64,000 nucleotides of DNA from positions 62,001-126,000 of the forward strand of contig NZ_NEGG01000008.1 of NCBI RefSeq assembly GCF_002135295.1. The letters run 5' to 3'. Made by a program: the position numbers and the translations under genes. The notes below the pieces were generated by a model. It had not been told where the DNA came from. It ran no database searches and saw only the letters and a list, made by a program, of their open reading frames with translations. Of the stretch, positions 1-64,000 are shown piece by piece (position 1 is the first letter of the stretch; every line of letters starts with the position of its first letter). Source of the DNA: Acinetobacter sp. ANC 5054 (GTDB lineage Bacteria > Pseudomonadota > Gammaproteobacteria > Pseudomonadales > Moraxellaceae).

Positions 1-612
1 GTCCTGCTTTTTAGCTTATATATCAGCTGGAATTCGACACAAAAATCTCGAATTGTGTTTTTACATAGCAAATTAGATCAATTAAACCGTGAAGCTCTGA
101 ATATCATGGCACACACAGATGTATTGACTGGCCTTAATAATCGACGGCATTTTATTCAATTGGCCAATTACCATATTCATGGTCAGCTCAAACCGATACA
201 ACCCTTAACTTTACTGATGTTTGATGTCGATAAGTTTAAAAATATCAACGATCAATATGGGCACTTTATTGGTGATCATGTTTTACAACAGATTGCTGAC
301 ATCAGCCGAAATGCGTTACGCAGCCAAGATATTATTGCTCGCTTTGGTGGTGAAGAATTTATCATCCTTTTACCGCGAACCACTCTGCATCAAGCTCAAG
401 AAATTGCTGAAAGGCTCCGAAAAGCAATCGAATCATCTTATTTAAAACTTGAGACACAGCAAAAGCTTAAGTTTACCGTGTCGATTGGGATCGCTGAATT
501 TGGACAAAAAAATCGTGATTTACACAACGTGATCCGCATGGCAGATCAAGCACTTTATCAAGCTAAGGCTTCGGGTAGGAACGCAATATCAATTTATAAA
601 ACAGCAAGTTAA
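1..612 (+). CDS. Diguanylate cyclase, GGDEF domain (5' end cut by window edge)
   Basis: The C-terminal part of a GGDEF protein, which would make cyclic di-GMP from two GTP. The frame is open from base 1, so the GTG at 55 is not a real start and the gene begins outside the window. The first visible residues are hydrophobic (end of a membrane segment), followed by a short linker and the domain opening HTDVLTGLNNRR. The active-site motif is GGEEF near base 345, and RSQD five residues before it fits the RxxD product-inhibition site, so it looks catalytically competent and feedback-inhibited. The next gene is a paralogue with the same layout. The signal sensed by the missing N-terminus cannot be judged. 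Confidence 0.9.
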   Translation, partial: VLLFSLYISWNSTQKSRIVFLHSKLDQLNREALNIMAHTDVLTGLNNRRHFIQLANYHIHGQLKPIQPLTLLMFDVDKFKNINDQYGHFIGDHVLQQIADISRNALRSQDIIARFGGEEFIILLPRTTLHQAQEIAERLRKAIESSYLKLETQQKLKFTVSIGIAEFGQKNRDLHNVIRMADQALYQAKASGRNAISIYKTAS

Positions 613-742
613 AACACAATTTGTAACACTCTATTGCACTGTTTTTGATCATGTATTCCATAAAATACCTAGTTTCAGGTAGTTCATTTCGCCCAATTTT
701 TATCCATAATTTTTGTAAGCTTTTAGCTATTGGAGAAAGGTC

Positions 743-2095
743 ATGTCGGTTAATGTACGAATGAGTTCCCGGACTGATTCGTCTGCTCATGGGGACCATA
801 AAAATCAGGCACATATGTTGAAATTGTCTGAATGTGATCTTGCAAATCGCGCTGAGATTGAACAAGCGCTTGCGGACCCTTATGCGCGTATCCCTAGCCA
901 GTTTAAAAGTTATTTTTTAAAGCATCAGTATAGCCATCAACTGCCTTATCTCCGTCAAATCAACTACATCGCACAGATTACCTTTCTGCTGTATTTCTTT
1001 GCAGATATGTTAATTATTCCTGACATGCTTTTTTGGTCAGGTTTATCTCGTGTTGCCATGGTCCTTGCTTCATTAATCGTTTGTTTTTATTTTTTTAGAA
1101 GCAAAAAAGACATTCGACTCTTGGATATGATTCTTCCCATTTCAACTACATGTAGTACCGCAATTTGGATTGGCTTATTACTGGCATCCAATAGTCCCTT
1201 TGTCTCTTCTTATATCTATGCTGCTGCTATCTTTATTTTAATTGCCAATGTCAGCATACAAACTCAGTTTAAGCCTGCACTATATTGCTCAGGCATGATT
1301 ACTGCGTTGGTCTATTTTGCTGTGGTAAAGTTGCTGGCTTGGCAGCAAGCATTAATCTTTGTGGTTGTTTCAATCCCTATTTGGATGATCAGCCTGCATA
1401 TGAGTTGGAACAATACCCTCAATGCACGTCGACATTTTTTGCGGACGCTCTTAGACGATTGGAATATGCATACCTTGAAAAATTTGGCGCATACAGACGA
1501 ATTAACGCAGCTTTATAACCGCCGTCAGTTTGTCCAAGTTGCAGAGCATCGTATTCATGAATGGCCGACGCCTGCGAGCACCTGTTTACTCATGTTTGAT
1601 GTCGATCATTTTAAAAAGATCAATGATAATTATGGACATGATGTCGGGGACCAAGTGCTGCAATGCATTGCCGAAACGACACGTAAGGAAATGCGTCAAA
1701 AGGATGTATTGGCACGCTTTGGCGGTGAAGAATTTATTGTGCTTCTGTCAGAAACACAAATTCAAGATGCGATGTTAATTGCTGAACGAATTCGTTTAAC
1801 ACTTCAAAATCAATGTTTGCTAAATATCGCGAATCACCCTATTAAATTCACAGTTTCCATTGGTGTTTCACAGCTTAAATCACATAAACAAAATTTGAAT
1901 GAACTGATTAAACAAGCTGATATTGCATTGTATCGTGCTAAAGAAAATGGGCGTAATCGTGTTGAGCGCTATGACCCAACAATGAAACCAGAAAATAAAG
2001 CCACTAAAGCGTGGAAGTCATTTAGCCATAAAACCAAAAGTGAATCAAAAATCGAAAATCAAAACGATCCATCATGGTCAATTGTATATAAATAA
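743..2095 (+). CDS. Membrane-bound diguanylate cyclase, GGDEF domain
   Basis: A 450-residue protein. Residues about 70-225 form five or six hydrophobic segments (a MASE-like membrane sensor that I cannot assign to a named type). They are followed by a short helix and a GGDEF domain that opens with HTDELTQLYNRRQ. The motif is GGEEF and the RQKD five residues earlier fits the inhibitory I-site. It should synthesise cyclic di-GMP at the inner membrane. The ATG at 743 follows a GGAG element and is preferred. The C-terminal 45 residues after the domain are polar and low-complexity. It is a tandem paralogue of the upstream truncated gene, and a clear terminator follows. Confidence 0.93.
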   Translation: MSVNVRMSSRTDSSAHGDHKNQAHMLKLSECDLANRAEIEQALADPYARIPSQFKSYFLKHQYSHQLPYLRQINYIAQITFLLYFFADMLIIPDMLFWSGLSRVAMVLASLIVCFYFFRSKKDIRLLDMILPISTTCSTAIWIGLLLASNSPFVSSYIYAAAIFILIANVSIQTQFKPALYCSGMITALVYFAVVKLLAWQQALIFVVVSIPIWMISLHMSWNNTLNARRHFLRTLLDDWNMHTLKNLAHTDELTQLYNRRQFVQVAEHRIHEWPTPASTCLLMFDVDHFKKINDNYGHDVGDQVLQCIAETTRKEMRQKDVLARFGGEEFIVLLSETQIQDAMLIAERIRLTLQNQCLLNIANHPIKFTVSIGVSQLKSHKQNLNELIKQADIALYRAKENGRNRVERYDPTMKPENKATKAWKSFSHKTKSESKIENQNDPSWSIVYK

Positions 2096-2102
2096 AATGT
2101 AG

Positions 2103-2136
2103 ATAAAAAAAGAGCGCTGGTGCGCTCTTTTTTTAT
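2103..2136 (+). terminator. Rho-independent terminator after the GGDEF gene
   Basis: Seven-base-pair stem AGAGCGC/GCGCTCT with loop TGGT, preceded by seven A and followed by seven T. The same hairpin with another loop recurs after the ATPase gene at 4637-4668. Confidence 0.9.
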
Positions 2137-2210
2137 TGAACAAATCTCAACCAAAAAGTATATTTAAAAAATCAATAAATATTTGAATATTAAAAAATTA
2201 AGGGGAAAAG

Positions 2211-4640
2211 GTGAAAATTAAGCGTATATCAAAAATTGATAATTTTTCAATTTTTAAAAATTTTGATTGGAATACTCATCTATCCATAGCCAATCAACAG
2301 AATCAAACTTATGACTTTAAAGATATCAACATTTTCTATGGTCGAAATTATTCAGGAAAAACTAGCCTTTCTAAAATTATTCGGGCATTAGAAACCAAAA
2401 GAATATCGAGTAAATATGATAACCCTAATTTTGAAATTCAATTTCAAACAGGCAACCCAATTACCCAAGTAAATCTTTCAGAGTTCACTCACCCAATTCA
2501 TGTTTACAACTCCGATTTCGTCAAAGAAAACTTAAAATTCATTCATGATGAAAATGCAAATATTGAATCTTTTTCTGTGACATTAGGTGGTGAAAATCAG
2601 CAGATTTTAGATAAAATTACACAGTTAGAAATCGAGCTTGGCTCAAATGAAGAAATTAGTAAATCTGGTATATATCTTGATATTCACAATAAAGATAATG
2701 AACTTAAAAGTGCTAAAACTGATCACCAAACTAAAGTACGTAACTTAGATAAAAACTTATCAGATAAAGCAACTCGTGGCTTAGAATCGATAAAATATCA
2801 ACATGACCTTTTTGGTGAGATTAATTACAACATAACTAAGCTTAATAGCGATATCGCTGAAGCTAAAAAATCTAATTTTCAAGTTTTAACTGACGATCAA
2901 AAAGCAGAAAAACTAGCATTAATAAGACAAACTGAATTACCCTCTCCACCTGACATACCTAAATACACTTTAAACTTCTTGTCACTTGTTCAAGCAACTA
3001 ATGAAACTTTAAAAACTGTTGTTAGCCTTAGTGGCAAAATTGACGAATTAACAAATAACCCTACACTAAACGCATGGGTACAAACAGGACATCAACTCCA
3101 CCATAATCGAGACACTTGTGCATTTTGTAGTAACAAGATTTCAGAAGAAAGAGAACAATCTCTTAAACAACATTTCAATCAAGAATTTCAACTCCTTCAG
3201 AGCAGAATATCAAAAGGTATTCAGTTTCTAGATAATGATTTAAATAGTGAAATATTAAAATTCACTTTAGATCTTAATCTCTATTATCAACAATATTACT
3301 CTAAGCTATCAGCATTAAGCTCAAATCTACACTCTACTTTTAGTAAGCAAAAAGCATCACTTAAACAACTCAAAGTAGCACTCGAGCAGAAACTAGAGAA
3401 CCCTTTTATAGAAGTAGAATCTATAAATCCGCAAGATTATTCTCTGGAAATAACAACTATTCTTAAGCAAATTTCTGATATTAGAGATAAGTGTATTCAA
3501 TTAAATAGTGACTTAAAAAATCAACAAATAGAAGCTAAAAATGCATTGCGCCTCAACCACGTATATCATTTCTTACAGGATATTAATTACACACAACAAA
3601 ATTTAGATATCGACCTATCTTTTCAAGCAATTGAACCATTAAAAACAGAACTCGAAACACTCAATTCTAGAAAAGCTACAATACTGTCAGACATTGAGAT
3701 TGAAAAAGCGAAATTAAAATCTGAGGGTGAAGCATGTAGATGCATTAATGAAATTCTACAGCATGATTTTGGTCATCAATACTTGAGTCTTGAGCCTATT
3801 GAAACCGTTAGTACTAATGGGCAATCTATAAAATTTGAAATACAGCGACTTAAGAATGGAGTTAAAACTAAAGCTCACAATTTGAGTGAGGGCGAATGTA
3901 GTTTAATTTCTTTTTGCTATTTTTTGGCTAAAATCCAAGATGATTTAGATCAAGGTAATAAACCAATTATTTGGATTGATGATCCTATTAGTAGTTTAGA
4001 TAGTAACCATATTTTCTTTATTTTTTCACTAATTGAAGAAAAAATAGTCGTCAATCAAAAATTTGGGCAACTGTTTATATCAACACATAATTTAGAGTTT
4101 TTAAAATACCTAAAACGGCTCAATGGCAAAAAATGGGGCAACATACAATTTTTCATTATTAAAAGAAACTTTGATTCCTCAGCTATAGTTCAAATGCCAA
4201 ATTATATGAAAAACTATTTTTCAGAACTTAACTTCCTATTTCATCAACTACATCTGTGCGCAAGCGAAGAAAACATTAACGATCAAAACTATAATGTTTT
4301 TTATAACTTCCCCAATAATGCTAGAAAATTTTTGGAGCTATATTCTAACTTTCACTATCCCGATGGATTCTCTAACACAGATACTGAAAAGCTCAAATCT
4401 CTTTGGGGTGAACATTTAGTATTTACCTTTACAGATAGAATTAATAATGAATATTCGCACTTAGCAGGAATATTCGAAAGATCCTTTACTCCCTTAGAAC
4501 AACCTGAGATGAATAAAGCTTCTTTTGCTATTTTAAAAAGAATTATTGCGTTAAATCCAAGACAATATGAAGGTTTCTTAAAAAGCATTGGAATCGAATC
4601 AACTGCTCTAGATCCACTTTACATAAAACTAACCACATAA
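2211..4640 (+). CDS. AAA_13-family SMC-like ATPase, RloC/PrrC-related (candidate anticodon nuclease or defence protein)
   Basis: An 809-residue ABC/SMC-type ATPase. The GTG start follows AAGGGGAAAAGG. Walker A is GRNYSGKTS (residues 44-52). Long coiled-coil-forming regions surround a CAFC motif (C303, C306) resembling a zinc hook. The signature is LSEGE (558-562), Walker B is PIIWIDD (585-591) and the switch histidine lies in STH (624-626). Past the ATPase head there is R705-x3-E709 and H750 in an NEYSH context, reminiscent of the Arg-Glu-His triad of PrrC/RloC anticodon nucleases. The Glu-to-His spacing (41) is not one I can match with certainty. The gene stands alone, is AT-richer than its neighbours, lies between core genes and is flanked by twin terminators, which suggests horizontal gain. 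No restriction-modification gene lies beside it. Its function is inferred, not shown. Confidence 0.75.
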   Translation: MKIKRISKIDNFSIFKNFDWNTHLSIANQQNQTYDFKDINIFYGRNYSGKTSLSKIIRALETKRISSKYDNPNFEIQFQTGNPITQVNLSEFTHPIHVYNSDFVKENLKFIHDENANIESFSVTLGGENQQILDKITQLEIELGSNEEISKSGIYLDIHNKDNELKSAKTDHQTKVRNLDKNLSDKATRGLESIKYQHDLFGEINYNITKLNSDIAEAKKSNFQVLTDDQKAEKLALIRQTELPSPPDIPKYTLNFLSLVQATNETLKTVVSLSGKIDELTNNPTLNAWVQTGHQLHHNRDTCAFCSNKISEEREQSLKQHFNQEFQLLQSRISKGIQFLDNDLNSEILKFTLDLNLYYQQYYSKLSALSSNLHSTFSKQKASLKQLKVALEQKLENPFIEVESINPQDYSLEITTILKQISDIRDKCIQLNSDLKNQQIEAKNALRLNHVYHFLQDINYTQQNLDIDLSFQAIEPLKTELETLNSRKATILSDIEIEKAKLKSEGEACRCINEILQHDFGHQYLSLEPIETVSTNGQSIKFEIQRLKNGVKTKAHNLSEGECSLISFCYFLAKIQDDLDQGNKPIIWIDDPISSLDSNHIFFIFSLIEEKIVVNQKFGQLFISTHNLEFLKYLKRLNGKKWGNIQFFIIKRNFDSSAIVQMPNYMKNYFSELNFLFHQLHLCASEENINDQNYNVFYNFPNNARKFLELYSNFHYPDGFSNTDTEKLKSLWGEHLVFTFTDRINNEYSHLAGIFERSFTPLEQPEMNKASFAILKRIIALNPRQYEGFLKSIGIESTALDPLYIKLTT

Positions 4641-4668
4641 AAAAAGAGCGCCGAAGCGCTCTTTTTTA
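4637..4668 (+). terminator. Rho-independent terminator after the ATPase gene
   Basis: Stem AGAGCGC/GCGCTCT with loop CGAA, A-tract before and six T after. The gene's TAA stop is inside the repeat. It is a near copy of the hairpin at 2103-2136. Confidence 0.9.
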
Positions 4669-4718
4669 TTGAAATAATTAGGTTACCCTAAATAGCCTCA
4701 AGCATAGCCTTTGCCGTA

Positions 4719-4757
4719 ATTTAGGCAAGAAACGTTGTTTCTTGAAAGCCCTAAATT
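4719..4757 (-). terminator. Long palindrome at the 3' end of guaA, possible terminator
   Basis: An inverted repeat pairs AAGAAAC with GTTTCTT around GTT. An outer arm pairs AATTTAGG with CCTAAATT, partly overlapping the guaA stop codon. No strong T-tract follows on the minus strand, so the terminator role is tentative. Confidence 0.4.
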
Positions 4758-6324
4758 ACTCCCATTCAATCGTAGCTGGTGGTTTAGACGATACGTCATA
4801 CACCACACGAGAAACGTCAGCAATTTCGTTCATGATACGAGTCGAAATTTTATCGACTAGATCATAAGGAAGGTGTGCGAAACGTGCAGTCATGAAGTCT
4901 ACAGTTTCAACTGCGCGAAGTGCGATTACCCATGCATAACGACGGCCATCACCGACTACACCAACAGATTTAACGGGTTGGAATACCGCAAATGCTTGAG
5001 CAGTTTTGTCATACCAGCCACTTGCGCGAAGTTCTTGCATAAAGATGTCATCAGCAAGACGAAGAATATCTGCATATTCTTTTTTCACTTCGCCAAGGAT
5101 ACGCACACCAAGACCTGGGCCTGGGAATGGATGACGGTAAAGCATTTCAAATGGAAGACCTAAAGTTGTACCTAAACGGCGAACTTCGTCTTTAAACAAA
5201 TCACGGATTGGCTCAACCAATTCAAAAGCTAAATCTTCTGGTAAACCACCCACGTTATGGTGTGATTTAATCACATGTGCCTTACCGTTTTTAGTTGCAG
5301 CAGATTCGATCACGTCTGGGTAAATCGTACCTTGAGCAAGGAAGTTTACGCCATCAAGTTTACGCGCTTCTTCAGCAAAGACTTCGATGAATTCACGACC
5401 AATGATTTTACGTTTTTTCTCAGGATCAACTTCGCCCGCAAGCGCAGTTAAGAAACGATTTTCAGCATCAGCACGAATTACACGGATACCCATGTTTTTC
5501 GCAAACATGTCCATCACTTGCTCGCCTTCGTTCAAACGAAGTAAACCGTTATCCACGAATACGCAAGTCAATTGATCGCCAATCGCTTTATGTAAAAGCG
5601 CAGCAACAACCGATGAATCCACACCACCTGAAAGACCCAAAAGAACTTTTTGATCGCCAATTTGCGCGCGAAGTTGTTCAACACGTAAATCGATAATGTT
5701 TTCTGAGTTCCAAAGGTTACGGCAACCGCAAATTCCGTGAACGAAGTTTGATAACAACTCAGCACCTTTCGCTGTGTGAGTCACTTCTGGATGGAATTGG
5801 ATACCGTAGAAACGACGCGCTTCGTCAGACACCATTGCGAATGGGCAGCTTGGGGTACTTGCAGTTACTTGGAAACCTTCTGGAATCGCAGTTACTTTAT
5901 CGCCGTGACTCATCCAAACTTTCAGTTTGTTTGCTGAATCTTCAAGGTCACCAATTAAAGCATCACGGACTTTAATATCAACTTCTGCATAACCAAATTC
6001 ATGTACTGTACCTGGCTCTACTTTACCGCCAAGTTGTTCTGACATGGTTTGTAGACCATAGCAAATACCAAGTACTGGTACACCAAGTTCAAATACAACT
6101 TGTGGTGCGCGCGGACTACCTTCTTCATGAACACTTTCTGGACCACCTGAAAGGATGATCCCGTTTGGGTTAAATGCACGAATGTCTTCTTCAGACATAT
6201 CAAATGCGTACATTTCTGAATAAACACCAGCTTCACGTACACGACGTGCAATAAGCTGACTATATTGAGAACCGAAATCCAAAATCAGGATACGGTCTTC
6301 AGTAATTTGGGTATTGGTAGTCAT
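4756..6324 (-). CDS. guaA: GMP synthase (glutamine-hydrolysing)
   Basis: Converts XMP to GMP using glutamine and ATP, the last step of GMP synthesis. The 522-residue protein has an N-terminal class I glutamine amidotransferase domain with nucleophile elbow GICYGLQ and the His-Glu of HPEV, then the ATP-pyrophosphatase domain with the P-loop LSGGVDSSV, and the C-terminal dimerisation domain ending in PPATIEWE. This is full length for the family. I chose the ATG at 6324 ([12 protein letters not shown]). A TTG nine bases upstream is possible but offers no better ribosome site. It is transcribed alone toward the inserted ATPase gene. Confidence 0.97.
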
Positions 6325-6461
6325 GGCAAACAACTATGCAGGCAACGAATATAAGCGCCGTATTCTAGCATTTTTCTCGGACTTTCGCACACTATTCGGA
6401 CAGGGCCATAAATAATGATTTTTATTGCTTTTTTCACATCATAAAATGAGTCATTCAGAGA

Positions 6462-6493
6462 CAGGCATCATCGGCTTTTTAAAATGATGCCTG
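6462..6493 (-). terminator. Hairpin downstream of the BOF gene
   Basis: A perfect ten-base-pair inverted repeat (CAGGCATCAT/ATGATGCCTG) with a 12-base loop lies just beyond the stop of the BOF gene, between it and the guaA promoter region. No T-tract follows the minus-strand copy, so it may be a weak or non-canonical terminator. Confidence 0.4.
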
Positions 6494-6520
6494 CGGGGCC
6501 AATTTCACCTCAATACACTT

Positions 6521-6892
6521 TTATTCTGTCAGTTTTTCTATCTTGACCACTTCTACATCTGTCGGCTTGTAGCGGTGCGTATCAACTTCCCCTACCACAC
6601 GCACTTTTTCCCCTGCTTGAATGCCTGCGTCTTTCCAAAGATCATTGTCAATTTCCAGCAAAATTAATCCAGTTCCGTCATCAAATTCATAATTTTCCTG
6701 ATTCAAATGCTTAACCAAAGTCCCTGAAAGCGTGATTGCAGTTGCATCTGGCAAGCCTTTAATATCCGCGACTTGTACATGGCGTTCACTGGCTGCCTGA
6801 ATAATAGCAAGATCATCTCCAGCCCAAAGCTGGGAACTGACGCAAACAGCGCTGGCAAATAACATGAGTGCGATTTTTTTATTCATTTTCAT
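6521..6892 (-). CDS. Periplasmic BOF (YgiW/YdeI) OB-fold protein
   Basis: A 123-residue protein with a signal peptide ending near SSQLWA-GDD (cleavage about residue 24), followed by a compact beta-rich domain matching the bacterial OB-fold (BOF) family. Typical blocks are VADIKGLPDATAITLSGTL, YEFDDGTGLILLEID and VVGEVD. Family members such as YgiW and YdeI are periplasmic stress-tolerance proteins thought to bind cations or small cationic compounds; their chemistry is unclear. Starts at MKMNKK or two codons later are equally good. It appears to be monocistronic. Confidence 0.85.
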   Translation of the reverse strand: MKMNKKIALMLFASAVCVSSQLWAGDDLAIIQAASERHVQVADIKGLPDATAITLSGTLVKHLNQENYEFDDGTGLILLEIDNDLWKDAGIQAGEKVRVVGEVDTHRYKPTDVEVVKIEKLTE

Positions 6893-6977
6893 ACCTGTTA
6901 TGCAATGTTTTAGTATTCAATCTAAACAAAATTCTGTCCAGAGTTGAGTGAGTTTTTGTAACGTTTTCAAGCAAAAA

Positions 6978-7012
6978 TAAAGCGGTTTCCAGTCAGGCTG
7001 AGAACCGCTTTA
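6978..7012 (-). terminator. Terminator after the DoxX gene
   Basis: Stem AAAGCGGTT/AACCGCTTT with an approximately 15-base loop, A/T-flanked on both sides, 23 bases beyond the DoxX stop on the minus strand. Confidence 0.7.
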
Positions 7013-7034
7013 TTGTATTGCTGTACTACGCGTC

Positions 7035-7454
7035 TTATTTTTTTTCGATCAAATGATCAAGACTAATTTTACCTGCACCATGTAACATTAAGAATAATAA
7101 GCCACCTGACATAGCTAAGTTTTTCATAAGGTTAATTGCATCCTTAGCACCATTATGGAAGATAAATGCTGTAATTAAGCTAAATACCGTTAAGCCCAAT
7201 GCCGCAAAGCATGCTTGAAATCCAAAGAGTAAGGCTAAACCACCGCCAAGCTCAACCAAAATCGTCAAGGGAAGCAGCGCTGCTGGAACACCCATCGACT
7301 CCATATAACCTGCCGTTGCGCTATAACCTGTAATTTTTCCCCAGCCTGCCACTATAAAAATATAGGCCATTAAAATACGTGCAATGAGGCTGATCACGGC
7401 ATTAACTTGTGGCTGTAGACTGAAATTTTTCACGATCACATTTGGATTAAACAT
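7035..7454 (-). CDS. DoxX family integral membrane protein
   Basis: A 139-residue inner membrane protein with four hydrophobic helices and the family blocks ARILMAYIFIVAGWGKI and LTILVELGGGLALLFGF. The DoxX family includes a thiosulfate:quinone oxidoreductase subunit and many uncharacterised members linked to redox or sulfur stress. The substrate here is unknown. The ATG at 7454 is preferred because TAGG lies about eight bases upstream and the preceding 30 codons of open frame are polar and not conserved in style. No partner gene is adjacent. Confidence 0.85.
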   Translation of the reverse strand: MFNPNVIVKNFSLQPQVNAVISLIARILMAYIFIVAGWGKITGYSATAGYMESMGVPAALLPLTILVELGGGLALLFGFQACFAALGLTVFSLITAFIFHNGAKDAINLMKNLAMSGGLLFLMLHGAGKISLDHLIEKK

Positions 7455-7647
7455 AGTAAAACCTAATTTAATATTGCTCAGAAGATGTGCACAGCTTAGG
7501 TCGTTTCTTATTCTATTTAAATATGATTTTTTAAGATTCATCATTCTATTTATAGAACAAGCGCTTGGGAAATTAATTACGTTTTAATACTGACTTTGCC
7601 TATCGGGACTGATAGCATTTGGGCACTATTTCACGTATTAAAGCCCC

Positions 7648-8277
7648 ATGGAACTGATTGATTTTATATTACATGTTGATGACCATTTACTCGAGTTTAT
7701 AACCAATTATGGCGTATGGATATATGCAATTCTGTTTCTAATTATTTTTGTCGAAACGGGTCTAGTGGTCATGCCGTTTTTACCCGGTGATAGCTTACTT
7801 TTTGCAGCGGGTGCATTGGCAGCGTCTACAGGTGTCATGGATCCATGGGTTTTGGTCGTTTTACTCTTTATCGCAGCAGTATTAGGCGATACGTTGAATT
7901 ACCATATTGGTAAATATATTGGTCCACGTGTATTTGAAATTGAATCTCGTTTTATTAACCGTCAGCATTTGGTAAATACACAAAAATTCTTTGAAAAACA
8001 TGGTGGTAAAACCATTATTTTTGCACGTTTTATTCCATTCGCACGTACATTTGCACCCTTTGTCGCAGGTGCAGGCAGCATGAATTATAAGTTTTTCCTG
8101 ACGTATAACATGATTGGGGCCATTTGTTGGGTAGGTTCGTTTATTGCCTTAGGTTACGTATTTGGCAACATGCCGATTGTCAAAGACAACTTTACCCACT
8201 TAATTTTCGGCATCATTATTATCAGTGTATTGCCGGGTATAATTGGCTTTATTCGTGCCAAACTTAAAAAATCATAA
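7648..8277 (+). CDS. DedA family membrane protein
   Basis: A 209-residue polytopic inner membrane protein with the DedA/SNARE-associated (VTT) signature: the re-entrant FVETGLVVMPFLPGDSLLFAAGALAA region near residues 35-60 and the GGKTIIFARFIPFARTFAPFVAGAG block near 114-138. DedA proteins of the YqjA/YghB/UptA type are known or proposed to move undecaprenyl phosphate or phospholipids across the membrane and depend on the proton motive force. Because Und-P carries the polysaccharide precursors made later in this window, a role in lipid carrier recycling is plausible but not shown here. It is convergent with the LysE gene. Confidence 0.92.
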   Translation: MELIDFILHVDDHLLEFITNYGVWIYAILFLIIFVETGLVVMPFLPGDSLLFAAGALAASTGVMDPWVLVVLLFIAAVLGDTLNYHIGKYIGPRVFEIESRFINRQHLVNTQKFFEKHGGKTIIFARFIPFARTFAPFVAGAGSMNYKFFLTYNMIGAICWVGSFIALGYVFGNMPIVKDNFTHLIFGIIIISVLPGIIGFIRAKLKKS

Positions 8278-8298
8278 ATGATACGTAGTAAATTGGTC

Positions 8299-8892
8299 TT
8301 AAGAAAAAAAGCGTAGAACCACAGGAAACATCCCTAAAATCAACATCAAGGCCGACCCTTTATATAAGAAATCGGCCTTAATTTTTTGCGTTTTCCCTGC
8401 CAAAATAACACGACCAAATGACATCCAAAATAGTGCCACAGGTAGCAAGACCATACTAAACACAGCAAATACACTAATGAAATTAAACGGGCTATCCCAT
8501 GTTTCATATGGGAAAATTCCGGCAGCAAACAAGAGTGCTTTCGGGTTTTTTAAAGAGGCTAAAAACAGCTCACGTGGTTGAATCGAAGGATGTTTTTGAT
8601 TGTACTGATACAGATGTGAGGTCTTCCATAAGTGAAAAGCCAACCACAGCACGTAAACAATACTTAGAAAATGTAAGATATGAATCAGGTTAGGCCAAAC
8701 TGGTGTGCTTAAATGAATAATCAACGCCCAAATGTTAATGGCATAGAAATAACCCAACAGTTCTGCTGGAATCAGTTTAGTCGTTTGACTAATCCCTTTT
8801 TGATGTGCAGAGCTTGCCAATAATGCATTGGTTGGACCTGGGGTCATAAGCACCGCAATCATCGCCAATACAAAAAGCCAACTCTCAATCAT
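8299..8892 (-). CDS. LysE/RhtB family translocator
   Basis: A 197-residue membrane protein with about six hydrophobic helices and the N-terminal family motif MTPGPTNALLASS (usually PGP-N) followed by a GxxxA-rich second region. LysE/RhtB proteins export amino acids or related metabolites using the proton gradient. The middle block ASLKNPKALLFAAGIFP is also typical of the family. The substrate cannot be deduced. It faces the DedA gene tail to tail with only 21 bases between stops. Confidence 0.88.
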   Translation of the reverse strand: MIESWLFVLAMIAVLMTPGPTNALLASSAHQKGISQTTKLIPAELLGYFYAINIWALIIHLSTPVWPNLIHILHFLSIVYVLWLAFHLWKTSHLYQYNQKHPSIQPRELFLASLKNPKALLFAAGIFPYETWDSPFNFISVFAVFSMVLLPVALFWMSFGRVILAGKTQKIKADFLYKGSALMLILGMFPVVLRFFS

Positions 8893-9199
8893 AAAATTTG
8901 TTCAACCGTGTTAAAGCGCACACCTTAGCCGAAACTAATTTGCAAAAACAAGTACGCGAGAGGTCAGATCAAATGAATCTAGAATGAATCATCAAAAGAA
9001 ATAGTAATGAGTTAAATTGCAATTTTTAATCTAGTCTAAATTTTTTATTTATTATTTTCAAAAGCTTATTATTTTTAAACTATGACATTTTGATGACCAG
9101 CGGATTTAAAAAAAATGCCAGCACACGCTTGGTCTACTGACATTTTTTATTACACTTTTCTCAGGAGGGAAAGTTATTTCCCGTCACGAATCACAGGAT
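8893..9199. other. Gene-free AT-rich stretch with one terminator
   Basis: I find no credible reading frame here. The right part holds a hairpin, AAAAAATGCCAG paired with CTGACATTTTTT with one mismatch (about 9110-9147), that would end minus-strand transcription of the lipoprotein/ParA unit. The left part presumably carries the LysE promoter. Confidence 0.6.
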
Positions 9200-9601
9200 T
9201 TATTTTGTTTTGGTTGCAGAATTAGCTCTCACAATAATCGGGCAACCTTTAAATTTTGCAGCTTGAACAATGGCTTCTTGCTCACCTAAAACACGTGAAA
9301 TTTCAGTACGTTTGGTATTTGATGACTGTCCCATATTGACTGAAATACTTGGACCAATTCCCCAACCACCGCGGCTACCCCAACCACCACCAAGACCAAC
9401 ACCGACACCCACGCCTGTACGTTTAGGCGTTTCTACACCATTTTCAATGTAGTCATGAATACGGTTATATTCGCTTTGAAGTTGCTGACAACTCAAAGAC
9501 TGATACTGTGTCGGTGAAACATATGCAGGTTTAGGCGTGCTCGCACATGCGCCTAACAACACACTACCCAAAGCCACTAAACCAATTTGATATGTTTTCA
9601 T
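9200..9601 (-). CDS. Glycine-rich putative lipoprotein
   Basis: A 133-residue protein with a lipoprotein signal peptide; the lipobox is LLGAC at residues 17-21. The mature part has a conserved-looking YQSLSCQQLQSEYNRIHDYI block, a glycine/tryptophan-rich segment (GVGVGVGLGGGWGSRGGW), and a C-terminal Cys-containing block GEQEAIVQAAKFKGCPI. I do not recognise a function. The ATG at 9601 has GAG nine bases upstream and does not overlap the ParA gene, so it is preferred to the ATG at 9634. It probably shares a transcript with the ParA gene, 13 bases upstream. Confidence 0.75.
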   Translation of the reverse strand: MKTYQIGLVALGSVLLGACASTPKPAYVSPTQYQSLSCQQLQSEYNRIHDYIENGVETPKRTGVGVGVGLGGGWGSRGGWGIGPSISVNMGQSSNTKRTEISRVLGEQEAIVQAAKFKGCPIIVRANSATKTK

Positions 9602-9614
9602 AAATTTCTCGATA

Positions 9615-10451
9615 CTACTTCTGCTCAATTTCATTGAACAATGATTGATAGGCTTGCGTCAATTTATGATCTGCAGCCAAATGAATTAATGGTAGATTTT
9701 TGTGATGCGATTCTTTCATCATTACTGAAGGAGGCAGCATATTGTCTAATACTGGTAAGCCTTCATCTTTGAGTTGCTGCACCACTTCACGTGGTAGTTT
9801 CGCTTGGGCTTGGAACTGATTGACCACAATACCTTCTATTTCAAGGTGGTCGTTATGATCGTCCTGCGTTTCTAGTACATTTTCAATTAAGGTTTGCAAC
9901 GCACGTTTTGAAAAGACGTCACAATCAAAGGGAATCAACACACGATCAGCTGCGATCAGTGCAGATAAGGTAAAGAAATTGAACGCAGGTGGTGTATCAA
10001 TAAAGACGCGATCATACTGAGCCGAAATCTGCTGCAAGGCATCACGTAATTTATAAATTTTATGTTTTGACTCTAAGGCATGTGCCAAAGCCCCCAAAGT
10101 TGGGCTGGCTGGAATCACATCAAGATTTTTAAATGGCGACTGATGCACATAACTTTCTAGACCTTTTGTACGATTTTTTAGAATCGAACCAATGGCGTTG
10201 CCCAATAAACCTTTACTTTGCTGTGTTCCAAGTACCTCATCAAAATAATTTTCAATGTTCGGTTCCAAGGCAGGTTTATCGGCAGAATATGTCGCATCAT
10301 CCCCCAATAAGTACTGGCTTGAATTGGCTTGTGGATCGAGATCGATCACCAACGTTTTCAAGCCCTGATGTGCACTCATTGCTGCCAAATTGACAGTAAT
10401 ACTTGATTTACCAACGCCACCTTTTTGGTTAAACACCACACGTGTTCGCAT
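9615..10451 (-). CDS. ParA family ATPase without an adjacent ParB
   Basis: A 278-residue deviant Walker ATPase. It begins MRTRVVFNQKGGVGKSS, with the deviant P-loop KGGVGKSS and its signature lysine. VIDLDPQAN is the Walker A' motif and VFIDTPP the Walker B motif. ParA/MinD/Soj proteins form ATP-dependent dimers that position plasmids, chromosomes or protein complexes. No ParB, parS-like repeat or DNA-binding partner is next to it, so this is an orphan chromosomal ParA that may position another cargo. The following gene is a lipoprotein, a combination that offers no clear clue. Confidence 0.88.
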   Translation of the reverse strand: MRTRVVFNQKGGVGKSSITVNLAAMSAHQGLKTLVIDLDPQANSSQYLLGDDATYSADKPALEPNIENYFDEVLGTQQSKGLLGNAIGSILKNRTKGLESYVHQSPFKNLDVIPASPTLGALAHALESKHKIYKLRDALQQISAQYDRVFIDTPPAFNFFTLSALIAADRVLIPFDCDVFSKRALQTLIENVLETQDDHNDHLEIEGIVVNQFQAQAKLPREVVQQLKDEGLPVLDNMLPPSVMMKESHHKNLPLIHLAADHKLTQAYQSLFNEIEQK

Positions 10452-10515
10452 TCAAAACCCTCTAATCTTTGTATTTTTCTATTCAGGCCTTGAAAATGGC
10501 CAATTGGATAAATGT

Positions 10516-10914
10516 TTATCCAAAAATTGGTTTGATTATAACCAATGTAATGATGAAAATAAGTGAAATTGCTGCAATAAATAAGCCAGCACGACGTTGC
10601 ACCAACGATGCTGTATCTTCTTTCTTATAGGCTTTTGCCAAAGATGACAGCATGACCAAGAACAACACCACTTTGGCGTAGAACCACGGTTGCACCTCAA
10701 AATGTTTCATAAATAGCAATACCACACCTGTCAGCACCAATAGAGTCACTGTGGCATGTTGCAAGGCCGTAAAGAATTTACGCCCTGCTGGATTGGGTAA
10801 ATTGCCCTGCGTACATTTAAACAAGGTTGAAGCGCGCGCCAGTATCACGAAAATAATCAGCGCAGCACCACACATATGAATAATTTTAATCAGTAAATGT
10901 GCATCCATACTCAT
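10516..10914 (-). CDS. SirB2 family membrane protein
   Basis: A 132-residue protein with four hydrophobic helices, an early conserved-looking HLLIKIIHMCGAALIIFVILARA segment and LQHATVTLLVLTGVVLL, matching the SirB2 family (named after a Salmonella invasion gene neighbour; molecular role unknown). The start ATG at 10914 overlaps the bolA stop as TAATG, a classic translational coupling arrangement. The longer open frame starting at 10971 would overlap bolA and is not used here. Confidence 0.8.
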   Translation of the reverse strand: MSMDAHLLIKIIHMCGAALIIFVILARASTLFKCTQGNLPNPAGRKFFTALQHATVTLLVLTGVVLLFMKHFEVQPWFYAKVVLFLVMLSSLAKAYKKEDTASLVQRRAGLFIAAISLIFIITLVIIKPIFG

Positions 10915-11225
10915 TATTCCGCTTTCGGTGCATGTGCACATTCTGGACTTGAAGTATCTTGACCTTTCCACTCATCTGCTAAAAATGCATGAATCGCCAA
11001 AGCATGAATTTTCCCCGGACTAAGTAAATCACCTGCAGCTGCATAGACTTTTTGATGGCGCTGCACTAAGCGTAATCCAGCAAAAGCATCACTCACAATC
11101 ACCGCTTTAAAATGTGACTCTTTACCCGGGAAATAGCCGCCATGACCTGCCGATTCATTAACCACTTCAAGATGTGTTGGCGCTAAAGTTTGTAGGCGCT
11201 CAATCAATTGCTGTTCCAAGCTCAA
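10914..11225 (-). CDS. bolA: BolA family transcriptional/Fe-S regulator
   Basis: A 103-residue BolA-like protein. The core shows LAPTHLEVVNESAGH, HFKAVIVSDAFAGLRLVQRHQKVY and IHALAIHAF; the histidine in the last block is the conserved one. BolA proteins work with monothiol glutaredoxins in Fe-S handling, and E. coli BolA also affects envelope and morphology genes. The C-terminal tail with a Cys is an extension beyond the fold. It is the first gene of a two-gene unit with the SirB2 gene (TAATG overlap). Confidence 0.9.
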   Translation of the reverse strand: MSLEQQLIERLQTLAPTHLEVVNESAGHGGYFPGKESHFKAVIVSDAFAGLRLVQRHQKVYAAAGDLLSPGKIHALAIHAFLADEWKGQDTSSPECAHAPKAE

Positions 11226-11426
11226 AATGGTTCTCCAAAATCAATAGACTTATCTTGCATTTAGTATAGCCTGTAATTGTGCAAGTTCCTGTGTCATTGT
11301 TGGTTATAAATCAGGATGATTCAGCTAAAAATAGGTCTTTTTCAGAAATTTGAACGAAATCCATCTTAAAAAACCATCAAATTGTTTTTATTTTATGCAA
11401 ACGATACATAGATTTTCATAAATTGA

Positions 11427-11454
11427 TTGACCAGAAAAATCCTTAATGTATTAT
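11427..11454 (+). promoter_or_regulatory. Sigma-70 promoter for the tRNA-Gly cluster
   Basis: TTGACC (11427-11432), a 16-base spacer and TATTAT (11449-11454), ending ten bases before the first tRNA. A good match to the sigma-70 consensus. Confidence 0.7.
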
Positions 11455-11464
11455 ACGTGGCTAT

Positions 11465-11540
11465 GCGGGAATAGCTCAGTTGGTAGAGCATAACCTTGCC
11501 AAGGTTGGGGTCGGGAGTTCGAGTCTCCTTTCCCGCTCAA
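11465..11540 (+). tRNA. tRNA-Gly (anticodon GCC), copy 1
   Basis: A cloverleaf is readable by eye: acceptor GCGGGAA/TTCCCGC, D arm GCTC/GAGC, anticodon loop TTGCCAA, T arm with TTCGAGT. The 3' end reads TCAA, so unlike the next two copies the CCA is not encoded and would have to be added after processing. Confidence 0.95.
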
Positions 11541-11584
11541 AATTTTTTCATTCGGTTTTTTATTTAAAAAATTGGATAGACTCC

Positions 11585-11660
11585 GCGGGAATAGCTCAGT
11601 TGGTAGAGCATAACCTTGCCAAGGTTGGGGTCGGGAGTTCGAGTCTCCTTTCCCGCTCCA
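11585..11660 (+). tRNA. tRNA-Gly (anticodon GCC), copy 2
   Basis: Identical to copy 1 over the 73-base body, with CCA encoded. It is separated from copy 1 by about 45 bases that resemble the spacer before copy 3, so the unit was duplicated with its spacer. Confidence 0.96.
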
Positions 11661-11706
11661 AATTTTTTTCGATTCAGTTTTTTAGTAAAAAAACAGGATA
11701 GACTCC

Positions 11707-11782
11707 GCGGGAATAGCTCAGTTGGTAGAGCATAACCTTGCCAAGGTTGGGGTCGGGAGTTCGAGTCTCCTTTCCCGCTCCA
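11707..11782 (+). tRNA. tRNA-Gly (anticodon GCC), copy 3
   Basis: Identical body to copies 1 and 2, CCA encoded. It is followed directly by a terminator, so the three tRNAs are one transcript. Confidence 0.96.
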
Positions 11783-11788
11783 AATTCA

Positions 11789-11823
11789 AAAAAGCCCTCA
11801 TCGAAAGATGGGGGCTTTTTTTA
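11789..11823 (+). terminator. Terminator of the tRNA-Gly operon
   Basis: Stem AAGCCCTCATC/GATGGGGGCTT (one G-T pair) with tetraloop GAAA, followed by a run of T. Confidence 0.9.
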
Positions 11824-11895
11824 TGCCTTTACAAAATCCGAGCCAAAAAGTAATGCGCCACTCGATATGGCGCATTACTCTTAATCTATTTTAAA

Positions 11896-13596
11896 TTAGT
11901 AAGTTACCCTTACATAGTCTCGATATTCTGGTTTCCAGAAATTTACTTCAATTGCATGTTGTAAAACCTCAACACTGACATTCGGTGCAACACCATCTTC
12001 AATTGCTGCAAGTGCCACTTTAATCGCGATTTTTTTCGAGATCTCCTGCAAATGATCCAAACTTGGCAACAAGTCTGCATCAATATCTTGCAACTTAGGC
12101 GAGCAATCTGCCAAAGCAGTACTTGATGCCATCAACATATTTTCAGTCACACGTTTCGCACCAGAGGCCAACACGCCCAGTCCAATACCTGGGAAAATAT
12201 AGGAGTTATTACACTGTGAAATATTATAGATTTTGCCTTGATAATTGACTGGAGCAAATGGACTACCCGTTGCAATTAATGCTTTACCTAGTGTCCATTG
12301 CAAAATATCTGCTGGTACAGCTTCAACACGTGAAGTTGGATTCGATAATGGTAAAACAATTGGATGTTCACAATTTGAGGCCATCGCTTCAATCACATCT
12401 TGACTGAATAATCCCGGCTGCCCAGATACACCAATCAATACACTTGGATGCACATGTTTCACCACATCCAGCAAAGAAATCATCGATTCTGCATTTGCCC
12501 AATGTGCAATATTTTCAGGGGACTGCGCCAATTTACGCTGAAAATCCAACAAATTTGGCTGATTTTCTGTGATCAAACCAAAGCGGTCGACCATAAATAC
12601 ACGAGCACGTGCTTCGGCATCGGTCAGTCCTTCCGCCACCATTTGTTTAATGATTTGTTCTGCGATACCACAACCTGCTGAGCCCGCACCCAAGAAAGTC
12701 ACGACTTGATCTTTCAGCTGCTTGCCCGCAGCTCGTGATGCTGCAATTAAACTACCCACCGAAACAGCAGCTGTTCCTTGAATATCATCATTAAAGCAGC
12801 AAATTTTATCGCGATATTTTTCCAGTAATGGCATCGCATTTTTTTGCGCAAAATCTTCAAATTGAATTAATGCATCTGGCCAACGCTGTTGAATGGCTTG
12901 GATTACATTTTCAACGAAATCATAATATTCATCACCACTGATACGTGGTTCACGCCACCCCATATAAATCGGGTCATTGAGCAATTGTTGATTATTGGTT
13001 CCGACATCTAGGGTAATTGGCAATGTATAAGCAGGGCTAATACCACCACAGGCGGTATAGAGCGATAATTTCCCGATAGGAATCCCCATCCCACCAATAC
13101 CTTGGTCACCTAAGCCCAAGATGCGTTCACCATCGGTGATCACAATCACTTTGACGTTCTTTTTATTCACATTATGAATAATTTGATCAATATGATCACG
13201 ATCTGGGTAGGAAATAAAAATCCCGCGATGACGACGGTAAATATCCGAGAAACGTTGACATGCCTCCCCCACTGTTGGGGTATAAATAATCGGCATCATT
13301 TCACTGAGATGATTTTCAATTAAATGATAAAACAGGGTTTCATTGGTGTCTTGGATATTACGTAGATAAATATGCTTATTGATGTCGCTATTAAAAGCAC
13401 AATATTGTTGATATGAACGCTGGCTTTGTTCTTCAATGGTTTCAGTTACATGTGGAATTAAACCGTGTAAATTAAAACTTTTGCGTTCATCTTCATTAAA
13501 CGCAGAACCTTTATTTAAGAGTGGGAGTTCTAAAAGGGTATTTCCAGCATAGGGAATATATAAAGGGCGTTTGGTTTTCAAATTTTGACTGGGCAT
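11896..13596 (-). CDS. maeA: NAD-dependent malic enzyme (oxaloacetate-decarboxylating)
   Basis: Oxidatively decarboxylates malate to pyruvate and CO2, feeding gluconeogenesis and C4-acid use. The 566-residue length fits the SfcA/MaeA class. [17 protein letters not shown] is the N-terminal signature and the catalytic Tyr sits there. [29 protein letters not shown] and [12 protein letters not shown] supply the metal-binding acidic residues, and [15 protein letters not shown] is the Rossmann nucleotide site. No phosphotransacetylase-like tail is present, which separates it from the MaeB type. NAD preference is inferred from family. The ATG at 13596 is the only reasonable start. Confidence 0.95.
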
Positions 13597-14020
13597 TATT
13601 TAACTCATTTAATTAATCTTTGCTATTTGTGTATTCGCCAAAAATAGCATTGGCATCCATCTCTTTCTTTGCTATAGCCTATCCTGATTCGATGCCTTTA
13701 GGGCATTTAGTAAATTGATAGTACTTTAAGTAAGATTTTATAATCTGATAGCTGTGACGTGATATTTGCTTTATTTAAAGAACCCACATTTAAAAAATTC
13801 AACTTGATACCCACCAACTTATTCGACTTTTAGCTAAGAAATAACCGTTTACATTTGAAATAAACAATAAATATCAATCCATTAATACCAGTCAATTGAA
13901 ATCCATAATCTTGGTAGGTCTTTGGTAGGTGTGTTTTTTTTAAGCGCTATTGAATACTCATTTTACGGTGAACATCACCGATAACAATGACGATAAATTA
14001 ATGGTAGAAGGAATCGCACC
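13597..14020. promoter_or_regulatory. Gene-free region between malic enzyme and alcohol dehydrogenase genes
   Basis: I see no credible gene in 424 bases. It must carry the two divergent promoters. The notable element is the direct repeat GGTAGG at 13913-13918 and 13924-13929, spaced 11 bases start to start (one helical turn). A similar repeat of the complementary type lies upstream of the aldehyde dehydrogenase gene. AGAAGGAA near 14010 is the ribosome site of the dehydrogenase gene. Confidence 0.5.
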
Positions 14021-15232
14021 ATGGCTTTTAAAAATATTGCAGATCAAACAAACGGTTTTTACATCCCTTGTGTTTCACTTTTCGGCCCAGGCTGTGCCAA
14101 AGAAATTGGCGGTAAAGCGCAAAATCTTGGGGCAAAAAAAGCCCTCATCGTGACCGATGCTGGTTTATTTAAATTTGGCGTGGCAGATACCATTGCAGGC
14201 TACTTAAAAGAGGCAGGTGTAGACAGTCACATTTTCCCAGGTGCAGAACCGAATCCAACCGATATTAACGTCCACAATGGCGTAAAAGAATATAACGATC
14301 AAGGCTGTGACTTTATTGTGTCACTGGGTGGCGGTTCTTCGCATGACTGTGCTAAAGGCGTAGGCTTAGTGACTGCAGGCGGCGGACATATCCGTGACTA
14401 TGAAGGCATCGACAAAAGCACTGTGCCAATGACTCCGCTAATTGCGATTAACACCACCGCAGGTACTGCTTCAGAAATGACCCGTTTCTGTATCATTACC
14501 AATACCGACACGCACGTAAAAATGGCGATTGTGGATTGGCGCTGCACTCCGCTGATTGCAATTGATGATCCTAAACTGATGATTGCAAAACCTGCAGCTT
14601 TAACTGCGGCAACGGGTATGGATGCATTGACGCATGCGGTTGAAGCTTATGTTTCGACAGCAGCCAATCCAATTACCGATGCCTGCGCAGAAAAAGCCAT
14701 TAGCATGATTAGTGAATGGCTCAGCCCAGCGGTTGCAAATGGTGAAAACCTTGAAGCGCGTGATGCCATGAGTTATGCACAATATCTAGCAGGTATGGCA
14801 TTTAACAATGCATCTCTTGGTTATGTGCATGCGATGGCGCATCAGTTGGGTGGTTTCTACAACTTGCCACACGGTGTGTGTAATGCCGTATTGCTACCAC
14901 ATGTTTGTGAATTCAACCTGATTGCTTGCCCAGACCGCTATGCACGTATTGCAAAGCTGATGGGTGTAAATACAGACGGACTTACCGTGACTGAAGCAGC
15001 ATTTGCTGCCATTGATGCGATTCGTGAGTTGTCAGCATCGATTGGCATTCCATCAAGCCTGTCTGAGTTAGGCGTAAAAGAGCAAGACTTGGGCGTGATG
15101 TCTGAAAATGCGCAAAAAGATGCCTGCATGCTGACCAATCCACGTAAAGCGACGCATGCGCAAGTGGTTGATATCTTCAAAGCTGCGCTAAAAGCCAATG
15201 CACCTGTTGTGGACTTTAAAGCAGCAGTATAA
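14021..15232 (+). CDS. Iron-containing alcohol dehydrogenase
   Basis: A 403-residue group III (Fe-ADH, AdhB/YiaY-like) alcohol dehydrogenase, expected to oxidise primary alcohols to aldehydes with NAD. The nucleotide site is IVSLGGGSSHDCAKG. Metal ligands are in the segments GMDALTHAVEAYVS and FNNASLGYVHAMAHQLGGFYNLPHGVCNA, with the three His and Asp typical of the family. The start is supported by AGAAGGAA upstream. With the ExaC-like aldehyde dehydrogenase 2.6 kb away and the GAF regulator it forms a likely alcohol-to-acid pathway. Its own terminator hairpin follows. Confidence 0.95.
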   Translation: MAFKNIADQTNGFYIPCVSLFGPGCAKEIGGKAQNLGAKKALIVTDAGLFKFGVADTIAGYLKEAGVDSHIFPGAEPNPTDINVHNGVKEYNDQGCDFIVSLGGGSSHDCAKGVGLVTAGGGHIRDYEGIDKSTVPMTPLIAINTTAGTASEMTRFCIITNTDTHVKMAIVDWRCTPLIAIDDPKLMIAKPAALTAATGMDALTHAVEAYVSTAANPITDACAEKAISMISEWLSPAVANGENLEARDAMSYAQYLAGMAFNNASLGYVHAMAHQLGGFYNLPHGVCNAVLLPHVCEFNLIACPDRYARIAKLMGVNTDGLTVTEAAFAAIDAIRELSASIGIPSSLSELGVKEQDLGVMSENAQKDACMLTNPRKATHAQVVDIFKAALKANAPVVDFKAAV

Positions 15233-15237
15233 GTTTT

Positions 15238-15283
15238 GGGCTTAACGCATCACTGGATGGGTTAAGCCACTCATGTTTTTTTG
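15238..15283 (+). terminator. Terminator of the alcohol dehydrogenase gene
   Basis: GGCTTAAC (15239-15246) pairs with GTTAAGCC (15261-15268) and an inner CATC/GATG pair closes an ACTG loop. A run of T starts at about 15275. Confidence 0.8.
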
Positions 15284-15371
15284 GCAATTTAAGTGGAATG
15301 TGGCGGGTCTCCAACTTGTCGCATTCGGCACTGTCGAAATCGACAGACCACACACTTAAATTGCTTTTTTT
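15284..15371 (+). ncRNA. Compact multi-hairpin element ending in a T-run (possible structured RNA or second terminator)
   Basis: A closing stem of 12 perfect pairs joins 15284-15295 (GCAATTTAAGTG) and 15353-15364. Inside are TGT/ACA and GGTCT/AGACC helices and two small adjacent hairpins with the same 5' strand, TGTCG-CATT-CGGCA and TGTCG-AAAT-CGACA. Seven T follow directly. It lies just past the alcohol dehydrogenase terminator and before the hydrolase gene. It could be an intrinsic terminator with a structured apex, a small RNA or a small repeat element. I do not recognise a known RNA family. Confidence 0.35.
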
Positions 15372-15443
15372 ATGGGGAGTTGACAAAGTTTGGCACTTCA
15401 TCAAGGATAATCAACATCCAACAAAATAAAAATAGAGTCGAAT

Positions 15444-16436
15444 ATGTCAGCCAATCACACTTCTCAACCGCTTTCTCCATCAACAGCTCCAAACTATCAA
15501 CCCGATATTCTTGGTGCAGGCTATGAACAAACCACTCTATATTTTCCAGATGATTATGAAGGTGTAGTCACGGCGACCTTGGTACGTAAAAAAGCCGAAC
15601 AAAGCACGCATAAAGCGGTGCTCTATATTCATGGCTTTATCGACTATTTTTTCCAGACTGAAATGGCTGAGCGCTTTAACCAACACGGCTTTGATTTTTA
15701 TGCGCTGGATTTAAGAAAATATGGTCGTTCGATTTTGCCGCATCAAAAATATTATAATGTGCATGCCCTGTCTGAATATGATGCCGAAATTGATCAAGCA
15801 CTCGAGATTATTGGTGCTGAAGGGCATGACGCGGTATTGCTGTGTGGACATTCCACAGGTGGCTTAACAACAACGCTCTATGCCGCACATCATCCTAATC
15901 ATCCACTGATTAAAGCGCTTTGGGTCAACAGCCCATTTTATGATTTTAATATGAACCCTGTGAAACGCGCATTAGGCATTCCACAGCTCAGCAAATTGGC
16001 CAAAACCTTTCCCAATTTAAAATTCCCCAGTGAACTGAATAAATGGTACAGCGCCAGCCTACATCGTGATTATAAAGGTGAATGGGACTTTAATTTGGAC
16101 TGGAAAAAATTACGCTACCCGATGGTTTATATCAGCTTCGTGCGCAGTATTCATGAAGCACAAAAAGAAATTCATCGTGGAGTCAAAGTTGACGTGCCTG
16201 TCTTGGTCATGCATTCGCACCAGACTAAAAACCCTAAAAAATGGGGCAAAGCTGCCCAGACCAGCGATGTGATTTTAGACGTCAAAGATATTCAAAAAAA
16301 TGCCAAAAAAATACACGGCGATGTCACTATTCAAAGCATTCAAAATGGCTTACACGATTTGGTACTGTCCGCCAAACCTGTCCGTGAAGTGGTCTATCAA
16401 CAGCTCTTTGAGTGGCTCAGCAGCAAGAGTTTATAA
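15444..16436 (+). CDS. Alpha/beta hydrolase (serine aminopeptidase S33/lysophospholipase-like)
   Basis: A 330-residue alpha/beta hydrolase. The oxyanion region is VLYIHGFIDYFFQ, the nucleophile elbow is LCGHSTGG (Ser in GHSTG), followed by late candidates for the acidic residue (VLVMHSHQTKNPK region) and the catalytic histidine in NGLHDL near the end. No signal peptide is evident, so it is likely cytoplasmic. Family members hydrolyse monoacylglycerols, lysophospholipids or esters; the substrate here is unknown. It sits between an alcohol dehydrogenase and its likely regulator, and ester hydrolysis would release alcohols, but that link is inference. Confidence 0.85.
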   Translation: MSANHTSQPLSPSTAPNYQPDILGAGYEQTTLYFPDDYEGVVTATLVRKKAEQSTHKAVLYIHGFIDYFFQTEMAERFNQHGFDFYALDLRKYGRSILPHQKYYNVHALSEYDAEIDQALEIIGAEGHDAVLLCGHSTGGLTTTLYAAHHPNHPLIKALWVNSPFYDFNMNPVKRALGIPQLSKLAKTFPNLKFPSELNKWYSASLHRDYKGEWDFNLDWKKLRYPMVYISFVRSIHEAQKEIHRGVKVDVPVLVMHSHQTKNPKKWGKAAQTSDVILDVKDIQKNAKKIHGDVTIQSIQNGLHDLVLSAKPVREVVYQQLFEWLSSKSL

Positions 16437-16449
16437 GGCTCAAAATGCG

Positions 16450-17637
16450 TTAAGGATGCTGCTTGAACTTTAAGAGATTTTGATGAATCGGATGGCTATT
16501 CGGCATCAACTCAATTAAACGTTCAACGGCATCAATCGCTTCAGGAAAACGCGCCACATGCTTGAGCAACACATCGGTTTCTTTGGCATTGAATATCGCC
16601 TGACTCAAACGTGATTCCAAACAATCGCGCCAAGCACATAAAAATGGACTTTCAGTTTTTGCCAAGAAAATGCCTGAACACAACTTCAGTGCAGAATCGA
16701 GATAACCCGCATCCAGAGCTTGCTCGGCTTGTAAAAAATCTGCTTCCACTTGCGCCAATAAACGATACGGTCTTGAACCAAGCATGCCGCCCAAAATGTC
16801 TCGAAGCTGTGACATTTCCGCTTTTAATGTACCAATACTGACTTTACGTTCACCATAGAGCGCTTGATGCAAAGTATCCAAGGTCAGCCCCTGCGGGCAC
16901 AGTGCCAAAATGGTTAAAATTTCGATTTGCCGCGGTGTCATCACCAGCACTTTGCCGTTAAATAATACCTGAGACGCAGAAAATGCCCGTATATATAAAT
17001 GCTGTTTTTGAAACTCCAGCAAAGCAGATTGGATAATCGAGGCGCAGCGCTCTGCGGCCAACAACCCTAAACTATTGTGCTTTTTCCATACTGTTGATAA
17101 ATCAATCACCCCAATCACTTGTTGGGTATGTGGATCAATAATTGGCGCTGCATAGCAGACCCAATCATGTACCGATGGCATGTAATGCTCATTGGAAAAT
17201 ACACAGCTCGATTGCTGGGTTTTTAAAGACAGTGCCAATGCATTGGTCCCGACCAATTCTTCACGCCATTGTCCACCTGCAATAAAATGCACGTTTTCTG
17301 CGGCACTTTGCATGTGTCGACTTGAGGCACTCCAAATAATCGTGCTGCCGACATCGCCCACAGCCAGCACCATTGAAGACTGTTCAGCAATATGCTTTAA
17401 ATCTTCTTTACAGTGCTGCAAAGCATGCTGCAAGGCTGATTGCGCCTGACCCTGTGGCGTCAAGGCAACCAAGGGCGCTGCACTGCGGGTTTCCGGGATT
17501 TCAGCTTGGGCTGAACGCTGCCAAGAGCTGGCAATACTCTCATTGAGCTGCGAACTTTGGCGCTTTGAGAGACTCATCCCTTGCCTGAGCTGTTCTATGT
17601 TCTGTCGTTTTTCTGATAAATCCTGTCGCATCATCAT
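16450..17637 (-). CDS. GAF-domain transcriptional regulator (AcoR-like sensor with winged-helix C-terminus)
   Basis: A 395-residue protein. Residues about 60-205 form a GAF sensor of the type found in AcoR-like activators, including the motif REELVGTNALALSL. Unlike AcoR there is no sigma-54 AAA+ domain. Instead residues about 225-300 (MTPRQIEILTILALCPQGLTLDTLHQALYG) resemble a winged-helix DNA-binding domain, followed by a helical repeat-like C-terminus. It probably senses a small molecule (alcohol or aldehyde) and acts at ordinary promoters. It is divergent from the aldehyde dehydrogenase gene, the usual position for a direct regulator. The repeated GGTTGG element between them is a candidate binding site. 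Confidence 0.8.
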   Translation of the reverse strand: MMMRQDLSEKRQNIEQLRQGMSLSKRQSSQLNESIASSWQRSAQAEIPETRSAAPLVALTPQGQAQSALQHALQHCKEDLKHIAEQSSMVLAVGDVGSTIIWSASSRHMQSAAENVHFIAGGQWREELVGTNALALSLKTQQSSCVFSNEHYMPSVHDWVCYAAPIIDPHTQQVIGVIDLSTVWKKHNSLGLLAAERCASIIQSALLEFQKQHLYIRAFSASQVLFNGKVLVMTPRQIEILTILALCPQGLTLDTLHQALYGERKVSIGTLKAEMSQLRDILGGMLGSRPYRLLAQVEADFLQAEQALDAGYLDSALKLCSGIFLAKTESPFLCAWRDCLESRLSQAIFNAKETDVLLKHVARFPEAIDAVERLIELMPNSHPIHQNLLKFKQHP

Positions 17638-17726
17638 TCATTATTCTCACAACAATTCATGACTAAAAATCCGTTTTACGGCTTTTGTTTTAAGGCTGTT
17701 AAAAAATATTGTAAACCTTCATGTCT

Positions 17727-17743
17727 CCAACCTTTTTCCAACC
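17727..17743 (-). promoter_or_regulatory. Direct repeat element upstream of the aldehyde dehydrogenase gene
   Basis: CCAACC occurs at 17727-17732 and 17738-17743, 11 bases apart, i.e. GGTTGG-N5-GGTTGG on the minus strand. The same architecture (GGTAGG-N5-GGTAGG) lies upstream of the Fe-alcohol dehydrogenase at 13913-13929. It is a candidate operator for the GAF regulator. Confidence 0.4.
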
Positions 17744-17860
17744 TTATACAGGCTATGCTAATCAAATAATGTACAAAAGTACCTTATACCATAGCTGTAG
17801 AACGCCAATAGAAATTGGCGGCAAGACAAGATCATAATAAACAAGCAAAGGAAGATTCAT

Positions 17861-19372
17861 ATGCGTTACGTCGATCCTAATCAACCCGGTTCAAAAGTTC
17901 AGTTTAAAGCTCAGTATGAAAACCTGATTGGCGGCCAATGGGTCGCACCTGTGAAAGGTGAATACTTTGACAATATCTCCCCTGTAGACGGTAAAGTCTT
18001 TACCAAAGTACCGCGCTCTTCGGCCGAAGACATTGAATTGGCGCTCGATGCCGCGCATAAAGCCAAAGCACAGTGGAATGCATCATCACCGACGACACGT
18101 TCAAATATTTTGCTAAAAATTGCCGATCGTTTAGAAGAAAACCTTGAATTATTGGCGGTTGCAGAAACATGGGATAACGGCAAACCGATTCGAGAAACAC
18201 TGGCTGCCGATATTCCGCTCTGTATCGACCATTTCCGTTATTTTGCGGGCTGTATCCGCGCTCAAGAAGGCGGCATTTCTGAAATTGACGAAAACACCAT
18301 TGCCTATCATTTCCATGAGCCTTTAGGTGTGGTCGGTCAAATCATTCCTTGGAACTTCCCTATCTTAATGGCGGCTTGGAAATTGGCACCTGCTTTGGCT
18401 GCGGGCAACTGTATCGTACTCAAACCAGCGGAACAAACCCCTGTCAGCATTTTAGTCTTAGCCGAATTGATTCAAGATTTACTGCCACCGGGTGTACTGA
18501 ATATTGTGAATGGCTACGGTGTCGAAGTGGGTCGTCCATTGGCAACCAATCCACGTATTGCAAAAATTGCCTTCACCGGTTCGACCGCTGTCGGTCAAAT
18601 GATCATGCAATATGCAACTGAAAATATCATTCCAGTGACCTTGGAACTCGGCGGCAAATCACCAAACATTTTCTTTGAAGACATCATGGACAAAGATGAT
18701 GAATTCCTTGATAAGTCACTTGAAGGTTTTGCCATGTTTGCGCTGAACCAAGGTGAAATCTGTACTTGTCCATCACGTGCCTTGGTACAAGAAAGCATTG
18801 CAGATAAATTCTTGGAAATGGCGGTTGAGCGTGTAAAACGTATCAAGACGGGTCATCCACTGGATACCGATACTATGATCGGTGCACAAGCATCACAAGA
18901 ACAGCAAGACAAAATTCTAGGCTGTATCGCGACTGGTAAAAACGAAGGTGCGCAGTTGATTACCGGCGGTGATCCACGTAATGAAGTGGGTACAGGCTTC
19001 TATATCGAACCGACCATTTTCAAAGGCACCAATGACATGAAGATTTTCCAAGAAGAAATCTTCGGCCCTGTACTTTCAGTTGCAACTTTTAAAGATTTTG
19101 ATGATGCGATTAAAATCGCCAATGACACCATTTATGGCCTAGGTGCAGGCGTTTGGTCACGTTCAGCACACACCTCTTACCGTGCGGGCCGTGCGATTCA
19201 GGCAGGTCGCGTATGGACCAACTGTTACCACATCTACCCTGCTCATGCAGCGTTTGGCGGCTACAAAAAATCAGGCATCGGTCGTGAAAACCACAAAATG
19301 ATGCTCGATCATTATCAACAAACCAAAAACCTGTTGGTGAGCTATGACACCAAACCAATGGGCTTCTTCTAA
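17861..19372 (+). CDS. exaC: NAD-dependent aldehyde dehydrogenase, ExaC/AcoD-like
   Basis: A 503-residue aldehyde dehydrogenase, oxidising acetaldehyde and similar aldehydes to acids. Marks are [27 protein letters not shown] (cofactor region), [10 protein letters not shown], the general base Glu in [10 protein letters not shown], and the catalytic Cys in [11 protein letters not shown]. The CTCPSR context is characteristic of the ExaC/acetaldehyde dehydrogenase II group. The start is preceded by AAGGAAG. It is expected to complete alcohol oxidation begun by the Fe-dehydrogenase upstream. It is divergent from the GAF regulator and ends in a strong terminator. Confidence 0.95.
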
Positions 19373-19395
19373 GTTACGTTGAACAATTCATGAGA

Positions 19396-19426
19396 TTAAA
19401 AGCGAACTTCGGTTCGCTTTTTATTC
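19396..19426. terminator. Bidirectional terminator between aldehyde dehydrogenase and the small membrane peptide gene
   Basis: Ten-base-pair stem AAAAGCGAAC/GTTCGCTTTT with loop TTCG. A-rich and T-rich flanks allow it to act on both strands. The stop codon of the small minus-strand gene overlaps its right arm. Confidence 0.9.
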
Positions 19427-19534
19427 ACTCAAGCTTTCTGTTTGAGCAAAGCCACCAAAAAGAAATAAATCAAATTGCTGTGCACCCAAACACAACACAA
19501 CCAAAATTAGCCAGACCAGAATAATTCGACGCAT
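19421..19534 (-). CDS. Small hydrophobic peptide, 37 residues
   Basis: An ATG at 19534 with a strong ribosome site (GAGGAAG, eight bases upstream) opens a 37-codon frame. It starts MRRII, has a hydrophobic stretch LVWLILVVLCLGA (residues 6-18) and a second FDLFLFGGFA, and ends in polar QTESLSE. It would be a single-pass inner membrane peptide. It ends exactly at the shared bidirectional terminator, as a real transcription unit would. It is divergent from the LysR gene. No family is recognised. Conservation in other Acinetobacter would decide whether it is real. Confidence 0.55.
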   Translation of the reverse strand: MRRIILVWLILVVLCLGAQQFDLFLFGGFAQTESLSE

Positions 19535-19628
19535 GTTGAACACTTCCTCAATTTTATCTGTTCAACATAGGCAAATTCATCAATCTAATCTAATATCGAA
19601 TTTATACCCATCTATCTCATTTTAAGAT

Positions 19629-20528
19629 ATGAAGACGCTCAAGCAGTTTCAGTATTTTATTGCCATTGTGGAACAAGGCAGTTTTACCGCGGCCTCCGAA
19701 CAGCTGTTCATCGCCCAATCCGCCTTAAGTCGACAAATTAAAATATTGGAAGAAGAGATTGGATTCGTTTTATTTGACCGCACGGAAAAGAAAATTCAAC
19801 TGACAGCTGCGGGTCAGGCCTTTTATCAAAAGCTGAAAATGCATTTACTGAACATTGAGCATTCGATTGAAACGGCACACAGCATTGCACATGGACATGG
19901 GCGCTTCCTACAGCTGGCGCATTCCAGCAGTATTGTGATGGATGCAGTGAAAATTCAGCACCTGAATCAGCTTGCTGAAAAATATAGTTTTGAAATTGAA
20001 ATCAATACGGTTTCCTCAGAACAGCAAATTGAAGCCGTTTTAAATGGTAGTGTCGATCTGGGCTTGATTCGCCCGCACGTATTGAGAAATTTACAGGATG
20101 TGCACTGTACCGATCTTTATGCCGAGCCTTTATTTGCCGCGGTACATCAAGATGACCCGATGTTTCAACAAAAAGACTATATTAATGTTGCTGAATTGAG
20201 TCAGAAAAAATTTGTTTCCACACCGCATGCCGAGCGCGGCGGTTTAAGCTATTTAGCCGCAAACTTATGTATTAACCATGGTTTTTACCCACAAAATGCA
20301 TCGATTCGCTCGCGCAAGGCTTCACAACTTTCCCTCGTTCAGGCGGGCCTTGGCATTTGTATTGTGCCAAAAGAGTTCAAAAGTATTCTTCCCTCTAGCG
20401 TAAAGTTGATTGCTCTACATCCAGCGCCACAGCTCTCAAAAGTCTGTTTAATTTGGAATAAAGATGCTGATGACGTGGTGCAAAAAGCCGCCGCTGAATT
20501 GCAAAAGCTTTTCTCAAAGCAGGATTAA
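19629..20528 (+). CDS. LysR family transcriptional regulator
   Basis: A 299-residue LysR-type regulator. The N-terminal winged helix-turn-helix is MKTLKQFQYFIAIVEQGSFT to about residue 60, with the usual AAEQLFIAQSALSRQIKILEEEIG-type layout. An effector-binding domain of two periplasmic-binding-like lobes follows (residues about 90-295). Targets cannot be named. The divergent neighbour is the small membrane peptide gene, the default guess for regulation. No obvious ribosome site precedes the ATG at 19629, which may mean leaderless or weak translation. Confidence 0.92.
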   Translation: MKTLKQFQYFIAIVEQGSFTAASEQLFIAQSALSRQIKILEEEIGFVLFDRTEKKIQLTAAGQAFYQKLKMHLLNIEHSIETAHSIAHGHGRFLQLAHSSSIVMDAVKIQHLNQLAEKYSFEIEINTVSSEQQIEAVLNGSVDLGLIRPHVLRNLQDVHCTDLYAEPLFAAVHQDDPMFQQKDYINVAELSQKKFVSTPHAERGGLSYLAANLCINHGFYPQNASIRSRKASQLSLVQAGLGICIVPKEFKSILPSSVKLIALHPAPQLSKVCLIWNKDADDVVQKAAAELQKLFSKQD

Positions 20529-20554
20529 TCAGGCGATCGCTATCTCATTGTTGT

Positions 20555-21001
20555 TTAAGGCTGCGGCAGCATTTTGATGAAATATTTTGGTGATTCAGCA
20601 TAGCCATGCTTTTGGTAAAAACGGTGAGCGCCTGTTCGATGCGCTGAACTGTGCAGCTCCATACGGTCACAGCCATGCTGTATGGCGTGCTGTTCAGCAT
20701 AGTGCAACATCTGTTGACCAATCTTTTGATGACGTAAAGCCTCATCCACACAAAAATAGCTGATGCGGGCAAAATCTCCCGCCAGTGCTAGCTGTGGAAT
20801 ATAGTGCAAAGATAAAAAACCACACACGCGATTATCATGCACCCCCACCAACAGCATTTCTTGTGGATGTGCAATCAGCTGTTGCAAGCGCTTTTGTAGC
20901 TGACTGAGTTGCTGGGGGTAACCCATTTGTCCCAATAAAATGGCGATCATCTCTGCATCCTGCATCTCAGCAAGACGGATCTGCACACTAGGATTATTCA
21001 T
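20555..21001 (-). CDS. GNAT family N-acetyltransferase
   Basis: A 148-residue single-domain GNAT. Motif A is RISYFCVDEALRHQKIGQQML, where the Q/R-x-x-G-x-G/A acetyl-CoA loop is present as HQKIGQQ. It is followed by the MELHSSAHRTGAHRFYQKHGY block typical of the fold. Substrate unknown. It is convergent with the LysR gene and transcribed alone. Confidence 0.85.
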   Translation of the reverse strand: MNNPSVQIRLAEMQDAEMIAILLGQMGYPQQLSQLQKRLQQLIAHPQEMLLVGVHDNRVCGFLSLHYIPQLALAGDFARISYFCVDEALRHQKIGQQMLHYAEQHAIQHGCDRMELHSSAHRTGAHRFYQKHGYAESPKYFIKMLPQP

Positions 21002-21100
21002 TGCCTACTCTTAAAGATTTAAATAGTGGATGCCTTTTAATATTCAATACTCGTAGATAATGAGCACTTTTAAATCGTGCTCGCAAGATTCTGGTTAAGC

Positions 21101-21700
21101 CTATGCTGCTGGCGTACCCAAAGCACTCTCAACAAAATGCAAATGATCGACACCCCAAAACAACTCATCATTTACAAACCAACTCGGCGCACCAAAAACC
21201 CCGCGTTCAATGGCTTCCTCAGTCAGCACTTTTAATTCTGCTTTGACTTTTTCATCCTCCAGCCACGCTTTGACCTGTGCCGTATCTAAATCCAAATTTT
21301 GCATTAACTGCATAAACACATGGGGATCATTCAAATTCAATGGCGTAGCAAACATGGCATCAAACACCCCATTGAGAACTTGAAGAAAATCCTCAGGTTG
21401 AAATAACTGCACCGCTGTAAGCAAACGCATTAAATGCAAAGTATTAATCGGAAAATGAGGATTCATCTGCACAGGGATATTCCATAATTTTGACCAGCGT
21501 TTTAAATCCGTCATGGAATAACGCGCCTTCGCTGGCACGGCCATCGGGCTACTATTTCCAGTTGCTTTAAACACCCCGCCTAACAGCATGGGTTTCCAGA
21601 TAATTTCTGCCTGATATTGCTCAGCGATATGCTGAATACGGTGAAATCCGATGTAGCTATAAGGACTGCCAACGTCAAAATAAAACTCGATCACTTTCAT
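21101..21700 (-). CDS. 2-hydroxychromene-2-carboxylate isomerase-like DsbA-fold protein
   Basis: A 199-residue kappa-class glutathione transferase/DsbA-fold protein. It starts FYFDVGSPYSYIGFHRIQ, where the SPYSY region replaces the CxxC of thiol oxidoreductases and its Ser binds glutathione in HCCA isomerases. The GVFGAPSWFVNDELFWGVDHL block near the end (cis-Pro region) fits the same family. Family members isomerise 2-hydroxychromene-2-carboxylate in naphthalene breakdown, but most homologues have unknown substrates and no aromatic degradation genes are nearby. It probably shares a transcript with the SDR gene upstream (57-base gap). Confidence 0.85.
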   Translation of the reverse strand: MKVIEFYFDVGSPYSYIGFHRIQHIAEQYQAEIIWKPMLLGGVFKATGNSSPMAVPAKARYSMTDLKRWSKLWNIPVQMNPHFPINTLHLMRLLTAVQLFQPEDFLQVLNGVFDAMFATPLNLNDPHVFMQLMQNLDLDTAQVKAWLEDEKVKAELKVLTEEAIERGVFGAPSWFVNDELFWGVDHLHFVESALGTPAA

Positions 21701-21757
21701 TCTTTACATCCTGTATTTTTCGCAAATCTGTTCTTGTTGTTCATTCGCCAAAGCATC

Positions 21758-22504
21758 TTACCAACGCTCCATCCACGGCCTGAGATCCAATTCATGTGTC
21801 CACGCATCGCGCGGCTGCTGTGATAAGTGCCAGTAATTTTCAGCAATATGCGCTGGATTTAAAATGCCATCCTGATCTTTTTTAGCATAAAGTTCAGGAA
21901 AGGTCTGTTGAATAAAATCGGTATCAATCGCGCCATCCACCACTACATGCGCCACATGAATATTTCGTGGGCCGAGTTCTCGTGCCATGCTTTGCGCCAA
22001 AGCACGCAGTGCATGTTTAGCCCCCGAAAATGCTGCAAAACCTGCTGCACCACGCATCCCAGCGGTTGCACCTGTAAAAATAATGGTGCCGCGTTCACGC
22101 GTCACCATGCGTTTTGCCACTTCACGCCCCGTGAGAAATGCGCCAAAGCAGGCCATTTCCCAAATCTTAAAATATTTGCGTGCGGTTTCTTCCAAAATAC
22201 TGCAGGGCACGTTGGCGCCAATATTAAACACCATGACCTCAATTGGGCCTATTGTCGTTTCGATCTGCTCAATCAGCTCAATCACTTGCTCTTCTTTACG
22301 TGCATCGGAAGCAAAGCCATAAGCTTGACCACCCGCCTGCTGTATTTCGTCAATCAACGGCTGCAGCTTGTCTGCACTACGCCGCGTCATGCAAGCAATA
22401 TAGCCGCCACGGGCAAAGCGCTTTGCAATTTCCCCGCCTGTTGCATCCCCTGCACCAATCACTAAAGCAACTTTCGGCACATTCTTGTCTTGCTGTTGTT
22501 GCAT
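21758..22504 (-). CDS. SDR family NAD(P)-dependent oxidoreductase
   Basis: A 248-residue short-chain dehydrogenase. The nucleotide site is ALVIGAGDATGGEIAKRFARGG, NIGAN is the NAG-like motif, and the active site would be the S-Y-K motif. Here the region IIFTGATAGMRGAAGFAAFSGAKHALRAL has FSGAK in place of the usual Y-x3-K, i.e. Phe where the catalytic Tyr is expected, a variant seen in one SDR subgroup. Substrate unknown. GGGAGTGAGG precedes the ATG. It is divergent from a TetR gene that most likely represses it through the palindrome between them. Confidence 0.85.
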   Translation of the reverse strand: MQQQQDKNVPKVALVIGAGDATGGEIAKRFARGGYIACMTRRSADKLQPLIDEIQQAGGQAYGFASDARKEEQVIELIEQIETTIGPIEVMVFNIGANVPCSILEETARKYFKIWEMACFGAFLTGREVAKRMVTRERGTIIFTGATAGMRGAAGFAAFSGAKHALRALAQSMARELGPRNIHVAHVVVDGAIDTDFIQQTFPELYAKKDQDGILNPAHIAENYWHLSQQPRDAWTHELDLRPWMERW

Positions 22505-22532
22505 GCCCTCACTCCCTTGCTATTTTATTAAA

Positions 22533-22544
22533 TAACGATCGTTA
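22533..22544. promoter_or_regulatory. Palindromic operator between the SDR and TetR genes
   Basis: A perfect 12-base palindrome TAACGATCGTTA in the 101-base divergent spacer. Size and position are typical of a TetR-family operator regulating both genes. Confidence 0.6.
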
Positions 22545-22605
22545 CTATAACGAATACTATGTTAAGCTTCATTTATCGTCAATTTATATTTTCAGGCGGC
22601 CGTCG

Positions 22606-23178
22606 ATGCGCTACAAACCCGAATATAAGCAGCAAAAGCGCCAAGAGTTGTTGCAGATTAGTGGTCAAATTGCGAAACAAAATGGTTTTGCAGCCACAGG
22701 CATTGACGGTTTTATGAAAGCAGCAGGCGTGACCAGCGGTGCCTTCTATTCACATTTCTCATCGAAAAATGACTTGCTGAAAGCGTTGATTGAACATGAA
22801 TTGCAACAAAGTTTTCAGCTATGGCAAAGCAATCCCCATGACAATGCGCAAGACTGGATCAACTTTGAATTGGATCGCTATTTGTCGCCTGCGCATTTAG
22901 ACCATCCTGAAAATGGCTGTTCATTACCCACCTTAGCTAGTGAAATTGCCCGTGCCGATGATGAGATCAAACAGGCCTATGAAACAGAGTTGCTACGCGG
23001 TCATGCTTTATTTACCGAACATCTGGGTAGTACTAGCAAAGCTTGGGCAGTGATGAGTCAACTGGCGGGTGCCATATTAATTGCACGCGGCATGCAGGAC
23101 GCCGATTTAAAGAAAAACATTTTAGATGCCAACAAAGCAATGCTTAGACAATATCTACACGCAGAAAAAATTATTTAA
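22606..23178 (+). CDS. TetR/AcrR family transcriptional regulator
   Basis: A 190-residue regulator. The N-terminal helix-turn-helix region is RQELLQISGQIAKQNGFAATGIDGFMKAAGVTSGAFYSHFSSKNDLL, very typical of TetR proteins. The C-terminal helical ligand domain (ENGCSLPTLASEIARAD) resembles the C-terminal domain of the LmrA/YxaF-like subgroup. The ATG at 22606 begins at the conserved N-terminus; the frame stays open far upstream but that part is antisense to the SDR gene. It probably represses the divergent SDR and itself. Confidence 0.92.
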   Translation: MRYKPEYKQQKRQELLQISGQIAKQNGFAATGIDGFMKAAGVTSGAFYSHFSSKNDLLKALIEHELQQSFQLWQSNPHDNAQDWINFELDRYLSPAHLDHPENGCSLPTLASEIARADDEIKQAYETELLRGHALFTEHLGSTSKAWAVMSQLAGAILIARGMQDADLKKNILDANKAMLRQYLHAEKII

Positions 23179-23493
23179 ATGGTTTTTATATTGCGTGATA
23201 GTTCATGTAGTTAGTGGGCAGATAATTTCCGATGAAGTGTGGCGATATACGGGTAGATTTATTCAATATCGACATAAGTTTGGCATTTTTTATGCTTTTC
23301 AATCGCTTAAAGATTGGGCATAAATGGCACAATTCAAATAAAGTCCCCCTTTTCAAGCGTATAGCGACTGTGTATAACAATGAGCCAGTAAAGGAAATTC
23401 ATAAGCATAGGCAAAGGACGCAAAAAAACGTTAGACTATGCAACAATCAATGCAAGTAAATGTCATTCGAGACAAACAAAAAGGTGAAGATTG
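23179..23493. other. Gene-free region upstream of ribB
   Basis: There is no credible gene. I looked for the conserved FMN riboswitch blocks before the riboflavin gene and do not see them. The region presumably holds the ribB operon promoter. AAGGTG lies about ten bases before the ribB ATG. Confidence 0.5.
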
Positions 23494-24615
23494 ATGCCGC
23501 TCAATACTGTTGAAGAGCTCGTAGCTGATATTCGTGCAGGTAAAATGGTCATCCTAATGGATGATGAAGATCGTGAAAATGAAGGCGACCTTGTGATCGC
23601 TGCGACCCACGTACGCCCTGAAGATATCAACTTCATGATTACGCATGCGCGTGGTCTAGTGTGCTTAACCTTAAGTAAAGAGCGTTGCCAACAGTTAAAT
23701 CTACCTTTAATGGTCGATGCCAACGGTGCGCAGCACGGTACCAACTTCACACTCTCTATTGAAGCTGCGAATGGCATTTCAACCGGTATTTCACCTGCTG
23801 AACGTGCACACACGATTCAAACCGCTGTAGCAGCACATGCAAAACCTGCTGATATCGTACAGCCAGGCCATATTTTCCCGCTCATGGCACAGCCGGGTGG
23901 CGTACTGCACCGTGCAGGTCATACAGAAGCAGGTTGCGACTTATCTCGCCTTGCAGGTTTAGAGCCAGCTTCGGTGATTTGTGAAATCATCAATGAAGAC
24001 GGTACGATGGCGCGTCGCCCTGACCTTGAAGTGTTTGCTGAAAAGCATGGCTTAAAAATGGGGACCATTGCGGATCTGATTCACTACCGCATGACCAACG
24101 AACAAACCGTTGAGCGCATTGATCAACAAACCTTAGATACCGAATATGGCACTTTTGAATTGTTCCGTTACCGTGAAATTGGTAATCCAGACATTCATTT
24201 AGCGCTGGTAAAAGGCGAACCGAAACAAGGTGTGACCACTGTACGTGTACACGGTTTCAACCCAGTTCGTGACTTATTAAAACTGAATAAACAAGATGGC
24301 GCAGCTGCGTGGAATCTAGATAAAGCACTGAAAGAAATTGCTTCAAGCGATCGCGGTGTTTTAGTGTGGATTGGTCAGCGTCATTTAGAAGACTTAGGCC
24401 CAGCACTTTCAAGTCTGACAACACCGAAGAATGTAAAATCTAATTCAGCACTGTCACAACAGTATCAAACCATTGGTGTAGGCGCACAAATTTTACGTGA
24501 TTTAGGCGTGGAAAAAATGAAGCTTCTTAGCTCGCCATTACGTTTTAATGCATTATCAGGTTTTAACTTAGAAGTGGTGGAATACATCACCGCAAATCAA
24601 ACATCAGAGAAATAA
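23494..24615 (+). CDS. ribB: 3,4-dihydroxy-2-butanone 4-phosphate synthase with degenerate GTP cyclohydrolase II-like C-terminus
   Basis: A 373-residue RibBA-type protein. The N-terminal ~200 residues are a complete DHBP synthase: [12 protein letters not shown] (acidic metal site), [29 protein letters not shown]. This makes the four-carbon unit of riboflavin from ribulose 5-phosphate. The C-terminal half has the overall length of RibA but I see no Cys-x10-Cys-x-Cys zinc motif. The region that should contain it reads [25 protein letters not shown], so cyclohydrolase activity is unlikely and this is better called RibB with a RibX-like domain. The ATG follows AAGGTGAAGATTG. It leads the ribH-nusB-thiL-pgpA run. 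Confidence 0.93.
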
Positions 24616-24626
24616 TCGAGGTTGCT

Positions 24627-25097
24627 ATGGCAGTTCGCCGTATTGAAGGTATGTTACATCTCGCGAACGAAGACCGTTATGCGATTTTAGTTGGTCGTTT
24701 TAATAGCTTTGTTGTTGAACATTTGCTAGAAGGTGCCGTTGATACATTGAAACGTCATGGCGTATCAGAGGATAATATCACTGTTGTTCATGCACCGGGT
24801 GCTTGGGAACTTCCAGTAGTTGCGAAGAAACTTGCAGCTTCAGATCGTTTCGATGCCATCATCGCGCTCGGCGCAGTGATTCGTGGTAGCACGCCTCACT
24901 TCGATTTTGTTGCTGGCGAATGTGCCAAAGGTTTAGGCGTTGTTGGTCTAGACACTGGCTTACCAGTAATTAATGGTGTATTGACTACGGATAGTATTGA
25001 ACAAGCGATTGAACGCTCAGGTACAAAAGCAGGCAATAAAGGTAGTGAAGCTGCCTTAACTGCTATTGAAATGGTTAACTTGTTAAAGGCTATTTAA
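24627..25097 (+). CDS. ribH: 6,7-dimethyl-8-ribityllumazine synthase
   Basis: A 156-residue lumazine synthase that joins the DHBP product of the previous gene with the pyrimidine intermediate to form the riboflavin precursor. Recognisable blocks are [34 protein letters not shown] (PGAWELP substrate site), [19 protein letters not shown] (the His is catalytic) and [33 protein letters not shown]. It starts 11 bases after ribB. Confidence 0.97.
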
Positions 25098-25101
25098 CGC
25101 T

Positions 25102-25551
25102 ATGTCGCAAACACTTCAAGCTACTTATGCAGCAAAACGTAAAGCACGTCGCTTTGCTGTACAAGGAATTTATGAATGGCAAATGAGCCACAATCCTGTC
25201 CATGAGATTGAAGCACGTACACGTGTAGAAAATGCCATGCACAAGGTCGATCTTGGCTACTACCACGAGTTATTAACCGAGGTTGTTGCCAATCATGAAG
25301 CATTGGATGCGCTTTTAATCCCTGTACTTGATCGCGAAGTCGAAGCTCTAGACGGTGTTGAACTTGCAACATTACGTCTAGGCGCATACGAACTCAAAGA
25401 ACATCTTGAGATTCCTTATCGCGTTGTGCTTGATGAAGCGATCGAGCTTGCTAAACATTTTGGCGGTGCAGACAGCCATAAATACATCAATGGTGTATTA
25501 GATCGTTTAGCGACTACATTGCGTGCAGCAGAAAAGCAACAAACTAATTAA
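25102..25551 (+). CDS. nusB: Transcription antitermination factor NusB
   Basis: A 149-residue all-helical NusB, which with NusE binds boxA RNA in rRNA antitermination. Features are the basic N-terminus [15 protein letters not shown] and the C-terminal [27 protein letters not shown] block. It follows ribH after four bases. The ribH-nusB-thiL-pgpA order is common in gammaproteobacteria. Confidence 0.97.
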
Positions 25552-25570
25552 TTTTTAAGTAGTACGTTGT

Positions 25571-26488
25571 ATGGCTGAGTTCTCGATCATTGATACCTAT
25601 TTTAATCGTAAGAATGTCAATTCTATCGATTTGGGTGTTGGTGATGACTCAGCCTTGCTCACCCCCCCTCCACAGCAACAATTGGTCATCTGTGCCGATA
25701 CACTCGTTGCTGGTCGACATTTTCCTCTCGACACCAACCCACATGCGATTGGCTGGAAATCTGTTGCTGTCAATTTATCTGATATTGCTGCAATGGGCGC
25801 TAAACCGCACAGTATTTTACTCGCATTAAGCTTACCCCAAATTGATCATGATTGGCTCAAAGGTTTTAGTCAGGGTTTATATGATTGTTGCGATCAATTT
25901 GGCGTGAGTTTAATTGGTGGTGATACCACTCAAAGTCCTCATCTCACGATTTCAGTCACAGCACTCGGCTGGGTCGATACAGGCAAAGCCGTAACCCGCT
26001 CAGGCGCTCAAGTTGGTGATTTTATTTGTGTCAGCGGTCAAGTTGGCGATGCTGCTTATGGTTTACAGCATTTAGGACACCCACTGCAAAAGCGTTTAGA
26101 TTATCCCACACCACGCTGCCATTTGGGACAACAGCTCAAAGGTTTGGCCAACAGCATGATTGATGTATCTGATGGTCTCGCTCAGGACTTAGGGCATATA
26201 TTAACAGCTTCAAAGGTGGGTGCAGAAATTGAACTGAATCAGCTACCTATTGATGCGACCTTAAAGAAATTACAACAAGAAACTCAATGGAAATATGCGC
26301 TGGCGGGTGGCGATGACTATGAATTATGTTTTACAATTAGTCCGCAGAATTATGAAACTCTCCTGCAACAACAATTAGATGTAAACATAAGCAAAATTGG
26401 TCAAATTACCGAACAAAACGGTCTACGTATTATCAAGAACGGCATTGACCATCCATTAAAATTTCAGGGATACCAACACTTTGCATAA
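25571..26488 (+). CDS. thiL: Thiamine-monophosphate kinase
   Basis: A 305-residue ThiL that phosphorylates thiamine monophosphate to thiamine diphosphate with ATP. Motifs are GVGDDSALL, ADTLVAGRHFP, the metal/ATP-binding IGGDTTQSPHLTISVTALG, and the C-terminal AGGDDYELCFT. Its end overlaps the pgpA start by eight bases. Confidence 0.96.
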   Translation: MAEFSIIDTYFNRKNVNSIDLGVGDDSALLTPPPQQQLVICADTLVAGRHFPLDTNPHAIGWKSVAVNLSDIAAMGAKPHSILLALSLPQIDHDWLKGFSQGLYDCCDQFGVSLIGGDTTQSPHLTISVTALGWVDTGKAVTRSGAQVGDFICVSGQVGDAAYGLQHLGHPLQKRLDYPTPRCHLGQQLKGLANSMIDVSDGLAQDLGHILTASKVGAEIELNQLPIDATLKKLQQETQWKYALAGGDDYELCFTISPQNYETLLQQQLDVNISKIGQITEQNGLRIIKNGIDHPLKFQGYQHFA

Positions 26489-26987
26489 GCCAGCCATTAA
26501 TTTTAAAGCAATGTCTTGGTCAAACAGAATTATCGCATTCTGTGGTGTTGGATTCGGCTCGGGTCTCGCACCGAAAGCCCCCGGAACATTTGGCTCAGCT
26601 TTTGCCCTACTCTTTATTCCGGGTTGGCTTGCAATTGGCTTCGTCAACTCCATTATTGTTATGATCCTCATGTCCATCGTCGGCATTTTTATATGCGGCC
26701 AAACGGCTAAAGTGATGGGTGTTCATGATGATGGTCGTATCGTATGGGATGAATTTGCTGGGCAATCCATCACTTTTTTGCCTATTTTATATTTAGGACA
26801 AATGAATTGGATGTCGGCGCTGATCGGTTTTGCGCTGTTTCGACTGTTTGATGTTTGGAAACCTTGGCCTATTCGCGTCATTGACCGTCAAGTCGGTGGT
26901 GGTTTCGGCATTATGTTTGACGACATCATTGCCGGTCTTTGGGCCGCACTGTGCATCTGTATTTATTTTTATATTGTATCTATGTAA
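26481..26987 (+). CDS. pgpA: Phosphatidylglycerophosphatase A
   Basis: A 168-residue membrane phosphatase that makes phosphatidylglycerol from its phosphate. Family blocks are GFGSGLAPKAPGTFGS near the N-terminus, IVWDEFAGQSITFL (acidic metal ligands) and RLFDVWKPWPIRVIDRQVGGGFGIMFDDIIAG. I chose the TTG at 26481 because AGGGA lies about nine bases upstream and it overlaps the thiL end. An ATG at 26511 is the alternative. Confidence 0.92.
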   Translation: MHKPAINFKAMSWSNRIIAFCGVGFGSGLAPKAPGTFGSAFALLFIPGWLAIGFVNSIIVMILMSIVGIFICGQTAKVMGVHDDGRIVWDEFAGQSITFLPILYLGQMNWMSALIGFALFRLFDVWKPWPIRVIDRQVGGGFGIMFDDIIAGLWAALCICIYFYIVSM

Positions 26988-27008
26988 TAGAAACTCCTAG
27001 GATTTCAC

Positions 27009-28373
27009 ATGTCTACTAGCGTTATTATTCTTGCTGCAGGTAAAGGAACACGTATGCGTTCTCAATTACCGAAAGTATTACAACCACTTGCAGGACAACC
27101 TCTACTCGGCCATGTCATCAATACTGCAAAAAAACTACAAGCAGAAGAAATAATTACGATCTACGGGCACGGCGGTTCTTTAGTCCAAAATGCCTTTGCA
27201 CATGAAAATGTCAAATGGGTTGAACAAGCTGAGCAATTAGGCACAGGTCATGCGGTAAAAGTGACACTACCCGTTTTGGCGCCTACTGGCATGTCACTGA
27301 TTCTTTCAGGTGATGTTCCATGTATTTCTGAAGAGACATTACAAAAACTTTTAGATACATCTGCTCAAACAGGTATTGGCTTAGTGACCTTAACGGTTGC
27401 CGATGCAACAGGCTATGGTCGTATTGTGCGTGAAAATGGCAAAATTCAAGCCATTGTTGAACATAAAGATGCCTCTGAAGAACAACGTAAAATCAAAGAA
27501 TTTAACACGGGTATTTATGCCGTGAGCAATGCCAAATTGCATGAATGGCTGCCAAAATTAAGCAATAACAATGCCCAAGGTGAATACTACCTGACTGATA
27601 TCGTGGCGATGGCAATTGCAGATGGATTAGAAGTTGCGTCGGTTGAACCTGAACGTGCTTTTGAAGTCGAAGGCGTGAATGATCGCGTGCAATTAGCAGC
27701 ATTAGAGCGTGAATTTCAAAATTTCCAAGCCAAAAAACTCATGCAACAAGGTGTACACCTCATCGACCCTGCTCGTTTTGACTTACGTGGTACATTAAAA
27801 GTTGGTCAAGATGTTCGCATTGACATTAATGTGATTATTGAAGGTGACTGTGAGCTCGGTGACAATGTCGAAATCGGCGCTGGCTGTGTGATTAAAAACA
27901 CGCAAATTGCCGCAGGCACTAAAGTTCAACCGTATAGCGTATTTGATAGTGCAGTTGTTGGTGAAGATGCGCAAATTGGCCCATTTTCACGTTTACGTCC
28001 AGGTGCCAAACTGGCTAATGATGTGCATATTGGCAACTTTGTTGAAGTGAAAAACTCAAGTATAGGCTTGGGATCTAAAGCCAACCACTTTACTTATTTA
28101 GGTGATGCTGAAGTGGGTGCTGGCTCAAATATTGGTGCTGGAACTATTACCTGCAACTATGATGGTGCGAATAAATTTAAAACCATCATTGGTGACAATG
28201 CATTTATTGGTTCAAACAGCTCATTGGTCGCTCCGGTACATATTGCCAATGGTGCAACTGTCGGTGCTGGATCAACCATTACTCGTGACGTAGCAGAAAA
28301 TAGCCTTGCGGTAGAACGTTCTAAGCAATTTGCCAAAGAAAACTATCAACGTCCCCAAAAATTGAAGAAATAA
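27009..28373 (+). CDS. glmU: Bifunctional N-acetylglucosamine-1-phosphate uridyltransferase/glucosamine-1-phosphate acetyltransferase
   Basis: A 454-residue GlmU making UDP-GlcNAc, the precursor of peptidoglycan, LPS and most sugars of the K locus nearby. The N-terminal pyrophosphorylase domain has [23 protein letters not shown]. The C-terminal left-handed beta helix of hexapeptide repeats carries the acetyltransferase ([47 protein letters not shown]). GGAT precedes the ATG by about eight bases. It is paired with glmS. Confidence 0.97.
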
Positions 28374-28384
28374 GAGGAATTCAT

Positions 28385-30223
28385 ATGTGTGGTATCGTCG
28401 GTGGCGTTGCAGAACGTAATATCAGTAATATCCTCATTGAAGGTTTAAAACGCTTAGAATATCGTGGTTATGATTCTGCGGGTCTGGCATTGATCAATCA
28501 AAGCCAAGTACTGCGCGAACGTCGTGTCGGTAAAGTCGCGAATCTTGAACAAGCGGTAAATTCATCAAAAGTTACAGGCTCTCTAGGCATTGCCCATACC
28601 CGTTGGGCAACCCATGGTAAGCCAACTGAAGAAAATGCCCATCCGCATATCTCAGGTAATGTCGCAGTCGTTCATAACGGCATTATCGAAAACTATCAAG
28701 AGCTTAAAGATGATCTTGAAGCTTTAGGTTATGTATTTACCTCACAAACAGATACTGAAGTCGTTGCACATTTAGTCAATGATGCCTTAAAAAGTACGCC
28801 AAGTTTATTGGAAGCTGTACGCCAAGTCGTACCACAATTGAAAGGTGCATACGCACTCGGTATCGTGCATACAGATCACCCTGATGAACTCATTACTGTT
28901 CGTGAAGGCTCACCGCTTGTGATTGGTGTAGGTATTGGTGAGAACTTTATTAGCTCTGACCAATTGGCTCTTCTTCCGATTACCAATCGTTTTATTTACC
29001 TTGAAGAAGGTGATATTGCGCGTTTAACACGTAATACCATTGAAGTTTTTGTAGATGGTCAACTCGTTAACCGCCCAATTAAAGAATTAGATGCAACGGT
29101 AAGTAATGCATCTAAGGGCGAATATAAGCACTACATGCTTAAAGAGATTTATGAGCAACCTGAAGCCATTAAACAAACCATCTCTCAAGCTTTAGATGGT
29201 AATGCGCTTCGTGATGATTTCTTAGTCAATGCCAGTGATGCATTCACTAAAATTCAACAAGTACAAATCATTGCCTGTGGCACCAGCTACCATGCCGGCA
29301 TGATTGCCAAATATTGGTTTGAACAACTGATTGATGTGCCTTGCCAAGTCGAAATTGCCAGTGAATTCCGTTATCGCTCTCCAGTGATTGTAAATAACAC
29401 TCTCTATGTGTGTATTTCCCAATCTGGTGAAACTGCCGATACGCTTGCTGCCCTTCGTGATACACAAAAACGTGCTGCAGCGAAAGGTTTAAATATCACC
29501 ACCATGACCATTTGCAACGTTGCTACGTCTTCAATGGTCCGTGAAACCAACTACAGCTTATTAACACTTGCTGGTCCTGAAATTGGTGTCGCTTCGACCA
29601 AAGCATTTACCACTCAACTTGCAGCACTCATGCTGTTGGTATTGAAAATTGGTCAAATTAAGCAAACCATTTCATCTGACCGTATTTCTGAAATTATTGC
29701 TGAACTTTGGCACACACCAAAAGTGATTTTAGACACACTGCAAAATAACGCAGAAATTTTGCGTTTATCTGAGCTTTTTGTTGAAAAGAATCACTGCTTA
29801 TTCTTAGGTCGTGGCACAGAGTTCCCGATTGCACTTGAAGGTGCATTGAAGCTGAAAGAAATTTCTTATATTCACGCAGAAGGTTATGCAGCCGGCGAAC
29901 TTAAACATGGCCCATTGGCACTTGTCGATAACGACATGCCAGTGGTGATTTTGGCGCCAAAAGATGACATGCTCGATAAACTCAAATCCAACATGGAAGA
30001 GGTTCAAGCACGTGGCGGTGAGCTGTTTGTATTTGCCGATGAGAATAGCGGCATTAAAGCTAAAGATCGCCAACATGTGGTTTATGTGCCAAGTGTGAAC
30101 GAAATTTTAGCGCCTATTGTTTATAGTATTCCAGTCCAACTATTGTCTTACCATGTTGCGGTGTTGCGTGGTACTGATGTCGATCAGCCACGTAATTTGG
30201 CAAAATCCGTGACGGTGGAATAA
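28385..30223 (+). CDS. glmS: Glutamine-fructose-6-phosphate transaminase (isomerising)
   Basis: A 612-residue GlmS that forms glucosamine 6-phosphate. Cys2 (MCGIVGG) is the N-terminal nucleophile of the glutaminase domain, with HTRWATHGKP and HNGIIENY. Two SIS domains follow (CGTSYHAGMIAKYWFE, SQSGETADTLAALRD), and it ends DQPRNLAKSVTVE. It lies 11 bases after glmU and forms the UDP-GlcNAc supply operon next to the polysaccharide locus. A GAGG ribosome site precedes it. Confidence 0.98.
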   Translation: MCGIVGGVAERNISNILIEGLKRLEYRGYDSAGLALINQSQVLRERRVGKVANLEQAVNSSKVTGSLGIAHTRWATHGKPTEENAHPHISGNVAVVHNGIIENYQELKDDLEALGYVFTSQTDTEVVAHLVNDALKSTPSLLEAVRQVVPQLKGAYALGIVHTDHPDELITVREGSPLVIGVGIGENFISSDQLALLPITNRFIYLEEGDIARLTRNTIEVFVDGQLVNRPIKELDATVSNASKGEYKHYMLKEIYEQPEAIKQTISQALDGNALRDDFLVNASDAFTKIQQVQIIACGTSYHAGMIAKYWFEQLIDVPCQVEIASEFRYRSPVIVNNTLYVCISQSGETADTLAALRDTQKRAAAKGLNITTMTICNVATSSMVRETNYSLLTLAGPEIGVASTKAFTTQLAALMLLVLKIGQIKQTISSDRISEIIAELWHTPKVILDTLQNNAEILRLSELFVEKNHCLFLGRGTEFPIALEGALKLKEISYIHAEGYAAGELKHGPLALVDNDMPVVILAPKDDMLDKLKSNMEEVQARGGELFVFADENSGIKAKDRQHVVYVPSVNEILAPIVYSIPVQLLSYHVAVLRGTDVDQPRNLAKSVTVE

Positions 30224-30295
30224 GTTTCTGACAATAAGTCAGGTGATTTGTATGAGAGTAATAAAGTATTCTCATACATGATTGTATCGTAGTAA

Positions 30296-30331
30296 TAAAA
30301 AAGCCGAATAATACATTATTCGGCTTTTTCC
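30296..30331. terminator. Bidirectional terminator between glmS and wzi
   Basis: GCCGAATAAT and ATTATTCGGC form a strong stem flanked by A6 on the left and T5 on the right, between converging genes. A further imperfect hairpin (TGTATGAGA/TCTCATACA) lies at about 30249-30279. Confidence 0.88.
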
Positions 30332-30345
30332 ACTTTTGCTTTAAA

Positions 30346-31803
30346 TCAAAACAAAGATCGATCTAAAGGCAACTCTAAGCCTACCGAAAGACCACTATCC
30401 TTACCATTATGATCTGAATCTGCAATCCAACCACTCAATTTTAAAGGTATATCGCGGCGTAGTTGATGTGTCCATGTTAAATCAATCCCTTTCAGCTCAT
30501 CATTCACAGGGAAAGCATGGTTAATACTTTCATTTGACTGATTCACCTTAGCAACGAAAGCGCGTCCATTTAGACGATTCATTGCATCAAAACGAATATC
30601 ACCACCGATGCTATACATTTGACCATCGCCACCCATAGCATGCCCTAACGGAAAGCCGTGTTGGTAATAACCGTCTGTATAAATATGATGATCATAAGAA
30701 ACACCGAGCGCATCACCATTGGTTCGCGTATCTGCCCACTCTGCATAAATTTGATAAGGCATGTTATTCAGTTGAGAGGAATAATCTACACCAGCCAAAT
30801 ACATTTTCTTAGAAGGTAAAAGTCCTGCCTCATCCTCACCCACATATTGAGCATACATACTCATCGGGATGCCCGTGAAATGATTCAGATTCAAACGCGC
30901 ATCAAATCCCGCAATTTGATTCGATGCATTATTTTCACCTGCACAAACACCATCATTACATCCATTATCTTTTCCAATAAAGGCATTCCAATAAGCTTTC
31001 AAGCTATCAGGTTGCCCTTGACCATCAACTTGGAAAGTTCTTGATACACCGAGCTCAAGATATGGTAAGGGTTGCGCGGTCAATCGTAGACCTAATAGAT
31101 TCGTATCAGGGACAGCTTTATAGTCATCTAATCGGCCAGCAAAAGCTTGATATTGCCAAGGCCCAATCCAAGATAGCCATTTACTTTCAAAGGCCTGCTG
31201 TTCTGCACGCTGCATCGTCAAACCATAAACAGGACGACTCGCATCACCTCGAATTAAGCTACCATCATGCCCTGGCCCCCAATACGTTGGGATTTGTCCA
31301 GCAATGAGCCATTGATTCCACAATTTACCTGCAAGATATGAACCCTCTATGTTGACATCCTGCCCATGATCGATAATCGGATCTTTTTCAGCATTAATAC
31401 GTAGTCTCGCATCCCACTGTGTTCCGCTGGCATTCAGTTCGAGTGCAGCTTGATATTGCGATTTTTGCTCATCTGCAAATTTTTGTGGAATATTTTGTGG
31501 ATCTGTTTCAGCAAATAGCGCCAACCTCGCAGTCGTATTTTCAGCCTCCAGACTAGCTTTAACGGAATTTAAAACCTTCTGCTGAACTAAATTTTCAATT
31601 TTAGCATTTGACAAGGCACGCTGAATTTCATCTCCACTCAAAGGCCAAGTTGATGTACTGATTTGAATCACACCTTGCTGATTTAACCAATTTAAATCTG
31701 TGCGTAAATTTTCGTTATTTAATACAACCCCTTGAGCAGCAACCGGCAATGCTAAAGCAGATAATATTGTAAATGATAGGGTTTTAAGAATTTGATATTT
31801 CAT
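30346..31803 (-). CDS. wzi: Wzi-family capsule assembly outer membrane protein
   Basis: A 485-residue outer membrane beta-barrel protein of the Caps_assemb_Wzi family. The signal peptide ends near LPVAAQG. An alpha-helical N-terminal region (LRTDLNWLNQQGVIQISTSTWPLSGDEI) is followed by many amphipathic strands with WNQWLIAGQIPTYWGPGHDGSLI, a block common in this family. It ends in Phe, as barrel proteins do. Wzi tethers or organises capsule at the cell surface. The ATG at 31803 is preferred to the TTG four codons upstream. It lies at the distal end of the K locus. Confidence 0.87.
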   Translation of the reverse strand: MKYQILKTLSFTILSALALPVAAQGVVLNNENLRTDLNWLNQQGVIQISTSTWPLSGDEIQRALSNAKIENLVQQKVLNSVKASLEAENTTARLALFAETDPQNIPQKFADEQKSQYQAALELNASGTQWDARLRINAEKDPIIDHGQDVNIEGSYLAGKLWNQWLIAGQIPTYWGPGHDGSLIRGDASRPVYGLTMQRAEQQAFESKWLSWIGPWQYQAFAGRLDDYKAVPDTNLLGLRLTAQPLPYLELGVSRTFQVDGQGQPDSLKAYWNAFIGKDNGCNDGVCAGENNASNQIAGFDARLNLNHFTGIPMSMYAQYVGEDEAGLLPSKKMYLAGVDYSSQLNNMPYQIYAEWADTRTNGDALGVSYDHHIYTDGYYQHGFPLGHAMGGDGQMYSIGGDIRFDAMNRLNGRAFVAKVNQSNESINHAFPVNDELKGIDLTWTHQLRRDIPLKLSGWIADSDHNGKDSGLSVGLELPLDRSLF

Positions 31804-31999
31804 AAAATTTTTCAATTAATGTATCTATTACACATCATAACGATTTTTTTTTAATAAAAGATATGAACGAACGTATTATTTGCACAATCCATACACGATT
31901 TGACTTTTACTTCAAACTGGCACGATATTGATTTTTTTGAATGGCTAAAAGCCTTATTGCTTCAGCCGTACATTTTTAAATGAATCCAAAAACTAAGTT

Positions 32000-33022
32000 T
32001 TACCCCTCATTAAAACCATTTGGGTTTTGCTTTTGCCAATTCCAACTATCACGCAACATTTCTTCCAATCCATATTGAGGAATCCATCCCAATTCAGAAA
32101 TTGCGCGCTGATTATCTGCATAACATATTGCAATATCACCATCTCGGCGAGGTGCAAATTCATATTTCACATCAACACCATTAACATCCTTAAATGTTTT
32201 TATCACCTGAAGTACTGATGCACCACTCCCAGTACCAATATTCCAAGCACGGCAACCAGATCGATTAATTCGGTTTTGTAAAGCACATAAATGAGCATTA
32301 GCTAAATCCATTACATGAATATAATCACGAACACCCGTCCCATCTATTGTTTCGTAATCCTGACCAAATATAGATAATTTTTCACGTGCTCCGATTGCAA
32401 CTTGCGTTACATATGGCATTAAATTATTAGGTATTCCTCTAGGATTTTCACCAATTAGACCACTAGGATGTGCACCAACTGGATTGAAGTAACGTAATAA
32501 AGCGATTGACCAACGAGGATCACTTTGCGACAACTTTTCTAATAATTGCTCAACAATAAGCTTTGTATAACCATAATTATTAGTTGTAGTTCCAGTACAC
32601 ATCATTTCATTTAAGGGAGACTCATGCAGTTCTCCGTATACAGTTGCTGAAGAACTAAAAACTAAATTAAAAACATTCGCTTTTTTCATCGCATTAAACA
32701 ATGCAATAGAACCTGAAATATTATTATCAAAATACTCTAAGGGTTTTAGCTGACTTTCACCCACAGCTTTTAATCCTGCAAAATGAATCACAGCATCTAT
32801 AGAGTATTGAGTAAAAATTTGATCTAGGAGTTGTGGATTTCGAATATCGCCTTGAATAAAAGTTAAGGATTTATTTGTGAGCGTTTGAACTCTTCTCAAG
32901 GCTTCTAAAGTACTGTTTGCTAGATTATCTAAAACTACGACTTCATAATCTTTTTCAAGCAGCTGTAAACATGTATGTGAACCTATATATCCAGCCCCAC
33001 CAGTAACTAAAATAGTTAGCAT
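32000..33022 (-). CDS. galE: UDP-glucose 4-epimerase
   Basis: A 340-residue extended SDR that interconverts UDP-Glc and UDP-Gal (possibly also the N-acetyl forms). Features are ILVTGGAGYIGSHTCLQLLE, the active-site Ser in SSSATVYG, NNYGYTK with the Y-x3-K pair, the FNPVGAHPSGLIGE block, and YIHVMDLANAH. The start is ATG at 33022; the GTG four codons upstream is less likely. Its position at the end of the distal module suggests supply of UDP-Gal/GalNAc to the glycan. No terminator is evident after it. Confidence 0.93.
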   Translation of the reverse strand: MLTILVTGGAGYIGSHTCLQLLEKDYEVVVLDNLANSTLEALRRVQTLTNKSLTFIQGDIRNPQLLDQIFTQYSIDAVIHFAGLKAVGESQLKPLEYFDNNISGSIALFNAMKKANVFNLVFSSSATVYGELHESPLNEMMCTGTTTNNYGYTKLIVEQLLEKLSQSDPRWSIALLRYFNPVGAHPSGLIGENPRGIPNNLMPYVTQVAIGAREKLSIFGQDYETIDGTGVRDYIHVMDLANAHLCALQNRINRSGCRAWNIGTGSGASVLQVIKTFKDVNGVDVKYEFAPRRDGDIAICYADNQRAISELGWIPQYGLEEMLRDSWNWQKQNPNGFNEG

Positions 33023-33182
33023 AATATTAACCACTATAAATTTAATTCATACTGAAATGAATATTTATATAATATAAAACATATTTATTCAAAAAAACTA
33101 TTTTTTTAATTTTTAAAAAAATAGTATTATTTAATAAAAGATAATACAAATTCAAAATAATTGTGAATATTAAAAATTAATC

Positions 33183-33803
33183 TTAATCAAGAAATTTTGA
33201 AGAGTCATCTTTCGAAAAACGGGCAGCACCAACAGTTTGATCCGGAGCATTTATTCCCTCTTTAGCAATTAAAACTTTAACCGTTTTAAACATAATTTTA
33301 AAATCTAAAGAAATAGAATGTGTATCGACATACTGAACATCTAAATTAAATTTTTCTTCCCAAGATAGATTATTACGCCCACTTACTTGAGCGAGTCCCG
33401 TCATACCTGGCTTAACTTCATGACGACGCATTTGTTCAACAGAATAATGTTCTAAAAAATCTTTCATCTGTGGTCTAGGCCCAACAATACTCATGCTACC
33501 AAGAAGAACATTAATTAATTGTGGCATTTCATCTAATGTTGTAGAACGTAATTTATGACCAAAAGGAGTAATTCTTTGATCATCAGGTAAAGGATTACCT
33601 TCTTTATCAAATGCATCTTTCATTGATCTAAACTTGATCATCTTAAAAATTTTGGCATTTTTTCCTGGACGCTCTTGAAGAAAAAAAATAGGTGAACCTA
33701 AATTATTACGAACTTTGAATGCAACAAAAAGAAAAATTGGAGATAAAACCAATAAGGCTACCAACGAAAGAATTATGTCAATTAAGCGTTTCATATCATT
33801 CAT
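33183..33803 (-). CDS. Initiating sugar-phosphate transferase (PglC/WcaJ-like polyprenol phosphate transferase), distal copy
   Basis: A 206-residue bacterial sugar transferase that would load the first sugar phosphate onto undecaprenyl phosphate. One N-terminal membrane/re-entrant helix is followed by the conserved FKMIKFRSMKDAFDKEGNPLPDDQR, TTLDEMPQLINVLLGSMSIVGPRP (catalytic Asp-Glu) and GLAQVSGRNNLSWEEKF blocks. It is the short monotopic PglC/ItrA type without the large WbaP N-terminus. It overlaps the preceding glycosyltransferase by eight bases. A second member of the same family is at 48218-48838. An ATG three codons in is an alternative start. Confidence 0.93.
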   Translation of the reverse strand: MNDMKRLIDIILSLVALLVLSPIFLFVAFKVRNNLGSPIFFLQERPGKNAKIFKMIKFRSMKDAFDKEGNPLPDDQRITPFGHKLRSTTLDEMPQLINVLLGSMSIVGPRPQMKDFLEHYSVEQMRRHEVKPGMTGLAQVSGRNNLSWEEKFNLDVQYVDTHSISLDFKIMFKTVKVLIAKEGINAPDQTVGAARFSKDDSSKFLD

Positions 33804-34935
33804 CTATACCCAAAATTTCAAACAATTTTTTATTTACTATATGAACATCAAATTTTTCACAGGCAATTTTATAACTTTCTTTACCCATAATGTTGATTTG
33901 TTCTGGATTTTCAATAAAAAAACACATTTTTTTTACAAGATCATCGATATTCCATCTTTGGACTAAATAACCATTTAAACCATCTATAACGGTTTCACGG
34001 CAGCCTGGTACGTCAGTTGTAATAATAGGACGACCAACAGCCATTGCTTCCTGAGTACTTCTAGGCACACCTTCTCGATATGATGGGAGAACAAAAACAG
34101 CAGAAGTTACCAATTCTTTATAAATCTGATCTGTGAAACCTATATATTGAATTAAATTTGTAGATAAGATTTTTTGAAGCTCTTGCTCAGAAACCCCAGA
34201 TAAATTTTGAGTATCTAATCCACCAACAACCTTAAAAGATACATTAGGATAAATAGACTTAACAACCCTAGCAGCTTCTAAAAACTCATAAATACCTTTT
34301 TCGATTAGTAGCCTAGCGACGATAACGAAAGAAACATTTTCCTTTTCATTCCAACGAGTGTATGGAAAATCTTCAAGATTTAATCCAATCCCACCAAGGA
34401 CATGTAGTGCATTTTTTTTATGTTTAATATTATAGTTATGCACCAAATCAACTGGATCATCATTGTTTAAAAAAATTATTTTATCTATAAAAGGAAAAAC
34501 TAAACGATAAAGTGTAACTTGAAAAAACTTAATAAGTTTTAGCTTAAAACTTTTGGGTGTAGGATGCTCTGTAAATGGTGAACCCAACCCCTCAATCATA
34601 CCAACTATTTTTTTTGTATTTGCTATTTTAGCAGCTAAAGACCCATATATAACAGGCTTAGTAAAAAAAGACAAAACTATATCTGGATGATGTTTATTAA
34701 TATGAGCACGTAACTCTATCATCGATTTGAAATCATTATAAGGATTGATTCCTCCACGATTTAAATGATATGTAAGGACATTTGCACCTAAATCCTTTAT
34801 TTTACATATTTCATTCAAATTATATTCAGAAACTAATGCAAAGACTTCATGTCCATTTTGAATACATGAGGCTATAAAATCTTTTCGAAAAATAAAAAGA
34901 TTTGATGCCGTATTACCTATAATAAAAATTTTCAT
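33796..34935 (-). CDS. Glycosyltransferase family 4 (PglA-like)
   Basis: A 379-residue GT-B glycosyltransferase. The N-terminal region KIFIIGNTASNLFIFRKDFI and YGSLAAKIANTKKIVGMIEGLGSPF resemble the PglA/WbpV-like group. The C-terminal donor site reads VLPSYREGVPRSTQEAMAVGRPIITTDVPGCRETVIDGLNGYLV. These enzymes usually add the second sugar to a PglC-type Und-PP-linked sugar, and the initiating transferase directly follows. The 49576-50715 gene has the same relation to the other initiating transferase. Its start overlaps the preceding gene (ATGA). Confidence 0.92.
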   Translation of the reverse strand: MKIFIIGNTASNLFIFRKDFIASCIQNGHEVFALVSEYNLNEICKIKDLGANVLTYHLNRGGINPYNDFKSMIELRAHINKHHPDIVLSFFTKPVIYGSLAAKIANTKKIVGMIEGLGSPFTEHPTPKSFKLKLIKFFQVTLYRLVFPFIDKIIFLNNDDPVDLVHNYNIKHKKNALHVLGGIGLNLEDFPYTRWNEKENVSFVIVARLLIEKGIYEFLEAARVVKSIYPNVSFKVVGGLDTQNLSGVSEQELQKILSTNLIQYIGFTDQIYKELVTSAVFVLPSYREGVPRSTQEAMAVGRPIITTDVPGCRETVIDGLNGYLVQRWNIDDLVKKMCFFIENPEQINIMGKESYKIACEKFDVHIVNKKLFEILGIDE

Positions 34936-35765
34936 TTCAGTGATTTTAAATAATAAAAAAATAATCTTTTAAGTGATTTCATACATGAAAAAGAGAGAGC
35001 TATTGGCAACAATAATTTATATTTAAAATCAACTCTAGAGTTGTAAAAAATATTAAATAGTCCTACAAGTTCAAACTTAGACATTAAAAGTACATTTGAA
35101 CTTAGCCCTTCATTCGAAATATATGAATGTTTAAAACTAAAAATGCCTAAATCTTCTATAATTGCACCATTATATTTTATTAATATACGGCGCCAACACT
35201 CATAATCCTCGGAATATCTGAATTCATTAGAAAAATTATTTTCTAAAATAGCCTCTCTCAACACCATTACACTTGGCGTAGAAAAGTAATTTTTAAATAA
35301 AAAATGATTAAACCCGACAATTTTAAATTTATACAATAGTTTTCTTTTTTCAAAAAAGTTAATATTCAAATTTTCATTCAATATTAAACGAGTTAAACAA
35401 CCAGTTATCGCAATATTATTCTTTTCCATTATATCAAATTGATAATCCAACTTATTAGGAGCCCAAGCATCATCTGAATCTAAAAAAGCAACATATTTAC
35501 CAGAAGCTCTTTTCACACCATATTGTCGACTCTTGGATGCACCAACATTAAATTCATTTTTAAAATATTGGATATTATTAGAATTTAATAAACTAATAAA
35601 ATTAACTAATAATTCAGACTCCTCATTATCACTTGCATCATCGATAAAAATAATTTCAACATCATTACGATTTAAATAATCATTTATAGAAAACTTTGTT
35701 CGATATAAATACTTTGAAGAATTGAAATATGGAATTACAATTGAAACATTTTTAAAAAAATCCAT
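34932..35765 (-). CDS. Glycosyltransferase family 2
   Basis: A 277-residue GT-A enzyme starting with MDFFKNVSIVIPYFNSSKYL. The nucleotide-sugar and metal site is FLDSDDAWAPNKLDYQ, and DYECWRRI resembles the ED-x-W-type catalytic block of family 2. It probably transfers one sugar of the repeat unit. The ATG at 35765 lies four bases after the wzy stop; the longer frame starting at 35807 would overlap wzy and reads poorly. The sequence is very AT-rich, like its neighbours. Confidence 0.9.
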   Translation of the reverse strand: MDFFKNVSIVIPYFNSSKYLYRTKFSINDYLNRNDVEIIFIDDASDNEESELLVNFISLLNSNNIQYFKNEFNVGASKSRQYGVKRASGKYVAFLDSDDAWAPNKLDYQFDIMEKNNIAITGCLTRLILNENLNINFFEKRKLLYKFKIVGFNHFLFKNYFSTPSVMVLREAILENNFSNEFRYSEDYECWRRILIKYNGAIIEDLGIFSFKHSYISNEGLSSNVLLMSKFELVGLFNIFYNSRVDFKYKLLLPIALSFSCMKSLKRLFFYYLKSLK

Positions 35766-35769
35766 AAAA

Positions 35770-36786
35770 TCACCAGAAGAAAGTATATGGTAAAAATGGA
35801 GAATCACCTAAACCATATTCTTGAAGCATATTTCTAAAACGCAACATAAAGCCTAGAATACCAATTAAATACATAATAAGTAAATATAATTTGAAATTTT
35901 TGCAATTCTGATCGTTAATTAAACTAATTATCAAGAAAAATAGAACAATAAATTGAAACCGAAGGCCAGCATAGCTGATTTGAGAAACCAAATAAAATAG
36001 TACCTGTATTATTAATAAGAAACTATTTCTCTTTATATTAATTTTAAAGAAAAAACTATTAACAACAAAAATTAAGAAAGTTATAATAAGCGGTTGAAGT
36101 CCAGATGTAATAGATGGTGAACTCAACTCAGAATAATCGGAAATTTTTATTAGAATGATATCTTTCAAAAAGTAAAAAGATATAGTTGCAAATAATATAA
36201 GAATCAAAAATCTTTTAGGATTTAAAAAAACAGCAACTTTTAAAAAAACAAATAAAAAAGAAGACTTATGATTTAAAAATGCCAAAAACAAGCTAAACTT
36301 ATTTTTATTAGGTTCTAATATTTTTTTTGCCGGCTCTATAATAAATGGAATAGACAAAGCAAATGCTAAACCATATCTCACCCCATTCATTGTCATATCA
36401 TAAAAAAATATAGGGAAAATTAAGGCTGAAAATATTATAAAAGAATTCTTATTTTTATTAAGATTAAAAAATAAAATTAAGCAAATAATTAAACTAAATA
36501 TATTTAAAGCAACTTGTGCATTAATATTTAAAAAATTCATTAATTTACTAAAATACAAAAAACCAAATTCTAAATTGTATATATTCTCATTTAATTGATT
36601 TAAATTTAATTTTAACAAAGATAAATAAGCAGCAGTGTCAGTACCCACCTCACCTTTCATACATACAATAAGCACACTTGGGATCATACCCAATATAAAT
36701 AGAAGCTTATATCCATTTCCTTTAATCTTCAAAGATAAAACAGACATAAATACTATAAAAAGATAAGGGAAAATATAATATATCAC
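35770..36786 (-). CDS. wzy: Oligosaccharide repeat unit polymerase, EpsG-like Wzy
   Basis: A 338-residue polytopic membrane protein with about nine to eleven hydrophobic helices. It carries the EpsG/Wzy-like blocks CMKGEVGTDTAAYLSLL and YDMTMNGVRYGLAFALSIPFI. As the only such protein in the locus it is the likely polymerase of the Wzx/Wzy pathway, joining repeat units on the periplasmic side. The start is a GTG preceded by AAAGAG. It lies between glycosyltransferase genes, as is usual for wzy. Base composition is extremely AT-rich. Confidence 0.82.
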   Translation of the reverse strand: MIYYIFPYLFIVFMSVLSLKIKGNGYKLLFILGMIPSVLIVCMKGEVGTDTAAYLSLLKLNLNQLNENIYNLEFGFLYFSKLMNFLNINAQVALNIFSLIICLILFFNLNKNKNSFIIFSALIFPIFFYDMTMNGVRYGLAFALSIPFIIEPAKKILEPNKNKFSLFLAFLNHKSSFLFVFLKVAVFLNPKRFLILILFATISFYFLKDIILIKISDYSELSSPSITSGLQPLIITFLIFVVNSFFFKINIKRNSFLLIIQVLFYLVSQISYAGLRFQFIVLFFLIISLINDQNCKNFKLYLLIMYLIGILGFMLRFRNMLQEYGLGDSPFLPYTFFW

Positions 36787-36843
36787 TGCAGGCTCTTTAT
36801 TTCAGACAGTAAATCAAATAACGCATAAATAAATACAACCTAA

Positions 36844-38061
36844 TTAAGATTTTGTATTTTCAAGATTCTTAATTAAGTTCAAATCAAACTTAATTAAATT
36901 CTGTTCTAAATGCTTAGTTGCACTAACAATATTAGTGATACCAGTAATTGTCATATGCCGCTCCACACCCAGCAATCGTTTAATATTAAAAATTATTTTG
37001 AATATTTTATGCTTTAAGCCATCCTTACCTTTTATAGAATACACCTTATTCAATAACTCTTGCTTAGTAAGCTGTGAATTTCTTTTTTCTAAAAAGGATA
37101 AAACCATTGATTCTAACGAAGGATCAGCGTCCAAAATATTTGCACATAATTTATAGACATCAAATTCTTGTAAAAGGTCTTGACGATTAAACTCTTTAAA
37201 AGCTGCGAAAGCTGAATCTGCCCAAATTGTTTGTACGCAATATATTCTTGGAACATTTTCTTCCCAATTATATGGGGTTTTTCTATCTCTTAAGTGAGGA
37301 GCACTTTCCAAATCTTTAGAATTCGTTTTTTGTTCGCCTTCTTGAATTGAGCTACTCAATGAACAGACACCTGGTATAGTTAATGGATAGTCAACAACGA
37401 CAAATTGATTGATTTTTAAAGATAAAGCGATAGCTGCATAAATATCTGGACTTAAACCCTTTAGATAAGCACCAGTTTCAAGCTTTAATTGCTCAAAGAT
37501 TTCTCTTTTCACCACGCCATGGTACAGTTTTGGAAAATCAAATTCCATGTAGTTAGTGCAACCATTTTGTACCAACTTTTTTAAAGAGGCTTTGGGGTCA
37601 ACTTTTTTTGCAGTACCATCAAAATCCCCGATAATAAGTGAATTACTTACTACTTTAATATGTAAGAATTTTTTTTCACCAGTATTTTCCCAACGATAAT
37701 TTGCTTTCAAATTACCAACAAGGCACTCTATATTATTTGCTTTTGCCCACGCAGCTGCAGTAATAATTTCAGGATTAATACCATCATCATCGCCAATTAA
37801 GCAAATGTATTCACCAGTTGCTAACTCAATGGATGCATTAAAATTATCTATGGATGAAAACGGTGGTGGAGTGTAACGATATATAAGTCGAGTATCACCG
37901 ATAAAAGGTAAAATCATCGTTTCTAAGGACTTATCATCACTATTGTCTTGCACAATAACTTGAATTCTATCATCAGCTAAATTTAATATACTCTCAACCG
38001 CACTTAAACAATATTTTTGTCTATTTTTAGTAGCAATCAATATACTAATTAAAGGTGTCAT
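36844..38061 (-). CDS. Glycosyltransferase family 2 with C-terminal extension
   Basis: A 405-residue protein. Residues 1-110 are a GT-A domain (LISILIATKNRQKYCLSAVESIL, IQVIVQDNSDD, GEYICLIGDDDGINPE with the DDD metal motif). The remaining residues contain conserved-looking YHGVVKREIFEQLKL and a helical C-terminus of unknown role. It probably adds a sugar to the lipid-linked unit. Two bases separate it from the wzx stop upstream. Confidence 0.88.
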   Translation of the reverse strand: MTPLISILIATKNRQKYCLSAVESILNLADDRIQVIVQDNSDDKSLETMILPFIGDTRLIYRYTPPPFSSIDNFNASIELATGEYICLIGDDDGINPEIITAAAWAKANNIECLVGNLKANYRWENTGEKKFLHIKVVSNSLIIGDFDGTAKKVDPKASLKKLVQNGCTNYMEFDFPKLYHGVVKREIFEQLKLETGAYLKGLSPDIYAAIALSLKINQFVVVDYPLTIPGVCSLSSSIQEGEQKTNSKDLESAPHLRDRKTPYNWEENVPRIYCVQTIWADSAFAAFKEFNRQDLLQEFDVYKLCANILDADPSLESMVLSFLEKRNSQLTKQELLNKVYSIKGKDGLKHKIFKIIFNIKRLLGVERHMTITGITNIVSATKHLEQNLIKFDLNLIKNLENTKS

Positions 38062-38063
38062 TT

Positions 38064-39560
38064 TTAAGATTTCCTAAAATTGATTATTTTTGAAAAATCA
38101 ATCAATGGGTTTCCAATATTGCGCTTATTATATATCAATACATTAAAAAATATACTTATCAATCCGATTAACATTGAGCTAACCAAAAACACATATTTAT
38201 TCGAAAATGACGAAAAAATAGTATATAGAGAAAAACCTACAATAAATGTAAGTAATATAGGTACTAATATATCCCACACGATCCACTTAATTTTATGTTC
38301 ATTTAAAAATTTATTTACAATATAAAATCCAACCAATAAAAAAGTACAGACATTAACCAACAACCAAGGAATTGTTGCTCCAATCATCCCATAACTTTTA
38401 ACTGAATAAATAATCAATGGAATAACAACAATCAGTCCTACAACTCCTGTATAAAGATTAATTTTTGTATAACCATTAGCCAAAGCTAAATAAAATGGTG
38501 TAAGTTGTAAACACAAAAAAAAGCTACCTAATACAAGAATTTTTAAAACATTGTTTATACTTTCAGCAATAAATGGTTTGCCAATCCACAACTCTACTAA
38601 TGGTATTGAATATAAAAACAAACAAAGTGAAATTGGTGCTGATATTATGGTAATCAAAAAGGAGTACTTATGAAAATTATTTCCAATTAATTCATTATTA
38701 TTTTGGGATACATACAAAGAAAACAATGGAAACACAGCGGCCATAACGGGTATAACAATCATTGTTGGTACTTGCGACAATGTGCTTGCAATTGAATAAT
38801 ATCCAAACTGTTCCATACTTAGATACTTACTTGTAACCAGTTTATCAATTTGAATATTTATAGCTGATATTAATGCTATACCCATCATCCCTAGTGCATA
38901 TCTACTATTAGATTTTAATAGGTTCAAAGAAAAGATTGGAGAATTACCCGAAAGACATGTCTTCAAGGCATTTCTGAAAAAAAGTATTAAGACAATATTA
39001 CACAAAATCTGCCATATAAAATATACATCTAACTTTGGATAAAAATATATCGGAATTAGAACAAGACCTGACCGAAACAAACTCCAAACAATTTTTACTT
39101 TATTCGTTAATACTTGATGCTGTAGTCCATTCAAACCACCCTCATATAGTGTCGAAAATAATTGTAAAGCAACCCCAATACCTATTAAACGCAAATAATA
39201 TGATACACTCTCAGGGGTATATAATTTAGACTGCAAAAAATTATTCGCAATATAGTTTGAAGCACAAATTACAACTACAGTAATAATTAAACATATATAG
39301 AAATATATTTTTTCAAATGTATAAACCAAGTTGGACTTTTCTGATATTTCTATGTCACGTGCTAATTGCCTTGTTAATGTTGCTGTTAGTCCAGCATCTG
39401 CAAAAGCCAAAAGGCCTAATATAACTGTATAAAAATTAATTATTGCATATGATTCTATACCAAGTAGATCTATATAAAATCTTACAAAAATAAATATTGA
39501 AATAAAGCCCCACAACTTACCAGCATAATTAGCAATGATATTTTGCGTTACTTTTTCCAT
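38064..39560 (-). CDS. wzx: Oligosaccharide-unit flippase Wzx, distal copy
   Basis: A 498-residue membrane protein with 12-14 hydrophobic helices of the polysaccharide-transporter/MVF superfamily. The N-terminus NIIANYAGKLWGFISIFIFVRF and the FADAGLTATLTRQLAR block fit Wzx proteins. It should flip the Und-PP-linked repeat unit across the inner membrane. The ATG at 39560 has GGTAGG nine bases upstream; the earlier TTG is in the ribosome site itself. A second flippase is at 54189-55361. Confidence 0.9.
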   Translation of the reverse strand: MEKVTQNIIANYAGKLWGFISIFIFVRFYIDLLGIESYAIINFYTVILGLLAFADAGLTATLTRQLARDIEISEKSNLVYTFEKIYFYICLIITVVVICASNYIANNFLQSKLYTPESVSYYLRLIGIGVALQLFSTLYEGGLNGLQHQVLTNKVKIVWSLFRSGLVLIPIYFYPKLDVYFIWQILCNIVLILFFRNALKTCLSGNSPIFSLNLLKSNSRYALGMMGIALISAINIQIDKLVTSKYLSMEQFGYYSIASTLSQVPTMIVIPVMAAVFPLFSLYVSQNNNELIGNNFHKYSFLITIISAPISLCLFLYSIPLVELWIGKPFIAESINNVLKILVLGSFFLCLQLTPFYLALANGYTKINLYTGVVGLIVVIPLIIYSVKSYGMIGATIPWLLVNVCTFLLVGFYIVNKFLNEHKIKWIVWDILVPILLTFIVGFSLYTIFSSFSNKYVFLVSSMLIGLISIFFNVLIYNKRNIGNPLIDFSKIINFRKS

Positions 39561-39633
39561 TTTTATAAACCTACCCAATTTAAAATACTGACAAATTAAC
39601 AGTCTAAAATCTTCTATAAATAACTAATAACAA

Positions 39634-40134
39634 TTAAAATATTAAACCATCATAACTAAGTTTTAAATCACGATAGTTTTGAATGTTAAAAAATAAACAA
39701 TGTGTATTTTTTAAATTAATCTCAAATTTTCCATCATTCAACTCTAACCAATCTAAGCTTTTATAATATTTCACTAAAGGTTCCTTACAAAATAACAAAC
39801 CTATACGATCTAAGTCTGAAATTATTTTATTAGCTTCTTTCATTATTTTAAAACCGTATCCTTTTCCTCTTTCTATAGCACAAACGTTACCAACTCCAAA
39901 TCCTTTTATTTGTTTATCATTTAAATATAGATTTATATCTATGAGATTCAGGTAAGCAACACCCAAGTCATTTTCTTTCAAAATTAGATGTAAATCATTA
40001 TTATTTAAATTTTTTTCAATCCATTGTTTCTGTTCATTAATACCAAAGCCCCATTGTTTAGATTTCAAACTAATAACTTCATTTAATTCAGACTCTAATA
40101 TATCTTTATGTGGTATTAGTTTAATTTCAAACAT
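39634..40134 (-). CDS. GNAT family acetyltransferase, probable amino-sugar N-acetyltransferase
   Basis: A 166-residue GNAT. The acetyl-CoA site is GNVCAIERGKGYGFKIMKEA (RGKGYG loop). It is near the dehydratase/aminotransferase genes, so acetylation of a 4-amino group (WecD/PseH-like role) is the natural inference, not shown directly. AGAGG precedes the ATG. It is AT-rich like the rest of the distal module. Confidence 0.8.
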   Translation of the reverse strand: MFEIKLIPHKDILESELNEVISLKSKQWGFGINEQKQWIEKNLNNNDLHLILKENDLGVAYLNLIDINLYLNDKQIKGFGVGNVCAIERGKGYGFKIMKEANKIISDLDRIGLLFCKEPLVKYYKSLDWLELNDGKFEINLKNTHCLFFNIQNYRDLKLSYDGLIF

Positions 40135-40162
40135 TACAACCTCTTTCTATTAACAAATAAAA

Positions 40163-41032
40163 CTATGATATCTTCTTAGGGAGAAACCGCGCTTTGTTAT
40201 TATATAAATATTTATAAACCTGACGCTCTAACAAAGAATTAGTTTTTAAATATGTTTTATCTTCTAAATAGAAAATACTTTCCACTTCACTTATTTCAAT
40301 ATCATTTTTTTTTGAAAACATTACTTTTTCATTAGTTAATACATCTTCTAATATCATATATTTTGAATCAATATTTCGTAGTTTTACACTAGTATTCAAA
40401 ATTACAAAATCTTGCAGCCAACCCATTAGTAATTCAAACTTTTCATCCAAAGTTTTTTTCACATAAAATTTTGCATTTTCCATTAATTTTGCAGGACTTC
40501 CTGCATATGATCGGTCAGGTAAAGTATCCTTTGTAAGAACAGAATTAATTAATGCTACACTTCTCCAACCTAATTTTAGTCCAGATCCAACGACACAACT
40601 CCCAACTAACCATACGTCATCTTCTATTATGGTTGATCTTTTGGAAAAAAGAGTACAGCCTTCAATTTGTTCACCACTTGCAACATGTGTCCATATTTGT
40701 GAATACATTCCAACGCGAACGCCATTGCCAATTGTTAAACCACCAGCACCATCTAAAATAGTATTTTGTCCAAACCAACAATTATGCCCTATATATACAT
40801 GCTGCTCGGCCATAACTAACATATCATTATGCAATACATTCCAATCCCCCATTTTAAAATTACCATGGATGAATATTCGTGTATTATCATTAATAATATT
40901 ATTATCACCAATTTCGGCTTTTAAATTTTTATCATTACCTAAAACTTCAATAACAACATTTTTTCCAATTTTATTATATTGACCTAAAATTACATTTGGA
41001 TGTATTTTTGCAGTAGCATCAATTTGATTCAT
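40163..41032 (-). CDS. Left-handed beta-helix acyltransferase with C-terminal extension
   Basis: A 289-residue protein. Residues about 8-195 are hexapeptide repeats of the LpxA-like fold (IHPNVILGQYNKIGKNVVIE through VLTKDTLPDRSYAGSPAKL), including a WTH loop (SQIWTHVASG) and SYAGSPAKL at the end of the helix as in many sugar O- or N-acetyltransferases. The last ~90 residues form an extra domain (KKTLDEKFELLMGWLQDFVIL onward) that I cannot assign. It overlaps the upstream aminotransferase-like gene by four bases (ATGA), so the two are probably translated together. Confidence 0.82.
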   Translation of the reverse strand: MNQIDATAKIHPNVILGQYNKIGKNVVIEVLGNDKNLKAEIGDNNIINDNTRIFIHGNFKMGDWNVLHNDMLVMAEQHVYIGHNCWFGQNTILDGAGGLTIGNGVRVGMYSQIWTHVASGEQIEGCTLFSKRSTIIEDDVWLVGSCVVGSGLKLGWRSVALINSVLTKDTLPDRSYAGSPAKLMENAKFYVKKTLDEKFELLMGWLQDFVILNTSVKLRNIDSKYMILEDVLTNEKVMFSKKNDIEISEVESIFYLEDKTYLKTNSLLERQVYKYLYNNKARFLPKKIS

Positions 41033-42111
41033 TGACTATTCCCATTACTATGATTAACCCACCATCCACATGGTATTGCTAAAAATTTATTCATAAATTC
41101 ATTAACGCCTTTCAATTCTCTAGAATTATTGAATATGGAATAAATATTATTATTAATATGTACACCAGTAGCATACCAATTTTGGTTTCTAAACTCTTCC
41201 AATGTTTTTGCTTTATTTTCACATAAAACACCATACACCCAATAATTTGGTTGTGTATTATCTACGAGAGTGATTGGTTTAATATTTTTTGCTTTATCCT
41301 GAATTTCATTGTCCCACCACTTAGAATTTTCTTTTTGCTTTTCTAATAACTTGGGTAAATCATTCATTTGCATATAGCCAATATATGAATTAATCTCACT
41401 CATCGTGGCGCCATATCCTTCCAAAGTAATATCACAATCTGGATTTATTTCACCGTTCAATGTTCTAAATTTTTTTCTATCTATACCGTAGTCCCGAACC
41501 AATATCCCCTTCTCATACAGTTTTTGGGAAGAAAAACTAATCGCTGCTCCATCTATAGTATTTGGTAACCTGACTGTTTGAAAAGAAAATACTGTCAAAT
41601 CAGCACCTAAATTACCTGCTTTTTGACCATAATATTGTGAACCAAATGCTTCAATACAATCATCAACCACCCATAATCCATGTTCTTTAGCTAAGCTATT
41701 AACTTCATTAACATTACCTATAAAACCACAAAAATGATTATGAAAAATTGCTTTGGTTCTTAATGTAATTTTGCTTCTAACATCATCCACACAAACACAA
41801 CCAGTTAAAGGATTAACATCAGCCCAAACTACATTAATCCCTTTAATAATAAATGGTTGATTAGATGCCAAACAACTAACTGGAGATGCAATCACTTCAT
41901 CCCCTGGTTTAATGTCCAAAATTGATAATGCCATTAACATTGCTTGATTATATGAACTAATAGTTAAAACATAGGGAGTTCCTATAAACTTAGCTAGTTC
42001 TGTCTCAAAATTTCGCCCATGTTTTCCATAAGCCAATTGACCTGAATACAAGATATTCTCCAATTCTGGAAGAATATCTTGAGGCATATAAGGTTTGAAA
42101 ATTGGAGTCAT
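41029..42111 (-). CDS. DegT/DnrJ/EryC1 fold protein lacking the PLP lysine (pseudo-aminotransferase or altered activity)
   Basis: A 360-residue protein of the nucleotide-sugar aminotransferase fold, paralogous to the gene just upstream. Where the paralogue has FSFQAIKHLTTIDGG, this one has FSFQTVRLPNTIDGA: the Schiff-base lysine is Arg181 (codon AGG, 41569-41571). The phosphate-binding SGT of the paralogue (NSGTAAL) is SYN here (SSYNQAM). The pyridine-ring Asp is kept in VVDDCIEAFG. It also lacks the last helix after the shared IPCGWWV. It therefore cannot be an ordinary transaminase; a regulatory partner of the upstream enzyme or a different PMP-type chemistry (compare ColD, with His at this site) is possible. 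The start overlaps the upstream stop (TAATG). Confidence 0.87.
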   Translation of the reverse strand: MTPIFKPYMPQDILPELENILYSGQLAYGKHGRNFETELAKFIGTPYVLTISSYNQAMLMALSILDIKPGDEVIASPVSCLASNQPFIIKGINVVWADVNPLTGCVCVDDVRSKITLRTKAIFHNHFCGFIGNVNEVNSLAKEHGLWVVDDCIEAFGSQYYGQKAGNLGADLTVFSFQTVRLPNTIDGAAISFSSQKLYEKGILVRDYGIDRKKFRTLNGEINPDCDITLEGYGATMSEINSYIGYMQMNDLPKLLEKQKENSKWWDNEIQDKAKNIKPITLVDNTQPNYWVYGVLCENKAKTLEEFRNQNWYATGVHINNNIYSIFNNSRELKGVNEFMNKFLAIPCGWWVNHSNGNSQ

Positions 42112-43199
42112 TACCAACCTTTTCGAATTAAATTGATCATTTTATCCAAATCTTCTTTGCTAACCCACCAACCACAAGGGATATGTACCATCCGTTCGTA
42201 AAAATTGTCTAGGTTAGTCAGTACTGTTGGATAATCATTAAGATAATCATGCTGATCATTTCGTTTATGTAATTCTGATGCCATAAATCCATTTTCTGCC
42301 ATCATGTTTATGAAATCTGATCTCTTTTCAACTTTAAGTGTATAGAGCCAATATGATGGTTCAGAATTTTCGTAATATTCTACTAATTCAACTCCTTTGA
42401 CATTTTTTAATTTTTCATCGAGGTATTTACCATTTTGAATATATTGCTCGACAACTTTATCGATACCCTCTAATTGGACTAAACCAACACAAGCATTCAC
42501 ATTATTCATGTGATACTTATAACCTTGTTGAGTAATATTATTTTCTAATCTAGTCCTTTTTTTATCCAAGCCAAACCATCTAATTACCTTACCTTTTTCA
42601 TACAAGTCTTCATCTTGAATCTGCAGTGCACCCCCATCAATTGTAGTAAGGTGTTTGATAGCTTGAAAAGAAAAAACCGTGAAAGGAAAATGATTGCCCG
42701 TTCTTTTTCCGTCAAACTTAGCCCCTAAAGCATGAGCTGCATCTTCAATCACAGGAATATTATATTTTTTTGATATTTCTTGTATTCGCTTTACATCAAC
42801 AGGTATACCTGCATAGTCAACAACAATAATTGCTTTTGTTTTTGAGTTGATTACCTTCTCAATTGAATCAGGACATATATTTCCGGTGTTGTAATCTACA
42901 TCAGCCCAACGAACTTTGGCACCAACCATTTTAATTGCAACATTGGTTGGCTCAGCTGTTAAAGCTGTACTAATAACTTCATCACCAGCTTGCACACCAG
43001 CTAAGATCAAAGCAAGATGTAAAGCTGCTGTTCCTGAATTTAAAGATAAGGTATGTCCACTACCTATATATTCCTCAAATTTTCTTTCAAATTTTTCAAC
43101 AATATCTCCTTGAGAAATATAGCCACTATAGAGGACTTCTTCTATACGTGGCATTAATAAATCTTTAGCAGGCAGATTAGTTTTAACTAGCGGAATCAT
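42111..43199 (-). CDS. DegT/DnrJ/EryC1 nucleotide-sugar 4-aminotransferase, PseC-like
   Basis: A 362-residue PLP enzyme. The phosphate-binding motif is LNSGTAALHLAL, the ring Asp is in VIEDAAHALGAKF, and the Schiff-base lysine is K182 in FSFQAIKHLTTIDGG, a context close to PseC-type UDP-4-keto-sugar aminotransferases. It should transfer an amino group from glutamate to the 4-keto sugar made by the adjacent FnlA-like enzyme. It lies one base after that gene's stop and is coupled by TAATG to the lysine-less paralogue, suggesting the two proteins work together. Confidence 0.9.
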   Translation of the reverse strand: MIPLVKTNLPAKDLLMPRIEEVLYSGYISQGDIVEKFERKFEEYIGSGHTLSLNSGTAALHLALILAGVQAGDEVISTALTAEPTNVAIKMVGAKVRWADVDYNTGNICPDSIEKVINSKTKAIIVVDYAGIPVDVKRIQEISKKYNIPVIEDAAHALGAKFDGKRTGNHFPFTVFSFQAIKHLTTIDGGALQIQDEDLYEKGKVIRWFGLDKKRTRLENNITQQGYKYHMNNVNACVGLVQLEGIDKVVEQYIQNGKYLDEKLKNVKGVELVEYYENSEPSYWLYTLKVEKRSDFINMMAENGFMASELHKRNDQHDYLNDYPTVLTNLDNFYERMVHIPCGWWVSKEDLDKMINLIRKGW

Positions 43200-43200
43200 T

Positions 43201-44259
43201 TTATTGTCCTTGATAACTTTTTAATTCATCTTGAACATAATCAAGGGTTAACAATAACTCTTTTAACTCTTGAACATTTAATCGCTTAGTATTATGAGAG
43301 TTATACTCATCACCTAGTTGTTCAGGTGCATTTTCCTGCACATATTTACTATAATTTAGATCCCGAAAATCTGCAGGAATTCTATAAAATTTATCTAAAT
43401 CATGGGCTTTAGCCATTTCTTCTTTTGAACAAAGTGTTTCGTAAACTTTTTCGCCATGGCGCTCACCAATTATTTTTATTTCATTATCTGCATTAAATAA
43501 TTCTTTTAGTGCCTGAGCTAAAACTTCAATTGTTGCCCCAGGAGATTTTTGAACAAGAATGTCCCCAGGGTTTCCTTGGCTAAATGCAAACATAACTAAT
43601 TCAACTGAATCATCTAATGACATCATGAATCGTGTCATGTTTGGATTTGTTATTGTAAGAGGTAAACCCTCTTTAATTTGCTTAATAAATAATGGAATGA
43701 TTGATCCTCTCGAACACATCACATTCCCATAACGCGTTGCTGTGTATACAGCATCTATATTTTTAACCCTTGTATCTCGAGCTTTAGAAACAGCTAATTT
43801 TTCCATTAGAGCTTTTGACATACCCATTGTATTAATCGGATACACAGCTTTATCCGTACTCAAGACTACGACGCGTTGTACATTATTTCTCGCAGCTGCT
43901 TCCAACACATTCTCTGCACCTAAAATATTTGTTTGCACCGCTTGCATTGGGTAAAATTCACAAGAAGGCACTTGCTTTAATGCTGCAGCATGAAAAACAA
44001 AATCAACACCTCGCATGGCTTGATTAATATCATTAAAATTTCTTATATCACCTAAAATAAAGTCAAGCTTTTCATTTTTATACTCAATTCTCATGTCTTC
44101 TTGTTTTTTTTCGTCCCGACTGAAAACTCTAATTTCTTTAAGCTCAGAATTCAAAAATCCTTTGATCATTGCATTACCAAAAGAACCTGTACCACCGGTA
44201 ATTAAAAGTACTTTATCTTTAAATAGATCAGATAACTCTTGAATTTGTTTTGTGTCCAT
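43201..44259 (-). CDS. UDP-GlcNAc 4,6-dehydratase/5-epimerase, FnlA/WbjB/CapE-like
   Basis: A 352-residue extended SDR. The nucleotide site is VLLITGGTGSFGNAMIKGFL. STDKAVYPINTMGMSKALMEK has the M-x3-K arrangement seen in FnlA/CapE in place of Y-x3-K, and the C-terminal YNSHNTKRLNVQELKELLL is diagnostic of FnlA-type proteins. The expected product is UDP-2-acetamido-2,6-dideoxy-L-arabino-hexos-4-ulose. The usual partners FnlB and FnlC for UDP-L-FucNAc are absent; two aminotransferase-fold genes follow instead, so a 4-amino sugar is the likely end product. AGAGGAAAAA precedes the ATG. First gene of the AT-rich module. Confidence 0.9.
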   Translation of the reverse strand: MDTKQIQELSDLFKDKVLLITGGTGSFGNAMIKGFLNSELKEIRVFSRDEKKQEDMRIEYKNEKLDFILGDIRNFNDINQAMRGVDFVFHAAALKQVPSCEFYPMQAVQTNILGAENVLEAAARNNVQRVVVLSTDKAVYPINTMGMSKALMEKLAVSKARDTRVKNIDAVYTATRYGNVMCSRGSIIPLFIKQIKEGLPLTITNPNMTRFMMSLDDSVELVMFAFSQGNPGDILVQKSPGATIEVLAQALKELFNADNEIKIIGERHGEKVYETLCSKEEMAKAHDLDKFYRIPADFRDLNYSKYVQENAPEQLGDEYNSHNTKRLNVQELKELLLTLDYVQDELKSYQGQ

Positions 44260-44439
44260 TTTTTCCTCTATTATTCATAATATAAATCAAATTCAATCCA
44301 ACTTATATTTACAAATCATTTTTGAATTTACATATACTTAAATAAAACCATAAAAAATATCATTATGATTTTCACTAAATTTCATACACTTAATTTTATT
44401 ATATTTCAAATAAAATTAAAATTACCACACTTCATTTAT
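44260..44439. other. AT-rich junction between the two polysaccharide modules
   Basis: No gene is visible in these 180 bases. The composition change between the two modules occurs about here. It may carry a promoter for the distal module but I cannot pick out a convincing one. Confidence 0.4.
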
Positions 44440-46302
44440 TTAACATCCACTAGAGTAGCCAGCGACATATCTTTTCAATATCCCTTGTAAAACTATTTGT
44501 TTACCCTGCTTATTGTCATATTCGCATAATTTTATTAAATCAATATAAACAGATTTAATATCATCAAACTCTGTGTAGCTTTCAAATGACTTTAATATTC
44601 GTTCATGATCCGTTTTTTCCACATTATTAGAATCTATCAGGAGTTCTTCATACATCTTCTCACCAGGACGCAAGCCAGTAAATTGAATTGCAATATCACC
44701 AATGCCTTTATCATCAATATGTTTAAAACCGCTTAATCGAATCATTTGTTTAGCTAAGTCTACTATTTTAACTGGCTCCCCCATATCCAGTAAAAACACA
44801 TCACCGCCATTACCCATCGCACCTGCCTGAATAACAAGCTGTGCTGCCTCAGGAATGGTCATAAAGTATCGTGTGACTTCTGGGTGCGTTACTGTAACAG
44901 GACCCCCTTTGGAAATTTGTTTTTTAAACAAAGGAACAACAGAACCTGATGAACCTAAAACATTGCCAAAACGCACAATACTGATTTGCGTGTGTGGATT
45001 AGTAGAAGCTAAACCTTGGCAATACAACTCTGCCATACGTTTAGACGCGCCCATGATATTGGTTGGGCGTACTGCTTTATCTGTTGAAATTAAAACAAAA
45101 GTTTCTATCTCTTGTGCCACAGCAGCATCTACACTACGCTGTGTACCAATTGATGTATTGTAAATTCCTTCAAATGGATTTACTTCCACAAGTGGCACGT
45201 GTTTATAGGCAGCAGCATGATATACCGTCTGTATTGCGTACTGTTGCAATATACGTTCCAGTTTTGACTGATTGGTGACAGAACCCAACACAGGTACAAC
45301 ATGCACACCTGAAGCTTGTAACTCTCGATCAATCGAATACAAGGCAAATTCAGACATTTCAAACAGCACCAGCATTTTTGGCTGATGCTTCACAATCTGA
45401 CGGCAAAGTTCAGAACCAATCGACCCCCCTGCCCCAGTCACCATCACGACTTTATCTTTAATATTTTTTTCTAAAAGCTCAGGCTTCGGTGGCACAGGAT
45501 CACGGCCAAGCAAGTCAATAATATCGACTTCACGAATATCTGAAACTTGAACTTGACCATCAACCAGTTGTGTAACCCCTGGCAATTCCATAATTTTGAC
45601 ATCTGCTACATCAAAAGACTCAATCAGCTCTTTTTTACGTGTTCGCCCTACAGATGGCATCGCCAACAAAACTTCTTCAATACCGAATTTCCCAAGTTTT
45701 GCTTGCGCTTTTTTGGGTGAATAAATTTTTAAACCACTCAGTGACTGCCCCTGTAAAGAGCGCTTATCGTCAATAAAACACACGGGCAAATAGTCATCTG
45801 AACGGTTTAAAGCAGCGGCAATTTGCTGACCTGCCAGCCCTGCACCATAAATAGCCACACGTTTACGGCTTTGTTTTTTTGCAAAGGTTTTGAGGGTTGC
45901 ATAGCGAATGACAGCACGGCTCCACCACATGTAAGAAAACAGCATAAAGCCATACATCAGTGGAATACTCATCGGAATAAATGCGACATTTAATTTTTTA
46001 ATCGTGTACAACGCCACGATTTGGATAAATGTACCGATTAAAATCCGGAGCAAATAGTCTTCATTAAATGAACGAACAATCGCACGGTAAATACCAAGTA
46101 AGGCAAAAATCAGAATGCCAATCACGCCGACATAAATATACCAAGCATCCAACCCTTGCATAACCTGAACATTGGGACGTGCCAAACGAACAGCATAAGC
46201 CAGCCACATCATCAGTGGTAAAACACAAATATCCATCAGCACCAAAACGATTTGTTTTTGGCGACGCGGTAATGATGCTATAGAACGGATAAAGTCTTTC
46301 AC
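44440..46302 (-). CDS. weeK: Nucleotide-sugar 4,6-dehydratase, membrane type (WeeK/Gdr, PglF/WbpM-like)
   Basis: A 620-residue protein. Four N-terminal hydrophobic helices are followed by a CoA-binding-like Rossmann segment (VAIYGAGLAGQQIAAAL) and a C-terminal dehydratase domain (MVTGAGGSIGSELCRQIV, STDKAVRPTNIMGASKR). It should convert UDP-GlcNAc to the 4-keto-6-deoxy sugar in the QuiNAc4NAc/bacillosamine pathway; WeeJ and WeeI follow the chemistry. The first open codon is TTG at 46323 but GTG at 46302 has GAG at the right distance and starts at the usual N-terminus, so I use it. Equivalent to WeeK of the emulsan cluster. Confidence 0.92.
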   Translation of the reverse strand: MKDFIRSIASLPRRQKQIVLVLMDICVLPLMMWLAYAVRLARPNVQVMQGLDAWYIYVGVIGILIFALLGIYRAIVRSFNEDYLLRILIGTFIQIVALYTIKKLNVAFIPMSIPLMYGFMLFSYMWWSRAVIRYATLKTFAKKQSRKRVAIYGAGLAGQQIAAALNRSDDYLPVCFIDDKRSLQGQSLSGLKIYSPKKAQAKLGKFGIEEVLLAMPSVGRTRKKELIESFDVADVKIMELPGVTQLVDGQVQVSDIREVDIIDLLGRDPVPPKPELLEKNIKDKVVMVTGAGGSIGSELCRQIVKHQPKMLVLFEMSEFALYSIDRELQASGVHVVPVLGSVTNQSKLERILQQYAIQTVYHAAAYKHVPLVEVNPFEGIYNTSIGTQRSVDAAVAQEIETFVLISTDKAVRPTNIMGASKRMAELYCQGLASTNPHTQISIVRFGNVLGSSGSVVPLFKKQISKGGPVTVTHPEVTRYFMTIPEAAQLVIQAGAMGNGGDVFLLDMGEPVKIVDLAKQMIRLSGFKHIDDKGIGDIAIQFTGLRPGEKMYEELLIDSNNVEKTDHERILKSFESYTEFDDIKSVYIDLIKLCEYDNKQGKQIVLQGILKRYVAGYSSGC

Positions 46303-46363
46303 AAGATGCTCAAATGGGGTCAATAAAGCGGATGAGAGCGCATATTATACGCTCTTTTCAGGT

Positions 46364-47533
46364 TTAGATTTTTGCGATCACCGCTTGGATAGCATCCACG
46401 GTTTTTTGCAGGCTGTGCTCAGACAATGTTGGGTGTACAAGGAACATTAAGCTTGTTGCACCAAGCTGTTTAGCTTGCGGCAAAGACTCTGCAGGACGCC
46501 AAGGCGTACCATCAAATGCTTTTTCTAAATAAACTTCTGAACACGAGCCGCTAAAACAAGGCACATTCAATGCATTAATTTCTGCCATGATTCGATCACG
46601 CGACCAGTCTTCAGGCAAGGCTGAAGTATTCACTTGCACATAGCATTTATAGGCTGCATGCACATAATCATTTGATGGTTTTGCTACGGTAAAATACGGA
46701 CTATTTTCAAACGCCGCTTGGATACGCGCCATATTGGCATTTCGTTTTGCTGTCCATTCTGGCATTTGTTTGAGCTGTAAACGGCCAATCACCGCCTGCA
46801 TTTCCATCATGCGCCAGTTGGTGCCAAATGAATCATGCAGCCAGCGGAATCCCGGCGGATGCTGAGTGTTGTAGACGCTGTCATAATTTTTGCCATGATC
46901 TTTATACGACCACATTTTTTTCCATAGACTTTCATCATTGGTGGTGACCATACCGCCTTCACCGCCCGTGGTCATAATCTTGTCTTGGCAGAAAGACCAT
47001 GCGCCAATATGCCCGATTGAACCTGCTGATTTGCCTTTGTACATTGCACCATGTGCTTGGGCACAATCTTCAATCACGTAAATGCTTTTTTCCTCAGCCA
47101 ATTGCATGATTGGATCCATATCACACATCCAACCTGCCAAATGCACACAAATAATGGCTTTGGTATTGGGCGTGATCACCGCTTCAATAGTACGGCGTGA
47201 GATATTTTGTGAATCCAGTTCAACGTCCGCAAAAATCGGATTGGCACCCGCAGTGACAATCGAGCTTGCCGAAGCTAAAAACGTACGTGAGGTGACAATC
47301 ACATCATCGCCTGCGCCAACACCTAAGGCTTTGAGTGCTACATCCAATGCGACTGTACCATTGGCAACGGCAACGGCATGCTTGGTTCCTGCAAACTGTG
47401 CAAATTCCTTTTCAAATTCACGGCATTCTTGACCGGTCCAATAATTCACTTTATTGGATAAAAGGACTTTTGATACCGCATCGGCTTCTGCTTGAGTAAA
47501 GCTTGGCCAAGGCTCAAATGCACTGTTTAACAT
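46364..47533 (-). CDS. weeJ: DegT/DnrJ/EryC1 aminotransferase (WeeJ/PglE-like)
   Basis: A 389-residue PLP aminotransferase. The phosphate site is VANGTVALDVAL, the ring Asp is in VIEDCAQAHGAMY and the Schiff-base lysine is K185 in SFCQDKIMTTGGEGG, all intact. It should aminate the 4-keto sugar from WeeK at C4. AGGAAAACTCC precedes the ATG. It lies between the acetyltransferase and dehydratase genes of the same pathway. Confidence 0.93.
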   Translation of the reverse strand: MLNSAFEPWPSFTQAEADAVSKVLLSNKVNYWTGQECREFEKEFAQFAGTKHAVAVANGTVALDVALKALGVGAGDDVIVTSRTFLASASSIVTAGANPIFADVELDSQNISRRTIEAVITPNTKAIICVHLAGWMCDMDPIMQLAEEKSIYVIEDCAQAHGAMYKGKSAGSIGHIGAWSFCQDKIMTTGGEGGMVTTNDESLWKKMWSYKDHGKNYDSVYNTQHPPGFRWLHDSFGTNWRMMEMQAVIGRLQLKQMPEWTAKRNANMARIQAAFENSPYFTVAKPSNDYVHAAYKCYVQVNTSALPEDWSRDRIMAEINALNVPCFSGSCSEVYLEKAFDGTPWRPAESLPQAKQLGATSLMFLVHPTLSEHSLQKTVDAIQAVIAKI

Positions 47534-47568
47534 GGAGTTTTCCTAGTCTCAAAATCGAGTTTAAAAAT

Positions 47569-48225
47569 CTATTTTTTCGTCACAATACGGGCAGGATTTC
47601 CCACCACTGTTGCGCCTGCAGGCACACTTTTAGTGACAACAGCACCCATACCCACAACTGCGCCAGCGCCAATCACTAAGGGTTGATCGGGTGTGCCCTG
47701 CTTGATCATCGCACCTGCGCCAATATAAGCATGGTCGTGTATATGAATATTGCCATTACATTTTACGCCTGGCGCAAAAGTAACGAAATCCCCAATCACA
47801 CAATCATGCTCGACATAACTGTATAGATTGGCATGAAAGCATTTGCCAATTTTAATGTTTGAAGTGATGCTCACAAAAGGGCTCAACGCTGCACCCATGG
47901 CAATATTTGCTTGATCCATCAGCACAATATTGTTTGCATAAATTGACCAGAGTGAAATACCATCTGCTTCAAGGCGAAGCGCAATTTTTTCACGGACACG
48001 GCTATTGGCAATCGCAATTTGCACATATTTTTTAGATGCCGATTCACTTAAAAAAGTTGGGTAATTCATGGCACGATGACCGTTTACTTCTGCAACCGAT
48101 TCCAAGGCATCATCAATAAATACAATTTCTGAAGCATCGCTTGTACGTGCTAATTGCTGACGCGCCACAGGCATTAAACTGCGCCCGCAGCCTGAAGCCC
48201 CATAAATTGCATAGAGCTTAGTCAT
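47569..48225 (-). CDS. weeI: Sugar N-acetyltransferase (WeeI/PglD-like)
   Basis: A 218-residue protein. An N-terminal Rossmann-like UDP-sugar domain (KLYAIYGASGCGRSLMPVA) is followed by a left-handed beta helix (VSITSNIKIGKCFHANLYSYVEHDCVIGDFVTFAPGVKCNG onward) ending TVVGNPARIV. This is the PglD/NeuD architecture; the His in VEHDCVIGDF is the likely base. It acetylates the 4-amino group to give the di-N-acetylated sugar. Its start overlaps the end of the upstream gene for the initiating transferase. Confidence 0.93.
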   Translation of the reverse strand: MTKLYAIYGASGCGRSLMPVARQQLARTSDASEIVFIDDALESVAEVNGHRAMNYPTFLSESASKKYVQIAIANSRVREKIALRLEADGISLWSIYANNIVLMDQANIAMGAALSPFVSITSNIKIGKCFHANLYSYVEHDCVIGDFVTFAPGVKCNGNIHIHDHAYIGAGAMIKQGTPDQPLVIGAGAVVGMGAVVTKSVPAGATVVGNPARIVTKK

Positions 48226-48838
48226 CTTTAGACTCCGAAGTACCGGTAAATTTGCTCATGGTGGCTTCACCTTCGGCGCTGATATCATCCTTAGCAATCA
48301 CTTTTTTGACTGTTTTCAGCATGATTTTAAAATCGAGCCATAGGGATTGATTCTCAACATACCATGTATCGAGTTCGAATTTCTTTTCCCATGAAATGGC
48401 ATTGCGGCCATTCACTTGCGCATAACCCGTAATCCCAGGGCGAACATTATGACGCTTGGCTTGCTCACTATTGTATAAAGGCAAATACTCCATCAGCAGC
48501 GGACGCGGCCCGACAATGCTCATCTCGCCTTTAATGACGTTCCACAGTTCTGGCATTTCATCCAAACTGCTGGAGCGCAGCATTTGACCAAAAGGCGTCA
48601 GACGCTCACTGTCTGGCAATGGTTTGCCTTGTGCATCGACAGCATCTTTCATACTGCGGAATTTAATCATTTCAAAGGGTTTACCCGCTAAACCCGGTCG
48701 GACTTGCCGAAATAAAACAGGAGAACCTAGATTTTTCCGTACTTTATACGCCACTAAAGCGTATACAGGAGACAGCAGCACCAGTGCAGATGAAGCAATT
48801 ACGATATCCAATACACGCTTTAACATTGATTCACTCAT
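48218..48838 (-). CDS. weeH: Initiating sugar-phosphate transferase (WeeH/PglC-like), wza-proximal copy
   Basis: A bacterial sugar transferase, about 206 residues from the ATG at 48838 (MSESMLKRVLDIV); an in-frame ATG four codons later is equally plausible, and a longer frame from 48880 is not supported. FEMIKFRSMKDAVDAQGKPLPDSERLTP, SSLDEMPELWNVIKGEMSIVGPRP (catalytic Asp-Glu) and GYAQVNGRNAISWEKKFELD define the PglC family. It should put the di-N-acetylated sugar phosphate from WeeK/J/I onto undecaprenyl phosphate. It is a close relative of the 33183-33803 protein. Confidence 0.92.
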   Translation of the reverse strand: MSESMLKRVLDIVIASSALVLLSPVYALVAYKVRKNLGSPVLFRQVRPGLAGKPFEMIKFRSMKDAVDAQGKPLPDSERLTPFGQMLRSSSLDEMPELWNVIKGEMSIVGPRPLLMEYLPLYNSEQAKRHNVRPGITGYAQVNGRNAISWEKKFELDTWYVENQSLWLDFKIMLKTVKKVIAKDDISAEGEATMSKFTGTSESKDD

Positions 48839-49003
48839 TTCTTTTGCCGCGCTTTTACAGAATAACTCTGCCTCAAGCATGATTAATGTGCTGCATCAGC
48901 CTATGTTTTAAGGCCATAATACAGACAGCTTTCAATCTCGTTATTAAAATATAGCCCGCATGACTAAGCATTTTAATAGTGAAATTTTGGCCTATATCAT
49001 AGC

Positions 49004-49543
49004 TTAAATATCTGTCCAGCGTCTGTTGACCGAACTGCCCGGATGATCCGTACTCAGCACCTTGGCGTAGTTACCTGCAGCTGTGGCATTTTCAGGAATA
49101 TCTTTTGTCACCACACTGCCCGCACCAATAGTGGCATTATTACCAATTTTGACATGTTCAATAATGCAGACATTGGGCCCAATATAAACATTATCGCCAA
49201 TTTCTGCGGCTTGACGGCCGCCATTTGCACCAATGGTGGTAAATTGCGATAAATTCACATTATTGCCAATCACGGTTGTCGGATTGACGACCAACGGTCC
49301 ACCATGACCAATAAATAAACCATAACCAATTTTAGTGCTGGTATGAATATCAATGCCGTACTGCTTTTTTTTATAATAATAAATAGGATAAGCCAGTTTT
49401 GCCCACGCGCTTTGCGCGCTGGCTAAACGCAGCCAAAATGAAAAATTAAAACCGCGATTGAAAAAATAAGTTTTCAAAAATGTTTTTAAACTGACTTGAC
49501 CGGTATAACGGTATAAATCACTTTTTATATATTTTAAGGTCAT
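49004..49543 (-). CDS. Serine acetyltransferase-like hexapeptide acyltransferase
   Basis: A 179-residue protein with a basic N-terminal segment (YIKSDLYRYTGQVSLKTF) and a left-handed beta helix containing GIDIHTSTKIGYGLFIGHGGPLVVNPTTVIGNN and IGAGSVVTKDIPENATAAGNYAKVL, as in CysE-related polysaccharide acetyltransferases. Probably O-acetylates the glycan or a precursor; a true cysteine biosynthesis role is unlikely in this place. It follows a GT4 gene. Confidence 0.85.
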   Translation of the reverse strand: MTLKYIKSDLYRYTGQVSLKTFLKTYFFNRGFNFSFWLRLASAQSAWAKLAYPIYYYKKKQYGIDIHTSTKIGYGLFIGHGGPLVVNPTTVIGNNVNLSQFTTIGANGGRQAAEIGDNVYIGPNVCIIEHVKIGNNATIGAGSVVTKDIPENATAAGNYAKVLSTDHPGSSVNRRWTDI

Positions 49544-49575
49544 CTGGATCGCCTCTTAAATTGGGTGAATGGCCT

Positions 49576-50715
49576 TTAATGGATATCCATTTCAGCCATC
49601 ATGTGCTTATTCACTTGATGCACATCATATTTATTCAGCGCAATTTCCCGCGAACGCTGTCCCATATATTCAATCAGGCTCAAGTCTTCAATAAAGTACT
49701 GCATGCTTTGCACCAGCTCATCGACTGATTTTACTGTAACCAAATAACCATTTACACCATTGGTAACGGTTTCACGGCAGCCCGGCGCATCGGTGGTAAT
49801 CACAGCACGGCCCATTGCCATGGCTTCTAAAACTGTACGTGGCGTACCTTCCCGATAAGAAGGCAACACATACACGGAACTTTCCGCAATTGCAGGACGT
49901 ACATCACTGAGCTTGCCCCAATATTTGAGACGACCATCAGCAATCCATGTATCGAGTTCGGCTTTAGAAATAGCTGATGGATTATCATCAATCCAACCGA
50001 CTAAATGAAACTCAGCTTCAGGATATTGGGCTTTGATGATGCGTGCCGATTCAGCATATTCACGCACGCCTTTATCACCCAAAAGCCGTGCAATGAGTAA
50101 GAATGAGGCTTTGACTACGCCTACATCATCTTTTGGTAAAGGCATGACATCAAAGTCTTGCACATTTACCCCTGAACCATTCACTACCACCGTCGGTTTA
50201 TTGGCATCAAGCAAATGCATCTCTTGGAATAACTTTAAATCGTCTGGGTTTTGAAAAAAAACTTTGTCGCTACGTTTTAATGCTTGCGCATATAAGCCAT
50301 GCACCAGTTTTTGGAACAGACTACGCTTGCCAGATTCCACATTTTGAAAGGCGTAGCCCAAACCGGTAATTAAAGCAAAACGATGCGGTACTTTCGCAAG
50401 CCATGCCGCCAGCGTACCGTAAATGACCGGTTTAATGGTATAGGACAGCACGTAGTCAGGTTGAATTTGACGGATTTGCTGATAGAGATGTTTTAACAGT
50501 TTTAAATCCGCAAGCGGATTGGTGCCCGTACGCTGCATTGGAATCTCATGCAGCTGATAGCCAAGCGCTTGCAGTTTTTGCTGTTCTTCAGGAAAGTTTG
50601 CAAATTCAGGCGCCATAATATGAATTTCATAGCCTTGCGCATGAATGGCTTCCAGCAGTTTCCCGCGGAAATTTAAAACAGAAGGCAGAAAACTGCTGAT
50701 CATTAGAAATTTCAA
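49576..50715 (-). CDS. Glycosyltransferase family 4 (PglA-like)
   Basis: A 379-residue GT-B enzyme. Donor site: VLPSYREGTPRTVLEAMAMGRAVITTDAPGCRETVTNGVNGYLV; the N-terminal half has SYTIKPVIYGTLAAWLAKVPHRFALITGLGYAF. It is similar along its length to the 33796-34935 protein, and like it lies just before an initiating transferase, so it probably adds the second sugar. I use a TTG at 50715 that overlaps the upstream TGA as TTGA and has GGGAGC seven bases before it. The TTG at 50730 is an alternative. Confidence 0.9.
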   Translation of the reverse strand: MKFLMISSFLPSVLNFRGKLLEAIHAQGYEIHIMAPEFANFPEEQQKLQALGYQLHEIPMQRTGTNPLADLKLLKHLYQQIRQIQPDYVLSYTIKPVIYGTLAAWLAKVPHRFALITGLGYAFQNVESGKRSLFQKLVHGLYAQALKRSDKVFFQNPDDLKLFQEMHLLDANKPTVVVNGSGVNVQDFDVMPLPKDDVGVVKASFLLIARLLGDKGVREYAESARIIKAQYPEAEFHLVGWIDDNPSAISKAELDTWIADGRLKYWGKLSDVRPAIAESSVYVLPSYREGTPRTVLEAMAMGRAVITTDAPGCRETVTNGVNGYLVTVKSVDELVQSMQYFIEDLSLIEYMGQRSREIALNKYDVHQVNKHMMAEMDIH

Positions 50716-51806
50716 CGGCTTTGCTCCCAAACTTGCATATATTGCTGACTCACTTGCTCAATACTGAAATGTGCTACTACGCGCTCACGCACGGCTTGTT
50801 TCAACTGCAATTTGGCATCATTGCTTTGCTGCGCATACTTTAAAATTGCTTGCGCCAATGCAGCCGAATTGCGCGGCGGTACAATTTCGCCAAGCTCCTG
50901 CACAATATATTGCGCATCACCAACATCGGTGCTGATACAAGGTAAACCTGAGGCCATCGCTTCTACCAACACATTCGGAAAACCTTCGGTAATTGACGTC
51001 ATCAGAAATACATCAATCGATTGATAAAAAGCAGGCATATCTGAGATTTGATCAAGCAAATGCACCTTTTGAGTATCTAACTGATACTGCTCAAACAAGG
51101 CTTTGACGTCTACGTTCTCTAAACTCGCGCCGCGGCCAGCAATTTTAAAGATGATGTTTTTATCTTTCAGCAAGCCCATAGTTTCAAATAAGTATGGATA
51201 GCCTTTGGCCGTGTGATAACGCCCTGCAAAACCAATCACGGTTGGTTCATGCAATTGGGGATTAGGCTGAAATTTATCTAAAAACACGCCATTGGCAATC
51301 ACTTGACTATTGTCATTTTTAAAGCCAAAGGCCTGATGCTGCTGCATGGACGAATGCGCACAATAAATAATGGCACTGGCTTGCTCGGACAGTATTTTAC
51401 TTAAGCCTAAGGCAATTTTCGTGCTGATTGATTCATCTTTAGGAGCAGCAAGAGAATGATGAATGCCCCACACCACTTTAGGTTTTTGGGCTAAACCGAT
51501 GATACTGAGACTGGTCAACACATTGGCATGGTACATCCAGCATTGCACGGTTTTCGGTTGTAATTGTTTAAGTAAACCACGCAGTTTTTGAATGGTGCTA
51601 AGCGTATTTAAACCATTCCAATGCAGTGCATAATGCGCCTGACAACACTCTAAAGTACTTTGATAAACATCAGAGGTTTTCATCAATGCAATGATCACAT
51701 GCTCATACTGCTGCTCTGTGCATTGGATCAGGCGTGCCAGCATCATCTCTGCACCGCCCACTCCTGCAAAGTTGGTGATCACATGTACCATCAACGGTTT
51801 GCTCAT
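50712..51806 (-). CDS. Glycosyltransferase family 4
   Basis: A 364-residue GT-B glycosyltransferase. VHVITNFAGVGGAEMMLARL is the N-terminal glycine loop and DVFLMTSITEGFPNVLVEAMASGLPCISTDVGDAQYIV is the C-terminal donor site with the E-x7-E motif. It adds one sugar of the repeat unit in the cytoplasm. Start and stop overlap the neighbours by four bases each, typical of a tight operon. Confidence 0.92.
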   Translation of the reverse strand: MSKPLMVHVITNFAGVGGAEMMLARLIQCTEQQYEHVIIALMKTSDVYQSTLECCQAHYALHWNGLNTLSTIQKLRGLLKQLQPKTVQCWMYHANVLTSLSIIGLAQKPKVVWGIHHSLAAPKDESISTKIALGLSKILSEQASAIIYCAHSSMQQHQAFGFKNDNSQVIANGVFLDKFQPNPQLHEPTVIGFAGRYHTAKGYPYLFETMGLLKDKNIIFKIAGRGASLENVDVKALFEQYQLDTQKVHLLDQISDMPAFYQSIDVFLMTSITEGFPNVLVEAMASGLPCISTDVGDAQYIVQELGEIVPPRNSAALAQAILKYAQQSNDAKLQLKQAVRERVVAHFSIEQVSQQYMQVWEQSR

Positions 51807-52921
51807 GCTGCCGACTCCATCATTCGCAAATATTGCTTAAGTACGGTTTGCTTATGAAACTGCTGAATATGTGATTCAAAATCAGCATCTTGATATTGCA
51901 CATAATCTGCAAAAATTGCCTGTTGCATGGCTTGGGTCAGACCTGCCTGATCATTACATTCGACCAATAAACCAAACTTAGAGTTTTCCAAAATTTCCAT
52001 TGGACCACTTGGGCAGTTGGTACTCACCACTTTCACTTTTGAAGCCAGTGCCTGAATGAGAACGCCCGGCAAACCTTCCCAATTTGAGCTTAAGACAAAT
52101 AGCGATGCATATTTAAAATAAGCGTATGGATTGGCATCAAAGCCCGGCAAATCCACCACATCTTTTAAACCCAAGTCCGCCACTAGAGCCTCAAACTCTG
52201 CGCGCAGTTCACCCTCACCTAAAATCAATAATCGGGTTTCAGGATGCTGATCATGCAAGGCTCTAAAGGAACGGATCAGAAAACCAAAGTTCTTTGCTTC
52301 AGTAAGACGCCCCACCGCCAAAATCACTTTATTGTCACCATTTAAAAATTGATGTGTGACTGGCGCTTTAAGCTTTTCAAAATAGGCATCGTCCAATACA
52401 GGGTTATAAATCGTGCTCAGATTATTATTTTTATAGCCATAATATTCACGAAAATCGGCTTCAACCCCTTTAGAGACACAGACCACTTGCTGTGCCATGG
52501 GATAAGTCCAATTCACCAAAGTTTTCAGCACAAGTTTAGCAATGCCTTGCAACTTCATATTTTTTGACGGCGTAGATACTTCACGGAAGATCAATCGCGT
52601 TGCAACACCTGCGAGTTTTTTCGCAAAGCCTGCCACAATATTGGTATGGGTTTGTGTTGCCACTAAGCAATCATATTGCTCAGCTTTCATTTTTATTTTT
52701 AAAGGCGTGATGCTATTCATCACCCGACCACAATTAAAATTGACCAATTCAATTTTAGAACTGACTTCGGGTAACAGCTTGGCTTTGTCACCATTCAGGT
52801 CACATACACCCAAATGAATCTTCAGTCCTTGTTCAGCAAAACTGTTCGCCAGTTGAATGACCGTACGTTCTGCACCGCCACCGCCCAAGCTTGGCAAAAA
52901 GAACATGACTTTATTCAACAT
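51803..52921 (-). CDS. Glycosyltransferase family 4
   Basis: A 372-residue GT-B glycosyltransferase starting KVMFFLPSLGGGGAERTVIQLANSF. Donor site: SLFVLSSNWEGLPGVLIQALASKVKVVSTNCPSGPMEIL, and NCPSGPMEIL is found in the WbnH/PglJ-like subgroup that adds GalNAc-type residues. The exact donor cannot be told. The next gene overlaps its stop. Confidence 0.92.
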   Translation of the reverse strand: MLNKVMFFLPSLGGGGAERTVIQLANSFAEQGLKIHLGVCDLNGDKAKLLPEVSSKIELVNFNCGRVMNSITPLKIKMKAEQYDCLVATQTHTNIVAGFAKKLAGVATRLIFREVSTPSKNMKLQGIAKLVLKTLVNWTYPMAQQVVCVSKGVEADFREYYGYKNNNLSTIYNPVLDDAYFEKLKAPVTHQFLNGDNKVILAVGRLTEAKNFGFLIRSFRALHDQHPETRLLILGEGELRAEFEALVADLGLKDVVDLPGFDANPYAYFKYASLFVLSSNWEGLPGVLIQALASKVKVVSTNCPSGPMEILENSKFGLLVECNDQAGLTQAMQQAIFADYVQYQDADFESHIQQFHKQTVLKQYLRMMESAA

Positions 52922-52952
52922 ATGCAGACCTAAATTTTAAAATGGGAGAATA

Positions 52953-53501
52953 TTAATGCGGTGTTTTTGAGGCTTGAATCGCCATGGCACGTTCCACACG
53001 CTCACGATAATCCGTGACGCCTGCAAGCTCACTATCACTGGCACAAGTACTTTGAATTTTGGCTTGATAATCAGCAAAACTAGATACCACTTTGGCAGGT
53101 ACACCAATCGCCACGCTATGGTCAGGAATATCTTTAGTCACCACCGAACCTGCACCAATCACCACATTTGAGCCAATGCTCACACCCGGCATAATAATGC
53201 TATTCACACCAATAAAGACATGCGAACCAACCTGAATCGGCGCAAAGCGTTGATAGCGTTTCCCTTGCTCATCTTTAACTAAACAGGTACTGCCATCATG
53301 GGTAATAAATTTCACCCCTGAAGTCACAGTAACGTGGTCGCCAATGCTGACCAAGAACGGTTCCGAGCCCCAGCTTTTAATATAGATTCGGCAGTTTTCA
53401 CCAACTTTCACACCTTTTTTACGTGCATAAGCCACACTGCCCTTTGCCATAAAATAAGCAAGATCAAACAGCTGTCGAAAAGCAGAAACCATAAATGCCA
53501 T
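52953..53501 (-). CDS. Hexapeptide-repeat acyltransferase
   Basis: A 182-residue left-handed beta-helix protein: VGENCRIYIKSWGSEPFLVSIGDHVTVTSGVKFITHDGST, then IQVGSHVFIGVNSIIMPGVSIGSNVVIGAGSVVTKDIPDHSVAIGVPAKVV. HDGS is the usual catalytic His region of this NodL/CapG-like group. Probably O-acetylates a sugar residue. AGG lies nine bases before the ATG. Confidence 0.87.
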   Translation of the reverse strand: MAFMVSAFRQLFDLAYFMAKGSVAYARKKGVKVGENCRIYIKSWGSEPFLVSIGDHVTVTSGVKFITHDGSTCLVKDEQGKRYQRFAPIQVGSHVFIGVNSIIMPGVSIGSNVVIGAGSVVTKDIPDHSVAIGVPAKVVSSFADYQAKIQSTCASDSELAGVTDYRERVERAMAIQASKTPH

Positions 53502-53595
53502 ACGTATGACCTATGTCAGGATCAGAAAATCAAAAGGGAGAAAATTAAGCTGAATATTTTACGCTGAAAATATGTTTTACGATATGCATAGCACT

Positions 53596-54189
53596 TTATA
53601 CAGATTTGATTTTTTTGGCCGGAATACCGACATACACCCCTGATTCAGGCAAAGGTTTTGACACTAAACTACAAGCACCAATCACGCTATCATCGGCAAT
53701 AGTTACACCATCAAGTACCGTAACCCGTGCACCTAGCCAAATATTTTGCCCTAAACTCACGCCCTGCTTGGTAATCGCATCTTTCACCAACAGATCAGGC
53801 TCACCAAATTTATGGTTGCTGGCAATCAAAATACTTTGCGTACCAATACGGGTATTATCGCCAATCGTCACACCGCCACAACCATTGATAAAAGACTTAG
53901 AGTTAATGCTGACGTCTTGACCAATCGACACCTTGCCACCAAAGCATTTGATATAACAGCTTTCACCAATAAAACTGTGATCTGCAATTTCTAAAATCGC
54001 ACCTTGCTCGACAATTAAACTGACATGATCTCCAATATAGACATTCTTTCCGATCTTGACTTGGCCATTAATCTCTAGGGTACACGATTTGCCGAAGTAA
54101 CGGAATTGTGTGCCAAATGCCATGTTGTACAACACTTTACGGCACTGTGAAGCAAACCAATTCATGTATTTTAAGATTTTAAAAAACAT
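53596..54189 (-). CDS. Hexapeptide-repeat acyltransferase
   Basis: A 197-residue left-handed beta-helix protein with many I/V-G-x4 repeats (VKIGKNVYIGDHVSLIVEQGAILEIADHSFIGE onward), the SNHKF His region and the terminal ESGVYVGIPAKKIKSV. A polysaccharide acetyltransferase by context. ATG 54189 overlaps the upstream flippase stop (TGATG); the open frame six codons further upstream starts with GTG and is less likely. Confidence 0.85.
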   Translation of the reverse strand: MFFKILKYMNWFASQCRKVLYNMAFGTQFRYFGKSCTLEINGQVKIGKNVYIGDHVSLIVEQGAILEIADHSFIGESCYIKCFGGKVSIGQDVSINSKSFINGCGGVTIGDNTRIGTQSILIASNHKFGEPDLLVKDAITKQGVSLGQNIWLGARVTVLDGVTIADDSVIGACSLVSKPLPESGVYVGIPAKKIKSV

Positions 54190-55361
54190 CAGTTTTTGTT
54201 TCTCCACACCACATATAAAATGGCAAAGTTATAAAAAATTAATGCCACAGGCACCGCAAGTAACATATACACTTTATCAGCAAAGACTGCATAGAAGCCT
54301 GCAAATAAAGCAAACTTAATGATGAGTTCTACGATTTGCAACTTAAACAGCACTTGGCTGTTACGCTGAGCAATCAAAAAAGCGGAACTTGGTGGATTAC
54401 AGAAAATCGCCCAATAGCCCAAAGCTAAAATTTGGAAATAGCTCGAAATACCCACCCATTCACTGCCAAAAACCCATAAATATAAAGATTCAGGCAATAC
54501 AAAGACCAAGGCAAATAACGGCAGTGAAATTAAACTCAGTAGCACACTGGCTTTTAACGCATTCTGGCTTGAGTCCGCATCTTTAAATTTGCGAATAAAA
54601 AACTGACGCAGGGTTTGTGAGATTAGATTAATCGGGACACGCAAAGTCCGTTCAACAATGGCATAAAAACCCATCGCCTGCACACCGACAAAATGCGACA
54701 CCACATAGTAAGGCAAATTATGTGAAAAACTATTCAGCAATGCATGAGGCGTGTTGGCATAAATAAAATCTTTGTAATGTTTAAATGCCTGCCAACTCAC
54801 TTGATAGAGCTGATGTTTCAGTAAATAAATCAGCACCGCCACAATCATAATGACCGAGCTGAAGTTATAGCTGTTCACCAAACTAATTTGCATCACAAGC
54901 GGTAAAGACAGTTGAACCGCCACCACGATGGTACTACGAAAAACATTTAAACCTGCACAAAAATATTCTTTATGTGCGGAAAATTGATAATTATATAAAC
55001 TCTGAATCAGGGTATTGGCAAGCACGCCTGTGGCGACTGCACTTGCCATTTCAACATTTAAAATAAAGCTGATGAAGATGCCACTAAGAATCGCAATGCC
55101 CGTTGAGAACACCGCCCCTTCAAAAATCAGACTCTTTTTATCTTGCTCGTCCGCGACTAACAATGCTTGATCGAGACGTAAATTGGCAACGGTCGATAAA
55201 ACACTGACAATCGCCAATGCAATCCCGTAAGCGCCAAAGTCAGTAACAGAATATAGGCGTGTTAAAACAGGAAGTGCGATAAATGTAATTATCGCACCGA
55301 CCAGTAAACTGAGTGTAATCAGTCCAATGGACTGATATTTTGCGAAAACTTTCGCAATCAT
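54189..55361 (-). CDS. wzx: Oligosaccharide-unit flippase Wzx, wza-proximal copy
   Basis: A 390-residue membrane protein with 11-12 hydrophobic helices of the polysaccharide transporter family. The N-terminus IGLITLSLLVGAIITFIALPVLTRLYSVTDFGAYGIALAIVSVL is typical of Wzx/RfbX proteins. It should export the lipid-linked unit assembled by the proximal module. No polymerase candidate lies within this module. It is ten bases downstream of the epimerase gene. Confidence 0.88.
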   Translation of the reverse strand: MIAKVFAKYQSIGLITLSLLVGAIITFIALPVLTRLYSVTDFGAYGIALAIVSVLSTVANLRLDQALLVADEQDKKSLIFEGAVFSTGIAILSGIFISFILNVEMASAVATGVLANTLIQSLYNYQFSAHKEYFCAGLNVFRSTIVVAVQLSLPLVMQISLVNSYNFSSVIMIVAVLIYLLKHQLYQVSWQAFKHYKDFIYANTPHALLNSFSHNLPYYVVSHFVGVQAMGFYAIVERTLRVPINLISQTLRQFFIRKFKDADSSQNALKASVLLSLISLPLFALVFVLPESLYLWVFGSEWVGISSYFQILALGYWAIFCNPPSSAFLIAQRNSQVLFKLQIVELIIKFALFAGFYAVFADKVYMLLAVPVALIFYNFAILYVVWRNKN

Positions 55362-55371
55362 CTGTTCAATA

Positions 55372-56397
55372 TCATTTTAAGTTGTTTACGTACCAACGCA
55401 TCGCAAGTTGAATGCCTTCAGCAATTTTAAACTGTGGCGTATAACCCAAGCCTTGCTCAATTTTGGCAATGCTGGCTTGTGAATGACGTACATCACCCGC
55501 ACGAAAATCACGGTACACAGGATCACGGTCAAAGTTCACATCATTTGTCGCAAGCGCTGCCTGAATGGCACGGTACAACTCATTCAAAGTTGTTCGGTCA
55601 CCTAGTGCAACATTATAGACCTGATTTTTTGCTTCATCACTTTGCGTTGTCGCAGCTAAAATATTCGCTTGCACAACATTTTGAATAAAACAGAAATCTC
55701 GACTGGTTTCACCATCACCATTGATAAAGACATCTTCGCCAGCAATCATTGATGAAGTCCATTTCGGAATCACCGCCGCGTAAGCGCCATTTGGATCTTG
55801 GCGTTGACCAAACACATTAAAGTAACGTAGGCCAATGGCTTTAAAGCCGTAAGTTTTTGCAAATACGTCTGCGTATAATTCATTGACGTACTTAGTAACT
55901 GCATATGGAGATAATGGTTTACCAATGTTTTCTTCTACTTTTGGCAATGCCGGATGATCACCATAGGTTGAACTGCTGGCTGCATAAGTGAAACTTGAAA
56001 CATTGGCATCGCGTGCAGCAACCATCATGTTCAAGAATCCTGTGATATTTGCACTGTTAGTTAAAATAGGATCCGCTATTGAGCGCGGTACAGAACCGAG
56101 TGCTGCTTCATGCAGTACATAATCCACACCTGCACAAGCTTTTTGGCAATCTGCAAGGTTACGGATATCGCCTTCAATAAAGCTAAATTTTGCCCATTGT
56201 TCAGCAGTGACTAAGCTTTTTACTTCATCCAAATTATGCTGATGCCCTGTGGCAAAGTTATCTAAACCGACAACCGTTTGATCTAACTTTAATAATGTTT
56301 CAAGAAGATTCGAGCCAATAAAACCGGCCACACCCGTCACTAACCAAATTTTCGGTGCTGTTCTAAGGTTTGCACATACCTGTTGATATTGATTCAT
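55372..56397 (-). CDS. gne2: UDP-N-acetylhexosamine(uronate) 4-epimerase, WbpP/TviC/Gne2-like
   Basis: A 341-residue extended [71 protein letters not shown] (Y-x3-K) and [20 protein letters not shown] match the WbpP/TviC type that interconverts UDP-GlcNAc(A) and UDP-GalNAc(A). With gna next door it gives UDP-GalNAcA. ATG 56397 has AAGGAG seven bases upstream and is clearly the start; the frame is open further up but inside gna. Confidence 0.93.
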
Positions 56398-56410
56398 GAT
56401 GGTATGCTCC

Positions 56411-57688
56411 TTACAAACGCAGATCAGATTCGGCTTGAGATAACACATATTTCAAGTCATATAACACATGCTCAGATTTACCTAAAGCACGGATAGCGTG
56501 CACGCCCATATCTTTAAATTGATGATGTGCAACGGCCAAAATAACGGCATCATATTTGCCATTTTCTAAGTTTGAAATTGGGCTAATACCATATTCATGC
56601 TCAGCTTCAGCTGCATCTACCCAAGGGTCATAGACATCTATCTGAGTGTGGTATTCTTTGAGTTCATTGACGATATCAATGATGCGGGTATTACGGATAT
56701 CTGGGCAGTTCTCTTTAAAACTTAAGCCTAAAATCAATACCTTGGCATCTTCAACTTGAATGCGTTTTTTCAACATTGCTTTAACCAGTTGAGTCACCAC
56801 ATAAGCGCCCATACCATCATTTAAACGACGGCCTGCCAAAATAATTTCTGGGTTGTAGCCAATTGCTTGGGCTTTATGCGTTAAATAGTACGGATCAACA
56901 CCAATACAGTGACCACCGACTAAACCCGGACGGAACGGCAAGAAATTCCACTTGGTGCCTGCAGCTTGCAAGACTGCTTCTGTATCAATGCCCATTTTAT
57001 TAAAAATCAATGCCAATTCATTAATTAAGGCAATATTCACATCACGTTGGGTGTTTTCAATTACCTTGGCCGCTTCTGCAACTTTAATACTTGCTGCTTT
57101 ATGTGTGCCTGCCTCAATAATCAAGTTATAGACTTGATCTACATAATCAGCGACTTCTGGTGTTGAGCCCGAAGTGATTTTTAAAATATTGGTAACACGG
57201 TGCAGTTTATCACCCGGATTAATACGCTCAGGGCTATAACCTGCATAAAAATCTTGATTGAATTTTAATCCTGAATTTTTTTCTAAAACAGGAATACATA
57301 CTTCTTCGGTTGCACCAGGATAAACCGTTGATTCATAGACAACCACATCGTCTTTTTTAAGTACTTTAGAAATACTTTCGGATGCTTTAACCAAGGGAGT
57401 CAGGTCTGGTTGCTTAAATTCATCAATTGGCGTTGGAACTGTGACAATAAAGAAATTACAGTCTTCTAACTGCTGTAAATTCGTGGTATAGCTTAAATGC
57501 GTTGCTTGCTTTAATTCTTCTGGTGAAACTTCTAAAGTATGATCTTGTCCGCTCTGTAGCTCATCAATACGCTTTTGATGAATATCAAAACCCACAACGG
57601 GTACTTTTTTACCAAACTCAACAGCTAGCGGTAAACCGACATAACCTAATCCGATAATGGCAATTTTTAATTCGGAGAGTTGTAACAT
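56411..57688 (-). CDS. gna: UDP-N-acetyl-hexosamine 6-dehydrogenase, TviB/WbpO type
   Basis: A 425-residue UDP-sugar dehydrogenase. [21 protein letters not shown] is the NAD site, [12 protein letters not shown] and the Cys-containing [22 protein letters not shown] are the catalytic region, and [14 protein letters not shown] starts the C-terminal domain. It oxidises UDP-GlcNAc (or GalNAc) to the uronic acid, giving the acidic sugar of the capsule. This protein is the first gene after wza in most Acinetobacter K loci. Divergent from wza. Confidence 0.95.
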
Positions 57689-58055
57689 ACTGAAGCCTAT
57701 GCTATCGATGAATTTTCATTCATCTTCATGTTGTAAATAGCGTTAAATTATATCAGAAAATCATTTTTTGATTGTGTAATGATGTTCAACTCATAGATTA
57801 AAAATCTACGCTTAAATTTAAGTTAGACCATACTAAAGCATAGATAGACTCTTTAAACTTTCAATTTTGTTGGTAAAAATACGTTAATAAACTTAATTTA
57901 TTTTATAAAAATGCTTTCTTAATATTACGATTTAAAACATCTTTGGCTATATTAACAATGACTATTAGTATAGAATTTTGCAGTCTAAAACATACAATTT
58001 GGGTAAATATACCCGTTTTAAAAGATTCAAATTTATAAATAGGATTTATATTCGC
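57689..58055. promoter_or_regulatory. Divergent promoter region between gna and wza
   Basis: A gene-free AT-rich region of 367 bases from which the export genes and the biosynthesis genes diverge. Several TATAAT-like stretches occur but none has a convincing -35 partner that I would single out. I see no JUMPstart/ops element. Confidence 0.5.
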
Positions 58056-59150
58056 GTGAATTACTACCGTTATAGCATCATGTTGGCTTTGAGTCTTGGT
58101 ATGGCTGGATGCGCAATGACCCCTGGACTACAGACATATGATTTACCAGAACAAGGTGCTTACCAAACTGATCAAGGGGCTGATCTAAATGTAGTACCTT
58201 TAACACAAGATAATATTCCTGCTATTTCTCAATCAAATTTCCAAGATTTCTCGCAAATTCAGTCCTTATTTCATCATCAGCAAACCATCTATAAATTAAG
58301 CGCGGGTGATGTGTTATCAATTCAACTTTGGGCATATCCTGAAATTACGCCACCTATTCAAGACGCAACAAATATTAAAGCAGTAGGCTACCCAATTGAT
58401 CCAAATGGCAATGTACAACTCCCATTGGTAGGCTCAGTAAAAATTGCTGGGAAAACACTTGCTCAAACGAATTCATTTTTACGTAGTCAATTCAGTAAAT
58501 ATTTAAAACATCCTGACGTTGTGGTCAGAGTATTATCCTATGAAGGCAAACGTTACTTTGTAAATGGTCAGGTACTCAAAAGTGGTCAATATACTCTAAA
58601 CGATCAACCTATTAGCCTTTACACAGCATTGGGTCAAGCTGGTGGCATCGATACTAAAACTGGCGATACCACCAATATTCAGTTGATCCGAAATGGTTCA
58701 ACATACAATCTAAATACGATCCAACTCGAAAAAAATGGCTTATCGCTTCACAATTTACTTATCCGTCCCAATGACACTATTTTTGTAAATACAAAACAAG
58801 ATCAAAAACTTTATGTCATGGGCGAGTCAAGTAAGAGCCAGGCAATTAACCTACGCGATCAGGGTATGTCATTAAGTGATGTATTAGGTGAAAGCGAAGG
58901 CATCAATCCATACTCGGCAAGTGCTGCAAGAATTTATGTCATGCGTACCAATGTTGAGCAAAAACAATCAACGATTTATCATTTAAACCTAAGTAGTATT
59001 GGTAATCTTGCTTTAGCAAATCAATTCCAAATGAAAAAGAATGATATTGTTTATATTGATGCAACTGGCTTGACGCGTTGGCAGCGTGTAGTTAATCAGA
59101 TTATTCCATTCTCAAGTGCACTTTATAGTTTCGATCAACTTGGGAAATAA
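58056..59150 (+). CDS. wza: Outer membrane polysaccharide export lipoprotein
   Basis: A 364-residue Wza that forms the octameric outer membrane channel for the capsule. The signal peptide has lipobox LGMAGC about 19 residues in. The polysaccharide export domain follows (YKLSAGDVLSIQLWAYPE, YPIDPNGNVQLPLVGSVKIAGKTL) with two SLBB-like segments (YFVNGQVLKSGQYTL; LYVMGESSKSQAI). It ends in an amphipathic helix (WQRVVNQIIPFSSALYSFDQL) that would cross the outer membrane. The GTG at 58056 fits the signal peptide; the frame is open to 57978 but the upstream residues do not look like a signal sequence. Confidence 0.93.
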   Translation: MNYYRYSIMLALSLGMAGCAMTPGLQTYDLPEQGAYQTDQGADLNVVPLTQDNIPAISQSNFQDFSQIQSLFHHQQTIYKLSAGDVLSIQLWAYPEITPPIQDATNIKAVGYPIDPNGNVQLPLVGSVKIAGKTLAQTNSFLRSQFSKYLKHPDVVVRVLSYEGKRYFVNGQVLKSGQYTLNDQPISLYTALGQAGGIDTKTGDTTNIQLIRNGSTYNLNTIQLEKNGLSLHNLLIRPNDTIFVNTKQDQKLYVMGESSKSQAINLRDQGMSLSDVLGESEGINPYSASAARIYVMRTNVEQKQSTIYHLNLSSIGNLALANQFQMKKNDIVYIDATGLTRWQRVVNQIIPFSSALYSFDQLGK

Positions 59151-59152
59151 TC

Positions 59153-59581
59153 ATGGCTATTAAAAATATCCTCGTCGTCTGTGTTGGAAATATTTGCCGT
59201 AGCCCTATGGCGGAATATTTCCTCAAAAACAATTGCCCTGAACAGGTTATTGACTCAGCAGGATTATCTGCAATGGTTGGTCATGGGGCTGATGAAAAAG
59301 CCATTCATTGTATGGATCAATTTAATATTGATATGCGCCCACACATCGCAAAACAAATCAATGCGTCACTCATTAAGCAAGCTGATTTAATTTTAGTGAT
59401 GAGCAACAATCAAGCTCAACACATAGAAAAGCAATGGCCGTTCGCTAAAGGGAAAGTCTTTCGTTTAGGGCATTGGCAGGGTCAAAATGTGCCTGACCCT
59501 TATAAGCATGATCAAGATTTTTTTAACGAATCTTGTAAAAACATAAGCAATTATGTTCAAGATTGGTTACCGCATTTTTAA
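59153..59581 (+). CDS. wzb: Low-molecular-weight protein tyrosine phosphatase
   Basis: A 142-residue LMW-PTP. The P-loop is VCVGNICRSP (C-x5-R-S) and the general acid Asp is in VPDPYKHDQDFF. It dephosphorylates the tyrosine cluster of Wzc, allowing cycles of capsule export. It sits two bases after wza in the wza-wzb-wzc operon. Confidence 0.97.
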   Translation: MAIKNILVVCVGNICRSPMAEYFLKNNCPEQVIDSAGLSAMVGHGADEKAIHCMDQFNIDMRPHIAKQINASLIKQADLILVMSNNQAQHIEKQWPFAKGKVFRLGHWQGQNVPDPYKHDQDFFNESCKNISNYVQDWLPHF

Positions 59582-59609
59582 TATAAATTGAAGACTTAGT
59601 TGTTAAATT

Positions 59610-61802
59610 ATGACTCAAACTGCAAAAAATGAAGATGATACTATTGATTTAAAAGAGCTATTTTTTTCACTGATCGCTCAGTGGAAATTAATTGCACTTT
59701 GCATCATATTAAGTTTAATCTGTGCCCTGCTCTATGTACGTACAACGCCTTCTATTTATTCAACTGATGCCTTAGTTCAAGTAGAAGATGGCAAAAGCGC
59801 CGCTTCAGCCGCTTTGCTAGGTGAGTTAAAAGATATGTCTGGCGGTTTGGGTCAAAAATCTCCCGCTGATGCTGAGATTGAAATCTTAAATTCTAGAATG
59901 GTCTTGGGTAAAGTTATTGATGATCTGAATCTCAATATTAAGATTAAAGACAAAAATGATAGTTTAGTTGGTCGACTATTTTCACCAGAAAAAGGCCAAT
60001 TAAAATTTGACACACAAGGTGTCAGCTTCAATACCAAAAATAATAATTTTTTAATCAAGCAATTAGATGTTCCAAAATATTATCTTGATAAAAACCTTAC
60101 CTTAAATTTTAAATCTGACGCACTCTATACTTTAAGCTATCAAGATAAAGTTGTATTTGAAGGTCAGCTAAATAAGCTGAATCAATTTACGGATAGCTAC
60201 GGAACGTGGAAAGTTAATCTGTCAAGTACACAACCATTCAAACATGAGTTTACTCTATCTAAATTATCACTTCCTTCAGCTGTAAAAAATCTACAATTAA
60301 ATTATGGCGTAGCTGAAAAAGGGAAAATGACAGGAATTATTGGACTTAACTATGCTGGTGAAGACAAACAACACATTACCAGTGTACTCAATCATATTTT
60401 AGAAATTTATCATCAGCAAAATATTGAGCGGAAATCGTTAGAATCTAAACAGACTTTAAGTTTTCTTGATCAGCAACTTCCAGAGTTAAAACAACAACTT
60501 GAACAATCTGAACTGAAATTCAACGAATTCCGAGAAAAATATAATACAATCGATGTTACTCAAGAATCTGAACTCATGCTCAAACAAAATATTGAGCTTG
60601 AGAAAATGCGTATTGAATTAAAACAAAAACAAGCTGAATTATCAGCAAAATATACACCTGACCATCCATTAATGTCTGAAATTAATGCACAGGTGAATAC
60701 GTTAAATCAAAAGATTCAAGAACTCAACAAATCAATTAAACAACTGCCTGAAACCCAGCGTTTATATTTACAACTGTATCGTGATGTTAAAGTAAATACT
60801 GAGCTTTATACATCCCTGCTCAACAGCTACCAACAATTGAAAATCGTCAAGGCTGGTGAGATTGGTAATGTACGTATCATCGATACGGCGGTTGAACCAG
60901 AGAAACCAATTAAACCTAAGAAACTTATCATCCTTATACTATCTATGTTTGTCGGTGGCTTTATTGGTGTACTCATTGCTTTAGTTCGCAATATGCTACG
61001 TTCAGGCATCAAAGACTCTTCTGAAATTGAAAATAATCTTGATCTTCCTGTATATGCAACAGTGCCTCGCTCTCCAGTTCAGGAAAGTCGTATCAAGTTA
61101 TTGAAGAAGAAGAAGACCATCCCTGTACTTGCTGTTAGAAATAGTGATGATATTGCTATTGAAAGCTTACGCAGTATGCGTACCGCAATTCATTTTGCAC
61201 TCTCTTCAGCTAAAAATAATCTGATCATGATTTCTGGTCCAGCACCAGAAGTTGGTAAATCATTTATTTCAACCAACTTAGCAACGATTCTTGCACAAAG
61301 TGACAAACGCGTTCTGATTGTTGATGCAGACATGCGCCGTGGTTATTTAAATAAATACTTCAACCAAGATAATCAGCCGGGTCTAGCTGAATTTTTGAAT
61401 GGGCAGCAAGGAATAGACAGTATTATCAAAGCTACTGAAATTCCGAATTTAAGTGTTGTTACCCGCGGTAAGAGTCCAACTAACCCTTCTGAATTATTAA
61501 GCTCAGCAAAATTCAAAGAGTTCTTGGATTTAATTTCACCGATGTTTGATCATGTGATTATTGATACACCTCCAGTCTTAGCCGTGACTGACGGTATTAT
61601 CATTTCTCAATTTGCGGGTGTAAATCTAGTAATTGCTCGCCATGCAAAAACCCAAATGAAAGAATTAGAACTTACTGTCAATCGTTTCGAGCAAGTAGGC
61701 GTCAAAGTGAATGGTATTATTCTGAACGATATCCAACGCACTGCTGGTAGCTATGGTTATAACTATGCTTATGGTTATGGTGCAGCAAAAGATCAAGACT
61801 AA
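59610..61802 (+). CDS. wzc: Polysaccharide co-polymerase and tyrosine autokinase
   Basis: A 730-residue protein. An N-terminal Wzz domain is bounded by two membrane helices (about 30-50 and 440-460), with a long periplasmic coiled coil between. The C-terminal cytoplasmic BY-kinase has Walker A PAPEVGKSFISTNL, Walker A' VLIVDADMRRG and Walker B VIIDTPP. The C-terminus has a cluster of five tyrosines in SYGYNYAYGYG that would be autophosphorylated. It controls chain length and export with Wza and Wzb. Terminator follows. Confidence 0.97.
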   Translation: MTQTAKNEDDTIDLKELFFSLIAQWKLIALCIILSLICALLYVRTTPSIYSTDALVQVEDGKSAASAALLGELKDMSGGLGQKSPADAEIEILNSRMVLGKVIDDLNLNIKIKDKNDSLVGRLFSPEKGQLKFDTQGVSFNTKNNNFLIKQLDVPKYYLDKNLTLNFKSDALYTLSYQDKVVFEGQLNKLNQFTDSYGTWKVNLSSTQPFKHEFTLSKLSLPSAVKNLQLNYGVAEKGKMTGIIGLNYAGEDKQHITSVLNHILEIYHQQNIERKSLESKQTLSFLDQQLPELKQQLEQSELKFNEFREKYNTIDVTQESELMLKQNIELEKMRIELKQKQAELSAKYTPDHPLMSEINAQVNTLNQKIQELNKSIKQLPETQRLYLQLYRDVKVNTELYTSLLNSYQQLKIVKAGEIGNVRIIDTAVEPEKPIKPKKLIILILSMFVGGFIGVLIALVRNMLRSGIKDSSEIENNLDLPVYATVPRSPVQESRIKLLKKKKTIPVLAVRNSDDIAIESLRSMRTAIHFALSSAKNNLIMISGPAPEVGKSFISTNLATILAQSDKRVLIVDADMRRGYLNKYFNQDNQPGLAEFLNGQQGIDSIIKATEIPNLSVVTRGKSPTNPSELLSSAKFKEFLDLISPMFDHVIIDTPPVLAVTDGIIISQFAGVNLVIARHAKTQMKELELTVNRFEQVGVKVNGIILNDIQRTAGSYGYNYAYGYGAAKDQD

Positions 61803-61813
61803 TTCAGATCTTC

Positions 61814-61847
61814 ATAAAAAAGCCATCGTTTAAGATGGCTTTTTTAT
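61814..61847 (+). terminator. Terminator of the wza-wzb-wzc operon
   Basis: Stem AAAAAGCCATC/GATGGCTTTTT with a GTTTAA-type loop, followed by T-rich sequence. Confidence 0.9.
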
Positions 61848-62048
61848 TTTGCATAGATTAATTTTTATTCAGGCTTATGTATAAAAAATGTTTTATATAT
61901 TCATATCGTTATAGTATAAAAATAAGAAGATGGCTATGATGAACTTTCCTGCACCTTAGCTATTCATACATATAGCTAAACGTTGAACAGGAAAAGTCTG
62001 CTAGAATTTCAGCAACTTTTTACATATAAAATAATTGTGGGAAAATAT

Positions 62049-62762
62049 ATGAGTAAGGCTCTACCTATCGCTGTCGCTGTTCTACTCGGCGGTGCCGCAC
62101 TTGTTCCTGTTTACTATGCAACTAAAACACCTGCTACGCAATCAGCAACATCAACTCAACCTGCTGCAAATGCATCAGCCGTCGCTAAAATCAGCTACGC
62201 ACTGGGTTATGAAGTTGCTCATCAAACACCACCTGAATTGGACATTAACAGTTTTGTGACTGGTGTTCGTGCTGGTCATGCACGCGCGAAACCCGCTTAT
62301 ACTGAAGAAGAATTGCAAAAAGCATATGCTGAATTCCAGCAAGAAATGCAAACAAAACAACTTGAAAGCAATAAGCAAGCGCAAAGCACAAGTGATTCTT
62401 TCCTAACTAAAAATAAAGCTAAAGCTGGCGTAAAAACAACAGCTTCTGGCTTACAATACATCATCACTAAAGAAGGTGCAGGTAAACAACCTCAAGCCAA
62501 TTCTGTAGTGAAAGTTCACTATACTGGTAAATTGGTTGATGGCACCGTATTTGACAGTTCGGTACAACGTGGTGAGCCAATTGAGTTTCTATTAAATCAA
62601 GTGATTCCGGGTTGGACTGAAGGTTTGCAATTGATGAAAGAAGGTGGCAAAGCGACCTTATTTATTCCTGCAAATCTTGGCTATGGTGCACAGGGTGTTC
62701 CTGGTACGATCCCTCCAAACAGTACCTTAATTTTTGATGTCGAACTGATCCAAGTTAAATAA
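62049..62762 (+). CDS. fkpA: FKBP-type peptidyl-prolyl cis-trans isomerase
   Basis: A 237-residue protein with an N-terminal signal/anchor ([21 protein letters not shown]), an Ala/Thr/Gln-rich linker, the FKBP_N dimerisation domain ([29 protein letters not shown]) and the FKBP_C catalytic domain ([45 protein letters not shown]). It assists folding of envelope proteins. The ATG at 62049 gives the signal sequence; the frame is open 22 codons further upstream. It marks one end of Acinetobacter K loci. Confidence 0.94.
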
Positions 62763-62771
62763 AACACTGTA

Positions 62772-62804
62772 CAGGAGAGCAAAAAGCTCTCCTGCTTTAT
62801 TTTT
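62772..62804 (+). terminator. Terminator between the two FKBP genes
   Basis: Nine-base-pair stem CAGGAGAGC/GCTCTCCTG with A5 loop, followed by CTTTATTTTT. Confidence 0.85.
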
Positions 62805-62815
62805 GAGATTGAATA

Positions 62816-63508
62816 ATGAAATTACAGATGGGTATTTTGTGTTTGGCACTGTGTTCAAGCACTGTTTTTGCAAAAAACGTGAGCAATAAAAGTAGTGCTG
62901 CTGAACAAGTGGGTTATAGCTTTGGCTATCTCATGGGTCGTAGTAATGCAGAATCAATCAAAGATTTAGATATTGATGCTTTTGTTGCGGGCCTTAAAGC
63001 AGCATCTAAAGGGCAAGAATCTGCTTTAACTGATGAAGAAATGACGCGTGCTTTAACTCAATACAAGAAGCAAACTGAAGCAAAACAACTGATCGAACTT
63101 AAACAAAAAGCCGATGAAAATGAAAAAATCGGAACGGCTTTTTTAGCTGAAAATGCCAAAAAATCTGGGATTATAGTTACTAAATCAGGTTTACAATATC
63201 AAGTGATTGAGGCTGGTAAAGGTAAATCACCCAAAGCCAACGCGACCGTAAAAGTTCATTATGAAGGCCGTTTACTTGATGGTACGGTTTTTGACAGTTC
63301 AATTGCACGTAACCACCCTGCAATGTTTCAAGTCAGCCAAGTGATTCAAGGTTGGACTGAAGGTCTACAGTTAATGAAAGAAGGTGCAAAATATCGCTTC
63401 TTTATTCCAGCAAATTTGGCCTATGGTCAGATTGGTTCTGGTGATGTAATTGAACCAAACAGCACACTCATCTTTGATGTTGAACTTATTGAAGTTGTAC
63501 CTAAATAA
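62816..63508 (+). CDS. FKBP-type peptidyl-prolyl cis-trans isomerase (second copy)
   Basis: A 230-residue periplasmic isomerase. The signal peptide MKLQMGILCLALCSSTVFA is followed by an FKBP_N domain (VGYSFGYLMGRSNAESIKDLDIDAFVAGL) and FKBP_C domain ([48 protein letters not shown]). It is a diverged tandem paralogue of the preceding gene, separated from it by a terminator hairpin that may be only partial. Confidence 0.94.
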   Translation: MKLQMGILCLALCSSTVFAKNVSNKSSAAEQVGYSFGYLMGRSNAESIKDLDIDAFVAGLKAASKGQESALTDEEMTRALTQYKKQTEAKQLIELKQKADENEKIGTAFLAENAKKSGIIVTKSGLQYQVIEAGKGKSPKANATVKVHYEGRLLDGTVFDSSIARNHPAMFQVSQVIQGWTEGLQLMKEGAKYRFFIPANLAYGQIGSGDVIEPNSTLIFDVELIEVVPK

Positions 63509-63521
63509 TATTTTCATTCTA

Positions 63522-63555
63522 TTCAGCATAAGCTAAACCGCTTATGCTGAAATTT
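63522..63555 (+). terminator. Strong hairpin after the second FKBP gene
   Basis: Twelve perfect base pairs TTCAGCATAAGC/GCTTATGCTGAA around TAAACC. The following bases are A/T-rich but with no long T run, so termination may be partial. Confidence 0.6.
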
Positions 63556-63707
63556 ATAGCATTCTAATCATTTTATTTTACAAATTATTTGGCAATTTTT
63601 GCTGTATTTTCATATTTAGCTTTTATATTAAATCATTCACTCACACTTTTTATGCTTTAATTTTCAACGTTTAATTTAGCCATTTACTGTTTTACAGGGA
63701 TTTTTCC

Positions 63708-64000
63708 ATGACTTTAAAAATTAAAACCCGCGAAATTCATTACACTGCTGCAGATGGATCACAGTTAGTCGGTTATTTTGCTGCACCTGAGTCAGAAACA
63801 CCTGTTGCGGGTGTGTTGGTTTCTCCTGAATGGTGGGGTCGCAATGACTATACCGAACAACGTGCACGTGAGTTGGCTGAACATGGTTATGCGGCATTTG
63901 CACTTGACATGTATGGTGACAAAAAAGTAACGACGGATGCCAAGCAAGCTTATACATGGATGATGCAAACCTTTGATCACCCAGACACAATTGTGACCCG
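63708..64000 (+). CDS. Dienelactone hydrolase family protein (3' end cut by window edge)
   Basis: The first 97 codons of an alpha/beta hydrolase of the dienelactone hydrolase family, running off the right edge with no stop. GYFAAPESETPVAGVLVSPEWWGRNDYTEQRARELAEHGYAAFALDMYG is the typical N-terminal block with the oxyanion-hole EWWG. The nucleophile Cys/Ser region lies beyond the window, so the substrate class cannot be narrowed. AGGGA lies nine bases before the ATG. Confidence 0.9.
   Translation, partial: MTLKIKTREIHYTAADGSQLVGYFAAPESETPVAGVLVSPEWWGRNDYTEQRARELAEHGYAAFALDMYGDKKVTTDAKQAYTWMMQTFDHPDTIVT

Follow-up and report, generated by a model that had tools for sequence, protein, structure and literature searches.

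A lysine-less DegT-family paralogue paired with a predicted sugar aminotransferase in Acinetobacter: a putative two-protein enzyme

The 64,000-nucleotide stretch of the Acinetobacter sp. ANC 5054 genome analysed here (the window; contig NZ_NEGG01000008.1, positions 62,001 to 126,000) contains two adjacent genes for paralogous proteins of the DegT family. One of them, referred to as K, is a PLP-type sugar aminotransferase by its motifs, and the other, referred to as R, has arginine in the column of the Schiff-base lysine. The question raised by this locus is what a protein with an aminotransferase fold but without the PLP lysine does beside an intact paralogue, and whether the two proteins act as one enzyme, as successive enzymes, or in some looser relation.

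The gene pair and its surroundings in the window

Both reading frames are open on the minus strand (Table 1), and both proteins belong to the DegT/DnrJ/EryC1/StrS family by profile (PF01041) and by fold, with 31% identity to each other over almost their full length. K contains S55-G56-T57 and has K182 within FSFQAIKHLTTIDGG, whereas R contains S53-Y54-N55 and has R181 within FSFQTVRLPNTIDGA, the arginine being encoded by AGG at 41571-41569. D153 of K aligns with D151 of R; an Asp of this type contacts the ring nitrogen in PLP enzymes. IPCGWWV is found in K as well as in R, and ATGA at 41032-41029 is the overlap of the R stop with the start of the next gene. The initial annotation had listed SGT and K182 in the upstream protein, SYN and Arg181 (AGG) in the downstream one, the retained ring Asp, the common IPCGWWV, the TAATG coupling and the four-base overlap of R with the next acyltransferase, all of which can be read from the DNA.

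Table 1. Coordinates of the features discussed, in positions of the window
Feature	Position	Strand	Details
K: PLP-type DegT sugar aminotransferase, 362 aa	42111..43199	-	SGT 55-57, D153, K182
R: lysine-less DegT paralogue, 360 aa	41029..42111	-	SYN 53-55, D151, R181, extra GEINPDCD loop, without C-terminal helix
AGG codon, Arg181 of R at the Schiff-base lysine column	41569..41571	-	
TAATG, one base common to K stop and R start	42109..42113	-	
FnlA-type UDP-GlcNAc 4,6-dehydratase/5-epimerase, 352 aa	43201..44259	-	TIGR04130 FnlA 499 bits, below the 730-bit cut-off
Hexapeptide acyltransferase, 289 aa	40163..41032	-	PF00132; 4-base overlap with R stop
GNAT-like protein, 166 aa	39634..40134	-	PF13527 22.4 bits, below the 25-bit cut-off

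In established pathways, UDP-4-keto-6-deoxy-HexNAc (L series) is the product of FnlA; a PseC-type enzyme introduces an amine at C4, and this amine is acylated by an acyltransferase. By analogy, the FnlA-type protein is likely the source of the 4-keto substrate and the hexapeptide acyltransferase likely acylates the new amine.

The best PDB sequence matches of both K and R are AtmS13 and CalS13 (4zwv, 4xau, 4zas), which also belong to the tied group of leading fold matches for each of the two; R differs from them in having neither the lysine nor the SGT loop, and these PLP enzymes are not known to work with a lysine-less partner. Both proteins score highest against PseC among the NCBIfam models, at 228.9 bits for K and 149.9 bits for R, far below the TIGR03588 cut-off of 423.5 bits. 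PseC and ArnB are UDP-sugar 4-aminotransferases of the same family and fold as K and R, and neither is known to have a lysine-less partner. ColD and E1, PMP-dependent dehydratases that like R have the DegT fold without the lysine, are both among the fold matches of R, and the titles of these PDB entries name the mutants H188N and H220K. The ColD/E1 family has His at the lysine position, and membership of R in it was rejected because R has Arg, not His, in this column.

A second 4-amino-sugar set adjoins the FnlA-K-R cassette at 44440-48880; it consists of a 627-aa dehydratase, a 389-aa DegT protein, a PglD-like acyltransferase and a sugar transferase, and resembles the gdr/qhbAB module for QuiNAc4NAc. 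The window also contains two initiating sugar transferases (PF02397; 33183-33803 and 48218-48880) and two flippase-like proteins (38064-39578 and 54189-55361), as if two polysaccharide synthesis modules lay side by side in one region. The 34 sugar modules reported across 237 A. baumannii capsule loci include, as here, fnl modules and modules for 4-amino sugars (qhbAB/gdr, for example); Table 7 of that source gives fnlA solely as fnlABC, and none of the modules in this table joins fnlA with two aminotransferases (PMC9676051).

Pairing of K and R across genomes and the genes around them

We collected 26 loci, namely the window, 13 genome loci found with R and 12 from further genomes, which overlap in part with the 23 R-bearing genomes described below. 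In all 26, R is open and has K upstream in the same orientation, and in 24 of them the two genes overlap or are separated by at most 21 bases. The gene coupling is not universal, as 170 bases separate K and R in L012 and a 181-aa hexapeptide-transferase ORF (7331-7876) lies between them in L058.

Searches with R at an E-value cut-off of 1e-45 detected it in 23 of 1,243 genomes: 3/175 in Acinetobacter, 3/397 in the family of G001, 3/351 in the family of G002 and 14/320 in the family of G003. A K-like match stands beside R in all 23, directly adjacent in 22 and with a 181-aa ORF between the two in G378. No K-like match without R was detected in these 1,243 genomes at that cut-off. Distant copies of either protein could escape the cut-offs used (1e-45 for R, 1e-60 or 1e-75 for K), and at most 5 or 6 candidates were scored per genome in the family-level R searches and in the 299-genome K search. 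With K as the query, the 175 Acinetobacter genomes again gave K in the 3 that have R and in no others, and the 299 Pseudomonadota genomes yielded two with K, the window's own and G1283, both of which carry a lysine-less partner. The initial annotation had proposed asking whether the lysine-less copy always stands next to a K/SGT copy, and this holds without exception in all 26 loci and all 23 genomes; lone or broken copies of R, decaying by stop codons, which it had named as the contrary case, are absent from both sets at the cut-offs used.

The pairing extends to distant relatives. The G1283 K is 47% identical to K, and its lysine-less neighbour carries FSFYPTR; this R-like protein, which falls outside the 120 best homologues considered below, keeps the Arg and does not keep Asn184. 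A search of plasmids with R gave no match at or above 60% identity, and from it came the sphingomonad plasmid CP099620.1 (L055), which carries FnlA-like, K-like, R-like and GNAT genes. Its K-like protein is 43% identical to K and has FSFQAIK, and its R-like protein is 28% identical to R, with FSFYANR and with DMT replacing SGT. The plasmid search with this R-like protein found no plasmid besides CP099620.1, and in the order of G1283 the sole match was G1283 itself (1/78 genomes).

The genes on either side of the pair are less constant. FnlA is not a fixed companion; it lies directly upstream of K in 19 of the 26 loci, and in L012 a 56% FnlA-like gene is found downstream. The stretches of L013 and L063-L067 have no FnlA; in these loci K follows a protein with a UDP-sugar dehydrogenase motif (Pfam-confirmed for L063), and the substrate may differ. 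A PglF-like dehydratase is located further upstream in L013, L064 and L067. Downstream of R are hexapeptide transferases, GNAT proteins (GNAT-like homologues directly follow R in several loci, e.g., L001, L002 and L008-L010) or other genes, including a FabH-type protein among those of L061. Similar-looking 223-aa proteins without a Pfam match occupy the acyltransferase place after R in L005 (9069-9740) and L057 (7156-7827). Because the gene after R varies between loci, the constant unit is K-R, and the idea in the initial annotation that all three proteins work together is less well supported.

In three loci K has been replaced. K of L003, L005 and L011 belongs to another K clade (support 100/99), and the corresponding R proteins fall into three different R groups. 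FnlA of L003 and L005 also groups together (98/97), as if FnlA and K had moved as one piece in these two loci. Among the columns of R, none changed convergently in this triple, a count exceeded in 48 of the other 167 triples, which amounts to no signal of K-R coevolution; FnlA of the same triple had 2 convergent columns, tied for most.

Conservation and ancestry of the lysine-less protein

Conservation was assessed in three sets: R with the best 120 listed of 2,038 homologues (E ≤ 1e-20), K with the best 120 listed of 7,980 homologues (from candidates capped at 8,000), and, for a second R clade, the best 120 listed of 411 homologues of the sphingomonad R-like protein. In the K set, K182, S55-G56-T57 and D153 are each invariant (121/121), as is characteristic of a PLP-type enzyme. 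R has neither the lysine nor the Gly of the SGT phosphate loop of a PLP-dependent DegT aminotransferase. The lysine column is Arg in 121/121 of the R set, and therefore Arg181 is more than chance or a sequencing error; it is likewise Arg in 120/120 of the second clade. Residue 54 of R is Tyr in 120 and Phe in 1 of 121, and Met in 105/120 of the second clade, where K has Gly in 121/121. The R/SYN signature proposed in the initial annotation is borne out within the R set by Tyr54 and Asn55 (120/121 for the latter) and breaks down in the most distant relatives, which have CLN, SYS or DMT. Some homologues of R bear the database names perosamine synthetase or dTDP-4-amino-4,6-dideoxygalactose transaminase, which are doubtful because the lysine is missing.

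Other residues of R are kept with equal strictness. Cys80 and Asp151 are found in 121/121 of the R set, and in the second clade Cys80, Ser83, Asp151, Ser176, Phe215, Arg216, Glu221, Ile222 and Tyr324 are each found in 120/120 and Asn184 in 119/120. At least 95% conservation in both clades is seen at 42 positions, of which 27 are common to K (including N84, R206, R216, W291, H318 and G349-W350-W351) and 15 differ or are less conserved in K (including C80, S83, H126, R181, N184, F215, E221, I222, D227 and Y324). Pocket segments contain 28 of the 42 positions (Fisher test, p 3e-12, a descriptive value since some segments were picked after the conservation was known). In the alignment, K has nothing equivalent to the stretch of R that contains G220-E221-I222-P224. 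Conversely, K228-Y229-H230 is kept in 121/121 of the K set, where R has G/A, A/G and mostly T/L at the equivalent columns; we take this region of K to reach into the PLP site of the neighbouring subunit in homodimers. R also ends sooner, with a median of 4 residues after GWW compared to 17 in K, and is without the C-terminal helix of K. Since the second R clade retains the tail, its loss is no defining trait of lysine-less partners.

R is under purifying selection, with dN/dS of 0.09-0.12 in three Acinetobacter pairs (dS exceeds 1.4 in two of them); the values among the Acinetobacter loci are 0.075 for K, in the single computable pair, and close to 0.02 for FnlA. The tree, built from 41 rows, recovers K as a single clade (14 rows, 99/98) and places R on one side of a branch (24 rows; support 81/63, 76% of bootstrap trees), so that R is likely one group. 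A sphingomonad/G1283 branch is present within K and within R separately. K and R look like sister groups whose divergence predates the separation of the sphingomonad-type from the Bacteroidota-type pairs; on this reading the duplication is the older event and the copies have stayed together since.

One enzyme or two

We favour the interpretation that K and R together constitute an obligate two-protein nucleotide-sugar aminotransferase, with R as its PLP-less partner subunit, and give this putative complex a probability of roughly 50%. The argument is that paralogy, loss of the lysine in one member, pairing in all genomes found and purifying selection together resemble a homomer that has become a heteromer, SPT being the precedent. 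In the proposed mechanism, FnlA would make the 4-keto-6-deoxy UDP-HexNAc, K with PLP on Lys182 would transaminate C4, and R would pair with K and shape, stabilise or gate its active site, perhaps with its conserved extra loop (F215-R216...G220-E221-I222...D227) lying between the subunits. R retains part of the framework common to K but not the lysine and the phosphate-loop Gly, and a hexapeptide, GNAT or other acyl-type enzyme would next cap the amine.

SPT is a heterodimer whose SPT1 subunit is without the PLP lysine and whose two subunits are both required in mammals (PMC6148460). K and R share with it a related PLP-fold pair, co-inherited, with one member without the lysine, the R group having support of 81/63; SPT differs in belonging to the alpha-oxoamine synthases with another substrate, and its heterodimer is proven, whereas the K-R complex is putative. 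In addition to this precedent, the pairing found in both search directions, the old co-inheritance, the modularity of K-R, the low dN/dS of R and the TAATG coupling speak for a single enzyme. Against it are the replacement of K in L003, L005 and L011 without convergence in R, the absence of gene coupling in L012 and L058, and a pocket in R conserved beyond what a plain scaffold would need, in the manner of a ligand site. Strict co-occurrence would likewise be expected of two successive enzymes, and intact K228-Y229-H230 fits K homodimers equally well. The structure models are of single chains (63 chosen rows for R and 32 for K). A particular form of the complex, an obligate heteromer with two different sites, K contributing the PLP transaminase site and R a PLP-free one for sugar nucleotides, appears rather unlikely to us.

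The same observations are the basis of the principal competitor, in which R acts in the same pathway as an enzyme in its own right, its old PLP pocket having become an Arg-based lysine-free site. The initial annotation had offered both a heteromer partner and non-transaminase chemistry as roles for R, and the results are compatible with either. Such an enzyme could be cofactor-free or use unbound PMP as ColD does, and could act on the FnlA product or on the 4-amino sugar made by K, for example as an epimerase or dehydratase. The exchange of K without matching change in R, the possession by K of its own K228-Y229-H230 and the ligand-like conservation of the R pocket make this a tentative possibility to be taken seriously. 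It would account for the 15 positions conserved in both R clades and not to the same degree in K, for D151 and S176 (241/241), for the intact cross-subunit motif of K, and for the lack of convergence in R after partner swaps. It fits less well with the fact that K was never found without R in the samples searched, though a plain 4-amino sugar should be usable alone, and with Arg in the column where ColD has His; Tyr/Phe or Met instead of Gly at residue 54 should presumably also disturb phosphate binding.

That R is a regulator or product sensor, PLP-free and binding the UDP-sugar product without forming a stable complex, in order to modulate K or pass the product on to the acyltransferase, seems improbable. 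The framework residues common to K that R keeps (N84, R206, R216, W291, H318, G349-W350-W351) would suit such a role, but there is no regulatory signal in the data and the type of gene after R varies. Recent decay of a duplicate, which the missing lysine and C-terminal helix might suggest, is rejected in view of the 31% identity to K, reading frames open in 26/26 loci, dN/dS of 0.09-0.12 and Arg in 241/241.

Obligate pairs with a lysine-less paralogue are known in another PLP family (SPT), and none was found for sugar aminotransferases in the literature searched; at the level of titles and the openings of abstracts, this literature contains no description of a lysine-less DegT partner or of such a K-R pair. 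If the two-site heteromer were true, an asymmetric enzyme with two functions would have arisen from a symmetric transaminase by an ancient duplication. The pair likely serves the making of an unusual surface sugar, and it occurs together in distantly related bacteria. The K-R genes of capsule and O-antigen regions may encode either a heteromeric enzyme or new PLP-free sugar chemistry, and the answer would improve the prediction of surface sugars from genomes.
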